Source: Gari tellinella (Eukaryota; Mollusca; Bivalvia; Cardiida; Psammobiidae). From it: a stretch of DNA of 64,000 nucleotides. The notes under the pieces are model-generated. The model saw nothing but the letters and a program-made list of their open reading frames with translations. It was not told the origin of the DNA and did no database searches. Where the stretch lies: NCBI GenBank assembly GCA_922989275.2, contig OV277869.1, positions 39,478,189 through 39,542,188 of the forward strand. Reading direction: 5' to 3'. This document shows positions 1-64,000 of the stretch, in pieces. The first letter of the stretch is position 1. Each line of letters begins with the position of its first letter. The position numbers and the translations under genes are program-made.

Positions 1-53
1 ACTGTTTGCAAAGTCGACTTTATGCGACTCTGGCGATCAATGAAAGGGTTAAA
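1..53. repeat. Family H MITE, truncated by window edge
   Basis: Opens inside the core arm (ACTGTTTGCAAAGTCGAC) and ends with ATGAAAGGGTTAA, the H terminus plus its TTAA. The same unusual GTCGACTTTATGCGACT run recurs next to the core at 36865-36895, so this is the right part of an H copy whose left part lies outside. Confidence 0.6.
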
Positions 54-307
54 TGGGACAGAAAATAATAGATTTGACTTCTCCATTCTACAAACATTAG
101 TTCAGTGCGCAAGGATGAAATATTCATCTGGTTTGGATTATTGAGAAGCTGACACAACATTTGTATAAACACACGTTACAACATATTTCAGTGAAAGGTA
201 TTTCCTAGATTTATTAACATCTCTAACAATGTGTTCTGCACATGATGCGTCAGAAATTGATCCTTAAAACTCCAAATTTAACCGACCGTTTCAACCCTTT
301 TCGCAGA

Positions 308-559
308 TTAACCCTTTCCCCAATAGAAGCGCCTTTTAGCGTGTTTTATTTATTCATCCGCTGAAGAAAATAGTTCCAATTTAATCAGTTATAAAGATAT
401 ATGATAGGGAATATTTTCTATATTCTAGCACATGATAGCTTAAAGCAGGCTGAAAGTAAAGCAGAATGTGCCTTAAGGCACATTCTGCTTTACTTTCAAC
501 CTGCTTTAAGAAGTCCCCTATCTTCAATACTAGAAATAGACTATCAGGTAAAGGGTTAA
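308..559 (+). repeat. Family C MITE (TTAA, piggyBac-type), full length
   Basis: Bounded by TTAA on both sides, with ends CCCTTTCCCC and GGTAAAGGG. The centre (about 445-512) is a near-perfect palindrome AGCAGGCTGAAAGTAAAGCA / mirror around GTGCCTTAAGGCAC. No coding capacity. The TTAA target and CCCTTT start are typical of piggyBac-derived MITEs (known); mobilisation by such a transposase is inferred. Confidence 0.85.
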
Positions 560-919
560 ATATTGTCCGCTATCATTAAAATTTTGTCTAGAACATTTCA
601 AATCTTTTTCCCAAGTTTTAACTGAAAAACATAGGTGTTGATACAAATGCCAAACAGTTTCGATGTTGACGTTAGACGGCGTCTGATAGGGATATTTGTA
701 AAGTGTTTTCAAAGCAAAATGTATTGTGGTGAAAGGGATAAAAACGCTTGTACCTAAGTGTTCATGACTGTACTATTACATTCTTCCTTTAAATATTTAT
801 ATTTGTCTTCTTATTTCGTAAGTAAGAGGTTTGTGTAAATGTGTTATCTTCTGTTCATTGTATTGAAAACTGTATTATCCGTTGTGTCAGTTTGCATATA
901 TGTGAATCTCTGTATAATG
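560..919. other. Unassigned AT-rich sequence
   Basis: No TIR, tandem repeat or credible coding frame recognised. A 60-codon open frame on the minus strand at 530-712 overlaps the MITE end and has no family resemblance. Confidence 0.5.
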
Positions 920-1594
920 CCCCGGTCACACAGACGGTCGGGCTTAAATCGGTACCCAATCGGTCGAATTATTTGCTGTTTTGATCGGTTGTCATAAGTG
1001 ATTTAAGTTCAGGCTTTCTGACCGGGTATCGGAGATAAATGATTGTTCAATCGGTGAAACGCCATCCCGCCTCCGATTGGCCACCGATTGGCAACTCGTG
1101 AACTCCTATGGGCCACCGATTAAAAGCGCCCAACAACCGATCAATAATCGACGAATACCGATAAAACACTGATGAAATGCTGGCGGCAACCGATTGATCA
1201 CCAACTGATCACCGATTGAACTACCATTAACAACCGATGAAAACCGACGAGATCCTGCGTTTTAATTCTCATCTTTTTTCATCGGTGGTAAGTATCAGTT
1301 CATCGGTGCTTTATCGGTGGTTTATCGGTGACTCGTCGGTGATATCGGTAGTAGACAGGTTGTCAATCGGTTATTTGTAAAATATTTTCACCGATCGAGA
1401 ATTTTAAGCACGTTTAAAAATCCCAATCGGTGATTTTTTCGCCGACGAAACTCATCTTTACCCAATAGCGATTGATAGGTGGAAAACAGGTGGCCAATAG
1501 GTGATGTCGGTAACAAATAGCTTGTCATCGGTCCCCTCCCTAGTTTGGCGAAAAAAACATCCGATCTATCACCGATGGCTCTGTGTGACCGGGG
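920..1594. mobile_element. Family G element with 15-bp perfect TIRs, single copy here
   Basis: Starts CCCCGGTCACACAGA and ends with its exact reverse complement. The 675-bp interior is packed with a short motif that changes strand at about the middle: the left half is rich in ACCGATT/ACCGATG, the right half in ATCGGTG. This gives a loose, long inverted organisation without a single fixed period. No open frame resembles a transposase, so it is non-autonomous. A target-site duplication is not obvious (GTATAATG versus TGTAAGAG). The superfamily is not resolved. Confidence 0.8.
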
Positions 1595-1704
1595 TGTAAG
1601 AGGAAATAAAACGTATTATAATGCGAAGCACCTCACTGGTATTTGCAAATATTTTTGATCCAGATCAGGTTTCGAGAAACTCTACCTCCCACAAGGGTCT
1701 AACA

Positions 1705-1907
1705 TACAGTCGAAACTCGATACTTCGAACTCGCTTAAATTGACCTTACCAGTATTGTTGAAGATTACTGTAATATTGATAACTCGACCTCGCTTAAGTC
1801 GAACATACCCGTTTTACAAAGTTTAAACGTGGCTATGCCATGTTCTTACTTTGAAATGTGGATATGTTCGAACTAACGCCAGTTGGAAGTATCGAATTCC
1901 GACTGTA
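1705..1907. repeat. Family E MITE (TA, pogo-like ends)
   Basis: TA-CAGTCGAAACTCGATACTTCG at the left and TATCGAATTCCGACTG-TA at the right, with an inner inverted pair GTCGAACATACCCGT / GGATATGTTCGAAC. TIRs of this CAGTCGAA type with TA targets are characteristic of pogo/Tigger-like elements (known). Confidence 0.8.
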
Positions 1908-2222
1908 GTTTACACTGTTTTTGTTGGTTGTATATACGGACATTAAATTGGAAAATAAATATCTTATACTCTTTTATTAGACTGCTTAGCATATAAACCT
2001 TTCGACAAATTATCCATTTAGCCTTTATATTGCTAAATGAAAATTTTGGGAACAGTTCTAATAGTTTGGGTCCTGATCGTGCACCCAGTACTTTGACGTT
2101 TGATAGAGATCCGAACATTTTTACACTACTAGTCGTCTTTCAAGTTGTCTAAAATCTATAATTAAAAACAATCAGACGGCATTTCTTAAGATGGTCATAA
2201 AGATGATATCAGTTTAACGTTA
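1908..2222. other. Unassigned sequence between MITEs
   Basis: AT-rich; no repeat family or coding frame recognised. The 81-codon minus-strand frame here shows no recognisable motif. Confidence 0.4.
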
Positions 2223-2487
2223 TACAGTGGAGACGTAATGTTTCCAGTTTAAAGGCATACGAAACGCAAACGTAATGCACTAAACTGTAAAAAAAATTAC
2301 AACTTTTTGAAATGTTCTCATGTATTAGTTTAGTCTGAGTGGCAACCAGTTGTGAGCCTGATTAGACTCCGGGTTACCCGGCGTCTGAGGAGTTTGATCT
2401 TGATGGAAACTGTTTGCAATGTAAACCTAAATTACAGTTTCAGCGTAAACGTGATTTTTGGGAAATGATAACGTCTTCTCCACTGTA
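2223..2487 (+). repeat. Family A MITE, diverged, full length
   Basis: TA-CAGTGGAGACG at left, ACGTCTTCTCCACTG-TA at right, with a degenerate core at 2352-2420. A small rearrangement sits at the core's right arm (CTGAGGAGTTTGATCTTGATGG). Confidence 0.8.
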
Positions 2488-2925
2488 TATGCATATTTAA
2501 GGTTGCATATCAAATGCAAATATTCTGGCAGATGTGTTGTTAATTAGTTTTACCAGTGATAGAACAGGCCACACATACCAACTATTTATCGTAAACATTT
2601 TGAAATGGTACAACTTTATCTTGCACCCACATGCTTGAAAGATAAACCTGAAATTGCCAAAAGATTTTTTTGAAGAAAAAAAAAACGTAGACCGAGAAAT
2701 ATAAAATGGTACTCGTATTTCGTTCATAAAACTTTTACAGTGACTCGTTTCGAACACCGGATTACATAATATTATATATTTAAAAACTAGAAATCCCTTA
2801 GCGCAAACTAATTTCTCGGTCCAAAACATAATGTATTATATTATCTCACAATAAAAAAGTCATGAAAAATGTATAATGCGGTACGGAAGCAATACCGTTA
2901 GTTCATTTTCCTTTTCTTAATAGAG
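2488..2925. other. Unassigned AT-rich sequence
   Basis: No TIR pair or family motif seen. A 110-codon minus-strand frame (2497-2829) has no recognisable domain and low-complexity composition; not called as a gene. Confidence 0.4.
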
Positions 2926-3284
2926 TACTCACTCCCCATACGGCCCTCTGCACATCGATTCCCACCTTACAACAACGTTTTTCGCTGTTCCCAAAACAAG
3001 ACAATTATGTCCAGCTTTTTCATGGCTGCAATATCGTCTGCTTAAAATTGGCGTCTGCTGTTTTTCTCAAAATCACCAAAAGGGACATATTGACGGAAAG
3101 AAAACATAATAAAGAGTCGCAAACAGCTTGAATCCAGATTAGAAGCCGCGTTACGCGTTGTCTGATCTGTATTCGAGCCTTTTGCCAAGGTAAGCGAATT
3201 TACCTCTCTATAACAACTCTTTCAGAACAACAGTTACATAGTTCGTCTACGATTGGATGTTGGTCTATAGAGGGAGCACTGTTA
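2926..3284 (-). repeat. Family B MITE, diverged
   Basis: Left end TAC-TCACTCCCC is degraded; right end is TATAGAGGGAGCACTG. Contains ATCGTCTGCTTAAAATTG and GCGTCTGCTGTTTTTCTC, then the core CAAACAGCTTGAATCCAG...GCCGCGTTACGCG (3122-3182), all diagnostic of B in reverse. Confidence 0.75.
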
Positions 3285-3484
3285 CATGTACATTTACCTG
3301 CACGTTTCGGGCTATTTTGTGATACGCTCTTAGTTGTTGTGAACAGTTTGTATCAAACTGAAACACAGAACAACTTGACTTCTCATCTCGATCAAAACTA
3401 TTTGACACTCTGATAATATTGCTGAAATAAAATACCCTCAAATCAATTGAAATTAATGTTTCAGACACAAATATTAACATATGA

Positions 3485-3560
3485 CAATTACAGTGGCTCA
3501 GTCGGTACATCACTTGCCCTGTAGGCAAGGGGTCCCGGGATCGAGTCCCGGTCTAGCTGA
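3485..3560 (+). repeat. tRNA-like sequence (SINE head or tRNA pseudogene)
   Basis: An A-box-like TGGCTCAGTCGG and a good T arm, CCGGG-ATCGAGT-CCCGG, containing a B box are present. An anticodon-like stem CTTGC/GCAAG encloses a 7-base loop. The acceptor arms do not pair and position 33 is not T, so this is not a functional tRNA. No SINE body follows; a diverged family A fragment begins at once. Confidence 0.6.
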
Positions 3561-3584
3561 ATATTTTTCTTACCATGTTACAAG

Positions 3585-3716
3585 TGGCAAACAGTTTGGA
3601 GCCTGATCAGACGCAGGGTTACCTGGCATCTGATCTGGCTCAAAACTGTTTACAATGGAAATAATAGTTTAAGCGTAAACGCGTTTATTGGGAATAAACA
3701 CGTCTTATCCACTGTA
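3585..3716 (+). repeat. Family A MITE, right half
   Basis: Core CAAACAGTTTGGAGCCTGAT with a shortened palindrome, then AGCGTAAACGCGTTTATTGG and the end TCTTATCCACTG-TA. The left half is missing. Confidence 0.75.
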
Positions 3717-4002
3717 CATGTCATAGGGATTGTTAAAAAGTTGGAAATTCAACCTCTGACTGTATTATTGGATGATATGTCTATTGCCAACATATTTCGA
3801 TAAGAGAAAATGTATGTCAGTGATAACTATGAGGCCACCCTGCTCACCTCATATTACATTTCTTTACCAATTATTATAACCCAACAGACGATCATTTCAT
3901 CAACTCCTACCCTGGTATATATTTATCAAATACATTCGAGTGTGAAACCCTAGTGTTTAACATTACCCTGTTGAAAAGCTTTTACTGTTTTGATTCAAAT
4001 AT

Positions 4003-4253
4003 TATAGTGGAGAATATGTTATTCTTTCCCAATAAACGTGTTTACGCTAAAACTATTATTTGCATTGCAAACAGTGTGGAGCCTGATCAGACGCCAGTAA
4101 ACCCGGCGTCTGATCAGGCTTCAAACTGTTGGGCGCTCTGATTATAAATAAAAGTTAGAAATTGCATTTTTTAAAATTTTTCTACATTTTAGTACATTGC
4201 GTTTGCGTTCCGTGTGCGTTTAAACGGGAAAGAATAACGTCTTCACCTCTGTA
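4003..4253 (-). repeat. Family A MITE, full length
   Basis: TA-TAGTGGAGAATATG at left, AACGTCTTCACCTCTG-TA at right, with the GCGTTTAAACGGG side at the right. The core at 4068-4132 has one arm base change cluster (GCCAGTAAACCCGGC). Confidence 0.85.
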
Positions 4254-4254
4254 A

Positions 4255-4520
4255 TGATCAATACTGTTGTCTCATATGGGTGTTGACTGTTTGGCATGCT
4301 GGAGTTCAATTGGCGTCTTACATAGATGTTGACTGTTTGGCACGATTGAATCGGCTTCAAACATGGATCAAGACTATTCTGGACGCTTTTATCGGCGTCT
4401 CATGGATCTAGACTGTTATGTTTGCTTCTATCAGCATCTCATATGACCTAAAAAGCTAAGCATTCTTTTGTCGTTGTCAACTATGGGGTTAAGCACCCTT
4501 TAATCGGTGTCAAAAATGTA
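4255..4520. repeat. Degenerate core-like tandem (CTGTTTGGCA units)
   Basis: GTTGACTGTTTGGCA occurs at about 4273 and 4326, and related GGATC(A/T)AGACT, GGCGTCT and GGCGTCTCATGG fragments follow. Reads as several decayed copies of one core arm in direct orientation. Confidence 0.4.
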
Positions 4521-4730
4521 TCTTGATTGTTTAGTACGTTTATTATATATCGTGTGTGTTCTTATTGAAAATGATAAATCAAATACCTAGGGTGTAAATA
4601 ACAAATATCTTATCTGAACTGCATGCAGAATAAGACTTTTACATATTTATTTGAGATCTGAAATGATAGAATGTAAATAAAAGAAATAACTCATTAGTTT
4701 GTCATAACACTTATCATGCTGAATAATAGT

Positions 4731-4897
4731 TAAGTCGAACTATCCGACATTTCGAAACATGTATTGCATTATTTAAAAACTCGGTTTAGGCGAACATACC
4801 CGCGATTCAAAGTTAAAACGCGGCTGAGCCGCTTTTTAACCTTGAAATACGGGTATGTTCGACTTATCCGTGTTCGAGATATCGAAGTTCGACTGTA
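4731..4897. repeat. Family E MITE
   Basis: Right end GATATCGAAGTTCGACTG-TA is clear; left end AAGTCGAACTATCCGAC is diverged. The inner inverted pair GCGAACATACCCGCG / ATACGGGTATGTTCG surrounds GTTAAAACGCGGC. Confidence 0.7.
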
Positions 4898-4929
4898 TAT
4901 AAAGTGGGTTTATTACTACCCTTATCATG

Positions 4930-5012
4930 CTTAATAATCGAGTTTCAAACAGTTTTCGATCCTGATAAGACGCCTAACTACTCTGCGAATGATCGCGATC
5001 CAATCTGTTTGC
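4930..5012. repeat. Isolated degenerate palindromic core
   Basis: TTTCAAACAGTTTTCGATCC ... GCGATCCAATCTGTTTGCAA frame a decayed centre. No family termini identified on either side. Confidence 0.5.
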
Positions 5013-5739
5013 AAATGCTAGTAAATACTCAATCAAACATAATTTTTAAAAAGTAGTCCTGACTTACTAAGTGTACTTACACATACTTCTACTTCTTTAC
5101 GAAACACTGTCAACGATTGACCATTAAGTTTCGGCGCTAGTGGTGAATAAGAAAAGTGAAAGTTATACAGGAAAGGTAGAAACAGACAGATCAAAGTCAT
5201 ACGAACACCCTTGATCTTAAAAAATCTAATGATCTAATAATACATATGATAACCACAGACTAAACACGTGTAAACCATTAACTTCAGTTTCACATGAATA
5301 GAAACATTGTTTTAGTTGTGACACAAGTATATCAAGAATATTAGTGCAACAACTCAACGTTATTATTTATGCTTTTCGGTGGATTACCACGAAATAGCAG
5401 TGGATTATCACTTGGTAATTTCACTGCTTTAAGCAGTGGGATTATCGCCACGCGCGCTTTTATTATGGATTTCCCCGTAGGGCTCCCCAAGAATCGTAGT
5501 CAATCGTGTTTTATCGTTAAATTCCGGCAGTCTGATTTGTCGCGAACCACTCAACGGAAGAACACGAATCCAACGACATAATTCGGATGACGTCAAATCA
5601 ATAAATCAGTGACGTCATCGTACTGGAAACTGTTTCGAAAATGTGTTCGATATAAACTTGGGGCACAACACGGGTAAATCATGTACTTTCGCTTACACAA
5701 TTGTCGAACAATTTCGTTTAAAAAGTGGCTTAAAAGCAT
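5013..5739. other. Unassigned sequence
   Basis: No TIR family. One small perfect palindrome, CACTGCTTTAAGCAGTG, at about 5420-5437 recalls the AAGCAGT arm of family D. The 70-codon frame at 5369-5581 has no recognisable domain. Confidence 0.4.
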
Positions 5740-5928
5740 AAATAAATAGAATAATTGTATTTTTTCAGTATAAGATCGAATTTAATCCATTTCGTGAACA
5801 TCAGACTGTTATATTTTCACTCGTGGCTTCGCCACTCGTGAAAATATAACGTCTGATGTTCACTCAATGGATTAAATTTCTATATTATATTGAAAAAAAA
5901 AACCCAATTATCCTCTATTTATTGTAAT
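5740..5928. repeat. Long unique hairpin P1
   Basis: Arms of about 85-90 bases, near identical close to the centre: GAACATCAGACTGTTATATT against AATATAACGTCTGATGTTC, with outer arms around GGATTAAAT and poly-T/poly-A. The centre is GC-rich (CTCGTGGCTTCGCCACTCG) in an AT-rich setting. Arm sequence is unlike any other repeat in the window. Confidence 0.85.
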
Positions 5929-6083
5929 GTTTACGATACATGTAGCACAGCATATTATCAATAAGGTTTGACCTGACGGTCATCACTTTCCGTCAGCTTT
6001 CGTTGGTACAATCGGTGGTACAATCGGGAGTTTCCGGATACTTTATTGATATATACCTTAGCCGATACCAAAAGTCACTGTGT

Positions 6084-6155
6084 TGCAATAGCTGAATGGA
6101 TAGCGTTAATGACTCGTTGTGGAAGGGTCATGGGTTCGATTCTCGGTACTGTTTT
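6084..6155 (+). repeat. tRNA-like sequence (forward)
   Basis: A-box-like TAGCTGAATGGATAGC, an anticodon-arm-like TGACT...GGGTCA and a B-box-like GGGTTCGATTCTCG. The loop and acceptor do not fit a working tRNA. Confidence 0.5.
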
Positions 6156-6502
6156 GTAAACTTCGGCTGTAAATATTTTTTAAATAGTAAAAAATTAAAA
6201 GTTTAGTATGCCTTAAACGATACTAAAATAAATCAGTCAGCAATTTTTTTGAAAAACGGCCTGCTGCCTGATGCCTTTTGATGCTTGACGAAATACAAAA
6301 GTAACGCATAGTGCTTTCTGGGAGTGTTTTGCATAACGTGGTGTTCTTTGGACCAGTTTTCTAGCCAAGTTTTTCCTAGGCAAGTAGCACTGTACTCTAT
6401 TTCATATACATGTACATGCAATTGCATGAATGTCATGGTTTGCATGCGTCTATCCGCATTTTAAAAAAAAAATACATGTACATATTCAATAAATAATACA
6501 AA

Positions 6503-6576
6503 ACTCTACCGGGGATCGAACCCAATACCCTTACCTTTGTAGCGCGGCGACCTTACCACTGAGCCATCACCGACTG
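6503..6576 (-). repeat. tRNA-like sequence (reverse)
   Basis: On the minus strand, A box TGGCTCAGTGGTAAGG and B box GGGTTCGATCCCCGG are both good matches to Pol III internal promoters. An anticodon stem cannot be drawn cleanly. Confidence 0.55.
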
Positions 6577-6769
6577 TATTTATCTATAACCGATAACACT
6601 ATTCCAGTTCGAGTCACCGTTGAATTGTCTATTCTCAATACACTGTAGTTGTTTTCGGAAGCTAACGAATAACTTACGGAAAAAGACGGAATATGCATGA
6701 ACCGTCAGGTCAAACCTTATCGACAGTACGGTAGAACCTCTCTACTAAGGCCACAAACGTGTGTTTACT

Positions 6770-6905
6770 TAAGAAATGAACTGGTTTTTAATGTGTTCAA
6801 GCGAAATAAACGACAGAAAATTATCGGCAAATATGCAGTACGTTTGCCGATAACTTTCTATCGATTATGTCGCTTGAACGCCGATTAAAATCAGTTCATT
6901 TTTTA
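6770..6905. repeat. Family M foldback, copy 1
   Basis: Arms AATGAACTGG...GTTCAAGCGAAATAAACGAC and CGATTATGTCGCTTGAACG...CAGTTCATT enclose AAATTATCGGCAAA / TTTGCCGATAACTT. A second copy of the same arm theme is at 24933-25098. Confidence 0.75.
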
Positions 6906-7499
6906 TATTTACAATATATTTGCTGTAATTTCTAATAGTAAATTAAAAGTTTGTTACAATGTAGTACGCATGTATGTTTAATCCATGTTAGAGGTTGATA
7001 ATACGAATAATGTGTACCCTATAAGGAGCAGCCATGACCGAATTACTGAAGCTGTGTACATTCGAAAGCAAAAAAATAAGGTCCATTGTTTACATTATTA
7101 GGTAAACAACTTTACAGTTTGGCGCGTCATTTGGAAGTGACGTCATTTTTTAAGTAAGATAAATATATCGAATTTTATTGTCATAAAGAAATGCAGACAA
7201 CTGCTGTTTATCAGGTATATCAATTTTCTTTCAATGCATCTCATTAATAAAGAAGAATTGTAGTCGGGAATCATGGTTTCCGCTACTAGGAAGGCATAGA
7301 TCGGTTAAGAACAATTTTTTGAAAAATCCGCCAAATTATTGCTGCTTAAGTTCCAAAGATTAATTCGCGAATGAAAATGCATATGCCTCGCCTCCTCTTC
7401 GAAACTTATTCACAAGTCCCGCCCTCTCGAAAAAATGCGTTTATACGAATTGAACGGCATTTCTTTCAATGGATTTGAATGGGGCGATTGTAAATATTT
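6906..7499. other. Unassigned AT-rich sequence
   Basis: No family termini or coding frame recognised. Confidence 0.4.
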
Positions 7500-7648
7500 T
7501 TAGTTGTGTACGACAGGTGACTGCTGCTTAAAGCAAGGTGGCAGTAAAAGTGAAAGCTGTTTTTGGAGTTTTCTGTTCTACTCTCATATTGCTTTAAGCA
7601 GTCGCATGTATTAATACAATCAATTAGCCATCATTTTAGTGGTACATG
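7500..7648 (+). repeat. Family D-like MITE, diverged
   Basis: AGGTGACTGCTGCTTAAAGC at left and ATTGCTTTAAGCAGTCGCAT at right are second-core arms. The run ACAATCAATTAGCCATC...TTTTAGTGGT matches the D copies at 33 and 59 kb. Outer termini are lost. Confidence 0.65.
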
Positions 7649-7819
7649 TTTATCTATTTAACTCATATAAATTAAAAAAATACTCTAATGTGAAATTACT
7701 TCATATATATACTCTAAAATAAGTAATTATGTAAACACGACGTCTTTCCTTTCCCTTTTATTTACTAAGTTTCATCGAAATTGTTATCCCTTATTTATTA
7801 TCAGAATCTGGAATATATT

Positions 7820-7880
7820 GACCCCCCCCCCCCTAAACAAAAACAACCAAAACAACCCCCCCCCTCCAAAAAAAAAGAAA
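7820..7880. repeat. Poly-C and poly-A rich low-complexity tract
   Basis: Runs of 12 C (7822-7833) and about 9 C (7856-7864) are followed by an A-rich tract. Confidence 0.9.
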
Positions 7881-7934
7881 AAAAGAGAGTAGGCATCTAG
7901 ATGCAGAACAATGATTCATGATCCAAACTAACTG

Positions 7935-8047
7935 ACACACATTTCAATATTTCGTTAGTCAAAATGCCTAAAATTTAAATTTGAGAAATCAAAGCAGATG
8001 ACAAATTGTTTGAAATTGATAACATCATGGCAGTGAAAATGTTCAAA
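7935..8047. repeat. Family H MITE, right-hand fragment
   Basis: ATTTCAATATTTCGTTAGTC and TTGATAACATCATGGCAGTG match the non-core part of the H copy at 16513-16729. The terminus is mutated (GTGAAAATG). Confidence 0.55.
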
Positions 8048-8224
8048 TGGCTACCTATCTTTATCTAATGGCTACAAGGCACAATTTTATATAGTCTGAA
8101 AATACATTTGATGTACATGTAATATATCTCTGTGGTTTAACGTTATGTTAAATAATATGTTTGAAGACATCCGTACAGATAATTTGGATATGAGCCGTGT
8201 CATGAGAAAACATGCCTTATTGCA

Positions 8225-8300
8225 TTGCAAACAGTTAAGATCAATCCCAGCCGCTGCGTAAAAGATGCAGCAGTTGGTCTTGATCTACACTGTTTGACAA
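8225..8300. repeat. Variant palindromic core (family R type)
   Basis: GCAAACAGTTAAGATCAATC and TGGTCTTGATCTACACTGTT frame GCCGCTGCGTAAAAGATGCAGC. A related hairpin with GCTGCATCTTTGATGC is at 44270-44345. Confidence 0.55.
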
Positions 8301-8329
8301 CCACATGCATCTTAAGCATTTTATGTAGC

Positions 8330-8465
8330 TATATTATATACGGTACTTGGCAGTGTAGACCAAATTCATGTACAGAGCCTGGGATGACAACGGTGTTAGT
8401 CTGTACAATGTTGCAACGCAATAAGGCTAATTTTGTCATGGCACGGATCATACGTTTATTCAGTT
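8330..8465 (+). repeat. Family R repeat, copy 1
   Basis: ATTATATACGGTACTTGGCAGTGTAGACCAAA...GACAACGGTGTTAGTCTGTAC, then TGCAACGCAATAAGG and GGCACGGATCATAC. Matches 20136-20265 over about 125 bases with scattered differences. GTAGACCAAA / TTAGTCTGTAC form a short hairpin. Confidence 0.75.
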
Positions 8466-8504
8466 TACAGTTATGGTCTAGTTTGAATCTTACATAGCCA
8501 TGTT

Positions 8505-8595
8505 TGACTTAAGTCGACTGTGCAAAAAGTTTGAATCATGATCATGCGACTCTTAACGCGGCGTCTGATCAGGATCATAACCTTTTGGCACTATT
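8505..8595. repeat. Isolated diverged palindromic core
   Basis: AGTTTGAATCATGATCATGC ... GCGGCGTCTGATCAGGATCA; the arms are recognisable, with no clear family ends. Confidence 0.55.
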
Positions 8596-9447
8596 TTTAA
8601 TAGTTTTTATTATCAATACATATAAAAATGAAACTGCATATAACTGCAGACGACCAAGTTTAGTAGACGATATTTTGTATGAGACTAAGCTCTTAAAATA
8701 GAGGATTACATTAAAAGATATCTTTGAAGACATCCTCCGCAATGGAATATGATATGTTAGTTTAATTGACCGTTATGGTCTTGTTTAAGATGCTTAAATT
8801 AAATGAGGATGCTGAACCTTCATGCAGACTGTTTTATTTCCCTTAACGATGCAGTATCATGTAGATCTATAATAAAACAACATCAGTCATTCAGGAGTGA
8901 CATACATGCGATGGCACAAGTTGTACAATGGAGCTAAATTATTTTATTGTTATTTTTGTTTTAAAAAATATATATATGTTAATTATTATTTCCCTTCTGA
9001 TCTGGGTCTCCTCTGTTTGCACATGATACATGTAAGTACAATATTCAGTAGTATCTAATCCTGCCGATCGAGGCTTGACTGAATTTTTGTAAATGGTTTA
9101 GATCCAGATCTAAACTGCTTGACAACCGTATTTAAGTTTATTTTATTTTAGAATGCAGATAAAACCAATTTGTTAAATATTGCTGACGGTATTGCGACTA
9201 GATTAGGGTTAATAAACACAGAAATGCTAACACCACTGAATTCAAATCCGTTATCATTGTCACGAAAGTGTTTTCCTTCAACAGCAGTTTCAATATAAGA
9301 TTTGTCGGTCGTAAAATTGAAAATGCAATATGCGTGAAACATGCCTATACAAATGGTATTCATCGTTCATCATCGAACGTTAAAACTAGATTTGTATTGC
9401 AACTGTGGGCGCATGTGTGTACATGTACATGTAAGTATGTGTGTATG
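8596..9447. other. Unassigned sequence
   Basis: About 850 bases with no family termini. GATCCAGATCTAAACTGCTTGACAAC at about 9101-9126 resembles a single core arm. Overlapping open frames on both strands (9148-9510) are not protein-like. Confidence 0.4.
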
Positions 9448-9619
9448 TACAGTCGAAACTCGATACTTCGAACTCGCTTACATCGATTTCAGCAGTATTT
9501 CGTAAGTTGAATCTCGTTTAAGTCCAACATACCCGTATTTTAAAGTTAAAACGTGGCTAACTTGGAAATATGGGTATGTTCAAACTAACGATATTTCCTT
9601 TAATCAAATGTTTACTGTA
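9448..9619. repeat. Family E MITE
   Basis: TA-CAGTCGAAACTCGATACTTCG at left is identical to the 1705 copy for over 20 bases. The right end (TTTACTG-TA) is decayed. Inner pair AGTCCAACATACCCG / ATATGGGTATGTTC. Confidence 0.75.
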
Positions 9620-10058
9620 TAAGAGAATAATGAATTGAGGATTTGACAGTATACTTTTGAACCGAAACAGCAGAACGATACAACATGGGAGAAGGCGTTA
9701 TTAATTCTAAACAGACGTTATTATGATTAATTAAGAATAACCAGTCCGTTGCAAACATTTGAATCGGCGTCTGTTCTGGCTTCTGACCCTGAATGACTTG
9801 GATTCCGGTCGGACTCAAAACTGTTTTCCGATAAGATAAGAAAGAAATATTTTCAAAAATAGCTATTTCGTTTTACTTATGTTTTGTTTCGTTTAAACGG
9901 GTACATTTTTACCCTCTGTAACACGCATTGGTTTCTATAGACACACGTCAATATTAGTTTAAACGAAAATACGAAAACGGTACAAGAGGCTATGTCTGTT
10001 ATCAAAATGCATCAAATAAAACATGTTTAGTTTAACTGCTTAAAGAAATTACTGACTG
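9620..10058. other. Mostly unassigned, with one degenerate core
   Basis: AATCGGCGTCTGTTCTGG...GGACTCAAAACTGTTTTC (9762-9828) is a decayed core. Nothing else recognised. Confidence 0.4.
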
Positions 10059-10321
10059 TAAAGAGGATTTCTATCATTATTTCCCGTTTAAACGCAAATA
10101 AATACAAGCATAGTGATGTTGATAAATGACATATTTACTATGAAAATGTTGATGTATTCCTCCCTCGGTAATGAATTATTTGAACCTAAATATTAAGCGG
10201 TTTGGAGCCTGATCAAACGACGGGTTAGTCGCCGTCTGATCGGTTTCCATGGTGTTTGCAATTAGATACTTGTTACAGCATAAACGCGTTTATTGGGAAA
10301 TACAAACGTCCTCTCCACTGC
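10059..10321 (+). repeat. Family A MITE, old copy
   Basis: Left TIR is degraded, but TTTCCCGTTTAAACGCAAA is intact. The right side has AGCATAAACGCGTTTATTGG and GTCCTCTCCACTG. The core at 10199-10260 carries several substitutions. Confidence 0.65.
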
Positions 10322-10353
10322 AGTGCATTTTGCTTACTACAATTACATGAACA

Positions 10354-10377
10354 TAGAACAGAACAGAACAGAACAGA
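10354..10377. repeat. (GAACA)n microsatellite
   Basis: About four and a half GAACA units follow the right end of the adjacent family A copy. Confidence 0.8.
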
Positions 10378-10640
10378 TATTCTATTCTTCAGATTTAGAC
10401 ATTTCGTTTTTCATCAATATACAAGTTATACAAACATTTTTGAGAAATTTCGATCGACACCTGAGGCGAGATATTCGACGACTGAATCGGATCGAGACTG
10501 TTTAATACTCGTATCTCGATTTCACTCATTACTTTGATGATGAAAAATGTCAACAGTACTTAATCTGGTGGCTTAATCACTTTTGACATGCTCATTGAAT
10601 GTTTTCTTCATGTAAACAAATATATAAACTGATTGTGTGT

Positions 10641-10725
10641 TACGGTGGAGAAGACGTTATTGCTTCAATCAACACGTTCACGCTACAAGCCACGTGTGCT
10701 TTGCAAGCATTTTGAAATCCTTGGC
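10641..10725 (-). repeat. Family A MITE, left fragment
   Basis: TA-CGGTGGAGAAGACGTTATTGC, then AACACGTTCACGCTACAAG, breaking off in the core approach just before the next A copy. Confidence 0.6.
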
Positions 10726-10736
10726 CACATTTTTGC

Positions 10737-10986
10737 TACAGTGGAGAATCTGTTATTCTTTCCCAATAAACGCGTTTACGCTAAAACTATTATTCGCAGT
10801 GCAAACAGTTTGGAGCCAGATCAGACGCCGGGTAACCCGGCGTCTTATCAGGCTCCAAACTGTTTGCAACCAAGATAAACAAGAATAATCAGAATTGTCC
10901 AAAAGTTGTTCTTTTCTACGTTTTAGTGCTTTGCGTTTGCGTACGTTTGCGTTTAAACGGGAAAGAATAACAGATTCTCCACTGTA
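10737..10986 (-). repeat. Family A MITE, young 246-bp subfamily
   Basis: TA-CAGTGGAGAATCTGTTATTC and its exact inverse at the right end. The core palindrome at 10798-10872 is nearly intact, with one transition (GTCTTATCAGG). Total length including both TAs is 250, like eight other copies. Confidence 0.92.
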
Positions 10987-10992
10987 TTTCGA

Positions 10993-11215
10993 TTAACCCT
11001 TTCATGATCAAACTGTTCGGGAGAATTTTACCCCTTCACCCTTTTATTGTTGTCATTTCATTATCGTTGTCTCCAAGACACGTTTCAAAGTCAGATTTAA
11101 GGTAATGTGACTTAATAAATATCCATTAGAGTGTCAAACAGTTTTGGTCTGTCTGGTCAGGACCTAAACTGTTTTGAAATGTGCTTTCAGGCGTCATTGG
11201 GAGTGAAATGATTAA
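10993..11215. repeat. Family H MITE, GATCAAACTGTTCGG subtype
   Basis: TTAA-CCCTTTCATGATC at left and GGGAGTGAAATGA-TTAA at right. The central palindrome is reduced to GTGTCAAACAGTTTTGGTC / GGACCTAAACTGTTTTG. The copy at 52860-53083 is the same subtype. Confidence 0.75.
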
Positions 11216-11632
11216 AGAAGACTTGTCAACAGCTTCAAATAATAGCCAATAGTGGTGAAAAATATTAACAGATATTGAAAACAGATTATAAGCTGCAAAT
11301 GAATTTTCCTTCATCCCCCTTGACACGCGCAATGAATGTTTCCTCCATTAAAAAATAGTGAAAAACAAATGTGGGTTATTTGGCATATTGTTTTGAGCTG
11401 ACAATAATTGATATGGGTTATGCGTGATCAGGGTTAATTAAAATCCTTACAAGTTTGGCATTCTTTTTTGCCCTAATCAATCCTAGCACGCTAAGGCATG
11501 TATTTCTCTAATAAATATGTCGCTTTCAGGATTTGCAGAGTATGCCATATTATTTAGCAAAGGTCATCAAATTCTCAGATGACCTAAATTCACGTAAGAC
11601 TCCGTATCATTTAACTACGATATTTTTCAAAA
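11216..11632. other. Unassigned sequence
   Basis: No repeat family recognised. Confidence 0.4.
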
Positions 11633-11874
11633 TAACAATGGAGAAACGTTGTTAAAACACGTGTACACGTAAACAAAACACACTTGCAATGTAATAGAAT
11701 ATATAAAAAGACATCGTTTTACTTATGAATGGATTTCATCTGTATAGCAAACAGTCTAGAGTCTGATCAAACGTCGGTTAACCCGGCGTCTGATTCAGAT
11801 CTAAATTGTTTGCAACTGACAAAGTGTGTTGATATTGATACATGTTTGTTTGGAAATAATAAGCTTTCCTCTGA
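11633..11874 (-). repeat. Family A MITE, diverged
   Basis: ACAATGGAGAAACGTTGTTA at left; core GCAAACAGTCTAGAGTCTGA ... GTTAACCCGGCGTCTGAT at 11747-11818. The right end AATAATAAGCTTTCCTCTG runs straight into a family B copy. Confidence 0.65.
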
Positions 11875-12169
11875 TGTGCTGCCTCTCTACAACGACCCTC
11901 TGAAACCCTTTCGCGACTGCACTATCGTCTCTTTAAAATGTCGTGTCTTTTTGTCTCCAAGTCACATAATGGACATTTTGACACCAAAATAACAACACTT
12001 AGACGAGTTGCAAACAGCTTAAATCAAGATCACACGCCGAGTTACGTCTGCTCTCGATTCATGCTGTTTGCAAATGTAAGCAAATTACACTCTCTATAAC
12101 AGCTCCTCTCGAACAACACGTGCAATATCTGGCTCCCCTTTGGTTTTGTTGAAAAGAGGGAACACTGTA
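11873..12169 (-). repeat. Family B MITE, diverged, abutting family A
   Basis: GTGCTGCCTCTCTACAACGA at left, GAGGGAACACTG-TA at right, with GAGTTGCAAACAGC and GTTACGTCTGCTC as a shrunken core. The left join with the preceding A copy suggests insertion near A's right TIR, later eroded. Confidence 0.7.
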
Positions 12170-12197
12170 CAATAATGAATAAAAACAGATGAACAGA

Positions 12198-12447
12198 TAC
12201 AGTGGAGAATCTGTTATTCTTTTCCGTTTAAACGCAAACGTACGCAAACACAAATCACTAAAACGTAGAAAAGAAAAACTTTTGGACAATTCTGATAATT
12301 CTTGTTTAGTTTGGTGGCAAACAGTTTGGAGCCTGATCAGACGCCGGGTTACCCGGCGTCTGATCTGGCTCCAAACTGTTTGCACTGCAAATAATAGTTT
12401 TAGCGTAAACACGTTTATTGGGAAAGAATAACAGATTCTCCACTGTA
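12198..12447 (+). repeat. Family A MITE, young 246-bp subfamily
   Basis: Perfect TA-CAGTGGAGAATCTG ends on both sides. The core palindrome (12317-12387) is intact with GGGTTACCC at its centre and one T:T mismatch between arms (GCCTGATCAG / CTGATCTGGC). Confidence 0.93.
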
Positions 12448-12595
12448 GCGAACAGATTTAAAGCTGCACACATTTTTCCTAGATCTCCATTAAACACGCG
12501 TAATGAATGTTTACTGCTTTATAAAGAAAAATTGAATTTTTTATATTTCGCATATTTATGAACAGACAATTATTGATGTGTTATGTGTGATATTG

Positions 12596-12844
12596 ATTAT
12601 TGACTCTTTCAATGCCAATGTCGCCAAATGCGACTTTGCAAGCAGTTGGGATCTTGATCAGACGCTGCGAAACGCAGCATCTCATCAGGATACAAACTGC
12701 TTGACACTCGTATTGACATTTCTTCTGTCTAAACAGCATAAGATCTGACTTTAAAGATATTGCAGACGACACTACCAATGCAGACGGAATTTTAGCGATA
12801 AGAGGGCGAAAGCAGACGATACAACTTTGCAGCGAAAACATTAA
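12596..12844. repeat. Family H MITE, old copy
   Basis: GACTCTTTCAATGCCAATG start, core GCAGTTGGGATCTTGATCAG ... CATCTCATCAGGATACAAAC, then CAGACGACACTACC and GCAGCGAAAACA-TTAA. Termini are decayed. Confidence 0.55.
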
Positions 12845-13039
12845 GCAAAACCTTACACGTGTGGCAGTAATTTTACTTTAATCAAGTCTAAATACATGTA
12901 TGCAAGGTCATTTGTTTCTCATAACTAAGTCGCTTACAGCTATTTTCAATCCTGTCGTTGAACAAAAAGCCATCAGAATGTCAGATCACATTGTCTGCAG
13001 TAAAAACTACTAAGAAGCAGCACTATTTGCAACAATACC

Positions 13040-13202
13040 GACGAAGATCTTCTACGTGTAAACGCACACGAAACGCAAACGCATTGCAATAGAATGGCGG
13101 AAAACACAACATTTTGACAGTTCATTTTATACTGTTCTTCTGAATGACAAACGGTTTTAGCGTTAAAATCGCTATTTGAAAAGAATAACGTTTTCTCCAC
13201 TG
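13040..13202 (+). repeat. Family A MITE with the core lost
   Basis: GTAAACGCACACGAAACGCA on the left and TTTTAGCGTTAAAATCGC, ATAACGTTTTCTCCACTG on the right are A flanks. Only AATGACAAACGGTTTTAG remains where the palindrome should be. Confidence 0.65.
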
Positions 13203-13720
13203 TTCTTCATTGAATTTGGCATGTCATACCAAAGTATAAATATGACATATATGCACCAAAATATTTTACAAATTGACCTTGATCTTTGACCTAGTTTTAC
13301 TGTATTTTAACTGATCTGCAAAAGCAGACTAACGTTGGCACTCGCATGCGGTGCTCTTGCTACTGAATACATGTACAATTAACAATGGGAAAGTACCATT
13401 CTTTAGGCAGTAATGTCGGGAGTTTAATCTGTTTAAACTATGTTCTTTGGCCGACTTTGCCAACAACAATACTTGTTTTGATAGATCCATTGAGCGAAAC
13501 CATCAGAAAATTCCTGTTCCGGTTAGTATACCTAAATGCATTCGTAATTGAGAGAAGATAATTTCAATTTAGATAAGGCATTTAACTGCTATTTTCGGCT
13601 GCCACCTGGAGTTAAGTTTTACGAACCGGTCAAGTTAAGTTCAGTGGGAGAATACTTTAATATTTCCCCAAACACCTAAATAAGCTCGTGAAAAACTTAT
13701 GCTGTCCATTTAAAAATGTT
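13203..13720. other. Unassigned sequence
   Basis: No family ends or coding frame recognised. Confidence 0.4.
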
Positions 13721-13721
13721 G

Positions 13722-13790
13722 ATGACAGATTAGACGCCTACGTGTGTTAACCCGGCGTCTGATAAGGCTCCAAAATGTTTGCTACTCCAT
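13722..13790. repeat. Isolated half core of family A type
   Basis: AGATTAGACGCC...GTTAACCCGGCGTCTGATAA and GGCTCCAAAATGTTTGCTAC. Only the centre and right arm are clear. Confidence 0.6.
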
Positions 13791-13800
13791 TTTGAATATA

Positions 13801-14050
13801 TACAGTGGTGAATCTGTTATTCTTTCCCGTTTAAACGCAAACGTACGCAAACGCAAAGCACTAAAACGTAGAAAAGAACAACTTTTGGACAATTCTGATG
13901 ATTATTATTTATCTTGGTGGCAAACAGTTTGGAGCCTGATCAGACGCCGGGTTACCCGGCGTCTGATCTGGCTCCAAACTGTTTGCACTGCAAATAATAG
14001 TTTTAGCGTAAACGCGTTTATTGGGAAAGAATAACAGATTCTCCACTGTA
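13801..14050 (+). repeat. Family A MITE, young 246-bp subfamily
   Basis: TA-CAGTGGTGAATCTG left, CAGATTCTCCACTG-TA right; intact core at 13920-13990. One substitution in the left TIR. Confidence 0.92.
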
Positions 14051-14116
14051 TATAAAAAATGCTTTAAATGCATGTCTGTGTCAAACCGTGCAGATCAAGA
14101 CCAGCGCTAACACAGT

Positions 14117-14313
14117 TAGTTCCATTGGAAACATTTTGGAGACAGATCAGACGCCGGATAACCCGGCGTTTGATCAGGCTCTAAACTGTTGGCCCCTCAG
14201 ATTTAAATAAATGGTGAGAATTTGCAAAAAGCTGTAGTTTTAAGCATTTTAGTACAAGCGTTTTCCGTTTCGATTGCGTTTAAACGGGAAAGATTGACGT
14301 TTTCTCCACTGTA
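14117..14313 (-). repeat. Family A MITE lacking its left TIR
   Basis: Starts in the core (CATTTTGGAGACAGATCAGA) and continues through GATTGCGTTTAAACGGGAAA to TTTTCTCCACTG-TA. Confidence 0.75.
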
Positions 14314-14727
14314 TATATACGCAACCATTTGAGCCATCGAGAATGATTGTAAAAGTTGTTATAACAAGTCTCGTAATCAACATAAAACAAAATAAGTGTA
14401 AACGTAAATGAGTTTTTTTTCTGAATAAGATTCAGTTTGCATTGTGCAAGCTAGCATTTCCTTTGTGTTAGTATAGTATTTAATTTACCTGACTATGTAC
14501 TATTGGCACAGTAGGCAGACGGTCCGATGTCTTGGTGTAAGCCCATGTGACATTGGCATCATATTGTCATGATTATTTCTGCGCATAAGTTTCAAATTTC
14601 CATTTGTGGTTAGAATTCGAAAATGTATATTGTCGAGCTTTTCTGGTAAAGGGCTAAACGCTATGGATCAAAACTAAGTATTATGACATTAGATACACAG
14701 AGAAACTCGGCATCTCATATAGAAAAA
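14314..14727. other. Unassigned sequence
   Basis: No repeat family or coding frame recognised. Confidence 0.4.
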
Positions 14728-15000
14728 ATCAAACGCGTTTATTGGGGAAAAACGTAATAACCACTGTGTCTAAATCTACAAGCGTTTCATGTTTATAGTG
14801 TTATACATATAACAGGTAATCATTTTTCCATCATTTCTTTTATAATATCATCATCTTATTATTATTATCATAACATCTATTATCATGTTATTACTATGAT
14901 TAATTTTCCTTTAGTGTTATCATAACACTCATGTTAGTTTAAATAATAGTTTTAGCGTAAACGCTTTTATTTGGAAAGAAAAAATGTCTTCTCAACTGTA
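14728..15000. repeat. Two family A right-end fragments
   Basis: AAACGCGTTTATTGGGG...ATAACCACTGTG (14728-14768) and ATAATAGTTTTAGCGTAAAC ... TTCTCAACTG-TA (14938-15000) are terminal pieces. Between them is AT-rich sequence without a family match. Confidence 0.6.
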
Positions 15001-15380
15001 TCAAGTAGAAATAATTATATTGAAAATAATTTCCTTATTATTAATTTTATAAATAAAGTTATCATAATTATGAAATATTTAAATATATGATTTATTCCAA
15101 TACTGATGAATACCACGCAGCACGTAAAGTTTACCATTTCAAGTACTTAAATAAGTTACAGACATATGCGTTGTTAATTAGGCATATCATGGATAAAAAT
15201 AGCCGCACGTGTACATGTTTTTATCACAAATCTTCTTAAATTAGTACGAGTCTATCTGGACTCCAGATGCCAGTGTGATAACACTGATAATGAAGATAAC
15301 ACCGATTTATACGAGGTTTTTAATGTTCTAAATTTACAATTAATGGCATGCATTGATTCGCTTAGTGTTATGCATCTTCT
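15001..15380. other. Unassigned AT-rich sequence
   Basis: Nothing recognised. Confidence 0.4.
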
Positions 15381-15440
15381 TACAGTAGAAACTACCTCAT
15401 TCTTTCCCATTTAAACGCAAGCAAAGCGAGAGCAGATTGA
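15381..15440 (+). repeat. Family A left-end fragment
   Basis: TA-CAGTAGAAACTAC...TTTCCCATTTAAACGCAAGC; breaks off before the core. Confidence 0.6.
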
Positions 15441-15648
15441 TATAACATTTTGAATTGTTGTTGTTTCAATTAAAGTTCAGTTACTTTATAACGGAAAACG
15501 TCTAATCAAGCAATGTTGATCGTATTTCTTATGTATGACCCCCTTATGTATGGGGTTGTATTGAAGATGCTTTAAAAATATTTACTGGATTAGTGTACAT
15601 CCAAATAAATTGACAAGAAATTCATTCGAGATATCGGTTATGTTCTTA

Positions 15649-15735
15649 TACCGTGGAGAAGACGTTATATTTTCCCTATAAATGCGTTTATGTGAAAACT
15701 ATTGTTTCCAGTGCAAATGGTTTGTAGCCAAACTC
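15649..15735 (-). repeat. Family A left-end fragment
   Basis: TA-CCGTGGAGAAGACGTTAT, AAATGCGTTTATGTG, then CAGTGCAAATGGTTTGTAGC, where the core is cut short. Confidence 0.65.
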
Positions 15736-15789
15736 GTCCTATTATAGCAACCATAACATATGGTATTATACTTTGCAATGTAGATCCTG

Positions 15790-15814
15790 GTTCTTCTTCT
15801 TCTTCTTCTTCTTG
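15790..15814. repeat. (TTC)n microsatellite
   Basis: Eight TTC units. Confidence 0.9.
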
Positions 15815-16013
15815 ATACTTCTCTCCATCAAGAATGATGATTATAAGAAGGCGCTGTATCATAAATTATTATTTACAAATGTGAAAGTGATAAATATAGA
15901 GTGAATTGATAACAAAATAAAAGCAGTATAGTAGTTTAGATCAAATCTACTCTATAACGGATATGGTGACAATTGTCCTGAAGTCAACAACTGTTGGAGG
16001 ACCCTTTACGATC

Positions 16014-16377
16014 TACAGCGCTCCCTCTCTACAACAACACCCATTGGGAGACAAACAATGTGTGTGTTGTTTGGAGGGAGTCGTTATAGGGAGGGAAATT
16101 GACCGAAATTTGCTGACAGCTTAAATCCAGATCAGACGCCGCGTAACGCGGCGTCTGGTCTGGATTCAAGCTGTTTACCACTCGTCATTAAGCTTTATTT
16201 TGTCAAAATGATGATTATGTAACTTTTAGAAAAAACAGCAGACGACAAATTTAAACAGACGTTGCTGCAGCCGTGAAATGGTTAGAAATAATTTGTGTTG
16301 TTTGGGAACCAGCGACAAAGGTCGTTGTAAGGAGGGAATCGTTGTTGGGAGGGTCGCTGTAGAGAGGGAGCGCTGTA
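16014..16377 (+). repeat. Family B MITE, full length
   Basis: TA-CAGCGCTCCCTCTCTACAAC left, GTAGAGAGGGAGCGCTG-TA right. Inner inverted blocks: GGAGGGAGTCGTTATAGGGA near the left, GGAGGGAATCGTTG near the right. Core AGCTTAAATCCAGATCAGAC...GCGTAACGC (16119-16180), followed by CAGCAGACGACAAATTTAAA. Confidence 0.92.
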
Positions 16378-16512
16378 ACTGTTTTGGATCTGTATTGCTT
16401 GTTCTTACTTTCAATTGTGTGAAGAGTTTCTCTTTACTTCCATGATGTCATAAGCTTTAAACAATTGCCGTCTGCTTTATTCCTAACTAATGGCTGATTT
16501 GTGTTATTTTAC

Positions 16513-16729
16513 TTAACCCTTTCAGTGCCTTACCCCGAGTACAGTAGTTATTTGCAAACAGTTTAGATCCTGATCAGACACCGCGTAAAGCGGCGTCTGG
16601 TCAGGATCCAAACTGTTTGACACTCGTTTCAATATTTCTTAAGTCAAAATATCTAAATATTGTTTTTTAGAAATAAAATCAAACAACAATTGTTTAAATT
16701 TGATAAAATCATAGCAGTGAAGGGGTTAA
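16513..16729. repeat. Family H MITE, full length
   Basis: TTAA-CCCTTTCAGTGCC and GCAGTGAAGGGG-TTAA. The core AACAGTTTAGATCCTGATCA ... TGGTCAGGATCCAAACTGTT occupies 16555-16620, close to the left end. A good reference copy for H. Confidence 0.88.
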
Positions 16730-16879
16730 GAAATAATGAGGTGAGTATCAAACATGGATTCTGATCAGAGGCCACTTTAACTCATTATCCCCTGAAACTT
16801 CCAGTGAACAATTCCTGTTTGCAATACAGCCTGGTCCATTTTCGACTATTCAGGGTATTTTTTTTAATATACATGCATA

Positions 16880-17022
16880 TCATATAAATATTAGTTTGCG
16901 TGACATTCAAATTGTCAACCCGAGAAAAAGAATGTCACCCCGAGTCAAAGCCGAGGGCGACATTCTTGTTTTCGAGGGTTGACAATTTGAATGTCACGCA
17001 AAATGCCATCTAATATTTGTTT
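16880..17022. repeat. Long unique hairpin P2
   Basis: AATATTAGTTTGCGTGACAT...ATTGTCAACCCGAGAAAAAG against the inverse ending ATGTCACGC...CTAATATTTG. Arms about 60 bases with few mismatches. The GC-rich loop is CCCCGAGTCAAAGCCGAGGGCG. Confidence 0.88.
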
Positions 17023-17188
17023 TATTACACCGAACTTATTCACCCTGGATGTAGAATCGTCTCGTTCGTATTTGTGAAATATGTTGTGAATACCAATTTA
17101 GAGCCGTCATTCACGTACATGTAACAAGCGAAACAACGTCAAGAAACGACGTCTCATTGTTTCTTTAAACTCAACTTAGAGCTGAGAA

Positions 17189-17395
17189 AATAATATCATA
17201 TAGAGTGACGTCACAAAAATAATATCATATAGCTGACAATATTTTTTAGAATAGAGAACAATAATATCATATAGAGTGACGTCACAAAAATAATATCATA
17301 TAGCTGACAATATTTTTTAGAATAGAGAACAATAATATCATTTAAAGTGACGTCAAAAAAGAATATCATAAAGAGTGACAGTACATTTTTTGGAT
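17189..17395. repeat. 71-bp tandem array (about 2.9 units)
   Basis: TAATATCATATAGAGTGACG begins at 17191 and 17262, with a mutated third unit at 17333. Each unit contains GTGACGTCAC (the last GTGACGTCAA), a CRE-like palindrome (known motif), and CATATAGCTGACAATATT. Confidence 0.9.
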
Positions 17396-17466
17396 AGATG
17401 TAAAAGACATGCAAAATGTGTGATTTTGGTCTATGGGAAATTAACATTGTAACTCAAAGCGAGGTG
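17396..17466 (+). repeat. Family J repeat, copy 1
   Basis: GATAGATGTAAAAGACATGC ... TGTAACTCAAAGCGAGGTGT. The same block flanks family F copy 3 at 55152-55245, and AATATCATATA-type units lie on its other side at 53170-53208. P2, the tandem array and this block may be one compound repeat. Confidence 0.7.
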
Positions 17467-17486
17467 TTATAATACAAAATAACAAA

Positions 17487-17670
17487 CAGTGAAGACCCTG
17501 ATCAGAGGGAGCCCTCTGATCAGAGACTTCACTGATTGCATAGGACAAATGTACATTTCACAGGTACACAATTTATAAAGGACGCATATATGCGTCACTA
17601 GGGCTCAAAGAGTTGAGACTGATCAGGATCCAAACTGTCTGCAAATAACCATTGTACTCGGGGATAATAC
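17487..17670. repeat. Short palindrome plus core-like arms
   Basis: GAAGACCCTGATCAGAGGG / CCCTCTGATCAGAGACTTC is a compact hairpin at 17492-17531. TGATCAGGATCCAAACTGTC at 17620 with ACCATTGTACTCGGGG is an H core arm. Confidence 0.6.
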
Positions 17671-18153
17671 ACAGGTCATTCTACTTACTAATGCATGCAT
17701 TGTAACATGTTTTCTGACATATTTTCTTTGCGCTATGAACCAATTCAGATTACTGCAGGGACACCTTAATCATTTTTCCTCAAGAAAATGTGATTATGTA
17801 TTGTAATTTGCACTTCAAAACACACTTTAGTACATGGACAAGCTAAGGAAATTTTAGAATTGTTCATTTTACTTACACCACTGGGAAATATAAGCTACCG
17901 GCAAGAAAAAAATTGAATCGTTAAATTGGTTTAACACAGTGAACCCTAGCCACGAGTATACTAGCTGTTAACAAACAGTGTACACATAAAGAGTACATTT
18001 GTCAAATCCAAAAAGTGTCGACCCACATCAGAGGAATCCTATAGGAGCCTTCTGATCTATGTCTACACTTTTGCTATTTTTCAATATAACACAGAAAAAA
18101 CCAAACTGGTAAGAAATGATCTTAAAAAATTTGGAGATGAACAAGTTGAAACC
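17671..18153. other. Mostly unassigned, one small hairpin
   Basis: At 18012-18072, AAGTGTCGACCCACATCAGAGG and CCTTCTGATCTATGTCTACACTT form a hairpin around ATCCTATAGGA. Nothing else recognised. Confidence 0.5.
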
Positions 18154-18289
18154 CACAGTGGAAAAAAAGTTGTTCCTGTCCATTTTAACGCAAAAGCACA
18201 CGTATTGAAATAAAACAAAGAAAATGACAAATTATTCAAAATAGTAGTTTAAGCGTTTATATGGAAATAATAACGTCTTCTCCACTGTA
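18154..18289 (+). repeat. Family A MITE, internally deleted (core absent)
   Basis: Both TIRs present (CAGTGGAAAAAAAGTTGTTC; ATAACGTCTTCTCCACTG-TA). The whole palindrome and part of the flanks are missing, leaving about 130 bases. Confidence 0.8.
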
Positions 18290-18367
18290 ATATTCAGGTT
18301 CAGCTAGGTTGGCACCATTTACCAGTGCGTCTCATCTGGATCCAAAGTGTTTGTACAGTTGGTCCAC

Positions 18368-18607
18368 GGCCCCGTCTTATGTCTCTTCGCACGACTAATA
18401 TTATCAAAAGTCAGATTCTAAAATGCTTAATTATTTTGTACTTCTCATAATTAGTCATATCTTGTGACATCTTTTTGGAATTGTCTTGAAAGCAATATTC
18501 CAAAGAGACGTCACAAGACAGGATTAGATAGATAAAAAAGAAATTATATGTATTTTATAGTTTTGACTTACGACCGTTTTTGTCGTACGACGTTTTGTAA
18601 GACGAGT
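18368..18607. repeat. Family K MITE, copy 1 (diverged ends)
   Basis: Centre TCTTGTGACATCTTTTTGGA / TCCAAAGAGACGTCACAAGA, then GTTTTGACTTACGACCG and TTTGTCGTACGACG. The left terminus is decayed to GGCCCCGTCTTATG. Confidence 0.75.
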
Positions 18608-18719
18608 ACCAAATTCCGCCATTAGCGTGCAATGCGTTAAAGACTGACAGTTCAAACAAATTAGACTTCACGTGTGGTTATGTATAATATTTAGTTCAAG
18701 CACTTGTTATATATTGTAA

Positions 18720-18972
18720 TACAGTGGAGAAGACGTTATTCTTTCCCAACAAACGTGTTTACGCTAACACTTTAATACCCATTGCAAACACTTTGGACCG
18801 TCTGATCAGGCCCCAAGTTTCCCGGCGTCTGATCAGGTTCCAAATTGCCTCTCAAATTAATAAAACACAAAATTTCAAAATTTCAAAACGTTGTCCATTT
18901 TTACATTTTATTTCAATGCGTTTGCGTTTGAATTGCGTTTAAACTGGAAATGATAACGTCTTTTCCACTATA
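18720..18972 (-). repeat. Family A MITE, full length
   Basis: TA-CAGTGGAGAAGACGTTATTC left, ACGTCTTTTCCACTA-TA right; core at 18783-18846 with several substitutions. Confidence 0.85.
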
Positions 18973-19196
18973 CCACTCCCGTCAAGAGCTCGTAAAACAC
19001 ATTTGCCCCTCACGCAATACGAAATTAGACTCCCAATGTAAACTATTTACACACCTGGGCCATTCTGGTGCCATTGTTTTAAGAACATACTTAAATTTCT
19101 AGAATTTTTACCATACTAAATAGAAACATTAACACCTATTTATTGGACATATTGTATTTGATTGACCTTGAGGATAAACTTCTTATAAAGCCTTGA

Positions 19197-19380
19197 TTAA
19201 CGCTTTCGTGGACTTAACGTCATCACTTTTACACAATAGTCTGTTTTTGTTTCTCAATTTGAAAATTTAGGTATTCAGACTTAAGAAATATTAAAATGAA
19301 TGTCAAAGAGTTTGTGATCAGACGCCAAACTGTTTTCAAATAACTTCTTTTGTATTCGGGGCAATGCAGTGAAAAGGTTA
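19197..19380. repeat. Family H MITE, eroded core
   Basis: TTAA-CGCTTTCGTGG start and GCAATGCAGTGAAAAGGTTA end. The core is cut to GTGTCAAAG...TTGTGATCAGACGCC-AAACTGTTTTC, with the palindrome centre deleted. Confidence 0.6.
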
Positions 19381-19790
19381 CATCTTCTGATTTCACTTTA
19401 TTTGAAACTACAATGTAATTACATATCATCTGACATTCTGCCTGGAAGTCGTTGATTAACCTTTTAAGGACTCTTTATTGACGAATAGTATGTTGTTTCC
19501 ATGTTTTTGTAGCTCCTTGCTCCTAGAATTTTCTATTTTATGGAATAACCCAACATTTTTGGTAAATTACAAAGCTGAAGAGGGGGTTTTCTGATATATT
19601 AGGATCAAAAGCAAGTGTCTCCGGATAATTAGGGGTATACCGAAAAACAAGCTAAAAAGTATTAAGAAAAGGTCCAGTTTGGGACACCCCTAGTTTTATT
19701 TTATATTTCTGCATAACAGGGTATATACTAGCAACATGCTAAATGAAATCTGAATGTTAAAATTTCGAAGAAGTCTTTAACGTTTATCAT
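19381..19790. other. Unassigned sequence
   Basis: No family match. Confidence 0.4.
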
Positions 19791-19895
19791 ATTAGACAAG
19801 TTTTGTTTCAACCATCGACGCCATCAAAGTCGTCTTTGGAAGCAGTTTGAATCCAGGGATGATCAGGACCCAGACTGTAAGCAAAATCGACTGGT
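19791..19895. repeat. Degenerate core, centre deleted
   Basis: AGCAGTTTGAATCCAGG-GATGATCAGGACCCAGACTG flanked by CATCAAAGTCGTCTTTGG and CGCCTTTGATG, an outer inverted pair. Confidence 0.5.
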
Positions 19896-20135
19896 GTCGC
19901 CTTTGATGTTAAAATATTCAATTCAAGTACGATTGTGGTTCTTATCGTAATCACTCCCGATCCTGGCATCTACAAAAATAGACATTAGCAAACAGTGTAG
20001 ATACAGATGACATTAGGTATTTCGTATGAAATGCTATGCTGTATAGACAAATTGTAAATGCATGTATTGGGCTATATAGAGCCCTGTTGTTACTAGGTGT
20101 AACAGGGCAAAATAATCGAAAGCACTTTACGTAGT

Positions 20136-20265
20136 TGTATTATATACGGTATTTGACAGCGTAGACCAAACTCAGATACAGAGCCTGTGATGACAACGGT
20201 GCTTGGTCTGTACAATATTGCAATGCATTAAGGCAGGTATTGTAATGGCACGGCCATATACATGT
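20136..20265 (+). repeat. Family R repeat, copy 2
   Basis: TATATACGGTATTTGACAGC, GTAGACCAAACTCAGATACAG and GACAACGGTGCTTGGTCTG correspond one to one with 8330-8465. Confidence 0.75.
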
Positions 20266-20868
20266 ATGAAGAAAGTTTCCGTCATAAATAGGAAGAGTTC
20301 ATTGCAATGCCCAGACATGAATAGATTTTCAAAACTATTATAGCGTTCTACTTCATTCTCAAACATGAAAAACAACCAAATTATTCACAGAATTAAGTGA
20401 CATCTGCAATGGCTCCCAACTAATAGCAACGAATATTTTTCTTGTATTTATACCACTACATCTATTGATATGAGAGAGTGATTGGTATGTCAGTCCGTTT
20501 ACCAGAATGTTTCGTTTCTTCTAGCATCAACAACACATACATGTATTTACTACAATACTGTAATACTAATACAGTTGTTGTCCTAGATCATTCAACTCCG
20601 CCCATATCACCCAGCTTTAATTTGATCTTGACCTATTTTGGACTTAACATATTTCAAATTGGTTATTATTCGGTTAACTAGATCTTACGATATCGCCTGA
20701 CAGCAACATCGTTAACTAGACTGGATAATTGTACAGTTGTTGACATGGGTAATTCCCAATTAACCTATATCACCAAACTTCAATTTCACTAAACTTTAGG
20801 CTAAAATAAGACTCCGAGTATATTGCCAAGGATGCTACCGGGTGCATTAGCGTTTATTGCACACAGTC
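20266..20868. other. Unassigned sequence
   Basis: About 600 bases without recognised repeats. It reads as less AT-simple than its surroundings, but carries no long coding frame (the longest is 67 codons, 20478-20681). Confidence 0.4.
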
Positions 20869-21064
20869 TTAACCCTAAACTTGTTGTGATATCGTCTGCT
20901 TAGAAATTATCGTCTGCAAAATTTGTCAAATTTTGATTTATACATTTTTAAGTAAAGAAATATAATTACGAGTGTTTAACAGTTTTGATCAAGAACTCGA
21001 CGTTTGATCTGGATCCAAATTATTTGCAATAAAAGTAAATCCGCGACCAGCGGGCAAAGGGTTA
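20869..21064. repeat. Family H MITE, diverged
   Basis: TTAA-CCCTAAACTTG start, ATCGTCTGCTTAGAAATTAT, short core GTGTTTAACAGTTTTGATCA ... TGATCTGGATCCAAAT, and GGGCAAAGGGTTAC end. Confidence 0.65.
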
Positions 21065-21592
21065 CACTCGCATCTGTGGAAAGTATTGTACAAAACTAAA
21101 TTCATAAATGACACCAGCGCAAAACTAAATGATTATGATTTATACAAATGTTCATGGGTATTTTGCTTGCAGCAGACCATCTTACACCTATCATAAGTCA
21201 ATTTGAAGCATTCACCAATGTCTTAATCACGAGTTAATTAAGCTTTTGGCAGCCTACACTCCGGTAACAGTATATGCATATGGTTACTGGATATGATCAT
21301 CTATCATCATGCGATTTGTTCAAAGCATGGACAAAACATCTTATGATGTATCGTCATAATGGGAAAGACAGTCTTTATTAAACTATTTATCCGTTTCCCT
21401 GCAAATGGCGACGACGCTGACCTTTAGAAATATTTTGGATTCAAGTCAGACACCGTATTCGGGATCCAAAGTGTTTGACACCTTTATCAAGGTTTCTTTT
21501 GTCAGAACGCATGCATTTCTAATTTTTATAAGTAAAAGAACAGAACATATCAGCACACAACAATATGGCAGCAACAGTGTTAGAGATGTTAT
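21065..21592. other. Unassigned, with a small core remnant
   Basis: TTTTGGATTCAAGTCAGACACC and GGGATCCAAAGTGTTTGACACC at 21434-21482 are H-type arms. The rest is not recognised. Confidence 0.45.
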
Positions 21593-21845
21593 TACAGTGG
21601 AGAAAACATTATTCTTTCCCGATAAACGCGTTTACACTAAAACGTTTATTCCCATTGCAAACAGTTTGGAGCCAGATCAGACGCCGGGTACATTTGTAAC
21701 TCGGTGCCTGATCAGGCTTTAAACTGTTTGCCACTAAGACTAAGATTATTAGTTAAAATTGTCAACATGTCATCATTTTCTACTTTTTAGTGTGTTGTGT
21801 TTGCGTTTCGTTTAAACGGGAAAGAATAACATTTTCTCCGCTGTA
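21593..21845 (-). repeat. Family A MITE, full length
   Basis: TA-CAGTGGAGAAAACATTATTC left, ACATTTTCTCCGCTG-TA right. The core at 21657-21734 is expanded at its centre by CATTTGTAACTC. Confidence 0.88.
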
Positions 21846-21953
21846 CGTCATGATGGCAGTAAACGGGTATTTACTTGCAGCCTAGTCAACACGAAAAGCA
21901 ACTGTTTGTTAGCTAGCCAAATGTTTGCAACTATCTTACCAATGGTTACAATG

Positions 21954-22470
21954 TACAGTGGAGATGATGCTATTCTTTCCCAATAAACGCGTTTACAAAT
22001 GAACGCTACAACTATTATTTCCAAATTGAATGCAAACATTTTGAAGTAAGATCAGACGCCGGGTAACCCGGCGTCTGATCAGGCTGCAAACTTTTTGCCA
22101 CTTAGATTATAATGAACGGTAAAAATTGTCAACACGTTGCCATTTTCTACATTCTATTGCAATGCGTTGCTTGTCGGTTGTGTTTAAATTAACCCTTTAC
22201 CTGATAGTCTATTTCTAGTATTGAAGATAGGTGACTTCTTAAAGCAGGTTGAAAGTAAAGCAGAATGTGCCTTAAGGCACATTCTGCTTAACTTTCAGCC
22301 TGCTTTAAGCTATCATGTGCTAGAATATAGAAAATATTCCCTATCATATATCTTCATAACTGATTAAATTGGAACTATTTTCTTCAGCGGATGAATAAAT
22401 AAAACACGCTAAAAGGCGCTTCTATTGGGGAAAGGGTTAAACGAGAAAGAATAACATCTTCTCTACTGTA
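21954..22470 (-). repeat. Family A MITE carrying a nested family C
   Basis: TA-CAGTGGAGATGATGCTATTC at left, ACATCTTCTCTACTG-TA at right. A full family C element interrupts it at TGTTTAAA, the site where other A copies read GTTTAAACGGGAAAG; the interrupted text resumes as ACGAGAAAGAATAAC. Confidence 0.9.
22189..22440 (-). repeat. Family C MITE nested in family A
   Basis: TTAA-CCCTTTACCTGATAG ... ATTGGGGAAAGGG-TTAA, 244 bases between the TTAAs, with an intact second core around GTGCCTTAAGGCAC. Confidence 0.93.
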
Positions 22471-22549
22471 TTGAAACCGATGTAATGCATGTATTGAATT
22501 AAGACTATACAGACGGCATATTTGAATTCACATTAATCAGAGAGACAAT

Positions 22550-22880
22550 TGTAATGTTATTCCTTCCCGTGTAAATAGAGGATATTACATGAGTGGTCAT
22601 TGTGTATCATACATGTATCTAATAAACGAGTTGAAAAAAAGAATACGACTCGAGCTTTGGTGAACTTTTTATAAATTTGTGTTGTTCCTACTGTTCAGCC
22701 GAGATAAAAACACAACAAAACAAAACGTAGGTAAAAACACTATTTTGAACATTTTATAAATTGAAAAACAAAATGAGTTGCAAACAGTTTGAATCTGATC
22801 AAAACACGAAGGAAATAAATGTTTGGGTACATGTAGTGTAAATGCATTTATTGGGAAAGAATATCATTCTCTCTACTGTA
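22550..22880 (+). repeat. Family A MITE, old or rearranged
   Basis: GTTATTCCTTCCCGTGTAAA at left and AAATGCATTTATTGGGAAAG ... TCTCTCTACTG-TA at right. The core shrinks to GCAAACAGTTTGAATCTGAT. Ends 8 bases before the next A copy. Confidence 0.55.
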
Positions 22881-22887
22881 TTGGTAA

Positions 22888-23132
22888 TACAGTGGAGAAA
22901 ACGTTATTCTTTCCAAATAAACGCGTTAACACTGAAACGTTGATTGGCACTGCAAACATTTCTGAGCCAGATCAGACGCCGGGTTACCCGGCGCCTGATC
23001 AGGCTCCAAACTGGTTGCCACTCAGACTAACATAATCAGTTAGAATTGTCACAAGTCATCAGGTTCTACATTTTAGTGCGTATGCGTTTGGTTTACGTTT
23101 AAACGGAAAAGAATAAGATTTTCTCCACAATA
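22888..23132 (-). repeat. Family A MITE, full length
   Basis: TA-CAGTGGAGAAAACGTTATTC left; right end AGATTTTCTCCACAA-TA is mutated. Core at 22951-23013 is well preserved. Confidence 0.85.
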
Positions 23133-23168
23133 TAGTTGTTCTTCTAAGACATTTTCCGTGTTTAATGA

Positions 23169-23430
23169 TACAGTGGAGAAGACGTCATTCTGTCCCAAGA
23201 AAACACGTTTACGCTAAAACAAGTATTTCCATTGCAAACAATTTGGAACCTGATTAGACTCCAAATTATTTTTAACTCAGATTAACATTAATGATAAGAA
23301 TTGTCGAAATTGTCATTTTCTACGCTTTATTGCAATGCTTTTGCGTTTAACCGGGCAAAATTTAATAACGTTTTTTCTCTTGTACGAGATTATGCATGTA
23401 TTCGGAAAGAATATCACTCTTTCTACTGTA
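23169..23430 (-). repeat. Family A MITE with shortened core, plus adjoining A end
   Basis: TA-CAGTGGAGAAGACGTCATTC; the core collapses to ATTTGGAACCTGATTAGACTCCAAAT. An end TTTTTCTCTTG-TA follows at 23384, then a second terminal fragment GGAAAGAATATCAC...TTTCTACTG-TA. Confidence 0.7.
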
Positions 23431-23555
23431 TTGTTATATGTATTTGTTCTTCTAAGACATTTCCCGATGGCGTGTCTAATGTTAGTATAGTTTAGTTTAA
23501 TGTTAATCTAATATATTTCCGTTTTTAACTTAGCTGGGCACAATATGGCCACTTT

Positions 23556-23580
23556 TTAAAAAAAAAAAAAAAAAAAATAT
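23556..23580. repeat. Poly-A tract
   Basis: About 20 consecutive A; no SINE or LINE body recognised upstream. Confidence 0.9.
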
Positions 23581-23749
23581 GTGGTCTATATGTGTTTTTT
23601 AAACTGTTATTACATAAACATCTATGACACATTTTCAAGGCAACGCCACCGATATTATTAAATGTAAGGCATTTGATAAAAAATAAAAGTCAGCGATAGT
23701 GGTATACGTACTATTTATCAGATAGTCGGGAAATTTATTCATTGCAGAA

Positions 23750-23900
23750 TTAGATACATGTACGTTTAAACGGGAAATAATAGCGTAGTCTCCACTGTAT
23801 GAGTAGTTTTCTGTAGAGAAAAGGTTATATTTTCTTGTTCACACGAAACTAAAAGCACACGGAATGCAATGATAGTACAAAATAATAAGGTTTAGAAAAG
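23750..23900. repeat. Family A terminal fragments
   Basis: GTACGTTTAAACGGGAAATA...GTCTCCACTG-TA (to 23799), then a left-end-like GTAGAGAAAAGGTTATATTT and AAAGCACACGGAATGCAATG. Confidence 0.55.
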
Positions 23901-23956
23901 AAAATATAATGACGATGAATATGCAGCTGCTTGAAAAACAGTGTGAAGATTTTTGT

Positions 23957-24498
23957 TACAGTACAGAAGACGATATTCTTTATTCGTCAACGCGTTTATG
24001 GTAAAATGATTATTGTCATTGCAAACAATTTGGGGCAAGATCAGACGCCGGGTAACCCGGCGTCTGATCAGGCTCCAAATAGTTTGCGACTTAGATTAAA
24101 ACAAATAATCATTATTGTCAAAAAGTTGTTCGGGGGCCTCCGTGGCCTAGTGGTATAGTCACTGTGACTTACACCACTAAGCTCCTCACCGCTGTGAGTT
24201 CGAATCCCAGTAGGGTCGTTCGGATTTTTCATGTGGGGAAGCCTTCCAGCTGGCTTGCGGAAGCTCGGTGGTTCTACCCAGTTGCCGATTTATGTCTGAA
24301 ACAGCGCACAAAGGGCTTCTGGGGTCTTCCTCCACCTGTAATAAGCTGGACGTCGCGATATGACTGAAATACTGTTGAAAGCGACGTAAAATCAAAAACA
24401 AATCAAAACAAAAAAATCAAAAAGTTGTTCATTTTATTGCAATGCGTTTGCTTTTCGTTTGCGTTTATACGCGAAAGAATAACATCTTCTCCACTGTA
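23957..24498 (-). repeat. Family A MITE carrying a nested SINE
   Basis: TA-CAGTACAGAAGACGATATTC left, AACATCTTCTCCACTG-TA right. The core at 24020-24088 is intact (GCCGGGTAACCCGGC). The SINE splits the AAAAAGTTGTTC-ATTTTATTGC region; its duplicated target is visible on both sides. Confidence 0.9.
24132..24416 (+). mobile_element. tRNA-derived SINE, apparently full length
   Basis: A tRNA-like head carries A box TGGCCTAGTGG and B box GAGTTCGAATCCC. A central domain follows (CATGTGGGGAAGCC, CAGCTGGCTTGCGG, GGTGGTTCTACCCAG, GGGGTCTTCCTCCACC), then a tail (GATATGACTGAAATACTG, AAAGCGACGTAAAATC) with an A-rich 3' end. It is flanked by a perfect 14-base target-site duplication, TCAAAAAGTTGTTC, at 24118-24131 and 24417-24430. 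The central domain resembles SINEs I associate with molluscs; the exact superfamily was not verified. It would be transcribed by Pol III and moved by a LINE in trans (known for SINEs). Confidence 0.93.
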
Positions 24499-24932
24499 CC
24501 TGCATACTCTCGGACTTCAAACAATAACCAATGGGCATACGCATTTTAGCACAAACGTGTATATTTGGAAAGAATTATGACATCTCCATTGTCATACATT
24601 GTATGACGTAATACATGTATCAAGCTTGCAAGAGCCTCGTGCAGCACAACGCACATACTTATATTTCCCACATAGCCGCATACAACCTCCTTACAGAGAA
24701 ATAACAGGACATGTTTTCTTTAAATTTACACCAAAACTAAAGTCTCAACAAAAAGAATAAACTATTATATCCGATATTACGAAAGAGAACTGTATTTTTG
24801 GGGGATATATTTTCTGTATTTTTGTTTCTAATTTCCTGTTATCTTGAGCCAAATGCAGTGCTATTAAACCCGTTTGTGCAACATCACAGTTTTGTAACTA
24901 GTTTTTTTAAACTTCTGTTTTCAGTGCGCTTT
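24499..24932. other. Unassigned AT-rich sequence
   Basis: One A-like terminal scrap (ACAAACGTGTATATTTGGAA, about 24551). Otherwise nothing recognised. Confidence 0.4.
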
Positions 24933-25098
24933 GAATGAACGAATTACGCAAAAAATTACTGATTGTTTTAAGCGTTTTAGCAAAATAAACGACATAAAAT
25001 GATCGGCGAATTCCATGAATTGCTAGTGATTCATGGTAAATTTGCCAATCATTTTCTATCGTTTATATCGCTTAAACGTCGAAACACTTCATTTTAAT
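24933..25098. repeat. Family M foldback, copy 2
   Basis: Left arm AATGAACGA ... TTAGCAAAATAAACGACATA; right arm CATTTTCTATCGTTTATATC ... ACACTTCATT. The centre contains CCATGAATTGCTAGTGATTCATGG. Arm text matches copy 1 at 6770-6905. Confidence 0.75.
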
Positions 25099-25404
25099 TC
25101 TTATATTTACATTATTTTAAATAATATTTCGTTATGGACAAATATCATCCTTTTAAATTTTAAAGGAAAAATAATGTTGAAAAAGAGGAAAATAACTCGA
25201 AGACAAAAACTTGATAGAACAGCTTTAACGAAGCTGACTCCGCCCCCAGTAATCAAATAACAGACAGACAGACAATATCTTTTTTTTTCATCTCAGATAC
25301 ACTAGGTACAACATGAGGAATTGAATACATAATTTTTTTTATATTTCTTAACATAAAATGAAAAAGGATCAGCACAGGGCACAGCTACGGCGCGGAGAAT
25401 GTAG
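25099..25404. other. Unassigned AT-rich sequence
   Basis: Short (CAGA)n and poly-T stretches near 25262-25290; otherwise nothing recognised. Confidence 0.4.
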
Positions 25405-25761
25405 TACAGCGCTCCCTCTCTACAACGACATTCAATCGGAGACAAAAAATATGTGCGTTGTTCGGAGGGATTCGTTATAGAATGAGAATTTGATAATATT
25501 TGCAAACAGCATAAATCCAGGTCAGACGCCGCGTAACGCGGCGTCTGATCTGGATTCAAGCTGTTTGTCATTCGTCATTAAGTTTTTTTTCTTTCAAAAG
25601 TCTAATAAAATTATGCAACTTTGAGAAAACCAATTTAAAGCAGACGATATTACAGCAGTAAAAACGTAAGACATGTTTGTCCTGTTTATGGAACTGCGGT
25701 AAGGATCGTTGTAACGAGGGAGTCGGTGTTCGGAGGGTCGTTGTAGAGATGGAGCACTATA
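25405..25761 (+). repeat. Family B MITE, full length
   Basis: TA-CAGCGCTCCCTCTCTACAAC left, GTAGAGATGGAGCACTA-TA right. The core (25501-25567) is intact with GCCGCGTAACGCGGC. Confidence 0.92.
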
Positions 25762-26200
25762 TTAAACGTCATCTTAGGTATTTCAAATTTCTTGATATTT
25801 GTCTCATCAATAATCAAGGTTTCCGCTTATACATGTAGGAAGACATATATTTTATTTTATTCTTTAGCACGATATATGTTACTATCGTTAGACTCTGCTA
25901 AAACCGTCTTCACAAATGTGTAGCTTTGAAATATCTGCATTTCCTTTCAAAATATTATTTGAGCGTTAAACAGTTTGAAGCGAGACAAGACGCCGAGTGG
26001 TACGCGGTCTCATTTGAACTAAAACCGCGTCAATAATCGCAACTTTGCCGGTAGCGTGTAGACATTTTAATGTACTTAAAACAGACTGAACAACTGTGAA
26101 ATCTAAATATTGTTCCTTTGTGCATACTTGTTATTTTCTGGCACCGTCAGCAGTTGTCTGATTATTTCCCTCAAAGGCAATATATAAAGTATTATGCATT
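25762..26200. other. Mostly unassigned, one degenerate core
   Basis: GCGTTAAACAGTTTGAAGCGAG...CATTTGAACTAAAACCGCG (25971-26030) is a strongly altered core. Confidence 0.4.
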
Positions 26201-26325
26201 TACCGAGGAGAAGACGTTAATATTTCCCAATAAACTCATTTATGAAAAAACAACCTTTGTCCGAGCAAAATGTTTTATTTTTGGAGTCAGATCAGACATC
26301 GGTAACTCAACGTCTATTAGTTAGC
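26201..26325 (-). repeat. Family A left-half fragment
   Basis: TA-CCGAGGAGAAGACGTTAAT, TTTCCCAATAAACTCATTTA, then GGAGTCAGATCAGACATCGG, where the copy ends. Confidence 0.65.
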
Positions 26326-26334
26326 CCTCAATAT

Positions 26335-26425
26335 ACCGTATAGAGGGTTTTTTCTGCGGGGTTTAATTTTCGCTTATTTCGCGGTGATTGTCAAATCCGC
26401 GAAATTTGAACCCGCGGGAAGCGCT
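26335..26425. repeat. Inverted-repeat fragment with ATTTCGCGG arms
   Basis: GCGGGGTTTAATTTTCGC... and CGCGAAATTTGAACCCGC are inverted arms about 30 bases apart. Single copy in this window. Confidence 0.6.
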
Positions 26426-27100
26426 CAAAATTGAAGCCATCACCATCAATAATACATGTCAATCATGTTGCAAGAGGGAATCGAACGCATATCTGCTTCG
26501 TATGCTATTTTCTGTATATCTACTTTTTTTCCTTTGTTCCTGCAGTTATTTCATGGTTTTGTAAAATAAACGATATATTCACAGGTTTTTGAGGCATCTG
26601 ATTGGCCGAGAGCTCCAAGCCATGTGCTAAGTTATTCTGTCTCATTTAACCATTTTACTGCCAAATATTTCGTGAGATTTTACCCCATCATTGTTTCATT
26701 GTCGTCTGTTGAACCTTATATGTCACAAAAACTTATATGTCACAATTTGTCACAATTGTGACGTATACGTGCGAATTCATCACAACGAGGGTTGCGACAG
26801 CCGCGTATATGTCACAACGTGACTTTTTGATAGGGTTAACATTAGAACCGTATATGTCACAAAATTGCGAATTTTCACAACGTGACTTTTTGATAGGATT
26901 GACATTAGAAACGTATAAATGTTGGTTTATTATAGTGTCATTGTTTATTATAGTGTCACCCCTAGCGAAGTACGGCCAGTCACATTTGAGACGTATACGT
27001 TTTGTGACATATAAGGCTCTAGCAAAACGCATATGTCACAACGTGACTTTTTGATTAGGTAGACAGTAGAAAGCTATAAAAGTTTGCTTATTATAGTGTT

Positions 27101-27654
27101 TAAAACAATATTCTCCGTGTTGTTTGGTTGAGTACTGTATAATCCATGGCCGCGGTACACCTTTAGTTCATAAACATAAAGCTGTCAAAGAATTACACTA
27201 TAGACCCCTAGCCAAATGGTTTCAAAGCGATTGGACAATCCCTACCAGCAAGATCTACCAGACAGGCACAAGGTCAATGGTACAACTCCAGAACTGCCAT
27301 TTAGACCCACAGCCCTCCACAGCCCAGAGTTATCAGTCATTGTTTAACTACTTTCTTCTAATAACAGATATTAAAGAAGTGTTTCTTCTTATACTTCTTC
27401 TTCTACTTCTTCTTCTCTTTCTTCTTCACCTTCTGAATGAACGAAGAAAAAAGAGCTAGGTCTCTCAAGCAGCGCTGTGTTAATTGCTCCAAAGTAATAC
27501 ACAGTTTACATTGCCATGCGAGGGTTAAAAATGAGGTCTGAAAGAGAAGTTATTTGACTGAAACGAGATACAGTTTTCAGATATAGTATGGAAGTTTTCA
27601 AGATAATTATATACTGAAAAGAGCATCTCCCATAGGTTCCTGCCGGAGTATCCC
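27101..27654. other. Central spacer of element N
   Basis: Less repetitive than the arms; ends in a CTT-rich tract (27380-27432). An open frame of 111 codons at 27124-27459 finishes in a leucine run translated from that tract and is not called as a gene. Confidence 0.5.
27380..27432. repeat. CTT-rich microsatellite
   Basis: Imperfect CTT/TTC repeats interrupted by ATA and CTT changes. Confidence 0.85.
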
Positions 27655-28319
27655 TAAAGACACTATAATAAACAAACTTTTATACGTTTCTACTGTCGAC
27701 CCTATCAAAAAGTCACGTTGTGACATATACGTTTTTGTTAGAGCCTTATTTGTCACAAAACGTATACGTCACAAATGTGACAACCCTACTTCGCTAGGGG
27801 TGACACTATAATAAACAAACAATTATATATTTCTAATGTCAACCCTATCAAATAATCACGTTGTGAAAAAATCGCAATTTTGTGACATATACGGTTCTAA
27901 TGCAAGCCTATCAAAAAGTCACGTTGTGACATATACGTGGCTGTCGCAAACCTCATTGTGATGAATTCGCACGTATACGTCACAATTGTGACGTATACGT
28001 TTTGTGACATATAAGGTTCTCATCGTAGAGCCTTATATAAGGTCTTTTCGTATAGCCTTATATGTCACAAAACGTATACGTCACAATTGTGACATATAAG
28101 TTTTTGTGACATATAGGGTTCAACAGTCGTCTGCTTCAATTGTGTTGTCTGCAATGGCGTTTTAAAGTTACAAAATAAGGCAGTATGACTGAAGAAATTT
28201 AAAAACGAGTGTTAAACAGTTTAGGTCCCGATCAGACGACGCGTAACGCGGCGTCTGATCAGGGTCCAAATTGTTTGGAAACGCTCCTTTAAGCATCATT
28301 GAGGGTAAAACGGTTAAAC

Positions 28320-28502
28320 ATTAACGAAACGTAAACGCATTGTTATAAAATGTAGAAAATGACATACTTTTGACAATTCTGAATGTTCTTTTTAATCTGA
28401 ATAGCAAACAGTTTGGAACCTGGCTCCAAACTGTTTGCAATGAGAAAAAATATATAAATGTAAATGCGTTCATTGGGAAAGAATAACGTCTTCTACACTG
28501 TA
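28320..28502 (+). repeat. Family A MITE with palindrome centre deleted, left TIR missing
   Basis: AAACGTAAACGCATTG flank on the left, AAATGCGTTCATTGGGAAAG ... TTCTACACTG-TA on the right. The core is reduced to CAAACAGTTTGGAACC joined to TGGCTCCAAACTGTTTGC: outer arms kept, GATCAGACGCC block of both arms gone. Abuts the TTAA of the preceding H copy. Confidence 0.8.
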
Positions 28503-29030
28503 TCTAGGGGTAAAGTAATCATTCATATTTTAACATGCTTCCTTTCTTTATATGCCCCAAAATGGGAGACATCTACATGTAGTAATCAAAATGCCTGTCT
28601 GAAAATTTGTCCGTCTGAGTGTTGTCTGTCTTTCCAACAATGTATCCGCTCTGTAATCCTTAAATGCATGGAATTATTTGAAAGTAACTTGGAAAATTGT
28701 TCACCATAATAGGGTGATGTGTCGCAAATGAGTGGAATATGTTTCGGGTCCGGGATCTAACTCCATCATGCATGAATGGATTTAAAATAGTATTGCACTA
28801 ATATTCTTGTAGTTTGAATTCTGAATTCTGAAGTGTGTACAGTAAATTCGTGTGTTTAGATGCTACTATAGAGAGCATAGTTCGGTTACGGATATCAATT
28901 GACGAGAATTGTCGATCGTTCTATGTTTGTAGCGTACCAATATTAACAGACATAGGTCCAATCTCGTAAGGGAAGTTCTATCCTAACACCAGTTTTGCGT
29001 TGTACAAAAAGCCCAACAAATACTTCGATA
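28503..29030. other. Unassigned sequence
   Basis: No repeat family recognised; an 81-codon frame at 28464-28709 overlaps the MITE end and is not protein-like. Confidence 0.4.
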
Positions 29031-29213
29031 TACAGTCGAAACTAGATACTTCAAATGCTCTTAAGGCGAACTTACCAGTGTTTTACAAGTTGATTTCCGA
29101 TAACTCGATCTAGCTAAAGTCGAACATACCCGTATATCAAAGTGTCACGTTTTAACTTTGAAATACGGATATGTTCTATCTAAGCGAGTGCTAAATATCA
29201 GATTCATACTGTA
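29031..29213. repeat. Family E MITE
   Basis: TA-CAGTCGAAACTAGATACTTC left; right end CAGATTCATACTG-TA decayed. Inner pair AGTCGAACATACCCG / ATACGGATATGTTC. Confidence 0.75.
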
Positions 29214-29394
29214 GCTGTTATTGGTGTTCTCTTTTCATATCAGTTTTAGACAAGGGGATATCGAGGTTGTAAATTTCTAAAGAAGCATTTGTACATTGTA
29301 TTAAGATAGTGTCAAACATCTCATCTTTTTATTGTCTACGTTTGAAATATTGTTTTAATCTGAAATGTGCTGATGTATAAAAAAAAATCTTTTT

Positions 29395-29435
29395 TATTTT
29401 ACGTCGCTTTCAACAGTATTTCAGTCATATCGCGA
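29395..29435 (-). repeat. 5'-truncated SINE tail
   Basis: TTTTACGTCGCTTTCAACAG ... CAGTCATATCGCGA is the reverse complement of the last 40 bases of the SINE at 24132-24416. Confidence 0.85.
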
Positions 29436-29443
29436 AGTTCAGC

Positions 29444-29693
29444 TACAGTGGAGAATCTGTTATTATTTCCCGTTTAAACGCAAACGTACGCAAACGCAAA
29501 ACACTAAAACGTAGAAAAGAACAACTTTTGGACAATTCTGATATTTCATGTTTATCTTGGTGGCAAACAGTTTGGAGCCTGATCAGACGCCGGGTTACCC
29601 GGCGTCTGATCTGGCTCCAAACTGTTTGTAAAAGAAAAAATAGTTTTAGCGTAAACGCGTTTATCGGGAAAGAATAACAGATTCTCCACTGTA
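29444..29693 (+). repeat. Family A MITE, young 246-bp subfamily
   Basis: TA-CAGTGGAGAATCTGTTATT both ends, length 250 with TAs. Core 29563-29629 intact. Begins 9 bases from the SINE tail. Confidence 0.93.
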
Positions 29694-29860
29694 ATTATAG
29701 GTGGAGGAAGACCCTGGTGTATGAGGATATTATAGTAAAATGAATGCAACAGTGTCGAGTAGTATACTTAGCCAATAATTTTAATGTATATGAGTAATGA
29801 ACTTTGTCAGATTGAGTTCATTGAATGTAAAACGTTACAGTGGCAGATTTAGAAGTGTAG

Positions 29861-30020
29861 CTAACCCATTACCCCATAGCCTGTTTCAAGTATTGAAGAT
29901 AGCTGACCACTAAACACAGGTTGCAATTAAGGCAGGGTGTGCTTTAAAGCGCGTTCTGCTTTATTTTCAGCCGACTTTAATCTACCATCTGCTACATGCA
30001 GGATATAGAAACTATTACAT
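29861..30020 (-). repeat. Family C MITE, right side replaced
   Basis: CTAACCCATTACCCCATAGC left end, diverged second core (GTGTGCTTTAAAGCGCG centre), and AGGATATAGAAACTATT. Then the sequence switches abruptly to a family K end. Confidence 0.7.
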
Positions 30021-30056
30021 TTGTCGTACGAAGTTTTATGAAACGGACCCTGTGTT
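30019..30056. repeat. Family K terminal fragment
   Basis: TTTGTCGTACGAAGTTTTAT-GAAACGGACCC matches the right terminus of the K copy at 38257-38497. Confidence 0.75.
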
Positions 30057-30598
30057 ACTATTTGCGAATGTATAAAAAATACGAATTTGAATTACCTTTA
30101 CAGTTCAACCATGATCGCATAACACACATTTAAATCAACTGTATATATCATAACTGTCAAAAGTTCACTTGTCATATGCAAACAGTGTAGACGCAGATCA
30201 GACTGTTTTCCATTATAAAGTATTGTAACAATCAGTCCTAAATACCTGTAGTCTAAATTAGACTCGAAGTTGGACATTTCAATTGAGGTATCAAGGGTGA
30301 ACAATTTAAAAATCATGGCGAATCTTCCGCAAACTGGTGTTTCGGTAAACAGATAAACCCATGATTTGTACCGGTGCATTAGATCTAGTTGGAATAAAGC
30401 CAACGGCTATTGTAGAATAAAATTGGTTGAATTTATGTTGTAATAGAAAATAGGTCTGATTCCAATTAAAGTCCCTGCTATAGACGGTGATTAGTATCTT
30501 TATTAGAATTAATGGTATTTGTATTCCCGGTCTCACTGGCTCAGTTCCATCTCAACATCGTTTGGTTAACCTTGTACATGATACGGGTGAAATTATGT
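30057..30598. other. Unassigned sequence
   Basis: No repeat family. GCAAACAGTGTAGACGCAGATCAGACTG at about 30179 is a single core arm. Confidence 0.4.
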
Positions 30599-30690
30599 TA
30601 CAGTGGAGAAGACGTTATTCTTTCCCAATAACGCGTTCAAGCTAAAACTATTATTTCCATCTCTAACAGTTTGGAGCCAGCTCAGACGTA
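30599..30690 (-). repeat. Family A left-half fragment beside family F
   Basis: TA-CAGTGGAGAAGACGTTATTC, then core left arm AGTTTGGAGCCAGCTCAGAC; lost 27 bases before F copy 1. Confidence 0.75.
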
Positions 30691-31039
30691 CATATAGGGA
30701 GGTTTTATTTAACATCCTTAAAGTCCCATTGTGTTTTCAGACCTTTTCTTAATGTCTGAAATACAACAACGGTTAATAATAATGTTTGAACATTCTTATG
30801 GGCCAAACTGATCAATGAAATGAAGAAGACGGACCTAAATCACAAAAAAGGCCGACTTAAAATCATAACAAACCGAAAATAGAACGTCTGACATAAACAT
30901 TACCACACGGCTTAGTATCACGTGATACAGTCGAAATCAACTTCACCGTGTGCAACCGTTTCTATCTTCGCCCGTCCATCCATCAGTCAGTTAGATTATC
31001 ACACTTTTTTGTCCGCTCTCTAACTCGAATATTTTTTAT

Positions 31040-31800
31040 CCGATCTTCCACAAACTTGCTGAAAATGTTCATTGATATAAAATCAAGGTTTAGTTTGATT
31101 ACTACTAAAATCGCATAAGGACTGTTTGAGTTATTGCCTGTTTATTAATAAAAATGACTGTTTCAGTCATTTTTGCACTCTAAAACAAACAGTTTTTATC
31201 GGATATTCACCAAACTTGCTGAAAATATTTATTCATATAAAATTTAGGTATAGTATGATTATTACTAAAATAGCATGTGGCATATCTGAGTTTTTGCCCT
31301 TTATGTATTAAAAAACGACTGTTTTCAGCAAGTTTTGCTCTCTAACACAAATACGTTTTATTGGATCTTGGCCAAACTTGCTGAAAATGTTTATTGATAT
31401 AAAATCAAGGTTAAGTTTGATTACTGCTAAAATCGCATAAGGTATATCTGAGTTATTGCCTTTTTATTAATAAAAAATGACTGTTTCAGTCATTTTTGCA
31501 CCCTAACACATACAGTTTTTATCGGATATTCACCAAACTTGCTGAAAATATTTAATTATATAAGATTTAGGTCTAGTTTGATTATTACAAAAATTGCATG
31601 TGGCATGTCTGAGGTTTGGCCCTTTAAGTATTAAAAATGAATGTTTCAGCATTTTTTGCTTTCTAACACATACAGTTTATATCAGATATTCACCAAACTT
31701 GTTGAAAATGTTTATTTATATAAAATCTAGGTCAGTCATCTTAACTACCCAAATCGCACAAGGCATGTTGGAGTTATTGCCCTTGAATGACTAAAAATTT
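31040..31800 (+). repeat. Tandem array of about 161 bp units inside family F
   Basis: CAAACTTGCTGAAAAT recurs at 31051, 31211, 31373, 31534 and (as CAAACTTGTTGAAAAT) 31694, giving spacings of 160-162. Each unit also has GACTGTTTCAG, TTTTTGC, CTAACACA and AAAATCGCAT. An inverted unit (CAAGTTTGGTGAAGATC) follows at about 31900. Confidence 0.9.
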
Positions 31801-32061
31801 CATTTTTTAATTATTCAAGGGCAATAACTCAGACCTGCCTCATGCGATTTTGCTAGTTATTGAGCCTGACCTAGATTCTATACTAATAAACATTTGTGTA
31901 GCAAGTTTGGTGAAGATCCCAAAGAAGTGTTTGAGTTAGAGAGCGGACAAGGCTGAAACAGTCATTTTCAGCAAGCTCAATGTATAGATCCTCCGTAAAA
32001 GATTTAAATCGCTTACCCCCAGTGAATAATAATACACACGTTTTGACTGAACCTCATAGTG

Positions 32062-32264
32062 TTTAGCCCTGTGCCTACTGGTCGTAATTTACAAACTGTT
32101 TGAATCTAGAAAGACGCCGCGTAACGCGGCGTCTCATCTGGATCCAAACTGTTTGACACTCGTCTTAAGGTTTGTTTAATTAAAACAATGCATAAATCTA
32201 AACTGAACAAATTTTGCAGACGACAATGTCAAAGCAGACGTCTGTGCAGCAGAATAAGGGTTAA
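32062..32264. repeat. Family H MITE inside family F copy 1
   Basis: TTAGCCCTGTGCC...core TGTTTGAATCTAGAAAGACG-CCGCGTAACGCGG...AGAATAAGGG-TTAA. The same H sits at the same place in F copies 2 and 3. Confidence 0.85.
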
Positions 32265-32545
32265 CCAGATGCTCCAGTACACATGTTTAAGCGGGAGTAA
32301 TCTGAACTTATCTAACATTTTCTCACTCATTTCAGCACCGAATGCTATGGTGTTACTACTGATTAAACCGTCTCTTCGAGACAATTTTAATGAGTATAAC
32401 CCCATTGGGTTTAAAAGCAGAAATAAAGAATTTTAGTTTTCGAAATACTTCCGTTATCTGGAGCCCTGTATTTACAGAGGTGTCCTTCTTTCCATTCACA
32501 AGGGAGGCTTTTTAATTTGTGCAGCACAAAAATATTATAAATAAA

Positions 32546-32880
32546 ATAACTTTCCCGCAAACAATTTATATCTAATAATGTATCGCACCATAAATGTCTA
32601 GCTACACCTATCCAGCCAAAGATGCATTATATTCTTGGCGTCTGCAACACTTTTTTTATTTATTCTTACTGAAGTATAACTAGTGTCACTTATTGTAAAT
32701 GTCATGGGTGTCTTATGTAATAAGTGTTTAGTAACGCAGAATAAGAAAATATCAGTTCCAGTAAAAAAGGCGGTATGCTTTCCTAAAAATCACATTTATA
32801 TATGCTTAAACCATTATTTCAAATGCAACAATTGTGAGCTTGATCACACGCAGGGTTACCTGGAGTCTTATTAGGCTTAT
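32546..32880. repeat. Extra block in F copy 1 with family A remnant
   Basis: Contains A-like TTCCAGTAAAAAAGG, TATATATGCTTAAACCATTATTTC and a core arm TTGTGAGCTTGATCACACGC. It is bracketed by two copies of a roughly 91-base F segment (32455-32545 and 32880-32970), whereas F copy 2 has that segment once. Confidence 0.75.
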
Positions 32881-33301
32881 CTGGAGCCCTGTATTTACAG
32901 AGTTGTCCTTCTTTCCATTCACAAGGGAGGCTTTTTAATTTGTGCTGCACCAAAATATTATAAATAAAATTTAAAAAGCGAATTTCTTAGATAAAGCCGG
33001 TTTTTGTGAAAGAATCACGTCCCATGTAGTTCAAATGGGACCCCAAACAACCGTTTTATGCAGGTTTATCAAAAACACAATGCGGCTTTAAACGGTACCA
33101 AATGCTAATTCAAAACAGTAAGCTGTATACACCATTACATCTTTCTAAATGAACACAGTTCAAAATAAAGATAATTATGTAGATGAGTACGATTTGAAAT
33201 TGTTCGATATATCCAAACTCAGATGCTTTAATATTTCCTAATTACTTACACATTATTATTCCACTGGGACGTTTATATGCTGAAAATAGTAATGTCATTT
33301 G

Positions 33302-33524
33302 TTAATACGAACCTTTCTATTACGACCACTAAATTGTGTAAATTATAAGGGGATTACCACAAGTGACTACATGTACTACATGTCAAAGCAATGTGACAGT
33401 AAAACAGAAAGCTCCTTTAGGAGCTTTCTATTTTTCGGTCATTTTGCTTTGAGCTCCCAACTATCTTTAATACAATCAATTAGACTTCTTTTTAGTGGTA
33501 GTAAAAGAGAGGTTTTAATGTGGT
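33302..33524 (+). repeat. Family D MITE in unit 1
   Basis: TA-CGAACCTTTCTATTACGACC left, GGTAGTAAAAGAGAGGTTTTA right; second core around AGAAAGCTCCTTTAGGAGCTTTCT. Ends are mutated relative to 59042-59251. Confidence 0.8.
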
Positions 33525-33759
33525 TTGGAATCGGGTCAAATGCCGTATAATTCGGTGAGTGATTTAGCTTAAACAGTAAGCTGTATACACCATTACATCT
33601 TTCTAAATGAACACAGTTCAAAATAAAGATAATTATGTAGATGAGTACGATTTGAAATTGTTCGATATATCCAAACTCAGATGCTTTAATATTTCCTAAT
33701 TACTTACACATTATTATTCCACTGGGACGTTTATATGCTGAAAATAGTAATGTCATTTG

Positions 33760-33982
33760 TTAATACGAACCTTTCTATTACGACCACTAAATTGTGTAAA
33801 TTATAAGGGGATTACCACAAGTGACTACATGTACTACATGTCAAAGCAATGTGACAGTAAAACAGAAAGCTCCTTTAGGAGCTTTCTATTTTTCGGTCAT
33901 TTTGCTTTGAGCTCCCAACTATCTTTAATACAATCAATTAGACTTCTTTTTAGTGGTAGTAAAAGAGAGGTTTTAATGTGGT
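33760..33982 (+). repeat. Family D MITE in unit 2
   Basis: Identical to the copy 458 bases upstream. Confidence 0.8.
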
Positions 33983-34136
33983 TTGGAATCGGGTCAAATG
34001 CCGTATAATTCGGTGAGTGATTTAGCTTAAACTAATTAGCTTCTCTGCTCAAATAAGTTGTCGACATTAAATGGCAAGTTTCAATCAGTTTAACATACAT
34101 GTAATTACAATTGAATTGGAATAGAGTTAGGTCCTG

Positions 34137-34327
34137 TTAACCCCGTTTACTTCAAAGCCTGCTCCTAGTTTTGAAGACAGGTGACCACTTACTGCAGATA
34201 AGAAATAAAGCATATGCAATAGAAAATATTTATTGACTGCATAAAGTGGATATATTTTCTTTTATTGGAAGCATACATAAAATGAGTAAGAAAAAATAAA
34301 GAGACGTATTCTTTTGGTAATGGGTTA
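34137..34327 (-). repeat. Family C MITE, very diverged
   Basis: TTAA-CCCCGTTTAC, TTTTGAAGACAGGTGACCACTTA, an altered core, and GGTAATGGGTTA at the right. Confidence 0.5.
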
Positions 34328-34374
34328 CAGACTTACAGTGCGGTTATTAACTCTGAATGACAAAATTCAATTGA

Positions 34375-34526
34375 TTTTTTTAATCTGAATGGCAAACAGT
34401 TAAGAACATGGTCAGACGCCGCGTTACCCGGCGTCTGATCTGGTTCCAAACTGTTTGCAATAGACATAATAATATAGTTATAGCATAAACGCGTATATTC
34501 GGAAAAAGTACATCTTTTCCACTGAT
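34375..34526 (+). repeat. Family A MITE without left end
   Basis: GAATGGCAAACAGTTAAGAAC, an intact GACGCCGCGTTACCCGGCGTC centre, then ATAAACGCGTATATTCGG and TTTTCCACTG. Confidence 0.7.
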
Positions 34527-34836
34527 TGCGCTTGCGTTAGTTCCGTTTAAATGGCATCTTTTATGATAATGTTTAATACACGGCAAACCGTCTATCCACT
34601 GCGCAAATGAGTAATGACAAACTGCCAACAGCTTGCAATTATTCTGTTATAGTCTTATCATGGCGTATCATAGTTTATCAGTACAGATATACGTTTTGTA
34701 TGAGTTTCATTGAATCAAACAGATGGCAGATGTGTATGTTATCCATGAGTATGAAAGAGTTGTTTCTTGTTAACTATAACACTGTTACAGTGGGACCAAC
34801 GGTATCCTGTAAAGGTACTCGATAATGATAGTTTGG
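34527..34836. other. Unassigned sequence
   Basis: One A-like scrap (GCGTTAGTTCCGTTTAAATGG, 34532-34553). Otherwise nothing recognised. Confidence 0.4.
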
Positions 34837-34848
34837 TTCAGTGGATAA

Positions 34849-35206
34849 TACAACGTTCCCTCTCTACAACGAAACCCAACGGGAGACATTAATTGTGTGC
34901 GTTATTTGGAGGGAGTCGTTATAGGGAGGGACATTTGCAAACAGCTTGAATCCAGATCAGACGCCGCGTAACGCGGCGTCTGATCTGGATTCAAGCTGTT
35001 TGTTATTCGTCATTTGTTATTCGTTTTTTTCTGTCAAAATGTCCATTATGTAACTTTGAGAAAAACAGCAGACGACAATTTTAAGCAGACGACATTACAG
35101 TCGTGAATAGGTTGGACATAATTGCAATCTTTAGGGAACTGCGACAAGGGTCGTTGTTAGGAGGGAGTCGTTGTTGGGAGGGCCGTTGTAGGGAGGGAAC
35201 ACTGTA
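34849..35206 (+). repeat. Family B MITE nested in family A
   Basis: TA-CAACGTTCCCTCTCTACAAC left, GTAGGGAGGGAACACTG-TA right. Core 34930-35002 is perfect (CCAGATCAGACGCCGCGTAA and mirror). Confidence 0.9.
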
Positions 35207-35392
35207 TGTTCTTCTTTCCCAGTAAACACGTTTACGCTAAAACTATTTATTTCATTGTAAACAGTTTGGAGCCAGATCAGACGCATGTAAGCTCCAAACT
35301 GATTGCTACACAGATTAAACTAAGTAGTCAGAATTGCCAAAATATTGTCATTTTCCACATTTTATTGAAGTGCATTTGCGTTTCGTTTGCGT

Positions 35393-35834
35393 GTATCTAT
35401 TTCACTCTTAATGATTCAAGAAATGGCGTTTGCAAACAGTTCGACACTCGTATTGATATGTTTTAAGTGATACTACATTGAATCTTACTTTGAAACGATC
35501 TTGCAAACAACAATAGTGAGGCAGACGACAATGGAATGGTGAAGGGGTAAAAATCTCTATGATTAACCCTTTCCCCCATAGAAGCGACTTTTAGCGTATT
35601 TAATTTATTCCTCCGCTGATGAAAGTAGTTCCAGTTTATACCCTCATGAACAATAACCATTACAAATATTTTATATAGCCTAGCAGATTTTATCTTAAAG
35701 CAGGCTGAAAGTAAAGCAGAATGTGCCTTAGGGCACATTCTGCTTTACTTTCAACCTGCTATAAGTGGTCAATTATCTTCAATACCAGAAATAGGCTATC
35801 AGGTAAAGGGTTAATTTGGCAGCGAAAGAGTTAA
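35393..35834. repeat. Family H MITE nested in family A, split by family C
   Basis: TATTTCACTCTTAATGATTC is a worn left end. GCAAACAGTTCGACACTCG is the remaining core. GGCAGACGACAATGGAATGG lies before the C insertion and GGCAGCGAAAGAG-TTAA after it. Confidence 0.7.
35563..35814 (+). repeat. Family C MITE, innermost of the nest
   Basis: TTAA-CCCTTTCCCCCATAG ... CAGGTAAAGGG-TTAA. Second core 35698-35765 is almost perfect. Confidence 0.93.
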
Positions 35835-35864
35835 ACGTGTAAGAATAACGTTTTTTCCATTGTA

Positions 35865-36745
35865 TGTCCATTACCTTGTAAACAATTTGATGCAATATCA
35901 GAAGGCGAATCAGGTTTCAAACAGTTTGCCTCTCTGATTAGTATAAGTTGTGTTCATTTAGAAACACGTGATATGTATACGGAACTCTTTAGATTCGCAT
36001 AACTTAAAGCTACTTATAGTTGAAAACTATGGTAGATTATGTTTTTGCACACAATAGTATGCGTTTCAGGACATAGTCATGATCATCAATTATATTCGGA
36101 TATCACACGTTTGGTAGACTCAATGGAGTAATAAGATCCAATGTATGTCGCAATCCTGTATTAGAGACTACCGGGACACATTGAGCTGCTTTTTGTGACG
36201 ATATTTTGTTACATAGCAACATCATCCATATTCAACCAGAAGGCCCAGTAGTATAAGCTTTATTTCCCTTTACTTGGACATAACTTGATATCAAGCCTTA
36301 ATCCACCTAGTGCCAAGCTTGTTGGCAACATTTGCAAGCGTACATCAGCATCTGATCAGTATCCAAACTGATTAACACTAATATGATATGTATAACATAC
36401 CTTTCAAGTAAAACATGCTTAAATTTTGAAAAACAATTCTAGTAGATGGTACTTTTTATAAGGAATACTTTTTATCAGATCAAATAACAATAACCCTTAA
36501 TATTGAAACATTAACTTGACACTGGAATTGTCAATTTAAAATTCCAGAGCCAAATCGTGAGAACCACTTTTAAACCGATTTAAAGTGTTGTTTCTACAAC
36601 TTGTACTTTTAACCCCTACTCTTTCTACCCCTTCCCCTTCTTACTTACTTTTAGAAAATGAAAACCAAAGTTTACGCAACCATCATCCGGTCGTAGCCCG
36701 AAATCTTCGAAAGCATAGTATTCACTAGTTTTGAAGTTAGATATT
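35865..36745. other. Mostly unassigned, two core scraps
   Basis: GTAAACAATTTGATGCAATATCAG...TTTCAAACAGTTTGCC (35878-35930) and CATCTGATCAGTATCCAAACTG (36349-36370). Remaining sequence not recognised. Confidence 0.4.
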
Positions 36746-36749
36746 AAAC

Positions 36750-36910
36750 GAAGAATGACTTAAGAAATATCGATTCATCTGTCAAACAGTTTGGATCCTG
36801 ATCAAACGTGACGTCTGATCTGTTTGGATCCTGATTGGTTACACGGCGTCTGATCTTGATCCAAACTGTTTGCAAAGTCGACTTTATGCGACTTTGGGGC
36901 CGAATGGCTT
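36750..36910. repeat. Family H MITE with duplicated core arm
   Basis: TCAAACAGTTTGGATCCTGATC appears, then again as TGTTTGGATCCTGATTGG, before GGCGTCTGATCTTGATCCAAACTG. The flank GCAAAGTCGACTTTATGCGAC is shared with 1-40. Confidence 0.65.
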
Positions 36911-37289
36911 ACGGAGAGTTCATAATATCGAATTGTTGAACATTTTCTGTTCTGCTTAAACGAGTTTTGCATATTGAAGTTCAACTGTATTTTATGTACG
37001 GAATTAACATGCTTCTTTCTCAATTGCACAAACTTTCAATGAGTTATTGCAAAATGTGCTATTAGTTGTTATGAAATCAATCATACATCATATATAAGTT
37101 TCGTGCTCTGCAGCACATAACACTCCGATAAATATCTAAATGACTAACAGGTATATATAACAACGGTTTGTCCCGAAAATACACGCAAATGACATACTTT
37201 ATTTTATTACACGTAGAAAATCCTCCTTTTTCTTGGCCGTAAAATGCATTTGCGCCATTCCGACAACCCCTCTCTGCACGCTATGAGTG
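36911..37289. other. Unassigned, with a family E end
   Basis: ATATTGAAGTTCAACTGTA (36970-36988) is an E right terminus. Nothing else recognised. Confidence 0.4.
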
Positions 37290-37470
37290 ATTGGTACTAA
37301 CTGTTTCAACAATTTAGATCCAGATGAGACGCCGAGTAACTAGGCGTCTCATCTGGATCTAAACTATTTGAAACTCTGATGATATTTTCGTAAAGAAAAT
37401 ACAGATACATCATTTGTTAAGCATGGTGCTGACGACACATTTGATAGACGACAATGACATAGCGGGCTCA
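37290..37470. repeat. Family H-like MITE
   Basis: Core TTTAGATCCAGATGAGACGC-CGAGTAACTAGG-mirror at 37313-37371, then GACGACACATTTGATAGACGAC. Both TTAA termini are lost. Confidence 0.6.
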
Positions 37471-38009
37471 AGGTTTAGAGCATTCCAAAGAGCAATATGC
37501 CGCCATTGATGCTCCTAGTATTTGCAAATAGACATTGACACTCTGAATAATTGCAGCTTTATGATGTTTTAACACAAGTGCCAATAAATCAACAGTATGT
37601 TTATTCTGTGGAACTGGAGTAACTATGCCAATTAAAGCTCCACTGTGCTGCTATATACACTTTTTATCACATAACTTGCGGTCTGGGACTGGAATAAAGC
37701 CACTATATAAATATCGTAATCCACTAGTAAAATATTGTTTTTGGGCTCCGGCCAAACCTTTTCTTCCACAAGCGCTCCCTGTAGCGGGACACGACGTCTT
37801 TTGCGATGACGTTACCGTAAATAACGTCAGATTTGGGCGGAAAATCTATATACATGTAACAGTAAAGACTACAAACTACAGCTTTGATTGATTTCTCCAA
37901 GGATCGCTTCATATTATTTGATTCAACTAGTTTATTATAAATGATAAATGATGAGCACTCATGTAAAATCCTCTATGTCGATATCTTTGTTCGGAACACA
38001 TCTATATTA
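37471..38009. other. Unassigned sequence
   Basis: Rather less AT-rich near 37740-37840 (GCTCCGGCCAAACC, GGACACGACGTC). An 88-codon plus frame at 37625-37891 has no domain I recognise. Confidence 0.4.
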
Positions 38010-38207
38010 TTCAGTAGAAACTCGATACTTCGAACACGCTTTAATTCGAAAATACCCATATTTAAAAGTAAAAACGTAGCTAAGTCATGGTTCAACTTTG
38101 AAAAACAGTTATATTTGATTTGAGCGAGATCGATTTCTCGAAACTAAATTCATGAAATACTGGTAAGGTCGATTTAAGCGAGATAGACTTATCGAGTTTC
38201 GACTGTA
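38010..38207. repeat. Family E MITE
   Basis: CAGTAGAAACTCGATACTTCG left, ACTTATCGAGTTTCGACTG-TA right; the best right end of the family here. Confidence 0.82.
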
Positions 38208-38236
38208 TTTAGAGTGATTTCTCCAAATTATGTTGC

Positions 38237-38690
38237 TACGATTGAGAAGACGTTCTGGGGCCCGTTCCATAAAACTTCGTACGACAAAAACGATCGTAAG
38301 TCAGACTATAAAAGTCTCAATAATTATTTATTTCTCCATCTAATCCTGTCTTGTGACATCTTTTTGGAATCGTCTTGAAAAGACGATTCCAAAGAGATGT
38401 CACAGGACAGGATTAGATAGAGAAATCAGAAATTAAAAGCATTAAAAGTTTTGACTTACGACCGTTTTTGTCGTACGAAGTTTTATGAAACGGGCCCATG
38501 GTTTCCCAATAAACTCGTTTATACTCAAAATCCTTATGCCCATTACAAATAATTTAAAGAAAGATCAGACGCCGTGTAACCCCACATGTGACCAGGCTCT
38601 AAATTGTTTACCACTCAAATTTCAGTAAATGTAAGAAGTTTTAAATCTGGCGACTGATCAGGATAAAACTGTAAAACCGTCGCTTTACTG
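38237..38690 (-). repeat. Family A MITE carrying family K
   Basis: TA-CGATTGAGAAGACGTT, then K, then TTTCCCAATAAACTCGTTTA and a worn core (38545-38615). The right end is not identifiable. Confidence 0.7.
38257..38497. mobile_element. Family K MITE, best copy
   Basis: GGGGCCCGTTCCATAAAACT-TCGTACGACAAAAACG at left and its inverse CGTTTTTGTCGTACGAAGTT-TTATGAAACGGGCCC at right. The central palindrome is TCCTGTCTTGTGACATC / GATGTCACAGGACAGGA around GGAATCGTCTTGAAAAGACGATTCC. No clear target duplication. Confidence 0.92.
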
Positions 38691-38758
38691 TAAACACTGT
38701 CTTCAGAATTGTATGTCCGTTTTTAAAAATGCAAGTGACAAATGTGAAGCACACGATA

Positions 38759-39008
38759 AACAGTGGAGAAAACGTTATTCTTTCCCAATAAACGCGTTTA
38801 CGCTAAAACTTTTATTTTCACTGCAAACAGTTTGGAGCCAGATCAGACGCCGGGTAACCCGGCGTCTGATCTGGCTCCAAACTGTTTGCCACCAAACTAA
38901 ACAAGAATTATCAGAATTGTCCAAAAGTTGTTCTTTTCTACGTTTTAGTGATTTGCGTTTGCGTACGTTTGCGTTTGAACGGGAAAGAATAACAGATTCT
39001 CCACTGTA
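38759..39008 (-). repeat. Family A MITE, young 246-bp subfamily
   Basis: CAGTGGAGAAAACGTTATTC left (preceded by AA, not TA), CAGATTCTCCACTG-TA right. Core 38823-38890 is a perfect palindrome here (GCCAGATCAG / CTGATCTGGC). Confidence 0.92.
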
Positions 39009-39017
39009 CATGTACTC

Positions 39018-39253
39018 ATTTGTAGACATTTAATATGTTTCTGCACTGAAGAAAATACATTTAGTTCCATATCATACAGAATATGTATCATTAGAAGTAT
39101 GTTCTATATTCTAGCAGATAGTAGCTTAAAACAGGCTGTAAGTAAAGCAGAATGCGCATCAAGGCACATTCTGCTTTAGAAATGTACTTTCAACCTGCTT
39201 TAAGTGGTCACCTATTTTCAATACGAGACACGGATTACAGGGTAATGGGTTAA
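39018..39253 (+). repeat. Family C MITE
   Basis: Left terminus decayed. GCACTGAAGAAAATAC, a second core with a small insertion in its right arm (GAAATGTAC at about 39179), GTGGTCACCTATTTTC, then GGTAATGGG-TTAA. Confidence 0.75.
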
Positions 39254-39672
39254 AATAGATACAGATAAATCTATTTCCAGAAGACATACACAAGAAAAAT
39301 GTTTGTAATTGAAACATGACTAGCACGTTTTGGTCTAGAATAGTGTTTCGTGACTCTATAGAAATGAAATAGGAATATTGCATCAAATGATTAAAGGCTA
39401 CTGGTAATACCATGGTTAATGATAGAGCTAGGTTACAGATAATTATATATAACTGTTTTTGGAGAAACACAAAAGAGAGGACAATCACGCACTACATGTA
39501 AAGGCTAATTTTTTCACCTGGCAGGGCGGAGCTAATCTTTGGCAAAGATAAACTAATTTTCATTTCATATTAAGAGTGATAGGTATAGCTCCGTATTAAA
39601 ACGTTATTGTCCGATACGTTCAACATGGAGAAACAAATGAAAGTGCAGCAATGTCAACGTGAAAAGGGCATG
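39254..39672. other. Unassigned sequence
   Basis: A 109-codon minus frame (39159-39488) overlaps the C copy; not convincing as protein. Confidence 0.4.
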
Positions 39673-39925
39673 TAAAGTGCTCTCAACAACAACAATACCT
39701 AATGAGAGACAAAGACTACGTGTGTTATTCGGAGGGAATTGTTAAGAGAAAGTTGGAGGAGAAATTAAGATTTTGCTAACATTTGCAAACAGCTTGAAAC
39801 CAGATCGCGTAACTCGGCGTCTGATCTAGATTCAAGCTGTTTGTCATTCATCATTATATTCCGTCTGTCAAAATGCCCACTTATATGCAACGTTGAGAAA
39901 AAACGGCAGACGACAACGGTTAATC
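39673..39925 (+). repeat. Family B MITE, right end missing
   Basis: TA-AAGTGCTCTCAACAACAAC, GGAGGGAATTGTTAAGAG, a shortened core (39785-39842), then GGCAGACGACAACGG, where the match stops. Confidence 0.7.
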
Positions 39926-40008
39926 TCGATAATAAACGAACGTGCTGGCGCCCCCTGAGTTGAAATGCAGAGGTCCTCATCGAAACTCATAATTGTATAA
40001 AGTAGAAC

Positions 40009-40217
40009 TACAGTAAAACCTCGCTATTACGACCACTAAAACGAAGGCTAAATGATTGTATAATAGAGAGGTGACAGCTTAAAGCAAGGTGAAAGTGAAA
40101 CAGAAAGCTCCTATAGGAGCTTTCTGTTTCACTGTCACCTTGATTTAAGCAGTCACCTACCACAAACACCATAATAATAACATAATATAGTGGTCGTAAT
40201 AGAGAGGTTTTACTGTA
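40009..40217. repeat. Family D MITE, full length
   Basis: TA-CAGTAAAACCTCGCTATTAC and the inverse GTAATAGAGAGGTTTTACTG-TA. Second core AGCAAGGTGAAAGTGAAACA...GCTCCTATAGGAGC...mirror. Pogo/mariner-like ends (known resemblance). Confidence 0.93.
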
Positions 40218-40539
40218 TTTCCTTCATTTTTCATTGGAGAAGTCCATTAGAGATGTACAAAGGCGTATCTATGGGGTAATGGGTTAACACACATTTAAGT
40301 TCACGCCAGTAAGCAAGTAATAGCAACTTCAATTTGAAGAACATGATGTCACTTATCGACGCTATTAGTATATCGTAAACTTGTCTTTCGTAATGAATTT
40401 AGTAGACGGTTAGAATGACTCCTGCACATTTTCCACTTATCTGAAGCTTACATCAGATTCCGTTCGTTACTATTTACACACCTGTTATGCTCCGGTGGTC
40501 TAGCTCTAATATATTGTTGTTGTTTGTCCAGTCTGAATG
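40218..40539. other. Unassigned sequence
   Basis: Nothing recognised. Confidence 0.4.
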
Positions 40540-41091
40540 TACAGTGGGAAATACTTTATTCTTTCCAAATAAACGCGTTTACGCTTCAACTATTATTTCC
40601 AATGCAAACAGTTTAAAGCCAGATCAGACGCCGGCTACTCAGATTAAAATAAATCGTGAGAAATGTTAAAATATTGGAAAATTAAACATTCAAATGTACA
40701 ATGTATTGCGTTTGCGTTTTGTTAGCGAATAACGTACAGTGCTCCCTACCTACCACGACACCCAAAAGGAGACACAGACTGTATTTGTTGTTCGGAGGGA
40801 AAGTGGCTTACATTTACAAACAGCTTGAATTCAGATCAGACGCCGCGTAACGCAGCGTCTGATCTGGATTCAAACTGTTTGTCACTCGTCATCAAGGTTT
40901 TTTTTGTCAAAATGTATTTTAAGTAAGTTTGAGAAAGACAGCAGACGACAATTTTAAGCAGACGACATTGCAGTCGTGAATAGATTGGATATACTTGTCC
41001 TGTTTAGGGAACTGCAACAAGGGTCGTTGTAAGCTGGAAGTAGTTGTTAGGAGAGCCTTTGAAGGGAGGGAACACTGCATTATCCACTGTA
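40540..41091 (-). repeat. Family A MITE carrying family B
   Basis: TA-CAGTGGGAAATACTTTATTC left. The core is cut to AGTTTAAAGCCAGATCAGAC-GCCGG. The right side AGCGAATAACG is broken by B and finished by TTATCCACTG-TA. Confidence 0.85.
40735..41079 (+). repeat. Family B MITE nested in family A
   Basis: TA-CAGTGCTCCCTACCTACCAC left, GAAGGGAGGGAACACTG-CA right (second TA mutated). Core 40820-40880. Confidence 0.9.
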
Positions 41092-41118
41092 TGTTATTGT
41101 GAATACCGTCAAGCGACT

Positions 41119-41342
41119 AGTAACCCTTTCCCCTATAGAAACACCTTTCATCGCATTTTATTTATTCAAATTCATACCCTTGTGCGCATGTACTGTAATA
41201 AATAGTTCCTTTATCATAGATGATAGTAGCGTAAAGAACACTGAAAGTAGAGCAGAATGGCGCATTCTGCTTTATTTTCAACATGCTTTAAGTGGTTTCT
41301 TGATTTCTACACTAGAAACAACTTATGGAGTAATTGGTAAAG
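41119..41342 (+). repeat. Family C MITE, diverged
   Basis: GTAACCCTTTCCCCTATAG start; second core centre shortened to AGAATGGCGCATTCTG; end GAGTAATTGG. Confidence 0.65.
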
Positions 41343-41524
41343 AGGTGTTATTAAATCCAGCTAAAAATTACATTGTTTAAAGTCCCATTGTGTTTTCAGA
41401 CCTTTTCGTAATGTCTGAAATACAATAACGGCTAATAATAATGTTTGAACATTCTTATGGGCCAAACTGATCTATGCAATGATGAAGACGGACCTAAATC
41501 ACCAAAAAGGGCGATTTAAAATCA

Positions 41525-41774
41525 TACAGTGGAGAATCTGTTATTCTTTCCCGTTTAAACGCAAACATACGCAAACGCAAAGCTCTAAAACGTAGAAAAG
41601 AACAACTTTTGGACAATTCTGATAATTCTTGTTTAGTTTGGTGGTAAACAGTTTGGAGCCTGATCAGACGCCGGGTTACCCGGCGTCTGATCTGGCTCCA
41701 AACTGTTTGCACTGCAAATAATAGTTTTAGCGTAAACGCGTTTATTGGGAAAGAATAACAGATTCTCCACTGTA
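41525..41774 (+). repeat. Family A MITE, young, inserted in family F with empty site known
   Basis: TA-CAGTGGAGAATCTG ... CAGATTCTCCACTG-TA. F copy 1 at 30873-30885 reads AAATCATAACAAA without the insertion, while here it reads AAATCA-TA[element]TA-ACAAA. This directly shows a TA target duplication. Confidence 0.96.
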
Positions 41775-42953
41775 ACAAACCGAAAATAGAACGTCTGATA
41801 TAAACATTACCACACGGCTTAGTATCACGTGATACAGCCGGATTCAACTTCACCGTGTGCAACCGTTATCTACCTTCGCCCGTCCATCCATCAGTCAGTT
41901 AGACTATCACACTTTTTTGTCCGCTCTCTAACTCGAATATTTTTTATCCGATCTTCCACAAACTTGCTGAAAATGTTCATTGATATAAAATCAAGGTTTA
42001 GTTTGATTACTACTAAAATCGCTTAAGGTATTTTTCGAGTTACATGTATTGCCTGTTTATTAATAAAAAATGACTGTTTCAGTCATTTTTGCACTCGAAA
42101 ACAAACAGCTTTTATCGGATATTCACCAAACATGCTGAAAATATTCTTTCATATAAAATTTAGGTCTAGTTTGATTATTACTAAAATCGCATGTGGCATA
42201 TCTGAGTTTTTGCCCTTTATGTATTAGAAATGACTGTTTTCAGCAAATTTTGCTCTCCAACACAAATACTTTTCTTAATCTTCACCAAACTTGCTGAAAG
42301 TTTTCATTAATATAAAATCAAGGTTAGGTTTGAATCCTACTAAAATCGCATGAGGCATGTTGGAGTAATAGCCCTTTAATTATTAAAAAATGGCTGTTTC
42401 AGCCTTTTTTGCTCTCTAACATAAAAGAGTTTTCATCGGATCTTCACCAAACTTGCTGAAATTCTTTATTTATATAAAATCTAGGTCCAGTGTGATTATT
42501 ACTAAAGTCCCATAAGGATTATCTTAGTTATTGCCCTTTATGTATTAAAAAGGACTGTTTCACCATTTTTTGCTCTCTAACACAAATACTTTTTTTCCTT
42601 GACCTAGATTTAATACCAATACACGTTGTCAGCAAGTTTGGTCAAGATCCAATAAAAAGTGTTTGTGTTAGAGAGCAGAAAATGCTGAAACAGTCATTTT
42701 TTAATTATTCAAGGACAATAACTCAGACATGCCTCATGCGATTTTGCTAGTTATTGAACCTGACCTAGATTCTATACTAATAAACATTTGTAGCAAGATT
42801 GATGAAGATAAAAAAAGAAGTGTTTGAGTTAGAGAGCGGACAAGGCTGAAACAGTCATTTTCAGCAAGCCCAAGGTATAGATCCTCCGTAATGTTTTTAA
42901 TCGCTTACCCATGGTGAATAATATGTACACGTTGTCACTGGATCAAGTAGTGT

Positions 42954-43166
42954 TTAACCCTGTGCCCATTGGTCGTAACTTTACAGGAGTTTACAAACTG
43001 TTTGAATCTAGAAAGACGCCGCGTAACGCGGCGTCTCATCTGGATCCAAACTGTTCGACACTCGTCTTAAGGTTTGTTTAATTAAAACAATGCATAAATC
43101 TAAACTGAACAAATTTTGCAGACGACAATGTCAAAGCAGACGTCTGTGCAGCAGAATAAGGGTTAA
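42954..43166. repeat. Family H MITE inside family F copy 2
   Basis: TTAA-CCCTGTGCCCATTGG ... AGAATAAGGG-TTAA, core 42994-43058. Confidence 0.88.
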
Positions 43167-43690
43167 CAGGGTAATTCTCAGTGCTCCAGCTATACACATG
43201 TAACCGGGAGTAATCTGAACTAATCTAACATTTTCTCACTCATTTCAGCACCGAATGCTATGGTGTTACTACTGATTAAACCGTCTCTTCGATACACTTT
43301 TAATGAGTATGACACCATTGGGTTTAAACGCAGAAACAAAGATTTTAGTGTTTCGAAATACTTCCGTTATCTGGAGCCCTGTATTTACAGAGTTGTCCTT
43401 CTTTCCATTCACAAGGGAGGCTTTTTAATTTGTGCAGCACAAAAATATTATAAATAAAATTTAAAAAGCGAATTTCTTAGATAAAGCCGGTTTTTGTGAA
43501 AGAATCACGTCCTACGTAGTTCAAATGGGACCCCAAACAACCGTTTTATGCAGGTTTCTCAAACACACAATGCGGCTTTAACAGCCAGTGTTAGAAAGAC
43601 ACGTTTGTGTTGTGTTGTAAGAAACATGAGCCATACACTGAGAAAAGCAGACTTACTGCAAAGGACTTCAGATAAGAGGAAGTAAACTGT

Positions 43691-43834
43691 CACAACCGCT
43701 TCGGAAAAATCGCGTACAAATATTCAAGCGTAAGATTCGCCTTTTGAAGCACCCGATTCGATGGCAATTCGATGGCAATTCGATGGTAATTCGCTTGCAA
43801 TTATCAATTAAATTTAATAAGGATCAGTACTGTA
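43691..43834 (-). repeat. Family Q MITE, half copy
   Basis: GTCACAACCGCTTC, CGATTCGATGGCAATTCGAT (11-base units), then AATTTAATAAGGATCAGTACTG-TA. Reverse of the half of 55882-56207. Confidence 0.75.
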
Positions 43835-43929
43835 CTCATTAGAATCGTCTCAAAAATACAATTCTAAGGAAAAGTAACACCGTAAGGTTCAATGCAGAAA
43901 TAACGACTTTAGGTTTTGAAATACCCTCT

Positions 43930-44178
43930 TACAGTGGAGTCCTGTTATTCTTTCCCGTTTAAACGCAAACGTACGCAAACGCAAATCACTAAAACGTAGA
44001 AAAGAACAACTTTTGGACAATTCTGATAATTCTTGTTTATCTTGGTGGCAAACAGTTTGGAGCCTGATCAGACGCCGGGTTACCCGGCGTCTGATCTGGC
44101 TCCAAACTGTTTGTAATTGAAATAATAGTTTTAGCGTAAACGCGTTTATTGGGAAAGAATTACAGATTCTCCACTGTA
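43930..44178 (+). repeat. Family A MITE, young 246-bp subfamily
   Basis: TA-CAGTGGAGTCCTG left, CAGATTCTCCACTG-TA right; core 44047-44113 intact. The flanks (GGTTTTGAAATACCCTCT / CATGTATCTGGAGCTCTG) align with the F sequence TTTCGAAATACTTCCG-TTATCTGGAGCCCTG, so the host is a diverged F fragment. Confidence 0.92.
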
Positions 44179-44269
44179 CATGTATCTGGAGCTCTGTAGC
44201 AGCACTGCAATATTGTGTAGACCAAAGAATCAATATCTGATTTTTTTTCTAGATAAAATGCTAAAAATG

Positions 44270-44346
44270 CGTGTGAATGCCAAACAGTGCAAAACCTGAC
44301 AGGTCGCTGCATCTTTGATGCGGCGGCTGGTCTCGACAATGTCATC
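44270..44346. repeat. Small hairpin related to the 8225 core variant
   Basis: CCAAACAGTGCAAAACCTGAC and GGTCTCGACAATGTC around GTCGCTGCATCTTTGATGCGGCGGC. Confidence 0.55.
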
Positions 44347-45141
44347 TACAATGTTTGCAATGTAATAAGTATTGTTGCCTCAATCTACTACTCAGTTATG
44401 TGTTCTCAGTTGCACATTTTATTGTTCAGTGTAATTAGTAGAGTTGTTAAAGTGGCATTGTAAATCACTTTGGCACTTTATTAGTAAAAGAATGTTCAGA
44501 AATAACGGCGTTCGTGCTGTAAGCGTTACACGTTTTGTTTGCAACATGAAACAATGATACCAAAATAGTATGGACCGAAACCAGACGACACGCTAGTCAT
44601 CGTCTCATCAGTACTATCAATAACGTGACATTTTCTAATTTATTTCGCAATGCTTTTTTGTTTCGTTTAAGTATTAATGAATGCTCTAGCATTTTATTAA
44701 TATATCACGATAAAGCTGCGTATATTACTCCTGCGTGTTTTAATGACCTATGTCAAGTTGCTGTTAGTGTACATGTAACATTGTATTAGTTCTTCAGTTT
44801 GCTTTTAGACTTTGTATTTGTTAAAATGCTACCAAGCTTTCGAAAATTTTAAGAACAGTTTTATACCAGGAGACCATTGTCCGCAAGATCGCTTCAAAGA
44901 TAGATATAAGTCAGTATGACTTAAGAAATGTGAGCTGTATAAACCTGCATTGTTTAAGAAACGTCAATGCACGTTTATGGCAGAAGAAAATTAGGTTTGC
45001 TTAATGTGCATACGCAATCTTGAGAAATTAAGTCAATATTTTTAATATGCCTACTTTGTTTACTTACAGGAATTTATCCACTGAGTGTGCACTCCGAGTT
45101 AACCAATTTGGTGAGTACAATGGCGATGAGTTTTCTGCACC
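44347..45141. other. Unassigned sequence
   Basis: About 800 bases; one possible small core (ACCGAAACCAGACGACACGC...CATCGTCTCATCAG, 44576-44615). No coding frame. Confidence 0.4.
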
Positions 45142-45607
45142 CACAGTGGAGAAGATGTTTGTCTTTCCGGTTTAACCCCTTCACTGCCGTGACGTCACCA
45201 ATTTTAACAATTGTCGTCTGCTTTTATTTTTCAAAGTTAATTTTTAGATATTATGACTTCAGAAATATTGAATTGAGTGTCAAACAGTTTGGATCCTGAT
45301 CAGACGCCGCGTTACGCGGCGTCTGATCAGGACCAAAACTGTTTGCAAATAACAATTGTGCTCGGGGTAAGGAAGTGAAGGGGTTAAACGCAACTAAACG
45401 CAAAAGCAATGCAATTAAATTCAGAAAATCCATCTTTTGCAGAATTTGATGAGTTACATTATTCAGAATGGCAAACAGTTCGAATACTGGTCAGACACAG
45501 GGTGCCGGTCTCCCGGTGTCTGATTTAGCTCAAAACTGTTATCAATGGGTAAAGGGTTTAGCATAATCGCGATCATTGGAATAAAATAACGTCCTCTCTA
45601 CTTGGTA
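45142..45607 (+). repeat. Family A MITE carrying family H
   Basis: CAGTGGAGAAGATGTTTGTC...CCGG-TTTAA[H]TTAA-ACGCAACTAAACGC. A's own core is at 45472-45543; right end AATAACGTCCTCTCTACTTGG-TA. Confidence 0.88.
45172..45387. repeat. Family H MITE, full length, nested in family A
   Basis: TTAA-CCCCTTCACTGCCGTGAC ... GGAAGTGAAGGGG-TTAA. Perfect core 45281-45349 (GATCAGACGCCGCGTTACGC). Best H reference. Confidence 0.94.
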
Positions 45608-46218
45608 AATGTATTTATTATATACCTATTCTAAAAACAAGGGAATACAGGCCCAACAATCTTTTTCCGTATCAGATGGTCAGTATCAGATGGCATATAA
45701 TTTATTATGCTACACAATGTTGACGTCACTGTTTTTATGCAACACAGGTTGTACACGATCTATTAATATAAAGAAGCGTTGCGCGTGATGTTTGATGATA
45801 TTTTTAAAAAAAGTTGAAACTAAGAATTGGTCAACTTTGTATAGTTCATTTCCATTTTAAGCGTAAATAACCCACAACACCCCCTTTTACTAATGATTTC
45901 CTCCAAAGGATTAAGTTTAAAACAGTTCAACTCATGCTCTGAAACGCTTTAGTGGTTGAAATTATTTTTTGACCAATGAGAGTTGAGTATTTTTGAAAAA
46001 AATTCGAGAATTAATTTTTGTAAGTAAGTACTATCAAACACTAAACAACGACTAAAACATTTAATCCTGCGCATGTGTATTTGGGTTGATTCGCAGGTGC
46101 GGCCTATGTCCATTTCCTTTGACATCTCTTTGTCGGTACTATTTAAAAAGGGTGTTTCGGGAAGCTTGACGGTATAGCTCTTTGTCGGAACCAAAAACAT
46201 AATTTAAACCACTAAATT
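45608..46218. other. Unassigned sequence
   Basis: Contains AGATGGTCAGTATCAGATGG, a small direct repeat. No family or coding frame. Confidence 0.4.
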
Positions 46219-46320
46219 GGTTAGTGTCTATTAGTCTATTTTAACAAAAGATTAAAAGTCGCCCGGGTGCCCCTCGCTTGACTTTTAATTTTTGTTAAAA
46301 TCGACTAATAGAAACTAACC
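46219..46320. repeat. Long unique hairpin P3
   Basis: GGTTAGTGTCTATTAGTC...AACAAAAGATTAAAAGTC against GACTTTTAATTTTTGTTAAAAT...CTAACC; 43-base arms with a few mismatches. Loop GCCCGGGTGCCCCTCGCTT. Confidence 0.88.
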
Positions 46321-46789
46321 TATACTAAATGACCGTTATTTGCAAAACGCCACTTCTTAAATAACGGATACAATCGAGAACAAAGTAATACGTCATAAAC
46401 AATGACGTAATTTGTTGGTAGTAACATGACTTCTATAAATAGTTGTGCATAGAACTCAGGATTTTTAACATATATATTTTCAAATTCAAATACTCTTTAT
46501 TTTCTCAGTTTGTACATTTCTACAAATACATGAGAACTATCCTAATACACATTCAAAACATTAGGTCAGGTACATATTTTATAATAGAAACATCAGTTAT
46601 AGTTTCTTAACCGTTAGCTAACTTCGAACGGAAGAGAACAGCATTCATTTGTTTTAAAATTGCTATTTCTAGTGGGTACTAGGGTATATAGGGGCCTACT
46701 TGTATGCGTCTATTTGATTATTCGGTTGAACAACATATATATCTAGATCTAGTCCCAAACAGTTTAGGTATATAATAAAAGAAACATCA
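46321..46789. other. Unassigned sequence
   Basis: Nothing recognised. Confidence 0.4.
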
Positions 46790-46928
46790 CCACAGTGTGT
46801 GATCCGGGGTCTTTTATCAGTTCTCGTTGGTTATGTAATCCAGATCACACTCTAGGCTGCGCCTCTCGTGAGATCTGGATTACACAACCAACGAAAACTG
46901 ATACAAGACCCGGGATCACACACTGTGT
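46790..46928. repeat. Long unique hairpin P4
   Basis: CACAGTGTGTGATCCGGGGT...TTATGTAATCCAGATC and its inverse; 56-base arms with about five mismatches. Loop contains GGCTGCGCCTCTCGTG. Confidence 0.9.
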
Positions 46929-47075
46929 TGATATTCCGTTTGTATCTAACATTAAAATTTATAGTTGTTTCTGGTTCAAATATTTATGTTTCACTTATCC
47001 GAGATGAACAGAGTGTTGTATCTACAATATATATTGGAGCCATTGTCAGTAAAAGCTGTTTTACTGTAAATCTGG

Positions 47076-47437
47076 TACAGTGCCCCGTATAAAAAGACAC
47101 CCAGTGGGAGACAAAGATGTGTGCGTTTTTCGGAGGGAGTTGTTATAGGGAGGGACAGTGGCTTACATTTGCAAACAGCTTGAATCCTGATCAAACGTAT
47201 AACGCGGCATCTGATCGGAATTCAAGCTGTTTTCCACTCGTCACTATATTTCTTTCTGTCAAAATGTAAATTATGTGACTTCGAGAAAATCAACAGAAAC
47301 CAATATTAAAGCACGATATTGCAGCCGTGTACATGTAAATGTTGGACATAATTTCCTTTTTTAAGGAACAGCGGCAAGCGTTTATTGTAAGGAGGAAATC
47401 GCTGTTGGTAGGGCCGTTATAGGGAGGGAGCACGGTA
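47076..47437 (+). repeat. Family B MITE, full length
   Basis: TA-CAGTGCCCCGTATAAAAAG left, ATAGGGAGGGAGCACGG-TA right; core 47171-47233 lacks part of its centre (GATCAAACG-TATAACGCGGC). Confidence 0.85.
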
Positions 47438-47457
47438 ATATCTGGTGGTGACAGGGT

Positions 47458-47707
47458 TACAGTGGAGAATCTGTTATTCTTTCCCAATAAACGCGTTTAC
47501 GCTAAAACTACTATTTGCAGTGCAAACAGTTTGGAGCCTGATCAGACGCCGGGTAACCCGGCGTCTGATCAGGCTCCAAACTGTTTGCCACCAAGATAAA
47601 CAAGAATTATCAGAATTGTCCACAAGTTGTTCTTTTCTACGTTTTAGTGCTTTGCGTTTGCGTACGTTTGCGTTTAAACGGGAAAGAATAACAGATTATC
47701 CACTGTA
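47458..47707 (-). repeat. Family A MITE, young 246-bp subfamily
   Basis: TA-CAGTGGAGAATCTGTTATTC both ends (right has one change, GATTATCCACTG). Core 47519-47590 is a perfect palindrome around GGGTAACCC. Confidence 0.94.
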
Positions 47708-47724
47708 CATGGTTGAATACCATA

Positions 47725-48071
47725 TACAGTGTTCCCTCTCTACAACGGCCCTCCCGACAACGACTCCCTCTTTTCAACGACAAATACTGTAGTTCCCTTA
47801 ACATGACAATCTTTTCTAACGCTTTAACTGCTGCAATATCGTCTGCTTAAAATTGTCGTCTGCTGCTTTTCTCAAAATCACGTATTGAACATTTTACAGA
47901 AAAAACATAATGTCGAGTGACAAACAGCTTGAATCCAGAGCAGACGCCGCGTTACGCGGCGTCTGTTCTGGATTCAAGCTGTTTGCAGATGTAAGCATAT
48001 TTCACTCCCTATAACGACTCCCTCCGAACAACGCACACATGTGGTTGTCGTTGTAGAGAGGGAGCGCTGTA
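47725..48071 (-). repeat. Family B MITE, full length
   Basis: TA-CAGTGTTCCCTCTCTACAAC left, GTAGAGAGGGAGCGCTG-TA right. Core 47922-47987 with GCCGCGTTACGCGGC. Confidence 0.93.
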
Positions 48072-48673
48072 CATCAACACTGAAGAATTGGCTAATATAA
48101 TGCCAATCGTTCACAAAAGTTGAATTAGCAAGCTGTGTAGACCCTGATGAGATGTCAGAAATTGGGAGAGTTTCATCAGTGTCTGTGCAGTTTACTGTTC
48201 CTTATAAAATGAAGTGCTGGACGGGCAAACACTGTGGTGGCGTTAGATTGCCATTTAAACTGATGATCTGATTTTCCCGGGAGTACATGGGAAGAGTTCA
48301 TTGCAAGATACAAACAAAACTGGGTAAGATCTGTAGAAACATTATATACCAGGCAAAACAAGAAACGTCCACTATGATACATGTATGTAGTGTTAAACTT
48401 CATATCACGATATCTAAATAAATACTGTATATATTTCACTAATGTTTTCTTTCACTAATTAAGACATCCTTTTTCTGATGAAAAACAACAATGTTAATTT
48501 TCTATTTGACAAATTTGGCCCGCAATTCTTGCTAACCACGTGTATATGTCCGACGTTGTTTGCTATTTGAGTCTATAGAGTAGCACATTTAGCACGAGAA
48601 AATAACACGAGAAACATCTTACTCTGCGCATAGCCATCACATTAAAGTTTCATATGCGATAGAATGCGGTAAT
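48072..48673. other. Sequence upstream of the transposase pseudogene
   Basis: No TIR found. A weak hairpin-like TGTGTAGACCCTGATGAG ... TCATCAGTGTCTGTGCAG lies at 48134-48190. A decayed Tc1 5' end may be hidden here. Confidence 0.35.
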
Positions 48674-49439
48674 ATGTTGCCTCATTTATCGCTAGAAGAA
48701 CGTAACCGAGCCATCGGGACGTTGGAAGCCGGTATCAGCATCCATCGTGTTGCAGGTATATGCAACATTCCAACAAGAAATATCAGTCATCTCCAATAGC
48801 GGTTCAGATTAGAAGCTTTAATTCATTAATAAATGTGAAATAATAGAATATACATGTATTAAATACTTATTCATAACAGTTCATGAGTTGTTGACGTCAT
48901 TGTTACGCCAGTCAACAACGACGTTCTTTCCATTTTCCCAAACAAACCGGAAGTATTGGTGACATACATGTACCAAGGTCTAGACGCCAAGAATTTTTGT
49001 CACCATCTGGTGATATGTACACATGCCTTACTACCTCAGAACTTCAAAAGTCGGTTCACGTTACTTAGGAATAAGTCTGTAACGTTACTTAGGTATACAT
49101 TTCAACGTCAAACCGGTCAGGGTCATATCAGATGCGCGTTTCAACAAAATAATGCCCGCCCTTATGTCGCAAGCGTAACCATCGACCTTTTACATGCCAA
49201 CCACATCGAAACGCTTCATTGATCTCAGGAATTGGCACCCATACAGCATGTTTGGGAGTAGGTGTGACTTAACGCAAGTGCCCGTCACTGCGTTTCGACG
49301 TTAGAGCAAATGTGGCTAGCAGTGCGTCAGGAGTGGCGAATAATGTCCCAACAGACAAGTGATCAGGGGTGTTATCAGGTCAATGAGGCGTCGTTGTGTT
49401 GCATGCGTCGGTGCGTAGTGAGGACATACCCGCTATTGA
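48674..49439 (+). pseudogene. Decayed Tc1-like (Tc1/mariner) transposase
   Basis: The 5' part (48674-48799) reads MLPHLSLEERNRAI... then GTLEAGISIHRVAGICNIP before a stop: the helix-turn-helix opening of Tc1-type transposases. A middle stretch is missing. From about 48956 an open frame reads GLDAKNFCHHLVI, then CAFQQNNARPYVASV, the region of the second catalytic Asp (usually QDNARPH), where Asp is replaced by Asn. Then come LAPIQHVWE and, after a frameshift, IRGVIRSMRRRCVACVG and the C-terminal GHTRY-stop at 49437. The family is normally about 340 residues in one frame. Here there are several stops, at least two frame changes and a large deletion, so it cannot make transposase. It does show that a TA-targeting Tc1 element once lived in this genome. 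Its own TIRs were not found, so a link to families A, B or E is only possible. Confidence 0.9.
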
Positions 49440-50407
49440 CCATGTTTTGTGTTCAATGCGAACGCTTATTTGATCATAGGTTTACGTTACGCTTCGTCAT
49501 TTCTACAGACAGCGTTACATTCATAAAACCAGATTGTCTCACGACGAGAATTCAATTGTTTCATATGTAGATATATTTGTTTGTATATGTTGAAAACAAT
49601 TTGCTGAAAGGCACACACCTTTACACTGTGGACGTTTCTTTGTTTGCCTGGTATATATATAACGCATCGTTGAAACGATGAGAAACCTTCCATTTAAACA
49701 CATGCTTATTATGAAGGAGAACTACTTGCAAAGGAAATAATTGTTGTAGCACTAACGCGGTTTTTCGAAAGAATAAAGGATTTCCGAACTGTGCAAACTG
49801 AACTCATATGAACTATTGACTATTTCAAGTTATGGACTAATATTTACATTCAACCTGTAAAGTCCTTATGTAATCCTATTAAAAATATGCAGTCATCTGC
49901 CGATGAACCTACATTTCGAATCTGGATTTAACCAGTTCGGATTTCCCCCGTGCTATCCGTGGACTTCTTCAAATAGACTACATCGGGCACTTAACACTAA
50001 GCTCCCATTGGTCGACGGTAATATGACACTAGCGGAGTGATACAGACCCATAGGTCGTTGCCATCACGTTGCTATGTGTGTAAATGGGTTAAGAAAACAA
50101 CCGCGACCTGTAATTTTAGAATGTGCTTTGGCAATAGATATTCAAGTTGCACTGTTATTTGTTTGCCTTGTAAGTCATTTCCATTCACAGAGAGAAAGTT
50201 TACTGGAAAAAATCCTGAATTTTTAATACAGTTACAGTACATGTAGTTGAGACTACTTTCTCACCATATTTAGAAACTGGAATGGCTATTACATCGACAT
50301 TACATCTATCAAACCTCTTTGACCGGTATATGATAAATTCTTATACAGAAAAACAAATCTGGCCAATAAACACATTAAATTGACAAGACAGAAAATATAA
50401 ATATAAA
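49440..50407. other. Unassigned sequence with one family A scrap
   Basis: AAGGAAATAATTGTTGTAGC...GGTTTTTCGAAAGAATAAAGG (49729-49797) resembles a worn A right end. The remainder, including 49800-50400, is not recognised. Confidence 0.4.
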
Positions 50408-50577
50408 TATAAGGAATAAACAACATCTCTTTGCCGCTCATGACGGTATGACTACATTAGCTTCGGGGGGTAAATTTATCGAAAACGCCCTTCGGGCGTT
50501 TACGGAATTTACCCCCTGCGAAGCTAATGTAGTCATACCGTCATGAACGTCAAAAATATGTTGTTTATTCCTATATT
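50408..50577. repeat. Long unique hairpin P5
   Basis: Arms about 75 bases: TATAAGGAATAAACAACATC...CATGACGGTATGACTACATT...AGCTTCG-GGGGGTAAATTT and its inverse, very close near the centre. Centre GAAAACGCCCTTCGGGCGTTT is a perfect GC-rich stem. Confidence 0.92.
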
Positions 50578-51228
50578 GTATGACTCTGACTTGTGAATCA
50601 AAAAACCTAAAATGGTTAACGAAACAGCATCATCTGTGAGCATTTCCAAACAAAAACAAAAGTCGCTCAAATACTATCTCCCGCAAGCAAATGCGGTACA
50701 GATAAAGCGAGGGGTGTTTCATTATTAATGCAATTTGATCAATAACTTCAATATAATACGTGCAAAATGCATTTGTGAAATACCATTCGAAAGTATTGTG
50801 ATTTATCGAGTTTTGTGATCTAATCGTGCATTAAACCATCATGTAGGTGATGATTAGCCCTTCTCAACGATATATAACACATGCAAATTACACTACAATA
50901 TTATTATATCTAAGTTATTGATCAAGTTGCCATACTTATAAAACACCCGTCGTTATAAACAAGGAATGAGAGAACAAAATACAACTCGTTTTTTTCTAAT
51001 ATATTCTGCATTGTTTGTCATTGTATTGAGAATACGTTGCTGTGTCGCATTGAAATGACCATTAACAGAAGCGCAATGCAATAAAAAGCCAGAAATCATA
51101 TTTCTAATGTCTTATAAATATCTGACTGGTCGTAATAATACATAAATAGCTAACAATTTTTCAAGAGAAGACGCAGAATTACTCGACGTCTGATTTTGCT
51201 CCTAACTATTGGGATTTGAAACTTCTGT
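50578..51228. other. Mostly unassigned
   Basis: A short A-like piece at 51155-51210 (AGAGAAGACGCAGAATTACT, CGTCTGATTTTGCTCC). Otherwise nothing recognised. Confidence 0.4.
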
Positions 51229-51480
51229 GTAGAAGAGTCTGACGTTATTCTTTCCAGTTTAAAGGCATACGAAACTTAAAGGCATTGCAATTAAATGTAG
51301 AAATTACAATTTTTTGGCATGTCTAAGGATTTATTATAATCTGAGTGGCAAACAGTTTTGAGCCTGATCAGACACCGGGTGACCCGGCGTCTGATCTGGC
51401 TCCAAACTGTTTGCAAAACTAAATAATGGTTTGAAGCGTAAACGATTTTATTGGGAAATAACAACGTCTCATCCACTCTA
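51229..51480 (+). repeat. Family A MITE, diverged left end
   Basis: GTAGAAGAGTCTGACGTTATTC left; core 51348-51416 intact except ACACCGGGTGACCC; right AACGTCTCATCCACTC-TA. Confidence 0.8.
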
Positions 51481-51689
51481 TGCGCCTATTGAGAAAGAGT
51501 AACGTCATTCTCCATTCTTCTGTGATATATTTAATGGCTAATCCACCGTCAGCAATGAATGAATCTTTAATCACGACAAGGTATCTATGATTGAGTATCT
51601 AAATATATTAGATATATATGATCACGACCTTTTATCATCTATCAAATATACAAGACTACAGCTAACCCTGTTGAATTTGTCACTCAAAC

Positions 51690-51862
51690 ACACGCTGATT
51701 AACGGTTTGTAATGCAAGAGAATGAGTAAAACAGGGTGAAAATAAAGCAGGCTGATCCTTTAGGACCTTTCTGCGTTGCTCTTAGCTGCGTTAAGCTGCA
51801 GTTTGAAGTGACATATAACTAAATCATTATTACTGGAGGTCGTAAGGGCCGCGGTCCACTGT
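51690..51862. repeat. Family D-like MITE, very diverged
   Basis: AAACAGGGTGAAAATAAAGC-AGGCTGATCCTTTAGGACC...TTAAGCTGC resembles the second core; GGAGGTCGTAAGGGCCGCGGT may be a worn right TIR. Confidence 0.45.
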
Positions 51863-51968
51863 AATTAGTTATCGCTCTCAAAGAGTATTCACATTATAAG
51901 TAGACTTTTAACCCATCCTAGAAGGTAATAAGTTCCCAGGGGGAGCATAATGAGTTTTGACATCTAGG

Positions 51969-52218
51969 TACAATGGAAGAGACGCAATCCTTTCCCAAAA
52001 CACGCGTTTACGCTAAAATTATTATTTCCATTGCAAACAGTTTGAAGCCAGATCAGACGCCGGGTAACCCGGCGTCTAATTAGGCTCCAAATTTTTGGCA
52101 GGTGGATAAAATTAAATCAACAGTATTTTCCAAAAACCTTCTATGTTCTATATGGTATGGCATTGCCTTTGCTTTTCGTTTCGTCTAAACGGGAAAGAAA
52201 TACATCTTCTCCACTAAA
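51969..52218 (-). repeat. Family A MITE, full length
   Basis: TA-CAATGGAAGAGACGCAATCC left, ACATCTTCTCCACTA-AA right. Core 52034-52097 intact on the left, worn on the right. Confidence 0.85.
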
Positions 52219-52409
52219 TCACACATAATGTAGGAATGAAACATATCAGTTTGCAAATGTAAATCAGACAATGATAATGAGGAAAGCTGTATCTCATACA
52301 TTTCAACTTGTACGTTAAAAAAACGAACCAAACGTTATTGAAAACAGAATTGTTTATTAGTAGTTTCAGGGTTGAATGAGTTAAAAAGGGATGACAATAG
52401 AATACGATA

Positions 52410-52624
52410 ACAGTATAACCTGCTTTATCCGACATCCTTCGACACTAACTGATGATGTCGGATAAACCAGTGTGCCGGTTAACACTCAGTCAAACTTTGA
52501 TTTTTGAAACGTTCCGAAGTGTAGCATACCCGTGTTTTAAAATTAAAACGGGGCTTCGGCGAGTTCGATATATAGAAAGTAATCAAAAAGAAATACGGGT
52601 TAAACATATTCGAGATCGGCTGTA
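52410..52624. repeat. Pogo-like MITE related to family E
   Basis: CAGTATAACCTGCTTTATCCGAC start, TTCGAGATCGGCTG-TA end. TCCGACATCC / GATGTCGGATAAACC form an inner hairpin; AGCATACCCGTGTTTTAAAATTAAAACGG recalls E's interior. Confidence 0.6.
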
Positions 52625-52859
52625 CACTTAGACTCATACACTAAGCGAAGATCGACAGTATGCCATTCAACATTTGGGTCTGAAAATCATTTTCAGATAA
52701 AGTAGGTTTCTTGCTAAACTAGGTGTCGCTGAAGACAGGTGATACTCTACTACTATCTATAATCGAACACTTTGTTTACCAATAATAGCCTAGCAATCGA
52801 TAATTAATATACGCATATCTAGATTACATGTGTCATGTTTTAACTAACGTTTAATATCA

Positions 52860-53083
52860 GTAAACCCTTTCGTGATCAAATTATTCGGGGGAGTTTACCC
52901 CTTTACCGCTTTATTGTCGTTTGCTACATTATTGTTGTCTGCAATACACGTTTGAAAGTTAGATTTAAGGTTGTATGACTATATAAATATCGATTAGTGT
53001 CTAACGGCTTTATGCTGCGTCTAATCAGGACCCCAACTGTTTGCAAACGCGCTTTTTGGCGTCATTGAGAGTGAAAGGGTTAA
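52860..53083. repeat. Family H MITE, GATCAAACTGTTCGG subtype
   Basis: AAACCCTTTCGTGATCAAAT...TATTCGGGGGAGTTTACCCC and GAGAGTGAAAGGG-TTAA. Closely parallels 10993-11215; central palindrome mostly lost. Confidence 0.75.
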
Positions 53084-53159
53084 AAACATAACGACCCGAA
53101 ATGGCAGTTAAATTCTACTTCGTTGATCAATTAAATTCATGTACAACAAAGAAAGAAGA

Positions 53160-53219
53160 ATAGAGAAAATAATATCCTATAGAGTGATATAAAGAATATC
53201 ATATAAAAGTATGACATGT
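53160..53219 (+). repeat. Family J repeat, left part
   Basis: AGAGAAAATAATATCCTATAGAGTG and AAAGAATATCATA match the end of the 71-bp array near 17330-17390. Interrupted by F copy 3. Confidence 0.7.
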
Positions 53220-55151
53220 TTAAAACCGCATTGTGTTTTTGAGAAACCTGCATAAAACGGTTGTTTGGGGTCCCATTTTAACTACGTGGGACGTGAATCT
53301 TTCACAAAAACCGGCTTTATCCAAGAAATTCGCTTTTTAAATTTTATTTATAATAGTTTTGTGCTGCACAAATTAAAAAGCCTCCCTTGAGAATGGAAAG
53401 AAGGACAACTCTGTAAATACAGGGCTCCAGATAACGGAAGTATTTCGAAAACTAAAATCTTTATTTCTGCTTTCAAACCCAATGGTGTCATACTCATTAA
53501 AAGTGTATCGAAGAGACGGTTTAATCAGTAGTAACACCATAGCATTCGGTGCTGAAATGAGTGAGAAAATGTTAGATTAGTTCAGATTAATCCCGCTTAC
53601 ATGTGTACTGGAGCATCTGGTTAACCCTTATTCTGCTGCACATACGTCTGCTTTGACATTGTCGTCTGCAAAATTTGTTCAGTTTAGATTTATGCATTGT
53701 TTCAATTAAACAAACCTTAAGACGAGTGTCAAACAGTTTGGATCCAGATAAGACGACGCGTTACGCGGCGTCTTTCTAGATTCAAACAGTTTGTAAACTC
53801 CGTAAAGTTACGACCAGTAGGCACAGGGTTAAACTATGAGATCCAGTCAAAATGTGTAATTATTATTCACTGTGGGTGAGCGATTAAAAAAAATACGGAG
53901 AATCTTTACCTTGGGCTTGCTGAAAATGACTGTTTCAGCCTTGTCCGCTCCCTAACTCAAACGCTTCTTTTTGGATCTTCATCAAACTTGCTACAAATGT
54001 TTATTAGTATATAATCTAGGTCAGATTCAATAACTAGCAAAATCGCATGAGGCATGTCTGAGTTATTGCCCTTGAATAATTAAAAAATGACTGTTTCAGC
54101 ATTTTCTGCTCTCTAACACAAACACTTTTTATTGGATCTTCACCAAACTTGCTGACAATGTGTATTGGTATTAAATCTAGGTCAAGAAAAAAAAGAGTAT
54201 TTGTGTTAGAGAGCAAACAATGGTGAAACAGTCCTTTTTAATACATAAAGGGCAATAACTAAGATAATCCTTATGGGACCTTAGTAATAATCACACTGGA
54301 CCTAGATTTTATATAAATAAAATTTTTCAGCAAGTTTGGTGAAGATCCGATGAAAACTCTTTGTGTTAGAGAGCAAAAAAGGCTGAAACAGCCATTTTTT
54401 AAAATAATTAAAGGGCTATTACTCCAACATGCCTTATGCGATTTTAGTAGGATTCAAACCTAACCTTGATTTTATATCAATGAAAACTGTCAGCAAGTTT
54501 GGTGAAGATTAAAAAAAAAAAAGTATTTGTGTTGGAGAGCAAAACTTGCAGTCATTTCTAATACATAAAGGGCAAACACTCAGATATGCAACATGCGATT
54601 TTAGTAATAATCAAACTAGACCTAAATTTTATATGAATAAATATTTTCAGCATGTTTGGTGAAAATCCGATAAAAGCTGTTTGTTTTAGAGTGCAAACAT
54701 GACTGAAACAGTCATTTTCTATTAATTAACAGGAAATATCTCAAAAATACCTTATGCGATTTTAGTAGTAATCAAACTAAACATTGATTTTATATGAATG
54801 AACATTTTCAGCAAGTTTGTGGACGATCGGATAAAAAATAGTTGAGTTAGAGAGCGGACAATAAAGTGTGATAGTCTAACTGACTGATGGATGGACGGGC
54901 GGAGGTAGATACGGTTGCACCCCGTGAAGTTGTTTTCGGCTGTATCACGTGATACTTAGCCGTGTGGAAATGTTTATGTCAGACGTTCTATTTTCGGTTT
55001 GTTATGATTTTAAATCGCTATTTTTGTGATTTATGTCAGTCTTCATCATTTCATAGATCAGTTTGGGCCATAAGAATGTTCAAACATTATTATTAACCGT
55101 TATTGTATTTCAGGCATTGAGAAAAGGTCTGAAAACACAATGGGACTTTAA
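53220..55151 (-). mobile_element. Family F element, copy 3 (reverse)
   Basis: TTAA-AACCGCATTGTG left, CACAATGGGACT-TTAA right, reversed relative to copies 1 and 2. Contains the reversed 3' unique part (53330-53460), H copy, and arrays in both orientations. It is inserted in a family J repeat, whose two halves flank it. Confidence 0.9.
53621..53832. repeat. Family H MITE inside family F copy 3
   Basis: TTAA-CCCTTATTCTGCTGC ... GGCACAGGG-TTAA; core 53737-53802 with one arm lesion (GGATCCAGATAAGACGACGC). Confidence 0.85.
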
Positions 55152-55245
55152 TAGTGACAGTATGTTTAGGATAGATGTAAAAGACATGCAAAATGTTTCA
55201 TTTTGGTCTATGGGAAATTAACATTGTAACTCAAAGCGAGGTGTA
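55152..55245 (+). repeat. Family J repeat, right part
   Basis: GTGACAGTATGTTTAGGATAG...ATGTAAAAGACATGCAAAATG...AAAGCGAGGTG matches 17387-17463. Confidence 0.85.
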
Positions 55246-55768
55246 AATATGAGTTTTATTAGTACATTTTGTCGAAAAGTTACTTTGTCGTGCATGTAAA
55301 ATATGACGCCTTAGAAAATCTTAAAGTATAATGTTAATTCGAAAACAACAACAAAAACAACAAAAGAACCTTAGTGTTTCCAAACGTGTGGCGTCTGGTT
55401 TACCGGGTATATAAAAAAAATATTGACCTAATATTTTATAAATTCGCTAACACTCTGCAAAATACCTAATAGAATCAGTGTAATTCAAAATGCAGGATTC
55501 AAATGATTTTTTGTTTGATTTTTCTCTGTAACATTTTTTTCAAAACATGGTCTAATAAACTGATAAACCTCATAAACCCCCTTGATAATCGATCAAAGAA
55601 ACAGGTGTTTAAGAACGACCAGTAAGCGATAAGAAATCGTCTTGTTTTGTAACCAAATAATTTACACTCAATGTTTCTTACCCTGCATTTTGTAAATAAA
55701 GCACACACGTTCTCCTTTGAACACACAACATGCAACTGTACGGAGTACGCCGCTCTACTATTTACACT
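55246..55768. other. Unassigned sequence
   Basis: TGGCGTCTGGTTTACCGGG at about 55389 is core-like; otherwise nothing recognised. Confidence 0.4.
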
Positions 55769-56275
55769 GACAGTGGAGAATATGCTGGCTAAATGTTTGT
55801 GTGCAAATTAATATTCAAGTATGTGTGTCAAGCAGTTACCTTTCCCAATAAAGGCGTTTGTGCTATAAGCATGTACATGCTTACAGTACTGAACCTTATT
55901 AAATTAAATTGATAATCGCAAGCGAATTGCCATCGAATTGCCATTGAATTGCCATTGAATTGCCATCGAATCGGGCGCTTCAAAAAACAAATCCTACGTT
56001 TGAATATTTTACGCGAATTTTCAGAAGCGGTTGTGACAAAAATGGGATCGTAAAAATAAACGAAGGTATATTTGCGAACATTTGTGAGGTACACCACTCA
56101 AAAAAACTTACCCGTGGGTAAATTGGTATTTTGAAATCGCAAGCGATTTGCCATCGAATTGCAAGCGAATCGCAAAAATTGTTAATTTAATAAGATTCAG
56201 TACTGTATATGCTCGTATGTCCATTGCAAACAATATGGGTCCTCTGATCTAGGTCTATATTGTTTGCATAGTATA
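55769..56275 (-). repeat. Family A remnant carrying family Q
   Basis: CAGTGGAGAATATGCTGG, then TTTCCCAATAAAGGCGTTTG-TGCTATAAGC before Q, and TCCATTGCAAACAATATGGG / TCTATATTGTTTGCATAG after it. Confidence 0.65.
55882..56207. mobile_element. Family Q MITE, full length
   Basis: TA-CAGTACTGAACCTTATTAAATT left and AATTTAATAAGATTCAGTACTG-TA right. The left arm contains 11-12 base units GAATTGCCAT(C/T) repeated four times; the right arm has TGCCATCGAATTGCAAGCG once. Confidence 0.9.
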
Positions 56276-56346
56276 AATGTACTATTTATAGGTCCGTTGT
56301 TAGTTAAGGACGAGTATATGCGATTCTAGGGTTAGATGTGTCAACA

Positions 56347-56599
56347 TAATGTTGGCTTTATTATATTCTTTTCCAATAAACGTGTTTACGCTTAAACTAT
56401 AATTTCCATTGCAAACAGTTTGGAGCCAGATCAGACGCCGGGTCACCCGGCGTCTGATCATGCTCCAAACTGTTTGACACTATGTATAACATCATTAACC
56501 AGAATTGTCAAACTATTATCCTTTTCTACCTTTAATTGAAATGTGTTTGCGTTTCGATAGCGTTTAAACGGGATATAATAACGTCTGCTCCATTGTGCA
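56347..56599 (-). repeat. Family A MITE, worn left end
   Basis: ATTCTTTTCCAATAAACGTG-TTTACGC; core 56410-56477 nearly perfect (GGGTCACCC centre); GCGTTTAAACGGGATATAAT...CTGCTCCATTG. Confidence 0.82.
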
Positions 56600-57225
56600 A
56601 GTCCGTTCTAAAGCAAAAGATATGTATACTCGTCGCTAGGGTTAAATTTACTAAAACTGTTTTGGATTTATTTACGTTATATATACATTTATTTTGCTAT
56701 TTTCACGTCCATTAGGGCTATAAAGTTGCACTTGGAATGATAATTAGAAGCGTAAACATCTCGTGCTTCTATCTAATAACAATAGCATGCTTCCTGTATA
56801 TGTATATAATTGGCCTCATAAAATATATCAATACTATAGTCATTACTAATAGATATACCCATAATAATATTTGTAATGGCCTCACATTAACCACATTCTT
56901 TATGCTAAAACGATATGTTTATCCCTCAATAATAAGATTTTATAGCTTTATATTAACAGTTAAGAGTTGTTTGAGTTCACATTTTTATATATTTCAGTAT
57001 GCAACAAATGTAACCACAAACAACCCATACTTATCAGAAATCGAGAACATTTGATTGGAAGCAGGAATGGTGTTTTTGAAGGGATACACATCATTAACAA
57101 CCTATTTCAAAATATGTATAACTAAACGTATTTGGGCATCTTTTTCGAAGTTCCTGCGAAGTTTGTGTTTGTTTTACTTTCTTATTGTCATTTGAATCAA
57201 ACTTAACGTTTAAAACTTATGCGTT
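56600..57225. other. Unassigned AT-rich sequence with a 105-codon frame
   Basis: The plus-strand frame 56737-57054 would encode a hydrophobic, Ile/Tyr/Phe-rich peptide. Composition fits translated AT-rich DNA better than a protein family; no homolog recognised. Confidence 0.35.
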
Positions 57226-57762
57226 TACAGTGGATATGGAGCTATGTTGTGCATATAAACATGTTTATGCTGAAACATATAAGAGCCAGATCAGACGCTT
57301 GATAATTTGGCATCTGACTATGCTCCAAATCGTTAGTCAATGAATTGTCAACATTTAGACAAAACTATGATTTTCTCATGCAGTACTCCCTTGCTACAAC
57401 AACATGAAATGGGAGAAACAAATAGTGTGTGATGTTTAGAGACAGTTGTTATTGGGATGGAAATTGGTTTACATTTGCAACAATATAAACACGGCGTCTG
57501 GTCTGGAGTCAAGCTGTTTGTAAGTCATCTTTATGGGTTTGTCTGTCAAAATGACCAATATTTGACTTTGAGAAAAACAGCAGACGACAAGTTTAAGCGG
57601 ACAATATTTCAACGGTGAAAAGGTTGGACATTATCGGCAAGTGATGTTATACGGATAAAATCGTTGTTCAGAGGACCGGTGTATGGAGGGGGCACTGTAT
57701 TGTTGCATTGCATTCGCATGTATATTAATTTTATGGGACTGAATTACGTTTTCCCCACTGTA
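57226..57762 (-). repeat. Family A MITE carrying family B
   Basis: TA-CAGTGGATATGGAGCTATG left, core 57285-57333 shortened, ATGATTTTCTCATG, then B, then GCATTGCATTCGCATGTATA and ACGTTTTCCCCACTG-TA. Confidence 0.78.
57379..57699 (+). repeat. Family B MITE nested in family A
   Basis: CAGTACTCCCTTGCTACAAC left, GTATGGAGGGGGCACTG-TA right; the core is reduced to CAACAATATAAACACGGCGTCTGG. Confidence 0.8.
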
Positions 57763-58223
57763 CAGCGGACTGTAATGTTTAGCAAAAGAAACGGAGCTGA
57801 TTGATGAATGATCCGATGACAGAAAATGTTTAGACGGGACTGAACTGTAAATAAACCCGCTCAATAATGTTAATATTTATACAACGACCATACCAAAGGT
57901 GCTCCTGTAAAATGTAACACTTCCGTCTTCAAGGAATGTTTCCTACAATAGACAAATTATGTTCGACTGGTTACTCATAAAGGAACACGCATTTATAAAC
58001 TCGAACTATATGTATACAAAGGAGATTACGTTATTTCTCCCATTTTCGCCCATGTGAGATAGAGATATTCCCCATGTGGAATCACTCTATCCTCCATACC
58101 ACGTGACGTCTTTTATTGTTTGCCCCACTTTACAACAAGCGCTGCATGACGCGGGTAACTAAATGACGTCATTTCTTATCACGTTACTATATAAACAACG
58201 TCGTGTTTTGGCGGAAAAAGTGC
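57763..58223. other. Unassigned sequence
   Basis: Contains CCACGTGACGTC and AATGACGTCATTTC (about 58099 and 58163), CRE-like sites also present in the 71-bp array. No coding frame. Confidence 0.4.
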
Positions 58224-58310
58224 TTTTTCTCCCCCTCGGGTCAGAAAATTCACACAGGGACTCGGCAAGCCTCGTCCCTGCATGAATTTTCTGACCCTCG
58301 GGGGAGAAAA
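58224..58310. repeat. Long unique hairpin P6
   Basis: TTTTTCTCCCCCTCGGGTCA-GAAAATTCA against TGAATTTTCTGACCCTCGGG-GGAGAAAA. Loop CAGGGACTCGGCAAGCCTCGTCCCTG can itself pair. Confidence 0.9.
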
Positions 58311-58349
58311 TTCCTATCCCACATCAACACTCATGGTGGATTCTTATAT

Positions 58350-58491
58350 TGTTCATGTTTAAACGCAAACGGAACGCACAAGAAGGCAATAAAATGTAAT
58401 TTGTGACAATGTTTTGACAATCGAGTTTATTTATTGAGTGTCAAACAGTTATGAGCGTTTATTGGGAACGAATAAGGTCTTCTCCACTGTA
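58350..58491 (+). repeat. Family A MITE with the core deleted
   Basis: CATGTTTAAACGCAAACGGA left, TCAAACAGTTATGAGCG then TTTATTGGGAACGAATAAGG...CTTCTCCACTG-TA right. Confidence 0.75.
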
Positions 58492-58537
58492 TGAGCCACA
58501 CCATAGGAAAGTCAAACTTATACTATTGCTAAACATT

Positions 58538-58622
58538 GCAGACCAAATGTGCTTGTCATTTCAAGCACTGCTTACGATTTTTGGTCTACCGTGCCTAACA
58601 CGGCCATTAAATGTGTATAATA
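58538..58622. repeat. Family R-like hairpin
   Basis: TGCAGACCAAATGTGCTTGTC and TACGATTTTTGGTCTACCGTGC; comparable to the GTAGACCAAA hairpins at 8350 and 20160. Confidence 0.5.
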
Positions 58623-58736
58623 CTGCCACCAAAATGCTATAGATATTTGTTAGTGTCAAACGATGTAGACTTTAAAACAGTAACCAAGTAGTAGATGTGG
58701 AAGCTGGCCTTACTCTACAATGTTGCCAATGCAACA

Positions 58737-58955
58737 GGGGACCATCTTACGAAACGTCGTGCGACAAATATTGTCATAAGTCAGGTTATAAAATTCTCAG
58801 TTTTTATTTATTTCTCGATGCAATCATGTATTGTGACATCTCTGTGAAATCGTCTTTTCAAGACAATTCCTTGTCTTTTCAAGACAATTGCAAAGAGATG
58901 TAACAAGACAGGATTAGATGGCTCAATCAGAAATTAGATGCTTTTTAAACGGACT
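58737..58955. repeat. Family K MITE, copy 3 (diverged)
   Basis: GGGGACCATCTTACGAAACG-TCGTGCGACAAATATTG left; central TATTGTGACATCTCTG / CAAAGAGATGTAACAAGACAGG. A 17-base piece CTTTTCAAGACAATTCC is partly duplicated. Confidence 0.75.
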
Positions 58956-59041
58956 CCAGATCTTGCTTCCCCATAACACGACTCTTACATAACAAAAGTA
59001 ATGTTTAGGTAACGTATTGTGGAGTTATATTAGTAGAACAT

Positions 59042-59251
59042 TACAGTAAAACCTCTCTATTACGACCACTAAATTATGTTAATAATTAGGGTGTTTACGG
59101 TAGGTGACCGCTTAAAACAAGGTGACAGTGAAACAGAAAGCTCCTGTAGGAGCTTTCTGTTTCACTGTCACCTTGCTTTAAGCTGTCACCTGTCTATTAA
59201 ACAATCAATTAGCCTTCGTTTTAGTGGTCGTAATAGCGAGGTTTTACTGTA
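59042..59251. repeat. Family D MITE, full length
   Basis: TA-CAGTAAAACCTCTCTATTAC and inverse GTAATAGCGAGGTTTTACTG-TA. Second core GCTTAAAACAAGGTGACAGT...GCTCCTGTAGGAGC...mirror. Confidence 0.93.
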
Positions 59252-59515
59252 TTATTATACATTAATGATCTGATAAAATATAAGTATTCTACAGTGAGAA
59301 AGACCTTATTCTATCCTGATGAAAGAAAACTAAAGCAATACAATTGACAGCATGACAGTGTTATGACAGGGTTGACAGTTTTATAAGATTTTAGTTGAAG
59401 TCTGAACAGTCGTCTGAGGTATCCGTCGTCTGAATTAGCTCAAAAGTGTTTTCAGCTGAAAAACTAGTAACGTTTTCCCAGCTGTACATGTTCATTAACA
59501 CATATATATATACTG
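59252..59515. other. Family A-like scraps
   Basis: CAGTGAGAAAGACCTTATTC at 59291 resembles an A left end, and CGTTTTCCCAGCTG-TA at 59471 a right end. The core between is reduced to GTCTGAATTAGCTCAAAAGTG. Confidence 0.45.
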
Positions 59516-59768
59516 TTAACCCTTTACCTCATAGCTTGTTTCTAGTTTTGAAAAACAGGTGACCACTTAAAGCAGGTTGAAAGTAAAGCAGAATGTGCCT
59601 TAAGGCACATTCTGCTTTACTTTCAGCCTGCTTTAAGCTAAAATCTGCTAGGCTATATAAAATATTTTTAATGGTTGTTGTTCATGTGGGTATAAACTGG
59701 AACTATTTTCTTCAGCGGAGGAATAAATTAAACACGCTAAAAGTCGCTTCTATGGGGGAAAGGGTTAA
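59516..59768 (-). repeat. Family C MITE, full length
   Basis: TTAA-CCCTTTACCTCATAGC ... TATGGGGGAAAGGG-TTAA; perfect second core 59571-59638. Confidence 0.94.
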
Positions 59769-60005
59769 TAAGACTTCATTCTTTCCTGTTTAAACGCTAA
59801 CGAAACGCTAATGCATTGCAATACATTGTTTAAAATAACACTTTGTTTTTAATTATTCTTACTATTTTTCCTAAGCTTGGTGGCAATCAGTTTGGAGCAT
59901 TATCAGACGCCGGGATACCATGTGTTTGAGCAGGCTCCAAACAGTTTTCAGTGGACTTTGCTTTTCAGCATAAACACTTTTATTAGGAAAGAATAATGTC
60001 TTGTT
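59769..60005 (+). repeat. Family A MITE, left TIR replaced by family C
   Basis: AAGACTTCATTCTTTCCTGT-TTAAACGC starts directly after C's TTAA. Core 59886-59953 worn; right TTTTATTAGGAAAGAATAATG. Confidence 0.7.
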
Positions 60006-60263
60006 AAGCAAACAATAATTGACTCCAGATTTTATATCAGACTTTCTGGTCTTGTTAGCATTCATTTCAGGCTAATATTGTTATAATGCTAATGTTCGAC
60101 TGAGTTGTCTGCGAGACACGGATAATTTCTTTGAATATACGATTAGCATCTGTAGTTATTTAGTCGGGGCGGGCAGATTCTGTCATAACTAATGACTTGA
60201 CATATTACTTGTATAACCTGTAAATAACTATGTATTGTATCTCTTATATATAATACTGAGAGG

Positions 60264-60510
60264 TACAGTCGAGAATACGTTATTCTGTCTCAATAAACGC
60301 GTTTAAGCTTAAACTTATTATTTCTATTGCAAACATTTTGGAACCAGATAAGACGCCGGGTAGCGTCTTGTCAGCCTCCAAACTGATTGCTACTCAGATT
60401 AGAATAAATCGTTAGAAATATTAAACTATTGTCATTTTCAAAACTTTATTGCAATGCGTTTGCGTTTCGTTTGCATTTAAAAGGGAAAGAATAACGTCTT
60501 CTCCTTTGTA
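60264..60510 (-). repeat. Family A MITE, full length
   Basis: TA-CAGTCGAGAATACGTTATTC left, ACGTCTTCTCCTTTG-TA right; core centre shortened (GCCGGGTAGCGTC). Confidence 0.85.
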
Positions 60511-60667
60511 CTACTTAACAAATTGGAACTTTGACCAGTGATTAAGCAAACTTTGTATCAATTTTACTGAGAACAACACAGATTACGGGAAACAACGATT
60601 TTATGGAGGTGACTTTGGAAAGCCGTTATTCCTATTTACGCGATGAACAATGCAAAAATATACACAA

Positions 60668-60997
60668 TGCAGTGTCCCCTCTCTACAACAACACCCAATT
60701 GGATACGTAGATTGTGTACGTTGTTCGGAGGGTGTTGTTATAGGGATGGAGAATTAAGTATTGACTTACATTTGCAAACAGCTTGAATCTAGATTAGACA
60801 TGCGTTACTCGTCATTATATTTATTCCGTCAAAATGTCCACTAACTTTGAGAAAAAACAGCAGACAAGAATTTTAGGCAGACGTAATTGCAGCAGTGAAA
60901 GGTTTATATATTATTGTCTTGTTTAGGGACCAGTGGCAAGTGTTTTTGTGAGGAGGGAATCGTTGTTGGGAGGCCGTTGTAAGGAGCGAGCACTGTA
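60668..60997 (+). repeat. Family B MITE, full length, core collapsed
   Basis: CAGTGTCCCCTCTCTACAAC left, GTAAGGAGCGAGCACTG-TA right. Core cut to AGCTTGAATCTAGATTAGAC-ATGCG. Confidence 0.85.
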
Positions 60998-61938
60998 TGA
61001 CATTTATCTGAATATATCTGAATCATCAAAGTTGTTTTGCGTTTTAAATGGATGTCGTACTTATATCTATAACACCCGCTGTTATTTGCCATGTTCATTT
61101 GATATCTGCTAATAAGTACTGACACCACTCAGCTTTATAGTTTAAAACCAAATGACATCCATACTAGAACAAGTTGGCTTCTTAAAAAAGAGAAGCCTGG
61201 GAACGGTCGCTGTTTAAATGAAGCAATATGTACGTCGTATATGTGGTAGGAAACAAACAAATATTCCTGGTTGGGGAAAATACGAATATAGTTGAAAGGT
61301 ATACTTGAGGTTTCTGTTTTACTTTCATTCCAAGCTGCCACATGTCCTTCATACAATCCTTTAGCGTACGGCCGCAGCACAAGCACTTCACATCTGATGT
61401 TGTGAAGTTTGGGTATGAGTTTTGTTCCTAACCGAAGTGATAAGTTCCGGTTTGAGTTGTATTCCTAACCGACACAGTTGTTTTTCGTCAAATTTACAGT
61501 TAAAATTTGTGTAACCAAATTTCAACATTCGCAGAAAATGCCGTTTTGACCGGTTGTACAAAATTGCATCCAAATTGTTCGACGTTTCGCCATGAGCAGT
61601 AGTTCCTTCTAAGAAAATGTCTACTTTCAACCTCAGCACTGAGGACGCACCCTGAAGGGCGATTCCAGTTACTCGTTTCATTGGGAATATAGTGTTCAAA
61701 ATCCTTATACACACATTTGTCACTGTGTTGGTCCATATTCTTAACCGCAATACGAGTTATTTGCCCAGCTGTCTTCAAGACCGCTCGGTAGCTTTAAAAT
61801 GCGTGCAAATTGTCTGCTGAATACACAGTATTACATCTCTGAGACAAGGAGTGTGATTTAATCCTTATCTGTTGAATTACTGTCCAATAAAAATGCATGT
61901 TTTTACGTAGAAAACATAATGTTAATTTGTTGATTTTA
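60998..61938. other. Unassigned, higher-complexity segment
   Basis: No MITE ends. 61140-61790 is less AT-rich and has overlapping minus-strand frames of 120 (61388-61750), 92 (61500-61778) and 83 codons (61135-61386) in different frames. No domain is recognised, and no single frame dominates. It could be a decayed gene or exon, or chance. Not called as coding. Confidence 0.4.
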
Positions 61939-62154
61939 TACATTGGAAAATTTGTTATTCTTTTTCACTAAACGCGTTTACGCTTCAACTATTATTTACA
62001 ATTAAAACACTTTGGGCCAGACCAGACATCAGTTAACCCGGCGTTTGATCAGGCTCCAAACTGTTTGCAATTCGTTATTTTCACCATTTTATTTGCAATG
62101 CGTTTGCGATTTTTTTGCGTTTGAAGGTGAAACAATAACGTAGTCTCCTCAGTA
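61939..62154 (-). repeat. Family A MITE, internally shortened
   Basis: TA-CATTGGAAAATTTGTTATTC left, ACGTAGTCTCCTCAG-TA right; core 62010-62069 with several changes. Confidence 0.8.
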
Positions 62155-62206
62155 TAATTATCAGAGACGTGAACCGACAAATGTTGCACAACATGCTAAA
62201 CAGTGT

Positions 62207-62458
62207 GACTATTGCAATATAGTCTGCTAAAAATTGTCCTTTGCTGCTATTTCTCAAAGTTACATATCTGATATTTTGACAAAAATATAATGACGAGTGG
62301 CAAACAGCTTGATCTGATCTGGATTCAAGCTGTTTGCAAATGTAAGCAACGTCGTGCTCAGCACTCTAAGGATAATTTTCCCTCCAGAATGAAACCTCCA
62401 ATCAACACACACGATCTTTGTCTCCCTTTTGGAGTTGTTGTAGAGAGAAAGCAATGTA
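62207..62458 (-). repeat. Family B MITE, diverged
   Basis: TATTGCAATATAGTCTGC, core reduced to CAAACAGCTTGATC-TGATCTGGATTCAAGC, GTCTCCCTTTTGGAGTTG, GTAGAGAGAAAGCAATG-TA. Confidence 0.7.
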
Positions 62459-62477
62459 TATTTGAAGCAGATTTTCT

Positions 62478-62545
62478 TATAGAAATATTGATTCGAGTGC
62501 TTAACAGTTTGGATCATAATCAGAAGCTGATTAATGTGGCCCTAA
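62478..62545. repeat. H-type core remnant
   Basis: GTGCTTAACAGTTTGGATCATAATCAGA ... GGCCCTAACCGTTTGC, centre mostly gone. Confidence 0.5.
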
Positions 62546-62569
62546 CCGTTTGCAAAATATACACTGCGG

Positions 62570-62816
62570 TTAACCCATTTTGCTAAAAATACGTCTTTTT
62601 ACACCTTTTATTTATTCCTCCACTGAAGAAAGTACTTTAATTTTATATTATCCGGAATATGTACCATAAAATATTTTCTGTATTCCAGCTCATGGTAGCT
62701 AATCAGGCAGAAAGTAAAGCAGAGTACGCCTTAGGGCGCATTCTGCTTAACTTCCAACCTGCTTTAAGTGGTCACTTGCCTTCAAAATTAGAAAAAGGCT
62801 ATTGGGTAACGGGTAA
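62570..62816 (+). repeat. Family C MITE
   Basis: TTAA-CCCATTTTGC left; second core around TACGCCTTAGGGCGC; right GGGTAACGGG-TAA. Confidence 0.85.
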
Positions 62817-62959
62817 CATGTAAAAGGGATAATATAGTGCAATGTCACGCCAACCTTATAATACAAGGACATGGAACCGATTAAACACAATATACAGATT
62901 AAATGCAAAAAGTGAAACACTATCTACTGTAGGCAAAACTCATTTAACTATTAGAAAAT

Positions 62960-63142
62960 ATTATAATACTGCAACAGCTGAAAAGACAATGTTTCCCTAG
63001 ATAAACGAGCTTGTGCTGAAAACCGTATGTCAAAAGCAAACATTGTAAATAGTTTGGGGCCAGATCCAACAAGAAGTAACAGTTTGTCACTCGTATGAAA
63101 ATGAATCATTAGAAGGTTCAAACATCTGTCATTTAACCAATT
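62960..63142 (-). repeat. Family A remnant
   Basis: TTTCCCTAGATAAACGAGC, AGTTTGGGGCCAGATCCAAC and TAACAGTTTGTCACTCG remain of an old copy. Confidence 0.5.
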
Positions 63143-63544
63143 AAACAGTTGGGAAGACTTTATTCTTTCGAGTTTAAACGACATCGTAATATAAACCCAA
63201 TGCAAGGCGTCTTATCTGGCTCAAAACTGTTTGCAATGGAAATAATACAGTGGAGAATCTGTTATTCTTTCCCGTTTAAACGCAAACGTACGCAAACACA
63301 AAGCACTAAAACGTAGAAAAGAACAACTTTTGGACCATTCTGATAATTCTTGTTTATCTTGGTGGCAAACAGTTTGGAGCCTGATCAGACGCCGGGTTAC
63401 CCGGCGTCTGATCTGGCTCCAAACTGTTTGCACAGCAAATAATAGTTTTAGCGTAAACGTGTTTATTGGGAAAGAATAACAGATTCTCCACTGTAGCTAA
63501 TGTTTGAAAGCTTATTTGGAAAAACTAATGTATTCTGCACTGTA
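63143..63544 (+). repeat. Old family A MITE split by a young one
   Basis: AACAGTTGGGAAGACTTTATTC...TTTAAACGAC left, a half core GGCGTCTTATCTGGCTCAAAAC, GCAATGGAAATAA-[young A]-GCTAATG...CTTATTTGG, end ATTCTGCACTG-TA. Confidence 0.7.
63246..63495 (+). repeat. Family A MITE, young 246-bp subfamily, nested in older A
   Basis: TA-CAGTGGAGAATCTG ... CAGATTCTCCACTG-TA; intact core 63365-63431. The host text around it is the ATAATAG segment that precedes AGCGTAAACG in other A copies. Confidence 0.93.
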
Positions 63545-63567
63545 TTACAATCTGTTTAGTTTCTTTT

Positions 63568-63599
63568 AAGTTGGAAAGAATATCGCCCTCTCTACTGTA
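63568..63599 (+). repeat. Family A right-end fragment
   Basis: AAGTTGGAAAGAATATCGCCC-TCTCTACTG-TA. Confidence 0.65.
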
Positions 63600-64000
63600 T
63601 GTGATTTGAGAAAATAGCAATTTCCCAGTCTCAACACTTATAGGTTTTACATTTTGTTTCTGCTTTAGATAATGTAAATTTGATAAATTTGCCCATTAGG
63701 CATGTTTCTTAAAATGAAAAATGAGAAATCATTATCAAAGTAGAGTACCTTAAGGCGTCAAATCAACGACATTATATGAGACTCTTTTGACGTCACCAGT
63801 CTTAAAACTAGACACAAGAGTTTCATGTTAAAAACCTTCGCATACAAAAGCATAAAAAACAATTTTATTGCAAAACATTCGTCCGTATTGTGCAAAAATA
63901 TACCTTTTTATATATTCGTTAAGAGCAATATCTAAAGAGTGTGTATATGCTAGTGTTACTAATGTCTTTCGTTTTGTATGCAGAACATCATTATATCGTA
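63600..64000. other. Unassigned AT-rich sequence to window end
   Basis: AAGGCGTCAAATCAACGAC and TTTTGACGTCACCAG (63750-63797) form a weak inverted pair. Nothing else recognised. Confidence 0.35.

Follow-up and report, generated by a model that had tools for sequence, protein, structure and literature searches.

A palindromic core shared by TA- and TTAA-target MITE families: a candidate cis-acting DNA hairpin

The DNA analysed here (the window) is a 64,000-nucleotide stretch of Gari tellinella contig OV277869.1, in which we focused on the interval 12198-16729 (Table 1). The MITEs A8, A10, B2 and Hc exist there with the targets that a first-pass annotation had given them. Tc1/mariner-type MITEs are marked by a TA target and CAGT-type TIRs; A8, A10 and B2 have both, and we take families A and B to be of the Tc1/mariner-type superfamily. 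A piggyBac-like TTAA MITE is recognized by a CC[C/T]T terminal motif and a TIR of 12-19 bp (PMC2872659). Hc has TTAA at both ends, as target duplication would leave it, and its ends, CCCTTTCAGTGC and GCAGTGAAGGGG, roughly fit this motif and TIR; J-type ends match over the first few bases only. Elsewhere in the window, three copies of a repeat, F, can be aligned over 1.7-1.85 kb with 86-93% identity, and each contains a core-bearing TTAA element, which agrees with the earlier view that F carries the core through an internal element. As to a SINE-type tRNA-like head, the window yielded no tRNA gene (ARAGORN) and no Rfam match; degenerate heads could escape these scans.

Table 1. Core-bearing elements and their parts, in positions of the window.
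Feature	Position	Strand	Basis
A8, TA-target MITE, family A, 250 bp, TACAGT...ACTGTA	12198..12447	-	
A8 core palindrome, 67 nt, 64/67 positions symmetric	12317..12383	-	core HMM, folding
Core M, further TTAA-type element	12639..12703	+	E 6e-14
TTAA-family right arm adjoining core M, contains GCAGACGACA	12704..12810	+	TR model, E 3e-23 (M is one of the 11 training copies)
Degraded core, without flank model match	13716..13782	-	E 5e-11
A10, family A MITE, 250 bp, TACAGT...ACTGTA	13801..14050	-	
A10 core palindrome	13920..13986	-	core HMM
Core of third A-type copy, with AR flank at 14197-14314 and AL flank unmatched	14129..14192	+	
B2, TA-target MITE, family B, 364 bp, TACAGC...GCTGTA	16014..16377	+	
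B2 core palindrome	16114..16177	+	core HMM
TTAA-element right arm embedded in B2, up to and including GTGAAATGGTTA, which stands where the TTAA end would be	16179..16284	+	TR model, E 3e-12; alignment
Hc, TTAA-target MITE, 217 bp including both TTAA, TTAACC...GGTTAA	16513..16729	+	
Hc core palindrome	16554..16619	+	core HMM, folding
Hc right arm up to TTAA end	16620..16729	+	
Core of TTAA element inside repeat F	42994..43057	+	
Core in second F copy	32092..32155	+	
Core in third F copy	53730..53793	-	

The core is a near-perfect palindrome of 67 nt. With an HMM based on 27 such cores as seeds, 79 loci are found in the window at E≤0.01 and 60 at E≤1e-5 (55/60 full length); 7 of the loci at E≤0.01 lie in the interval, and 10 dinucleotide shuffles of the window gave none at that threshold. 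In the 1.6-Gb genome, an 11-mer of the core arm occurs 582,391 times, against 51 for its reversed control. The hosts are two TA-target MITE families (A and B) and many TTAA-target families (together, T), so that H, correctly named as a TTAA carrier, is only one of many; by a loose pattern, both TTAA ends accompany 20/55 T cores, compared with 1/84 in A and 1/26 in B. In A8, A10, B2 and Hc, the centre of the core lies at 0.34-0.39 of the element length from the short side. Cores of different families align with scores of 57 (A-B), 57 (A-H) and 56 (B-H) out of 67, whereas palindromes made from shuffled arms score 25-26 (z 10.1-11.3), and the common palindrome claimed for A, B and H therefore stands. 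The base plan proposed for it is broadly right, with slight deviations in B (GAATCC/GGATTC) and H (GGATCC), and each arm has two near-invariant blocks, CAAACAG and GATCAGA. Folded as single-strand DNA, five cores gave z of -9.2 to -17.3. An A-family reading frame used as a protein query had no match at E≤0.01, and Pfam returned nothing above cut-off for 6 of the 13 listed ORFs. Exact-pattern scans gave 0 matches in genome contigs and, in viral contigs, 0 in one and 2 unrelated ones in another, and a literature search with sequence strings found titles unrelated to transposons.

B and the TTAA families have in common not only the core but also a right arm of ~110 nt, which extends as far as the end of the TTAA element itself. 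The outer motif GCAGACGACA, described earlier as shared by B and H next to the core, is indeed shared, but it starts ~60 nt from the core, within this arm. A right-arm (TR) model trained only on TTAA copies (11 of them) matches the right flank of 12/12 listed B cores (E 2e-3 to 1e-13), B and T right arms align with z up to 7.4, and the consensus of 24 B copies reads GCAGCAGTGAAAGCGTTAGA where Hc has ATAGCAGTGAAGGGGTTAA. From the shared arm and TTAA end, it follows that B holds a TTAA MITE without its left end. Core identity exceeds right-arm identity in 21/21 pairs of B and T families. A has in common with the other families the palindrome plus a few bases beside it, and the shared part has sharp edges at the palindrome. 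The suggestion that the core is a module passed on by nested insertion and end replacement is thus supported for B, with its embedded right arm and end, and for F, with a TTAA element inside a larger repeat; A, which shares so little, lends it no support. In a comparison of 22 cores, those of A and B fall within the diversity of T (the mean among T is 0.212, the nearest T lies at 0.106 from A and at 0.106 from B, and A-B is 0.136); the tree of these cores lacks a well-supported branch and so does not prove the direction from T to A, which we infer.

Cores group by family: in the core tree, the B cores form one side of a branch (94/86) and 31/32 A cores fall into one group (99/97), while AU tests rejected neither A nor T as a single group. 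An initial clustering of flanks merged everything; with flanks assigned, they are concordant in 106/108 cores that have both, and neither this concordance nor the core tree gives a sign of ongoing core exchange between families, which speaks against the repeated passage of a module. The first-pass annotation had proposed that clustering of the cores by family at the depth of the termini would count against a shared module; the clustering is present but the equal depth is not, as the resemblance between families is much closer in the cores than in the flanks. Inversion of the core within A was considered and rejected, since once the elements are oriented, 32/53 rows read A-A-A at three asymmetric sites, with no mix of orientations. 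The sharp boundary of the shared part in A could be read as a palindrome that is itself a mobile unit inserting into transposons, but the grouping by family, the whole TTAA right arm in B and the core-only loci (44/209 cores have no assigned flank), which are indistinguishable from degraded elements, make this the least probable of the readings that we weighed.

Base pairs were compared among 22 cores, each a hand-picked single copy. Between families, 19/32 pairs have changed on both sides, compared with 7.3 after shuffling (0/500 shuffles) and 3-7 when slid. Within families, complementary two-sided changes number 7 in A (~2.3 expected) and 0 in B (0.6 expected), and the A count leaves room for arm-to-arm correction. 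Mismatch cells comprise 17 G-U and 29 A-C, and this lack of a G-U excess over A-C on the plus strand gives no sign of an RNA role. Selection for an RNA hairpin, such as a small-RNA source, would suit the strong single-strand folding (calculated with DNA parameters), but the mismatch counts and the lack of any Rfam match at the gathering threshold in the window leave it improbable. The role of the core is most likely at the DNA level.

For the comparison of evolutionary rates, elements were chosen by flank-only models (A, n=53; B, n=24), which were trained on copies first found via cores, so that the sets are not fully core-blind. Cores are full, partial and absent in 45, 5 and 3 of the A elements, and in 21, 3 and 0 of the B elements. 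Relative to the rest of the element, the core evolves at a rate of 0.22 in A and 0.06 in B on internal (source-lineage) branches, and at 0.73 and 0.50 on terminal branches (47/53 A and 21/24 B elements used); none of 100 random sets of flank columns in either family had as low an internal/terminal ratio. Copies found by their cores gave internal and terminal rates of 0.15 and 0.51 in A (n=28) and 0.13 and 0.46 in B (n=10), with random sets as low on the same ratio in 0/60 and 2/60 cases. Consensuses of A subfamilies differ at 0/67 core and 26/182 flank positions (p 0.0003). The core is not unique in its conservation, because the outermost 12 nt of A are as conserved (0.94) as the core (0.934). 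The slower change of the core compared with the rest of the elements suggests that it helps in their spread. Together with the two-sided changes between families, the slow internal-branch evolution lends indirect support to the earlier idea that the core is kept for a function of its hairpin.

Singletons are spread differently: in all A elements, they number 132/5487 in flank and 56/1959 in core (p 0.28), and in B, core and flank differ with p 0.12, counts that disagree with the low terminal-branch rates. In young A elements, they are rarer in the core (4/603) than in the flank (36/1656; p 0.018). Ectopic gene conversion that homogenises cores across the genome could account for this last difference, but it is hard to reconcile with the separate groups of B and A cores and with the persistence of core letters specific to each family, and we rank it low.

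Mutational upkeep without function is a stronger alternative, in which an inherited core is kept palindromic by template switching from arm to arm. The excess of complementary two-sided changes among A copies and their frequency between families agree with this, but B copies show none, and such switching alone would not be expected to slow substitution in the way seen on the internal branches. We therefore consider it unlikely and infer that selection, not a mutational process, keeps the core. Slightly less unlikely is that the selected feature is a symmetric protein-binding site, for a host factor or as a transposase accessory site, instead of a hairpin. The near-invariant blocks of the arms would suit such a site, as would the hexamer CAGACG, which is present 122 times in the window (13.7 expected) and is repeated in the right arms of B and T, and piggyBac-type transposases are described as binding their own subterminal palindromes (PMC11707139). 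However, pairs outside the blocks also change together, which a dyad site does not need, and a single transposase site is unlikely because the transposases of A and T should differ.

The explanation that we favor, although at no better than an even chance as a whole, is that a cis element of the T families was captured by A and B and then kept. The core would originally be an internal cis element of diverse piggyBac-like TTAA-target MITEs, from which at least two TA-target families captured it: in B, a TTAA MITE would have inserted and later lost its left end, while A would have acquired the core by a route no longer visible; F would be a third carrier. This history, with a TTAA-family core captured by TA families, is probable. 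After capture, the core would have been retained, the retained feature being the base-pairing of the arms together with the two blocks in each. A cis-acting role of the core in amplification, judged separately, is about evenly balanced. The core would act as DNA: halfway along an element of 210-365 bp, it would form a hairpin or cruciform and thereby provide a flexible joint, or else a structure linked to the fork, by which the two ends are brought together more easily regardless of the transposase involved; the flexible joint proper is a doubtful detail of this mechanism. On sequence evidence, the core is thus a putative cis-acting DNA hairpin and a candidate aid to mobilization under unrelated transposases. 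More speculatively, and rather less probably than the capture itself, the palindrome may be a portable, transposase-independent mobility aid, a DNA hairpin that would promote the spread of whatever short cut-and-paste element comes to carry it; families with unrelated ends would gain it by nested insertion, and their copies, in the hundreds of thousands, might be due to it.

The classification of MITEs rests on their ends; their interior is usually regarded as filler. Here, the interior is the slowly evolving part, it crosses the divide between TA and TTAA elements, and its pairing is kept via two-sided changes. If the core aids mobilization, the success of MITEs would depend in general on a determinant in cis, for which any transposase could serve as a test, and the core would bear on why some MITEs reach huge copy numbers.

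Several known systems share features with this arrangement. MER6 with its SINE V domain likewise has a conserved internal module of another element class, within a Tc1/mariner-type MITE whose ends are different, but the module comes from a SINE, was captured once and is not called a palindrome in the account concerned (PMC6887750). The ends of piggyBac and piggyBat also contain palindromes important for transposase binding within TTAA transposons; these are reported as short (19 bp in piggyBac), subterminal and unrelated in sequence between the two, whereas the core is 67 nt long, internal and also found in TA elements (PMC11707139). The pearl-family MITEs of bivalves are similarly modular and non-autonomous, and one of them has a conserved palindrome, but it lies near tandem-repeat junctions, and the relevant passages describe no core shared across target classes (PMC5139131). 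The closest precedent is provided by the CMITEs of Acropora corals, TTAA MITEs with CCCTTT-like ends that are piggyBac-like; as reported, 75 bases of their interior are conserved between families more strongly than the TIRs, and one case of a new element created by insertion is described (PMC2872659). Their internal sequence itself was not found in the window, where the best match to a 60-nt CMITE consensus spans 16 nt (E 0.10). CMITEs resemble the T families in target, in piggyBac-like character and in an inside conserved relative to the ends, a pattern that we also find in the conservation of the core across families with differing ends; on the other hand, the words palindrome and hairpin have 0 occurrences in the main text on CMITEs, and the CMITE families are all TTAA elements of ~100 bp, while the core described here is a palindrome that is carried by TA elements as well (PMC2872659).

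The core, a near-perfect 67-nt palindrome inside MITEs, was detected in the window at 79 loci at E≤0.01 and 60 at E≤1e-5, while ten shuffles of the window gave none at E≤0.01. The four named elements, A8 and A10 (family A), B2 (family B) and Hc (family H), and their cores lie where the first-pass annotation had placed them. In the genome (1,597,604,326 bases in 80 contigs), GATCAGACGCC has 291,405 forward and 290,986 reverse occurrences (reversed control, 32 and 19), and the string TATTATTTNCANTGCAAACAGTTTGGAGCC, which combines A flank and A core, occurs 32,792 and 32,826 times (control, 0). Cores were present in 18 of 20 sampled 10-kb regions (118 loci at E≤0.01), and a wider model found 48 loci in five additional regions; with 1.2 cores per kb vs 0.6 in the first sample, the window is therefore richer than that sample.

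Pairwise, the core alignments of A, B and H are 84-85% identical. B, a TA-target family like A, has the right arm as well as the core in common with T, the TTAA-target families including H. Compared with H, J, K and O, the B right arm gave z of 2.2-6.8 in its first 60 nt and of 3.8-7.4 in the 55 nt that follow, with weaker likeness for N and P. A right-arm model trained on TTAA copies matched 12/12 listed B right flanks (E≤2e-3), and in B2 the match extends to the site of the TTAA end; in the alignment, no TTAA end is present on the left side of B. The A flanks resembled those of none of the families tested (z −1.3 to 1.2), the sole likeness being CACTC adjoining the core.

By clustering of flanks, the TA elements fall into two families and the TTAA elements into several. 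Across 314 kb (the window and 25 regions; cores at E≤1e-5), flank models placed 84 of 209 cores in A, 55 in T and 26 in B, and many of the 44 without assignment have visible TTAA ends. Both flanks were assigned for 108 cores: 70 A/A, 22 B/B, 14 T/T and two discordant. One of these (L017:4057) is a TTAA element adjoining a B end; the other (L014:5605) has only weak flank matches (E 0.027 and 0.011), and its discordance is probably due to the likeness of the B right arm to that of T. A and T elements do land in or beside each other (L027 in the table). In the A element at 13048, the palindrome seems to have been lost through deletion between AGTTT repeats.

In a tree of 55 full-length cores, most of whose forks lack resolution, the B cores form one side of a branch (94/86), 31 of the 32 A cores fall in one group (99/97) together with a single T core and a core without flank assignment, and the T cores are spread; AU tests did not reject A or T as a single group (p 0.395, 0.281). 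T diversity encloses the A and B cores, but no branch is starred in the tree of 22 cores. Transfer from T to B is well supported by the TTAA right arm embedded in B, whereas we only infer that T may also have supplied A.

Pairing was examined in 22 hand-picked cores, each taken from an individual element copy (20 from TTAA elements and one each from A and B), in which 91.5% of cells are paired. Both sides had changed in 19 of 32 pairs, vs 7.3 when shuffled (0/500) and 3-7 when slid, with 44 two-sided-change cells vs 10.4; a smaller set of 10 cores gave 10 of 33 pairs vs 4.0. G-U cells numbered 17 and A-C cells 29, and there is therefore no sign on the + strand of the core being selected as RNA. 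The steadiest blocks are CAAACAG and GATCAGA.

Constraint was measured on elements picked by flank models alone, which were trained on core-found copies, so that some bias may remain. Identity to consensus in A was 0.934 for the core, 0.884 and 0.878 for the 28-nt TIRs and 0.94 for the outermost 12 nt; in B it was 0.926 for the core and 0.858 and 0.849 for the TIRs. On internal branches the core/rest rate was 0.22 in A and 0.06 in B, vs 0.73 and 0.50 on terminal branches, and in neither family did any of 100 random flank-column sets reach the core's internal/terminal ratio. This pattern is as expected if the core matters in multiplying elements and is freer afterwards. By singletons, a cruder measure, core and flank did not differ over all A or all B copies and did differ in young A copies.

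Because pairing persists at otherwise free positions, the sequences point to a hairpin or cruciform that the core may form, and because the core would work under both TA and TTAA elements, its role seems independent of any single transposase. We favor a mechanism in which a flexible joint or fork-linked structure would help the two ends of a short element meet. Short spacing hinders looping according to the looping formula quoted in PMC3687335, which may carry over to short MITEs, an application that is our own.

Other features are listed in the table. Repeat F is present in three copies that share 86-93% identity, and a J-type TTAA element lies in every one of them. The 458-bp duplication is either very recent or an assembly artefact. 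The A-element frames, similar to one another, run through the core; a protein search found no relatives, and they are probably due to chance. The ORF that looks mariner-like by eye has no Pfam match.

Coordinates of features in the window and in one sampled region (L027)
Feature	Position	Detail
Repeat F copy	30718-32547 (approximate)	
Repeat F copy	41773-43581 (approximate)	
Repeat F copy	around 53730	approximate
Tandem array in F	31015-31798	~160 bp
Tandem array in F	41923-42593	~160 bp
Tandem array in F	54198-54855	~160 bp
Tandem duplication	33113-34032	458 bp, 2.0 copies, 100% identical
Nested, doubled core	36783-36873	single TTAA-type locus
A, palindrome deleted	13048-13203	both flanks kept
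A, palindrome deleted	18155-18289	both flanks kept
A, palindrome deleted	58352-58491	both flanks kept
A open frame	12059-12457	117-132 aa (range)
A open frame	38635-39033	same range
A open frame	41494-41865	same range
A open frame	43889-44248	same range
A open frame	47439-47792	same range
ORF	48887-49222	by eye, resembles end of mariner-type transposase
A ends	L027:2300-2640	beside TTAA-type core fragments

In the literature searched, which mostly excludes subscription papers, we found no description of this core. The coral CMITEs, as presented in PMC2872659, are TTAA MITEs whose ends differ and whose inside is better conserved, for a cause left unexplained there. What is new here is that the conserved inside is a palindrome with conserved pairing, that the core crosses into TA elements, that one capture route is visible, in B, and that the slow evolution is located on the source lineages.
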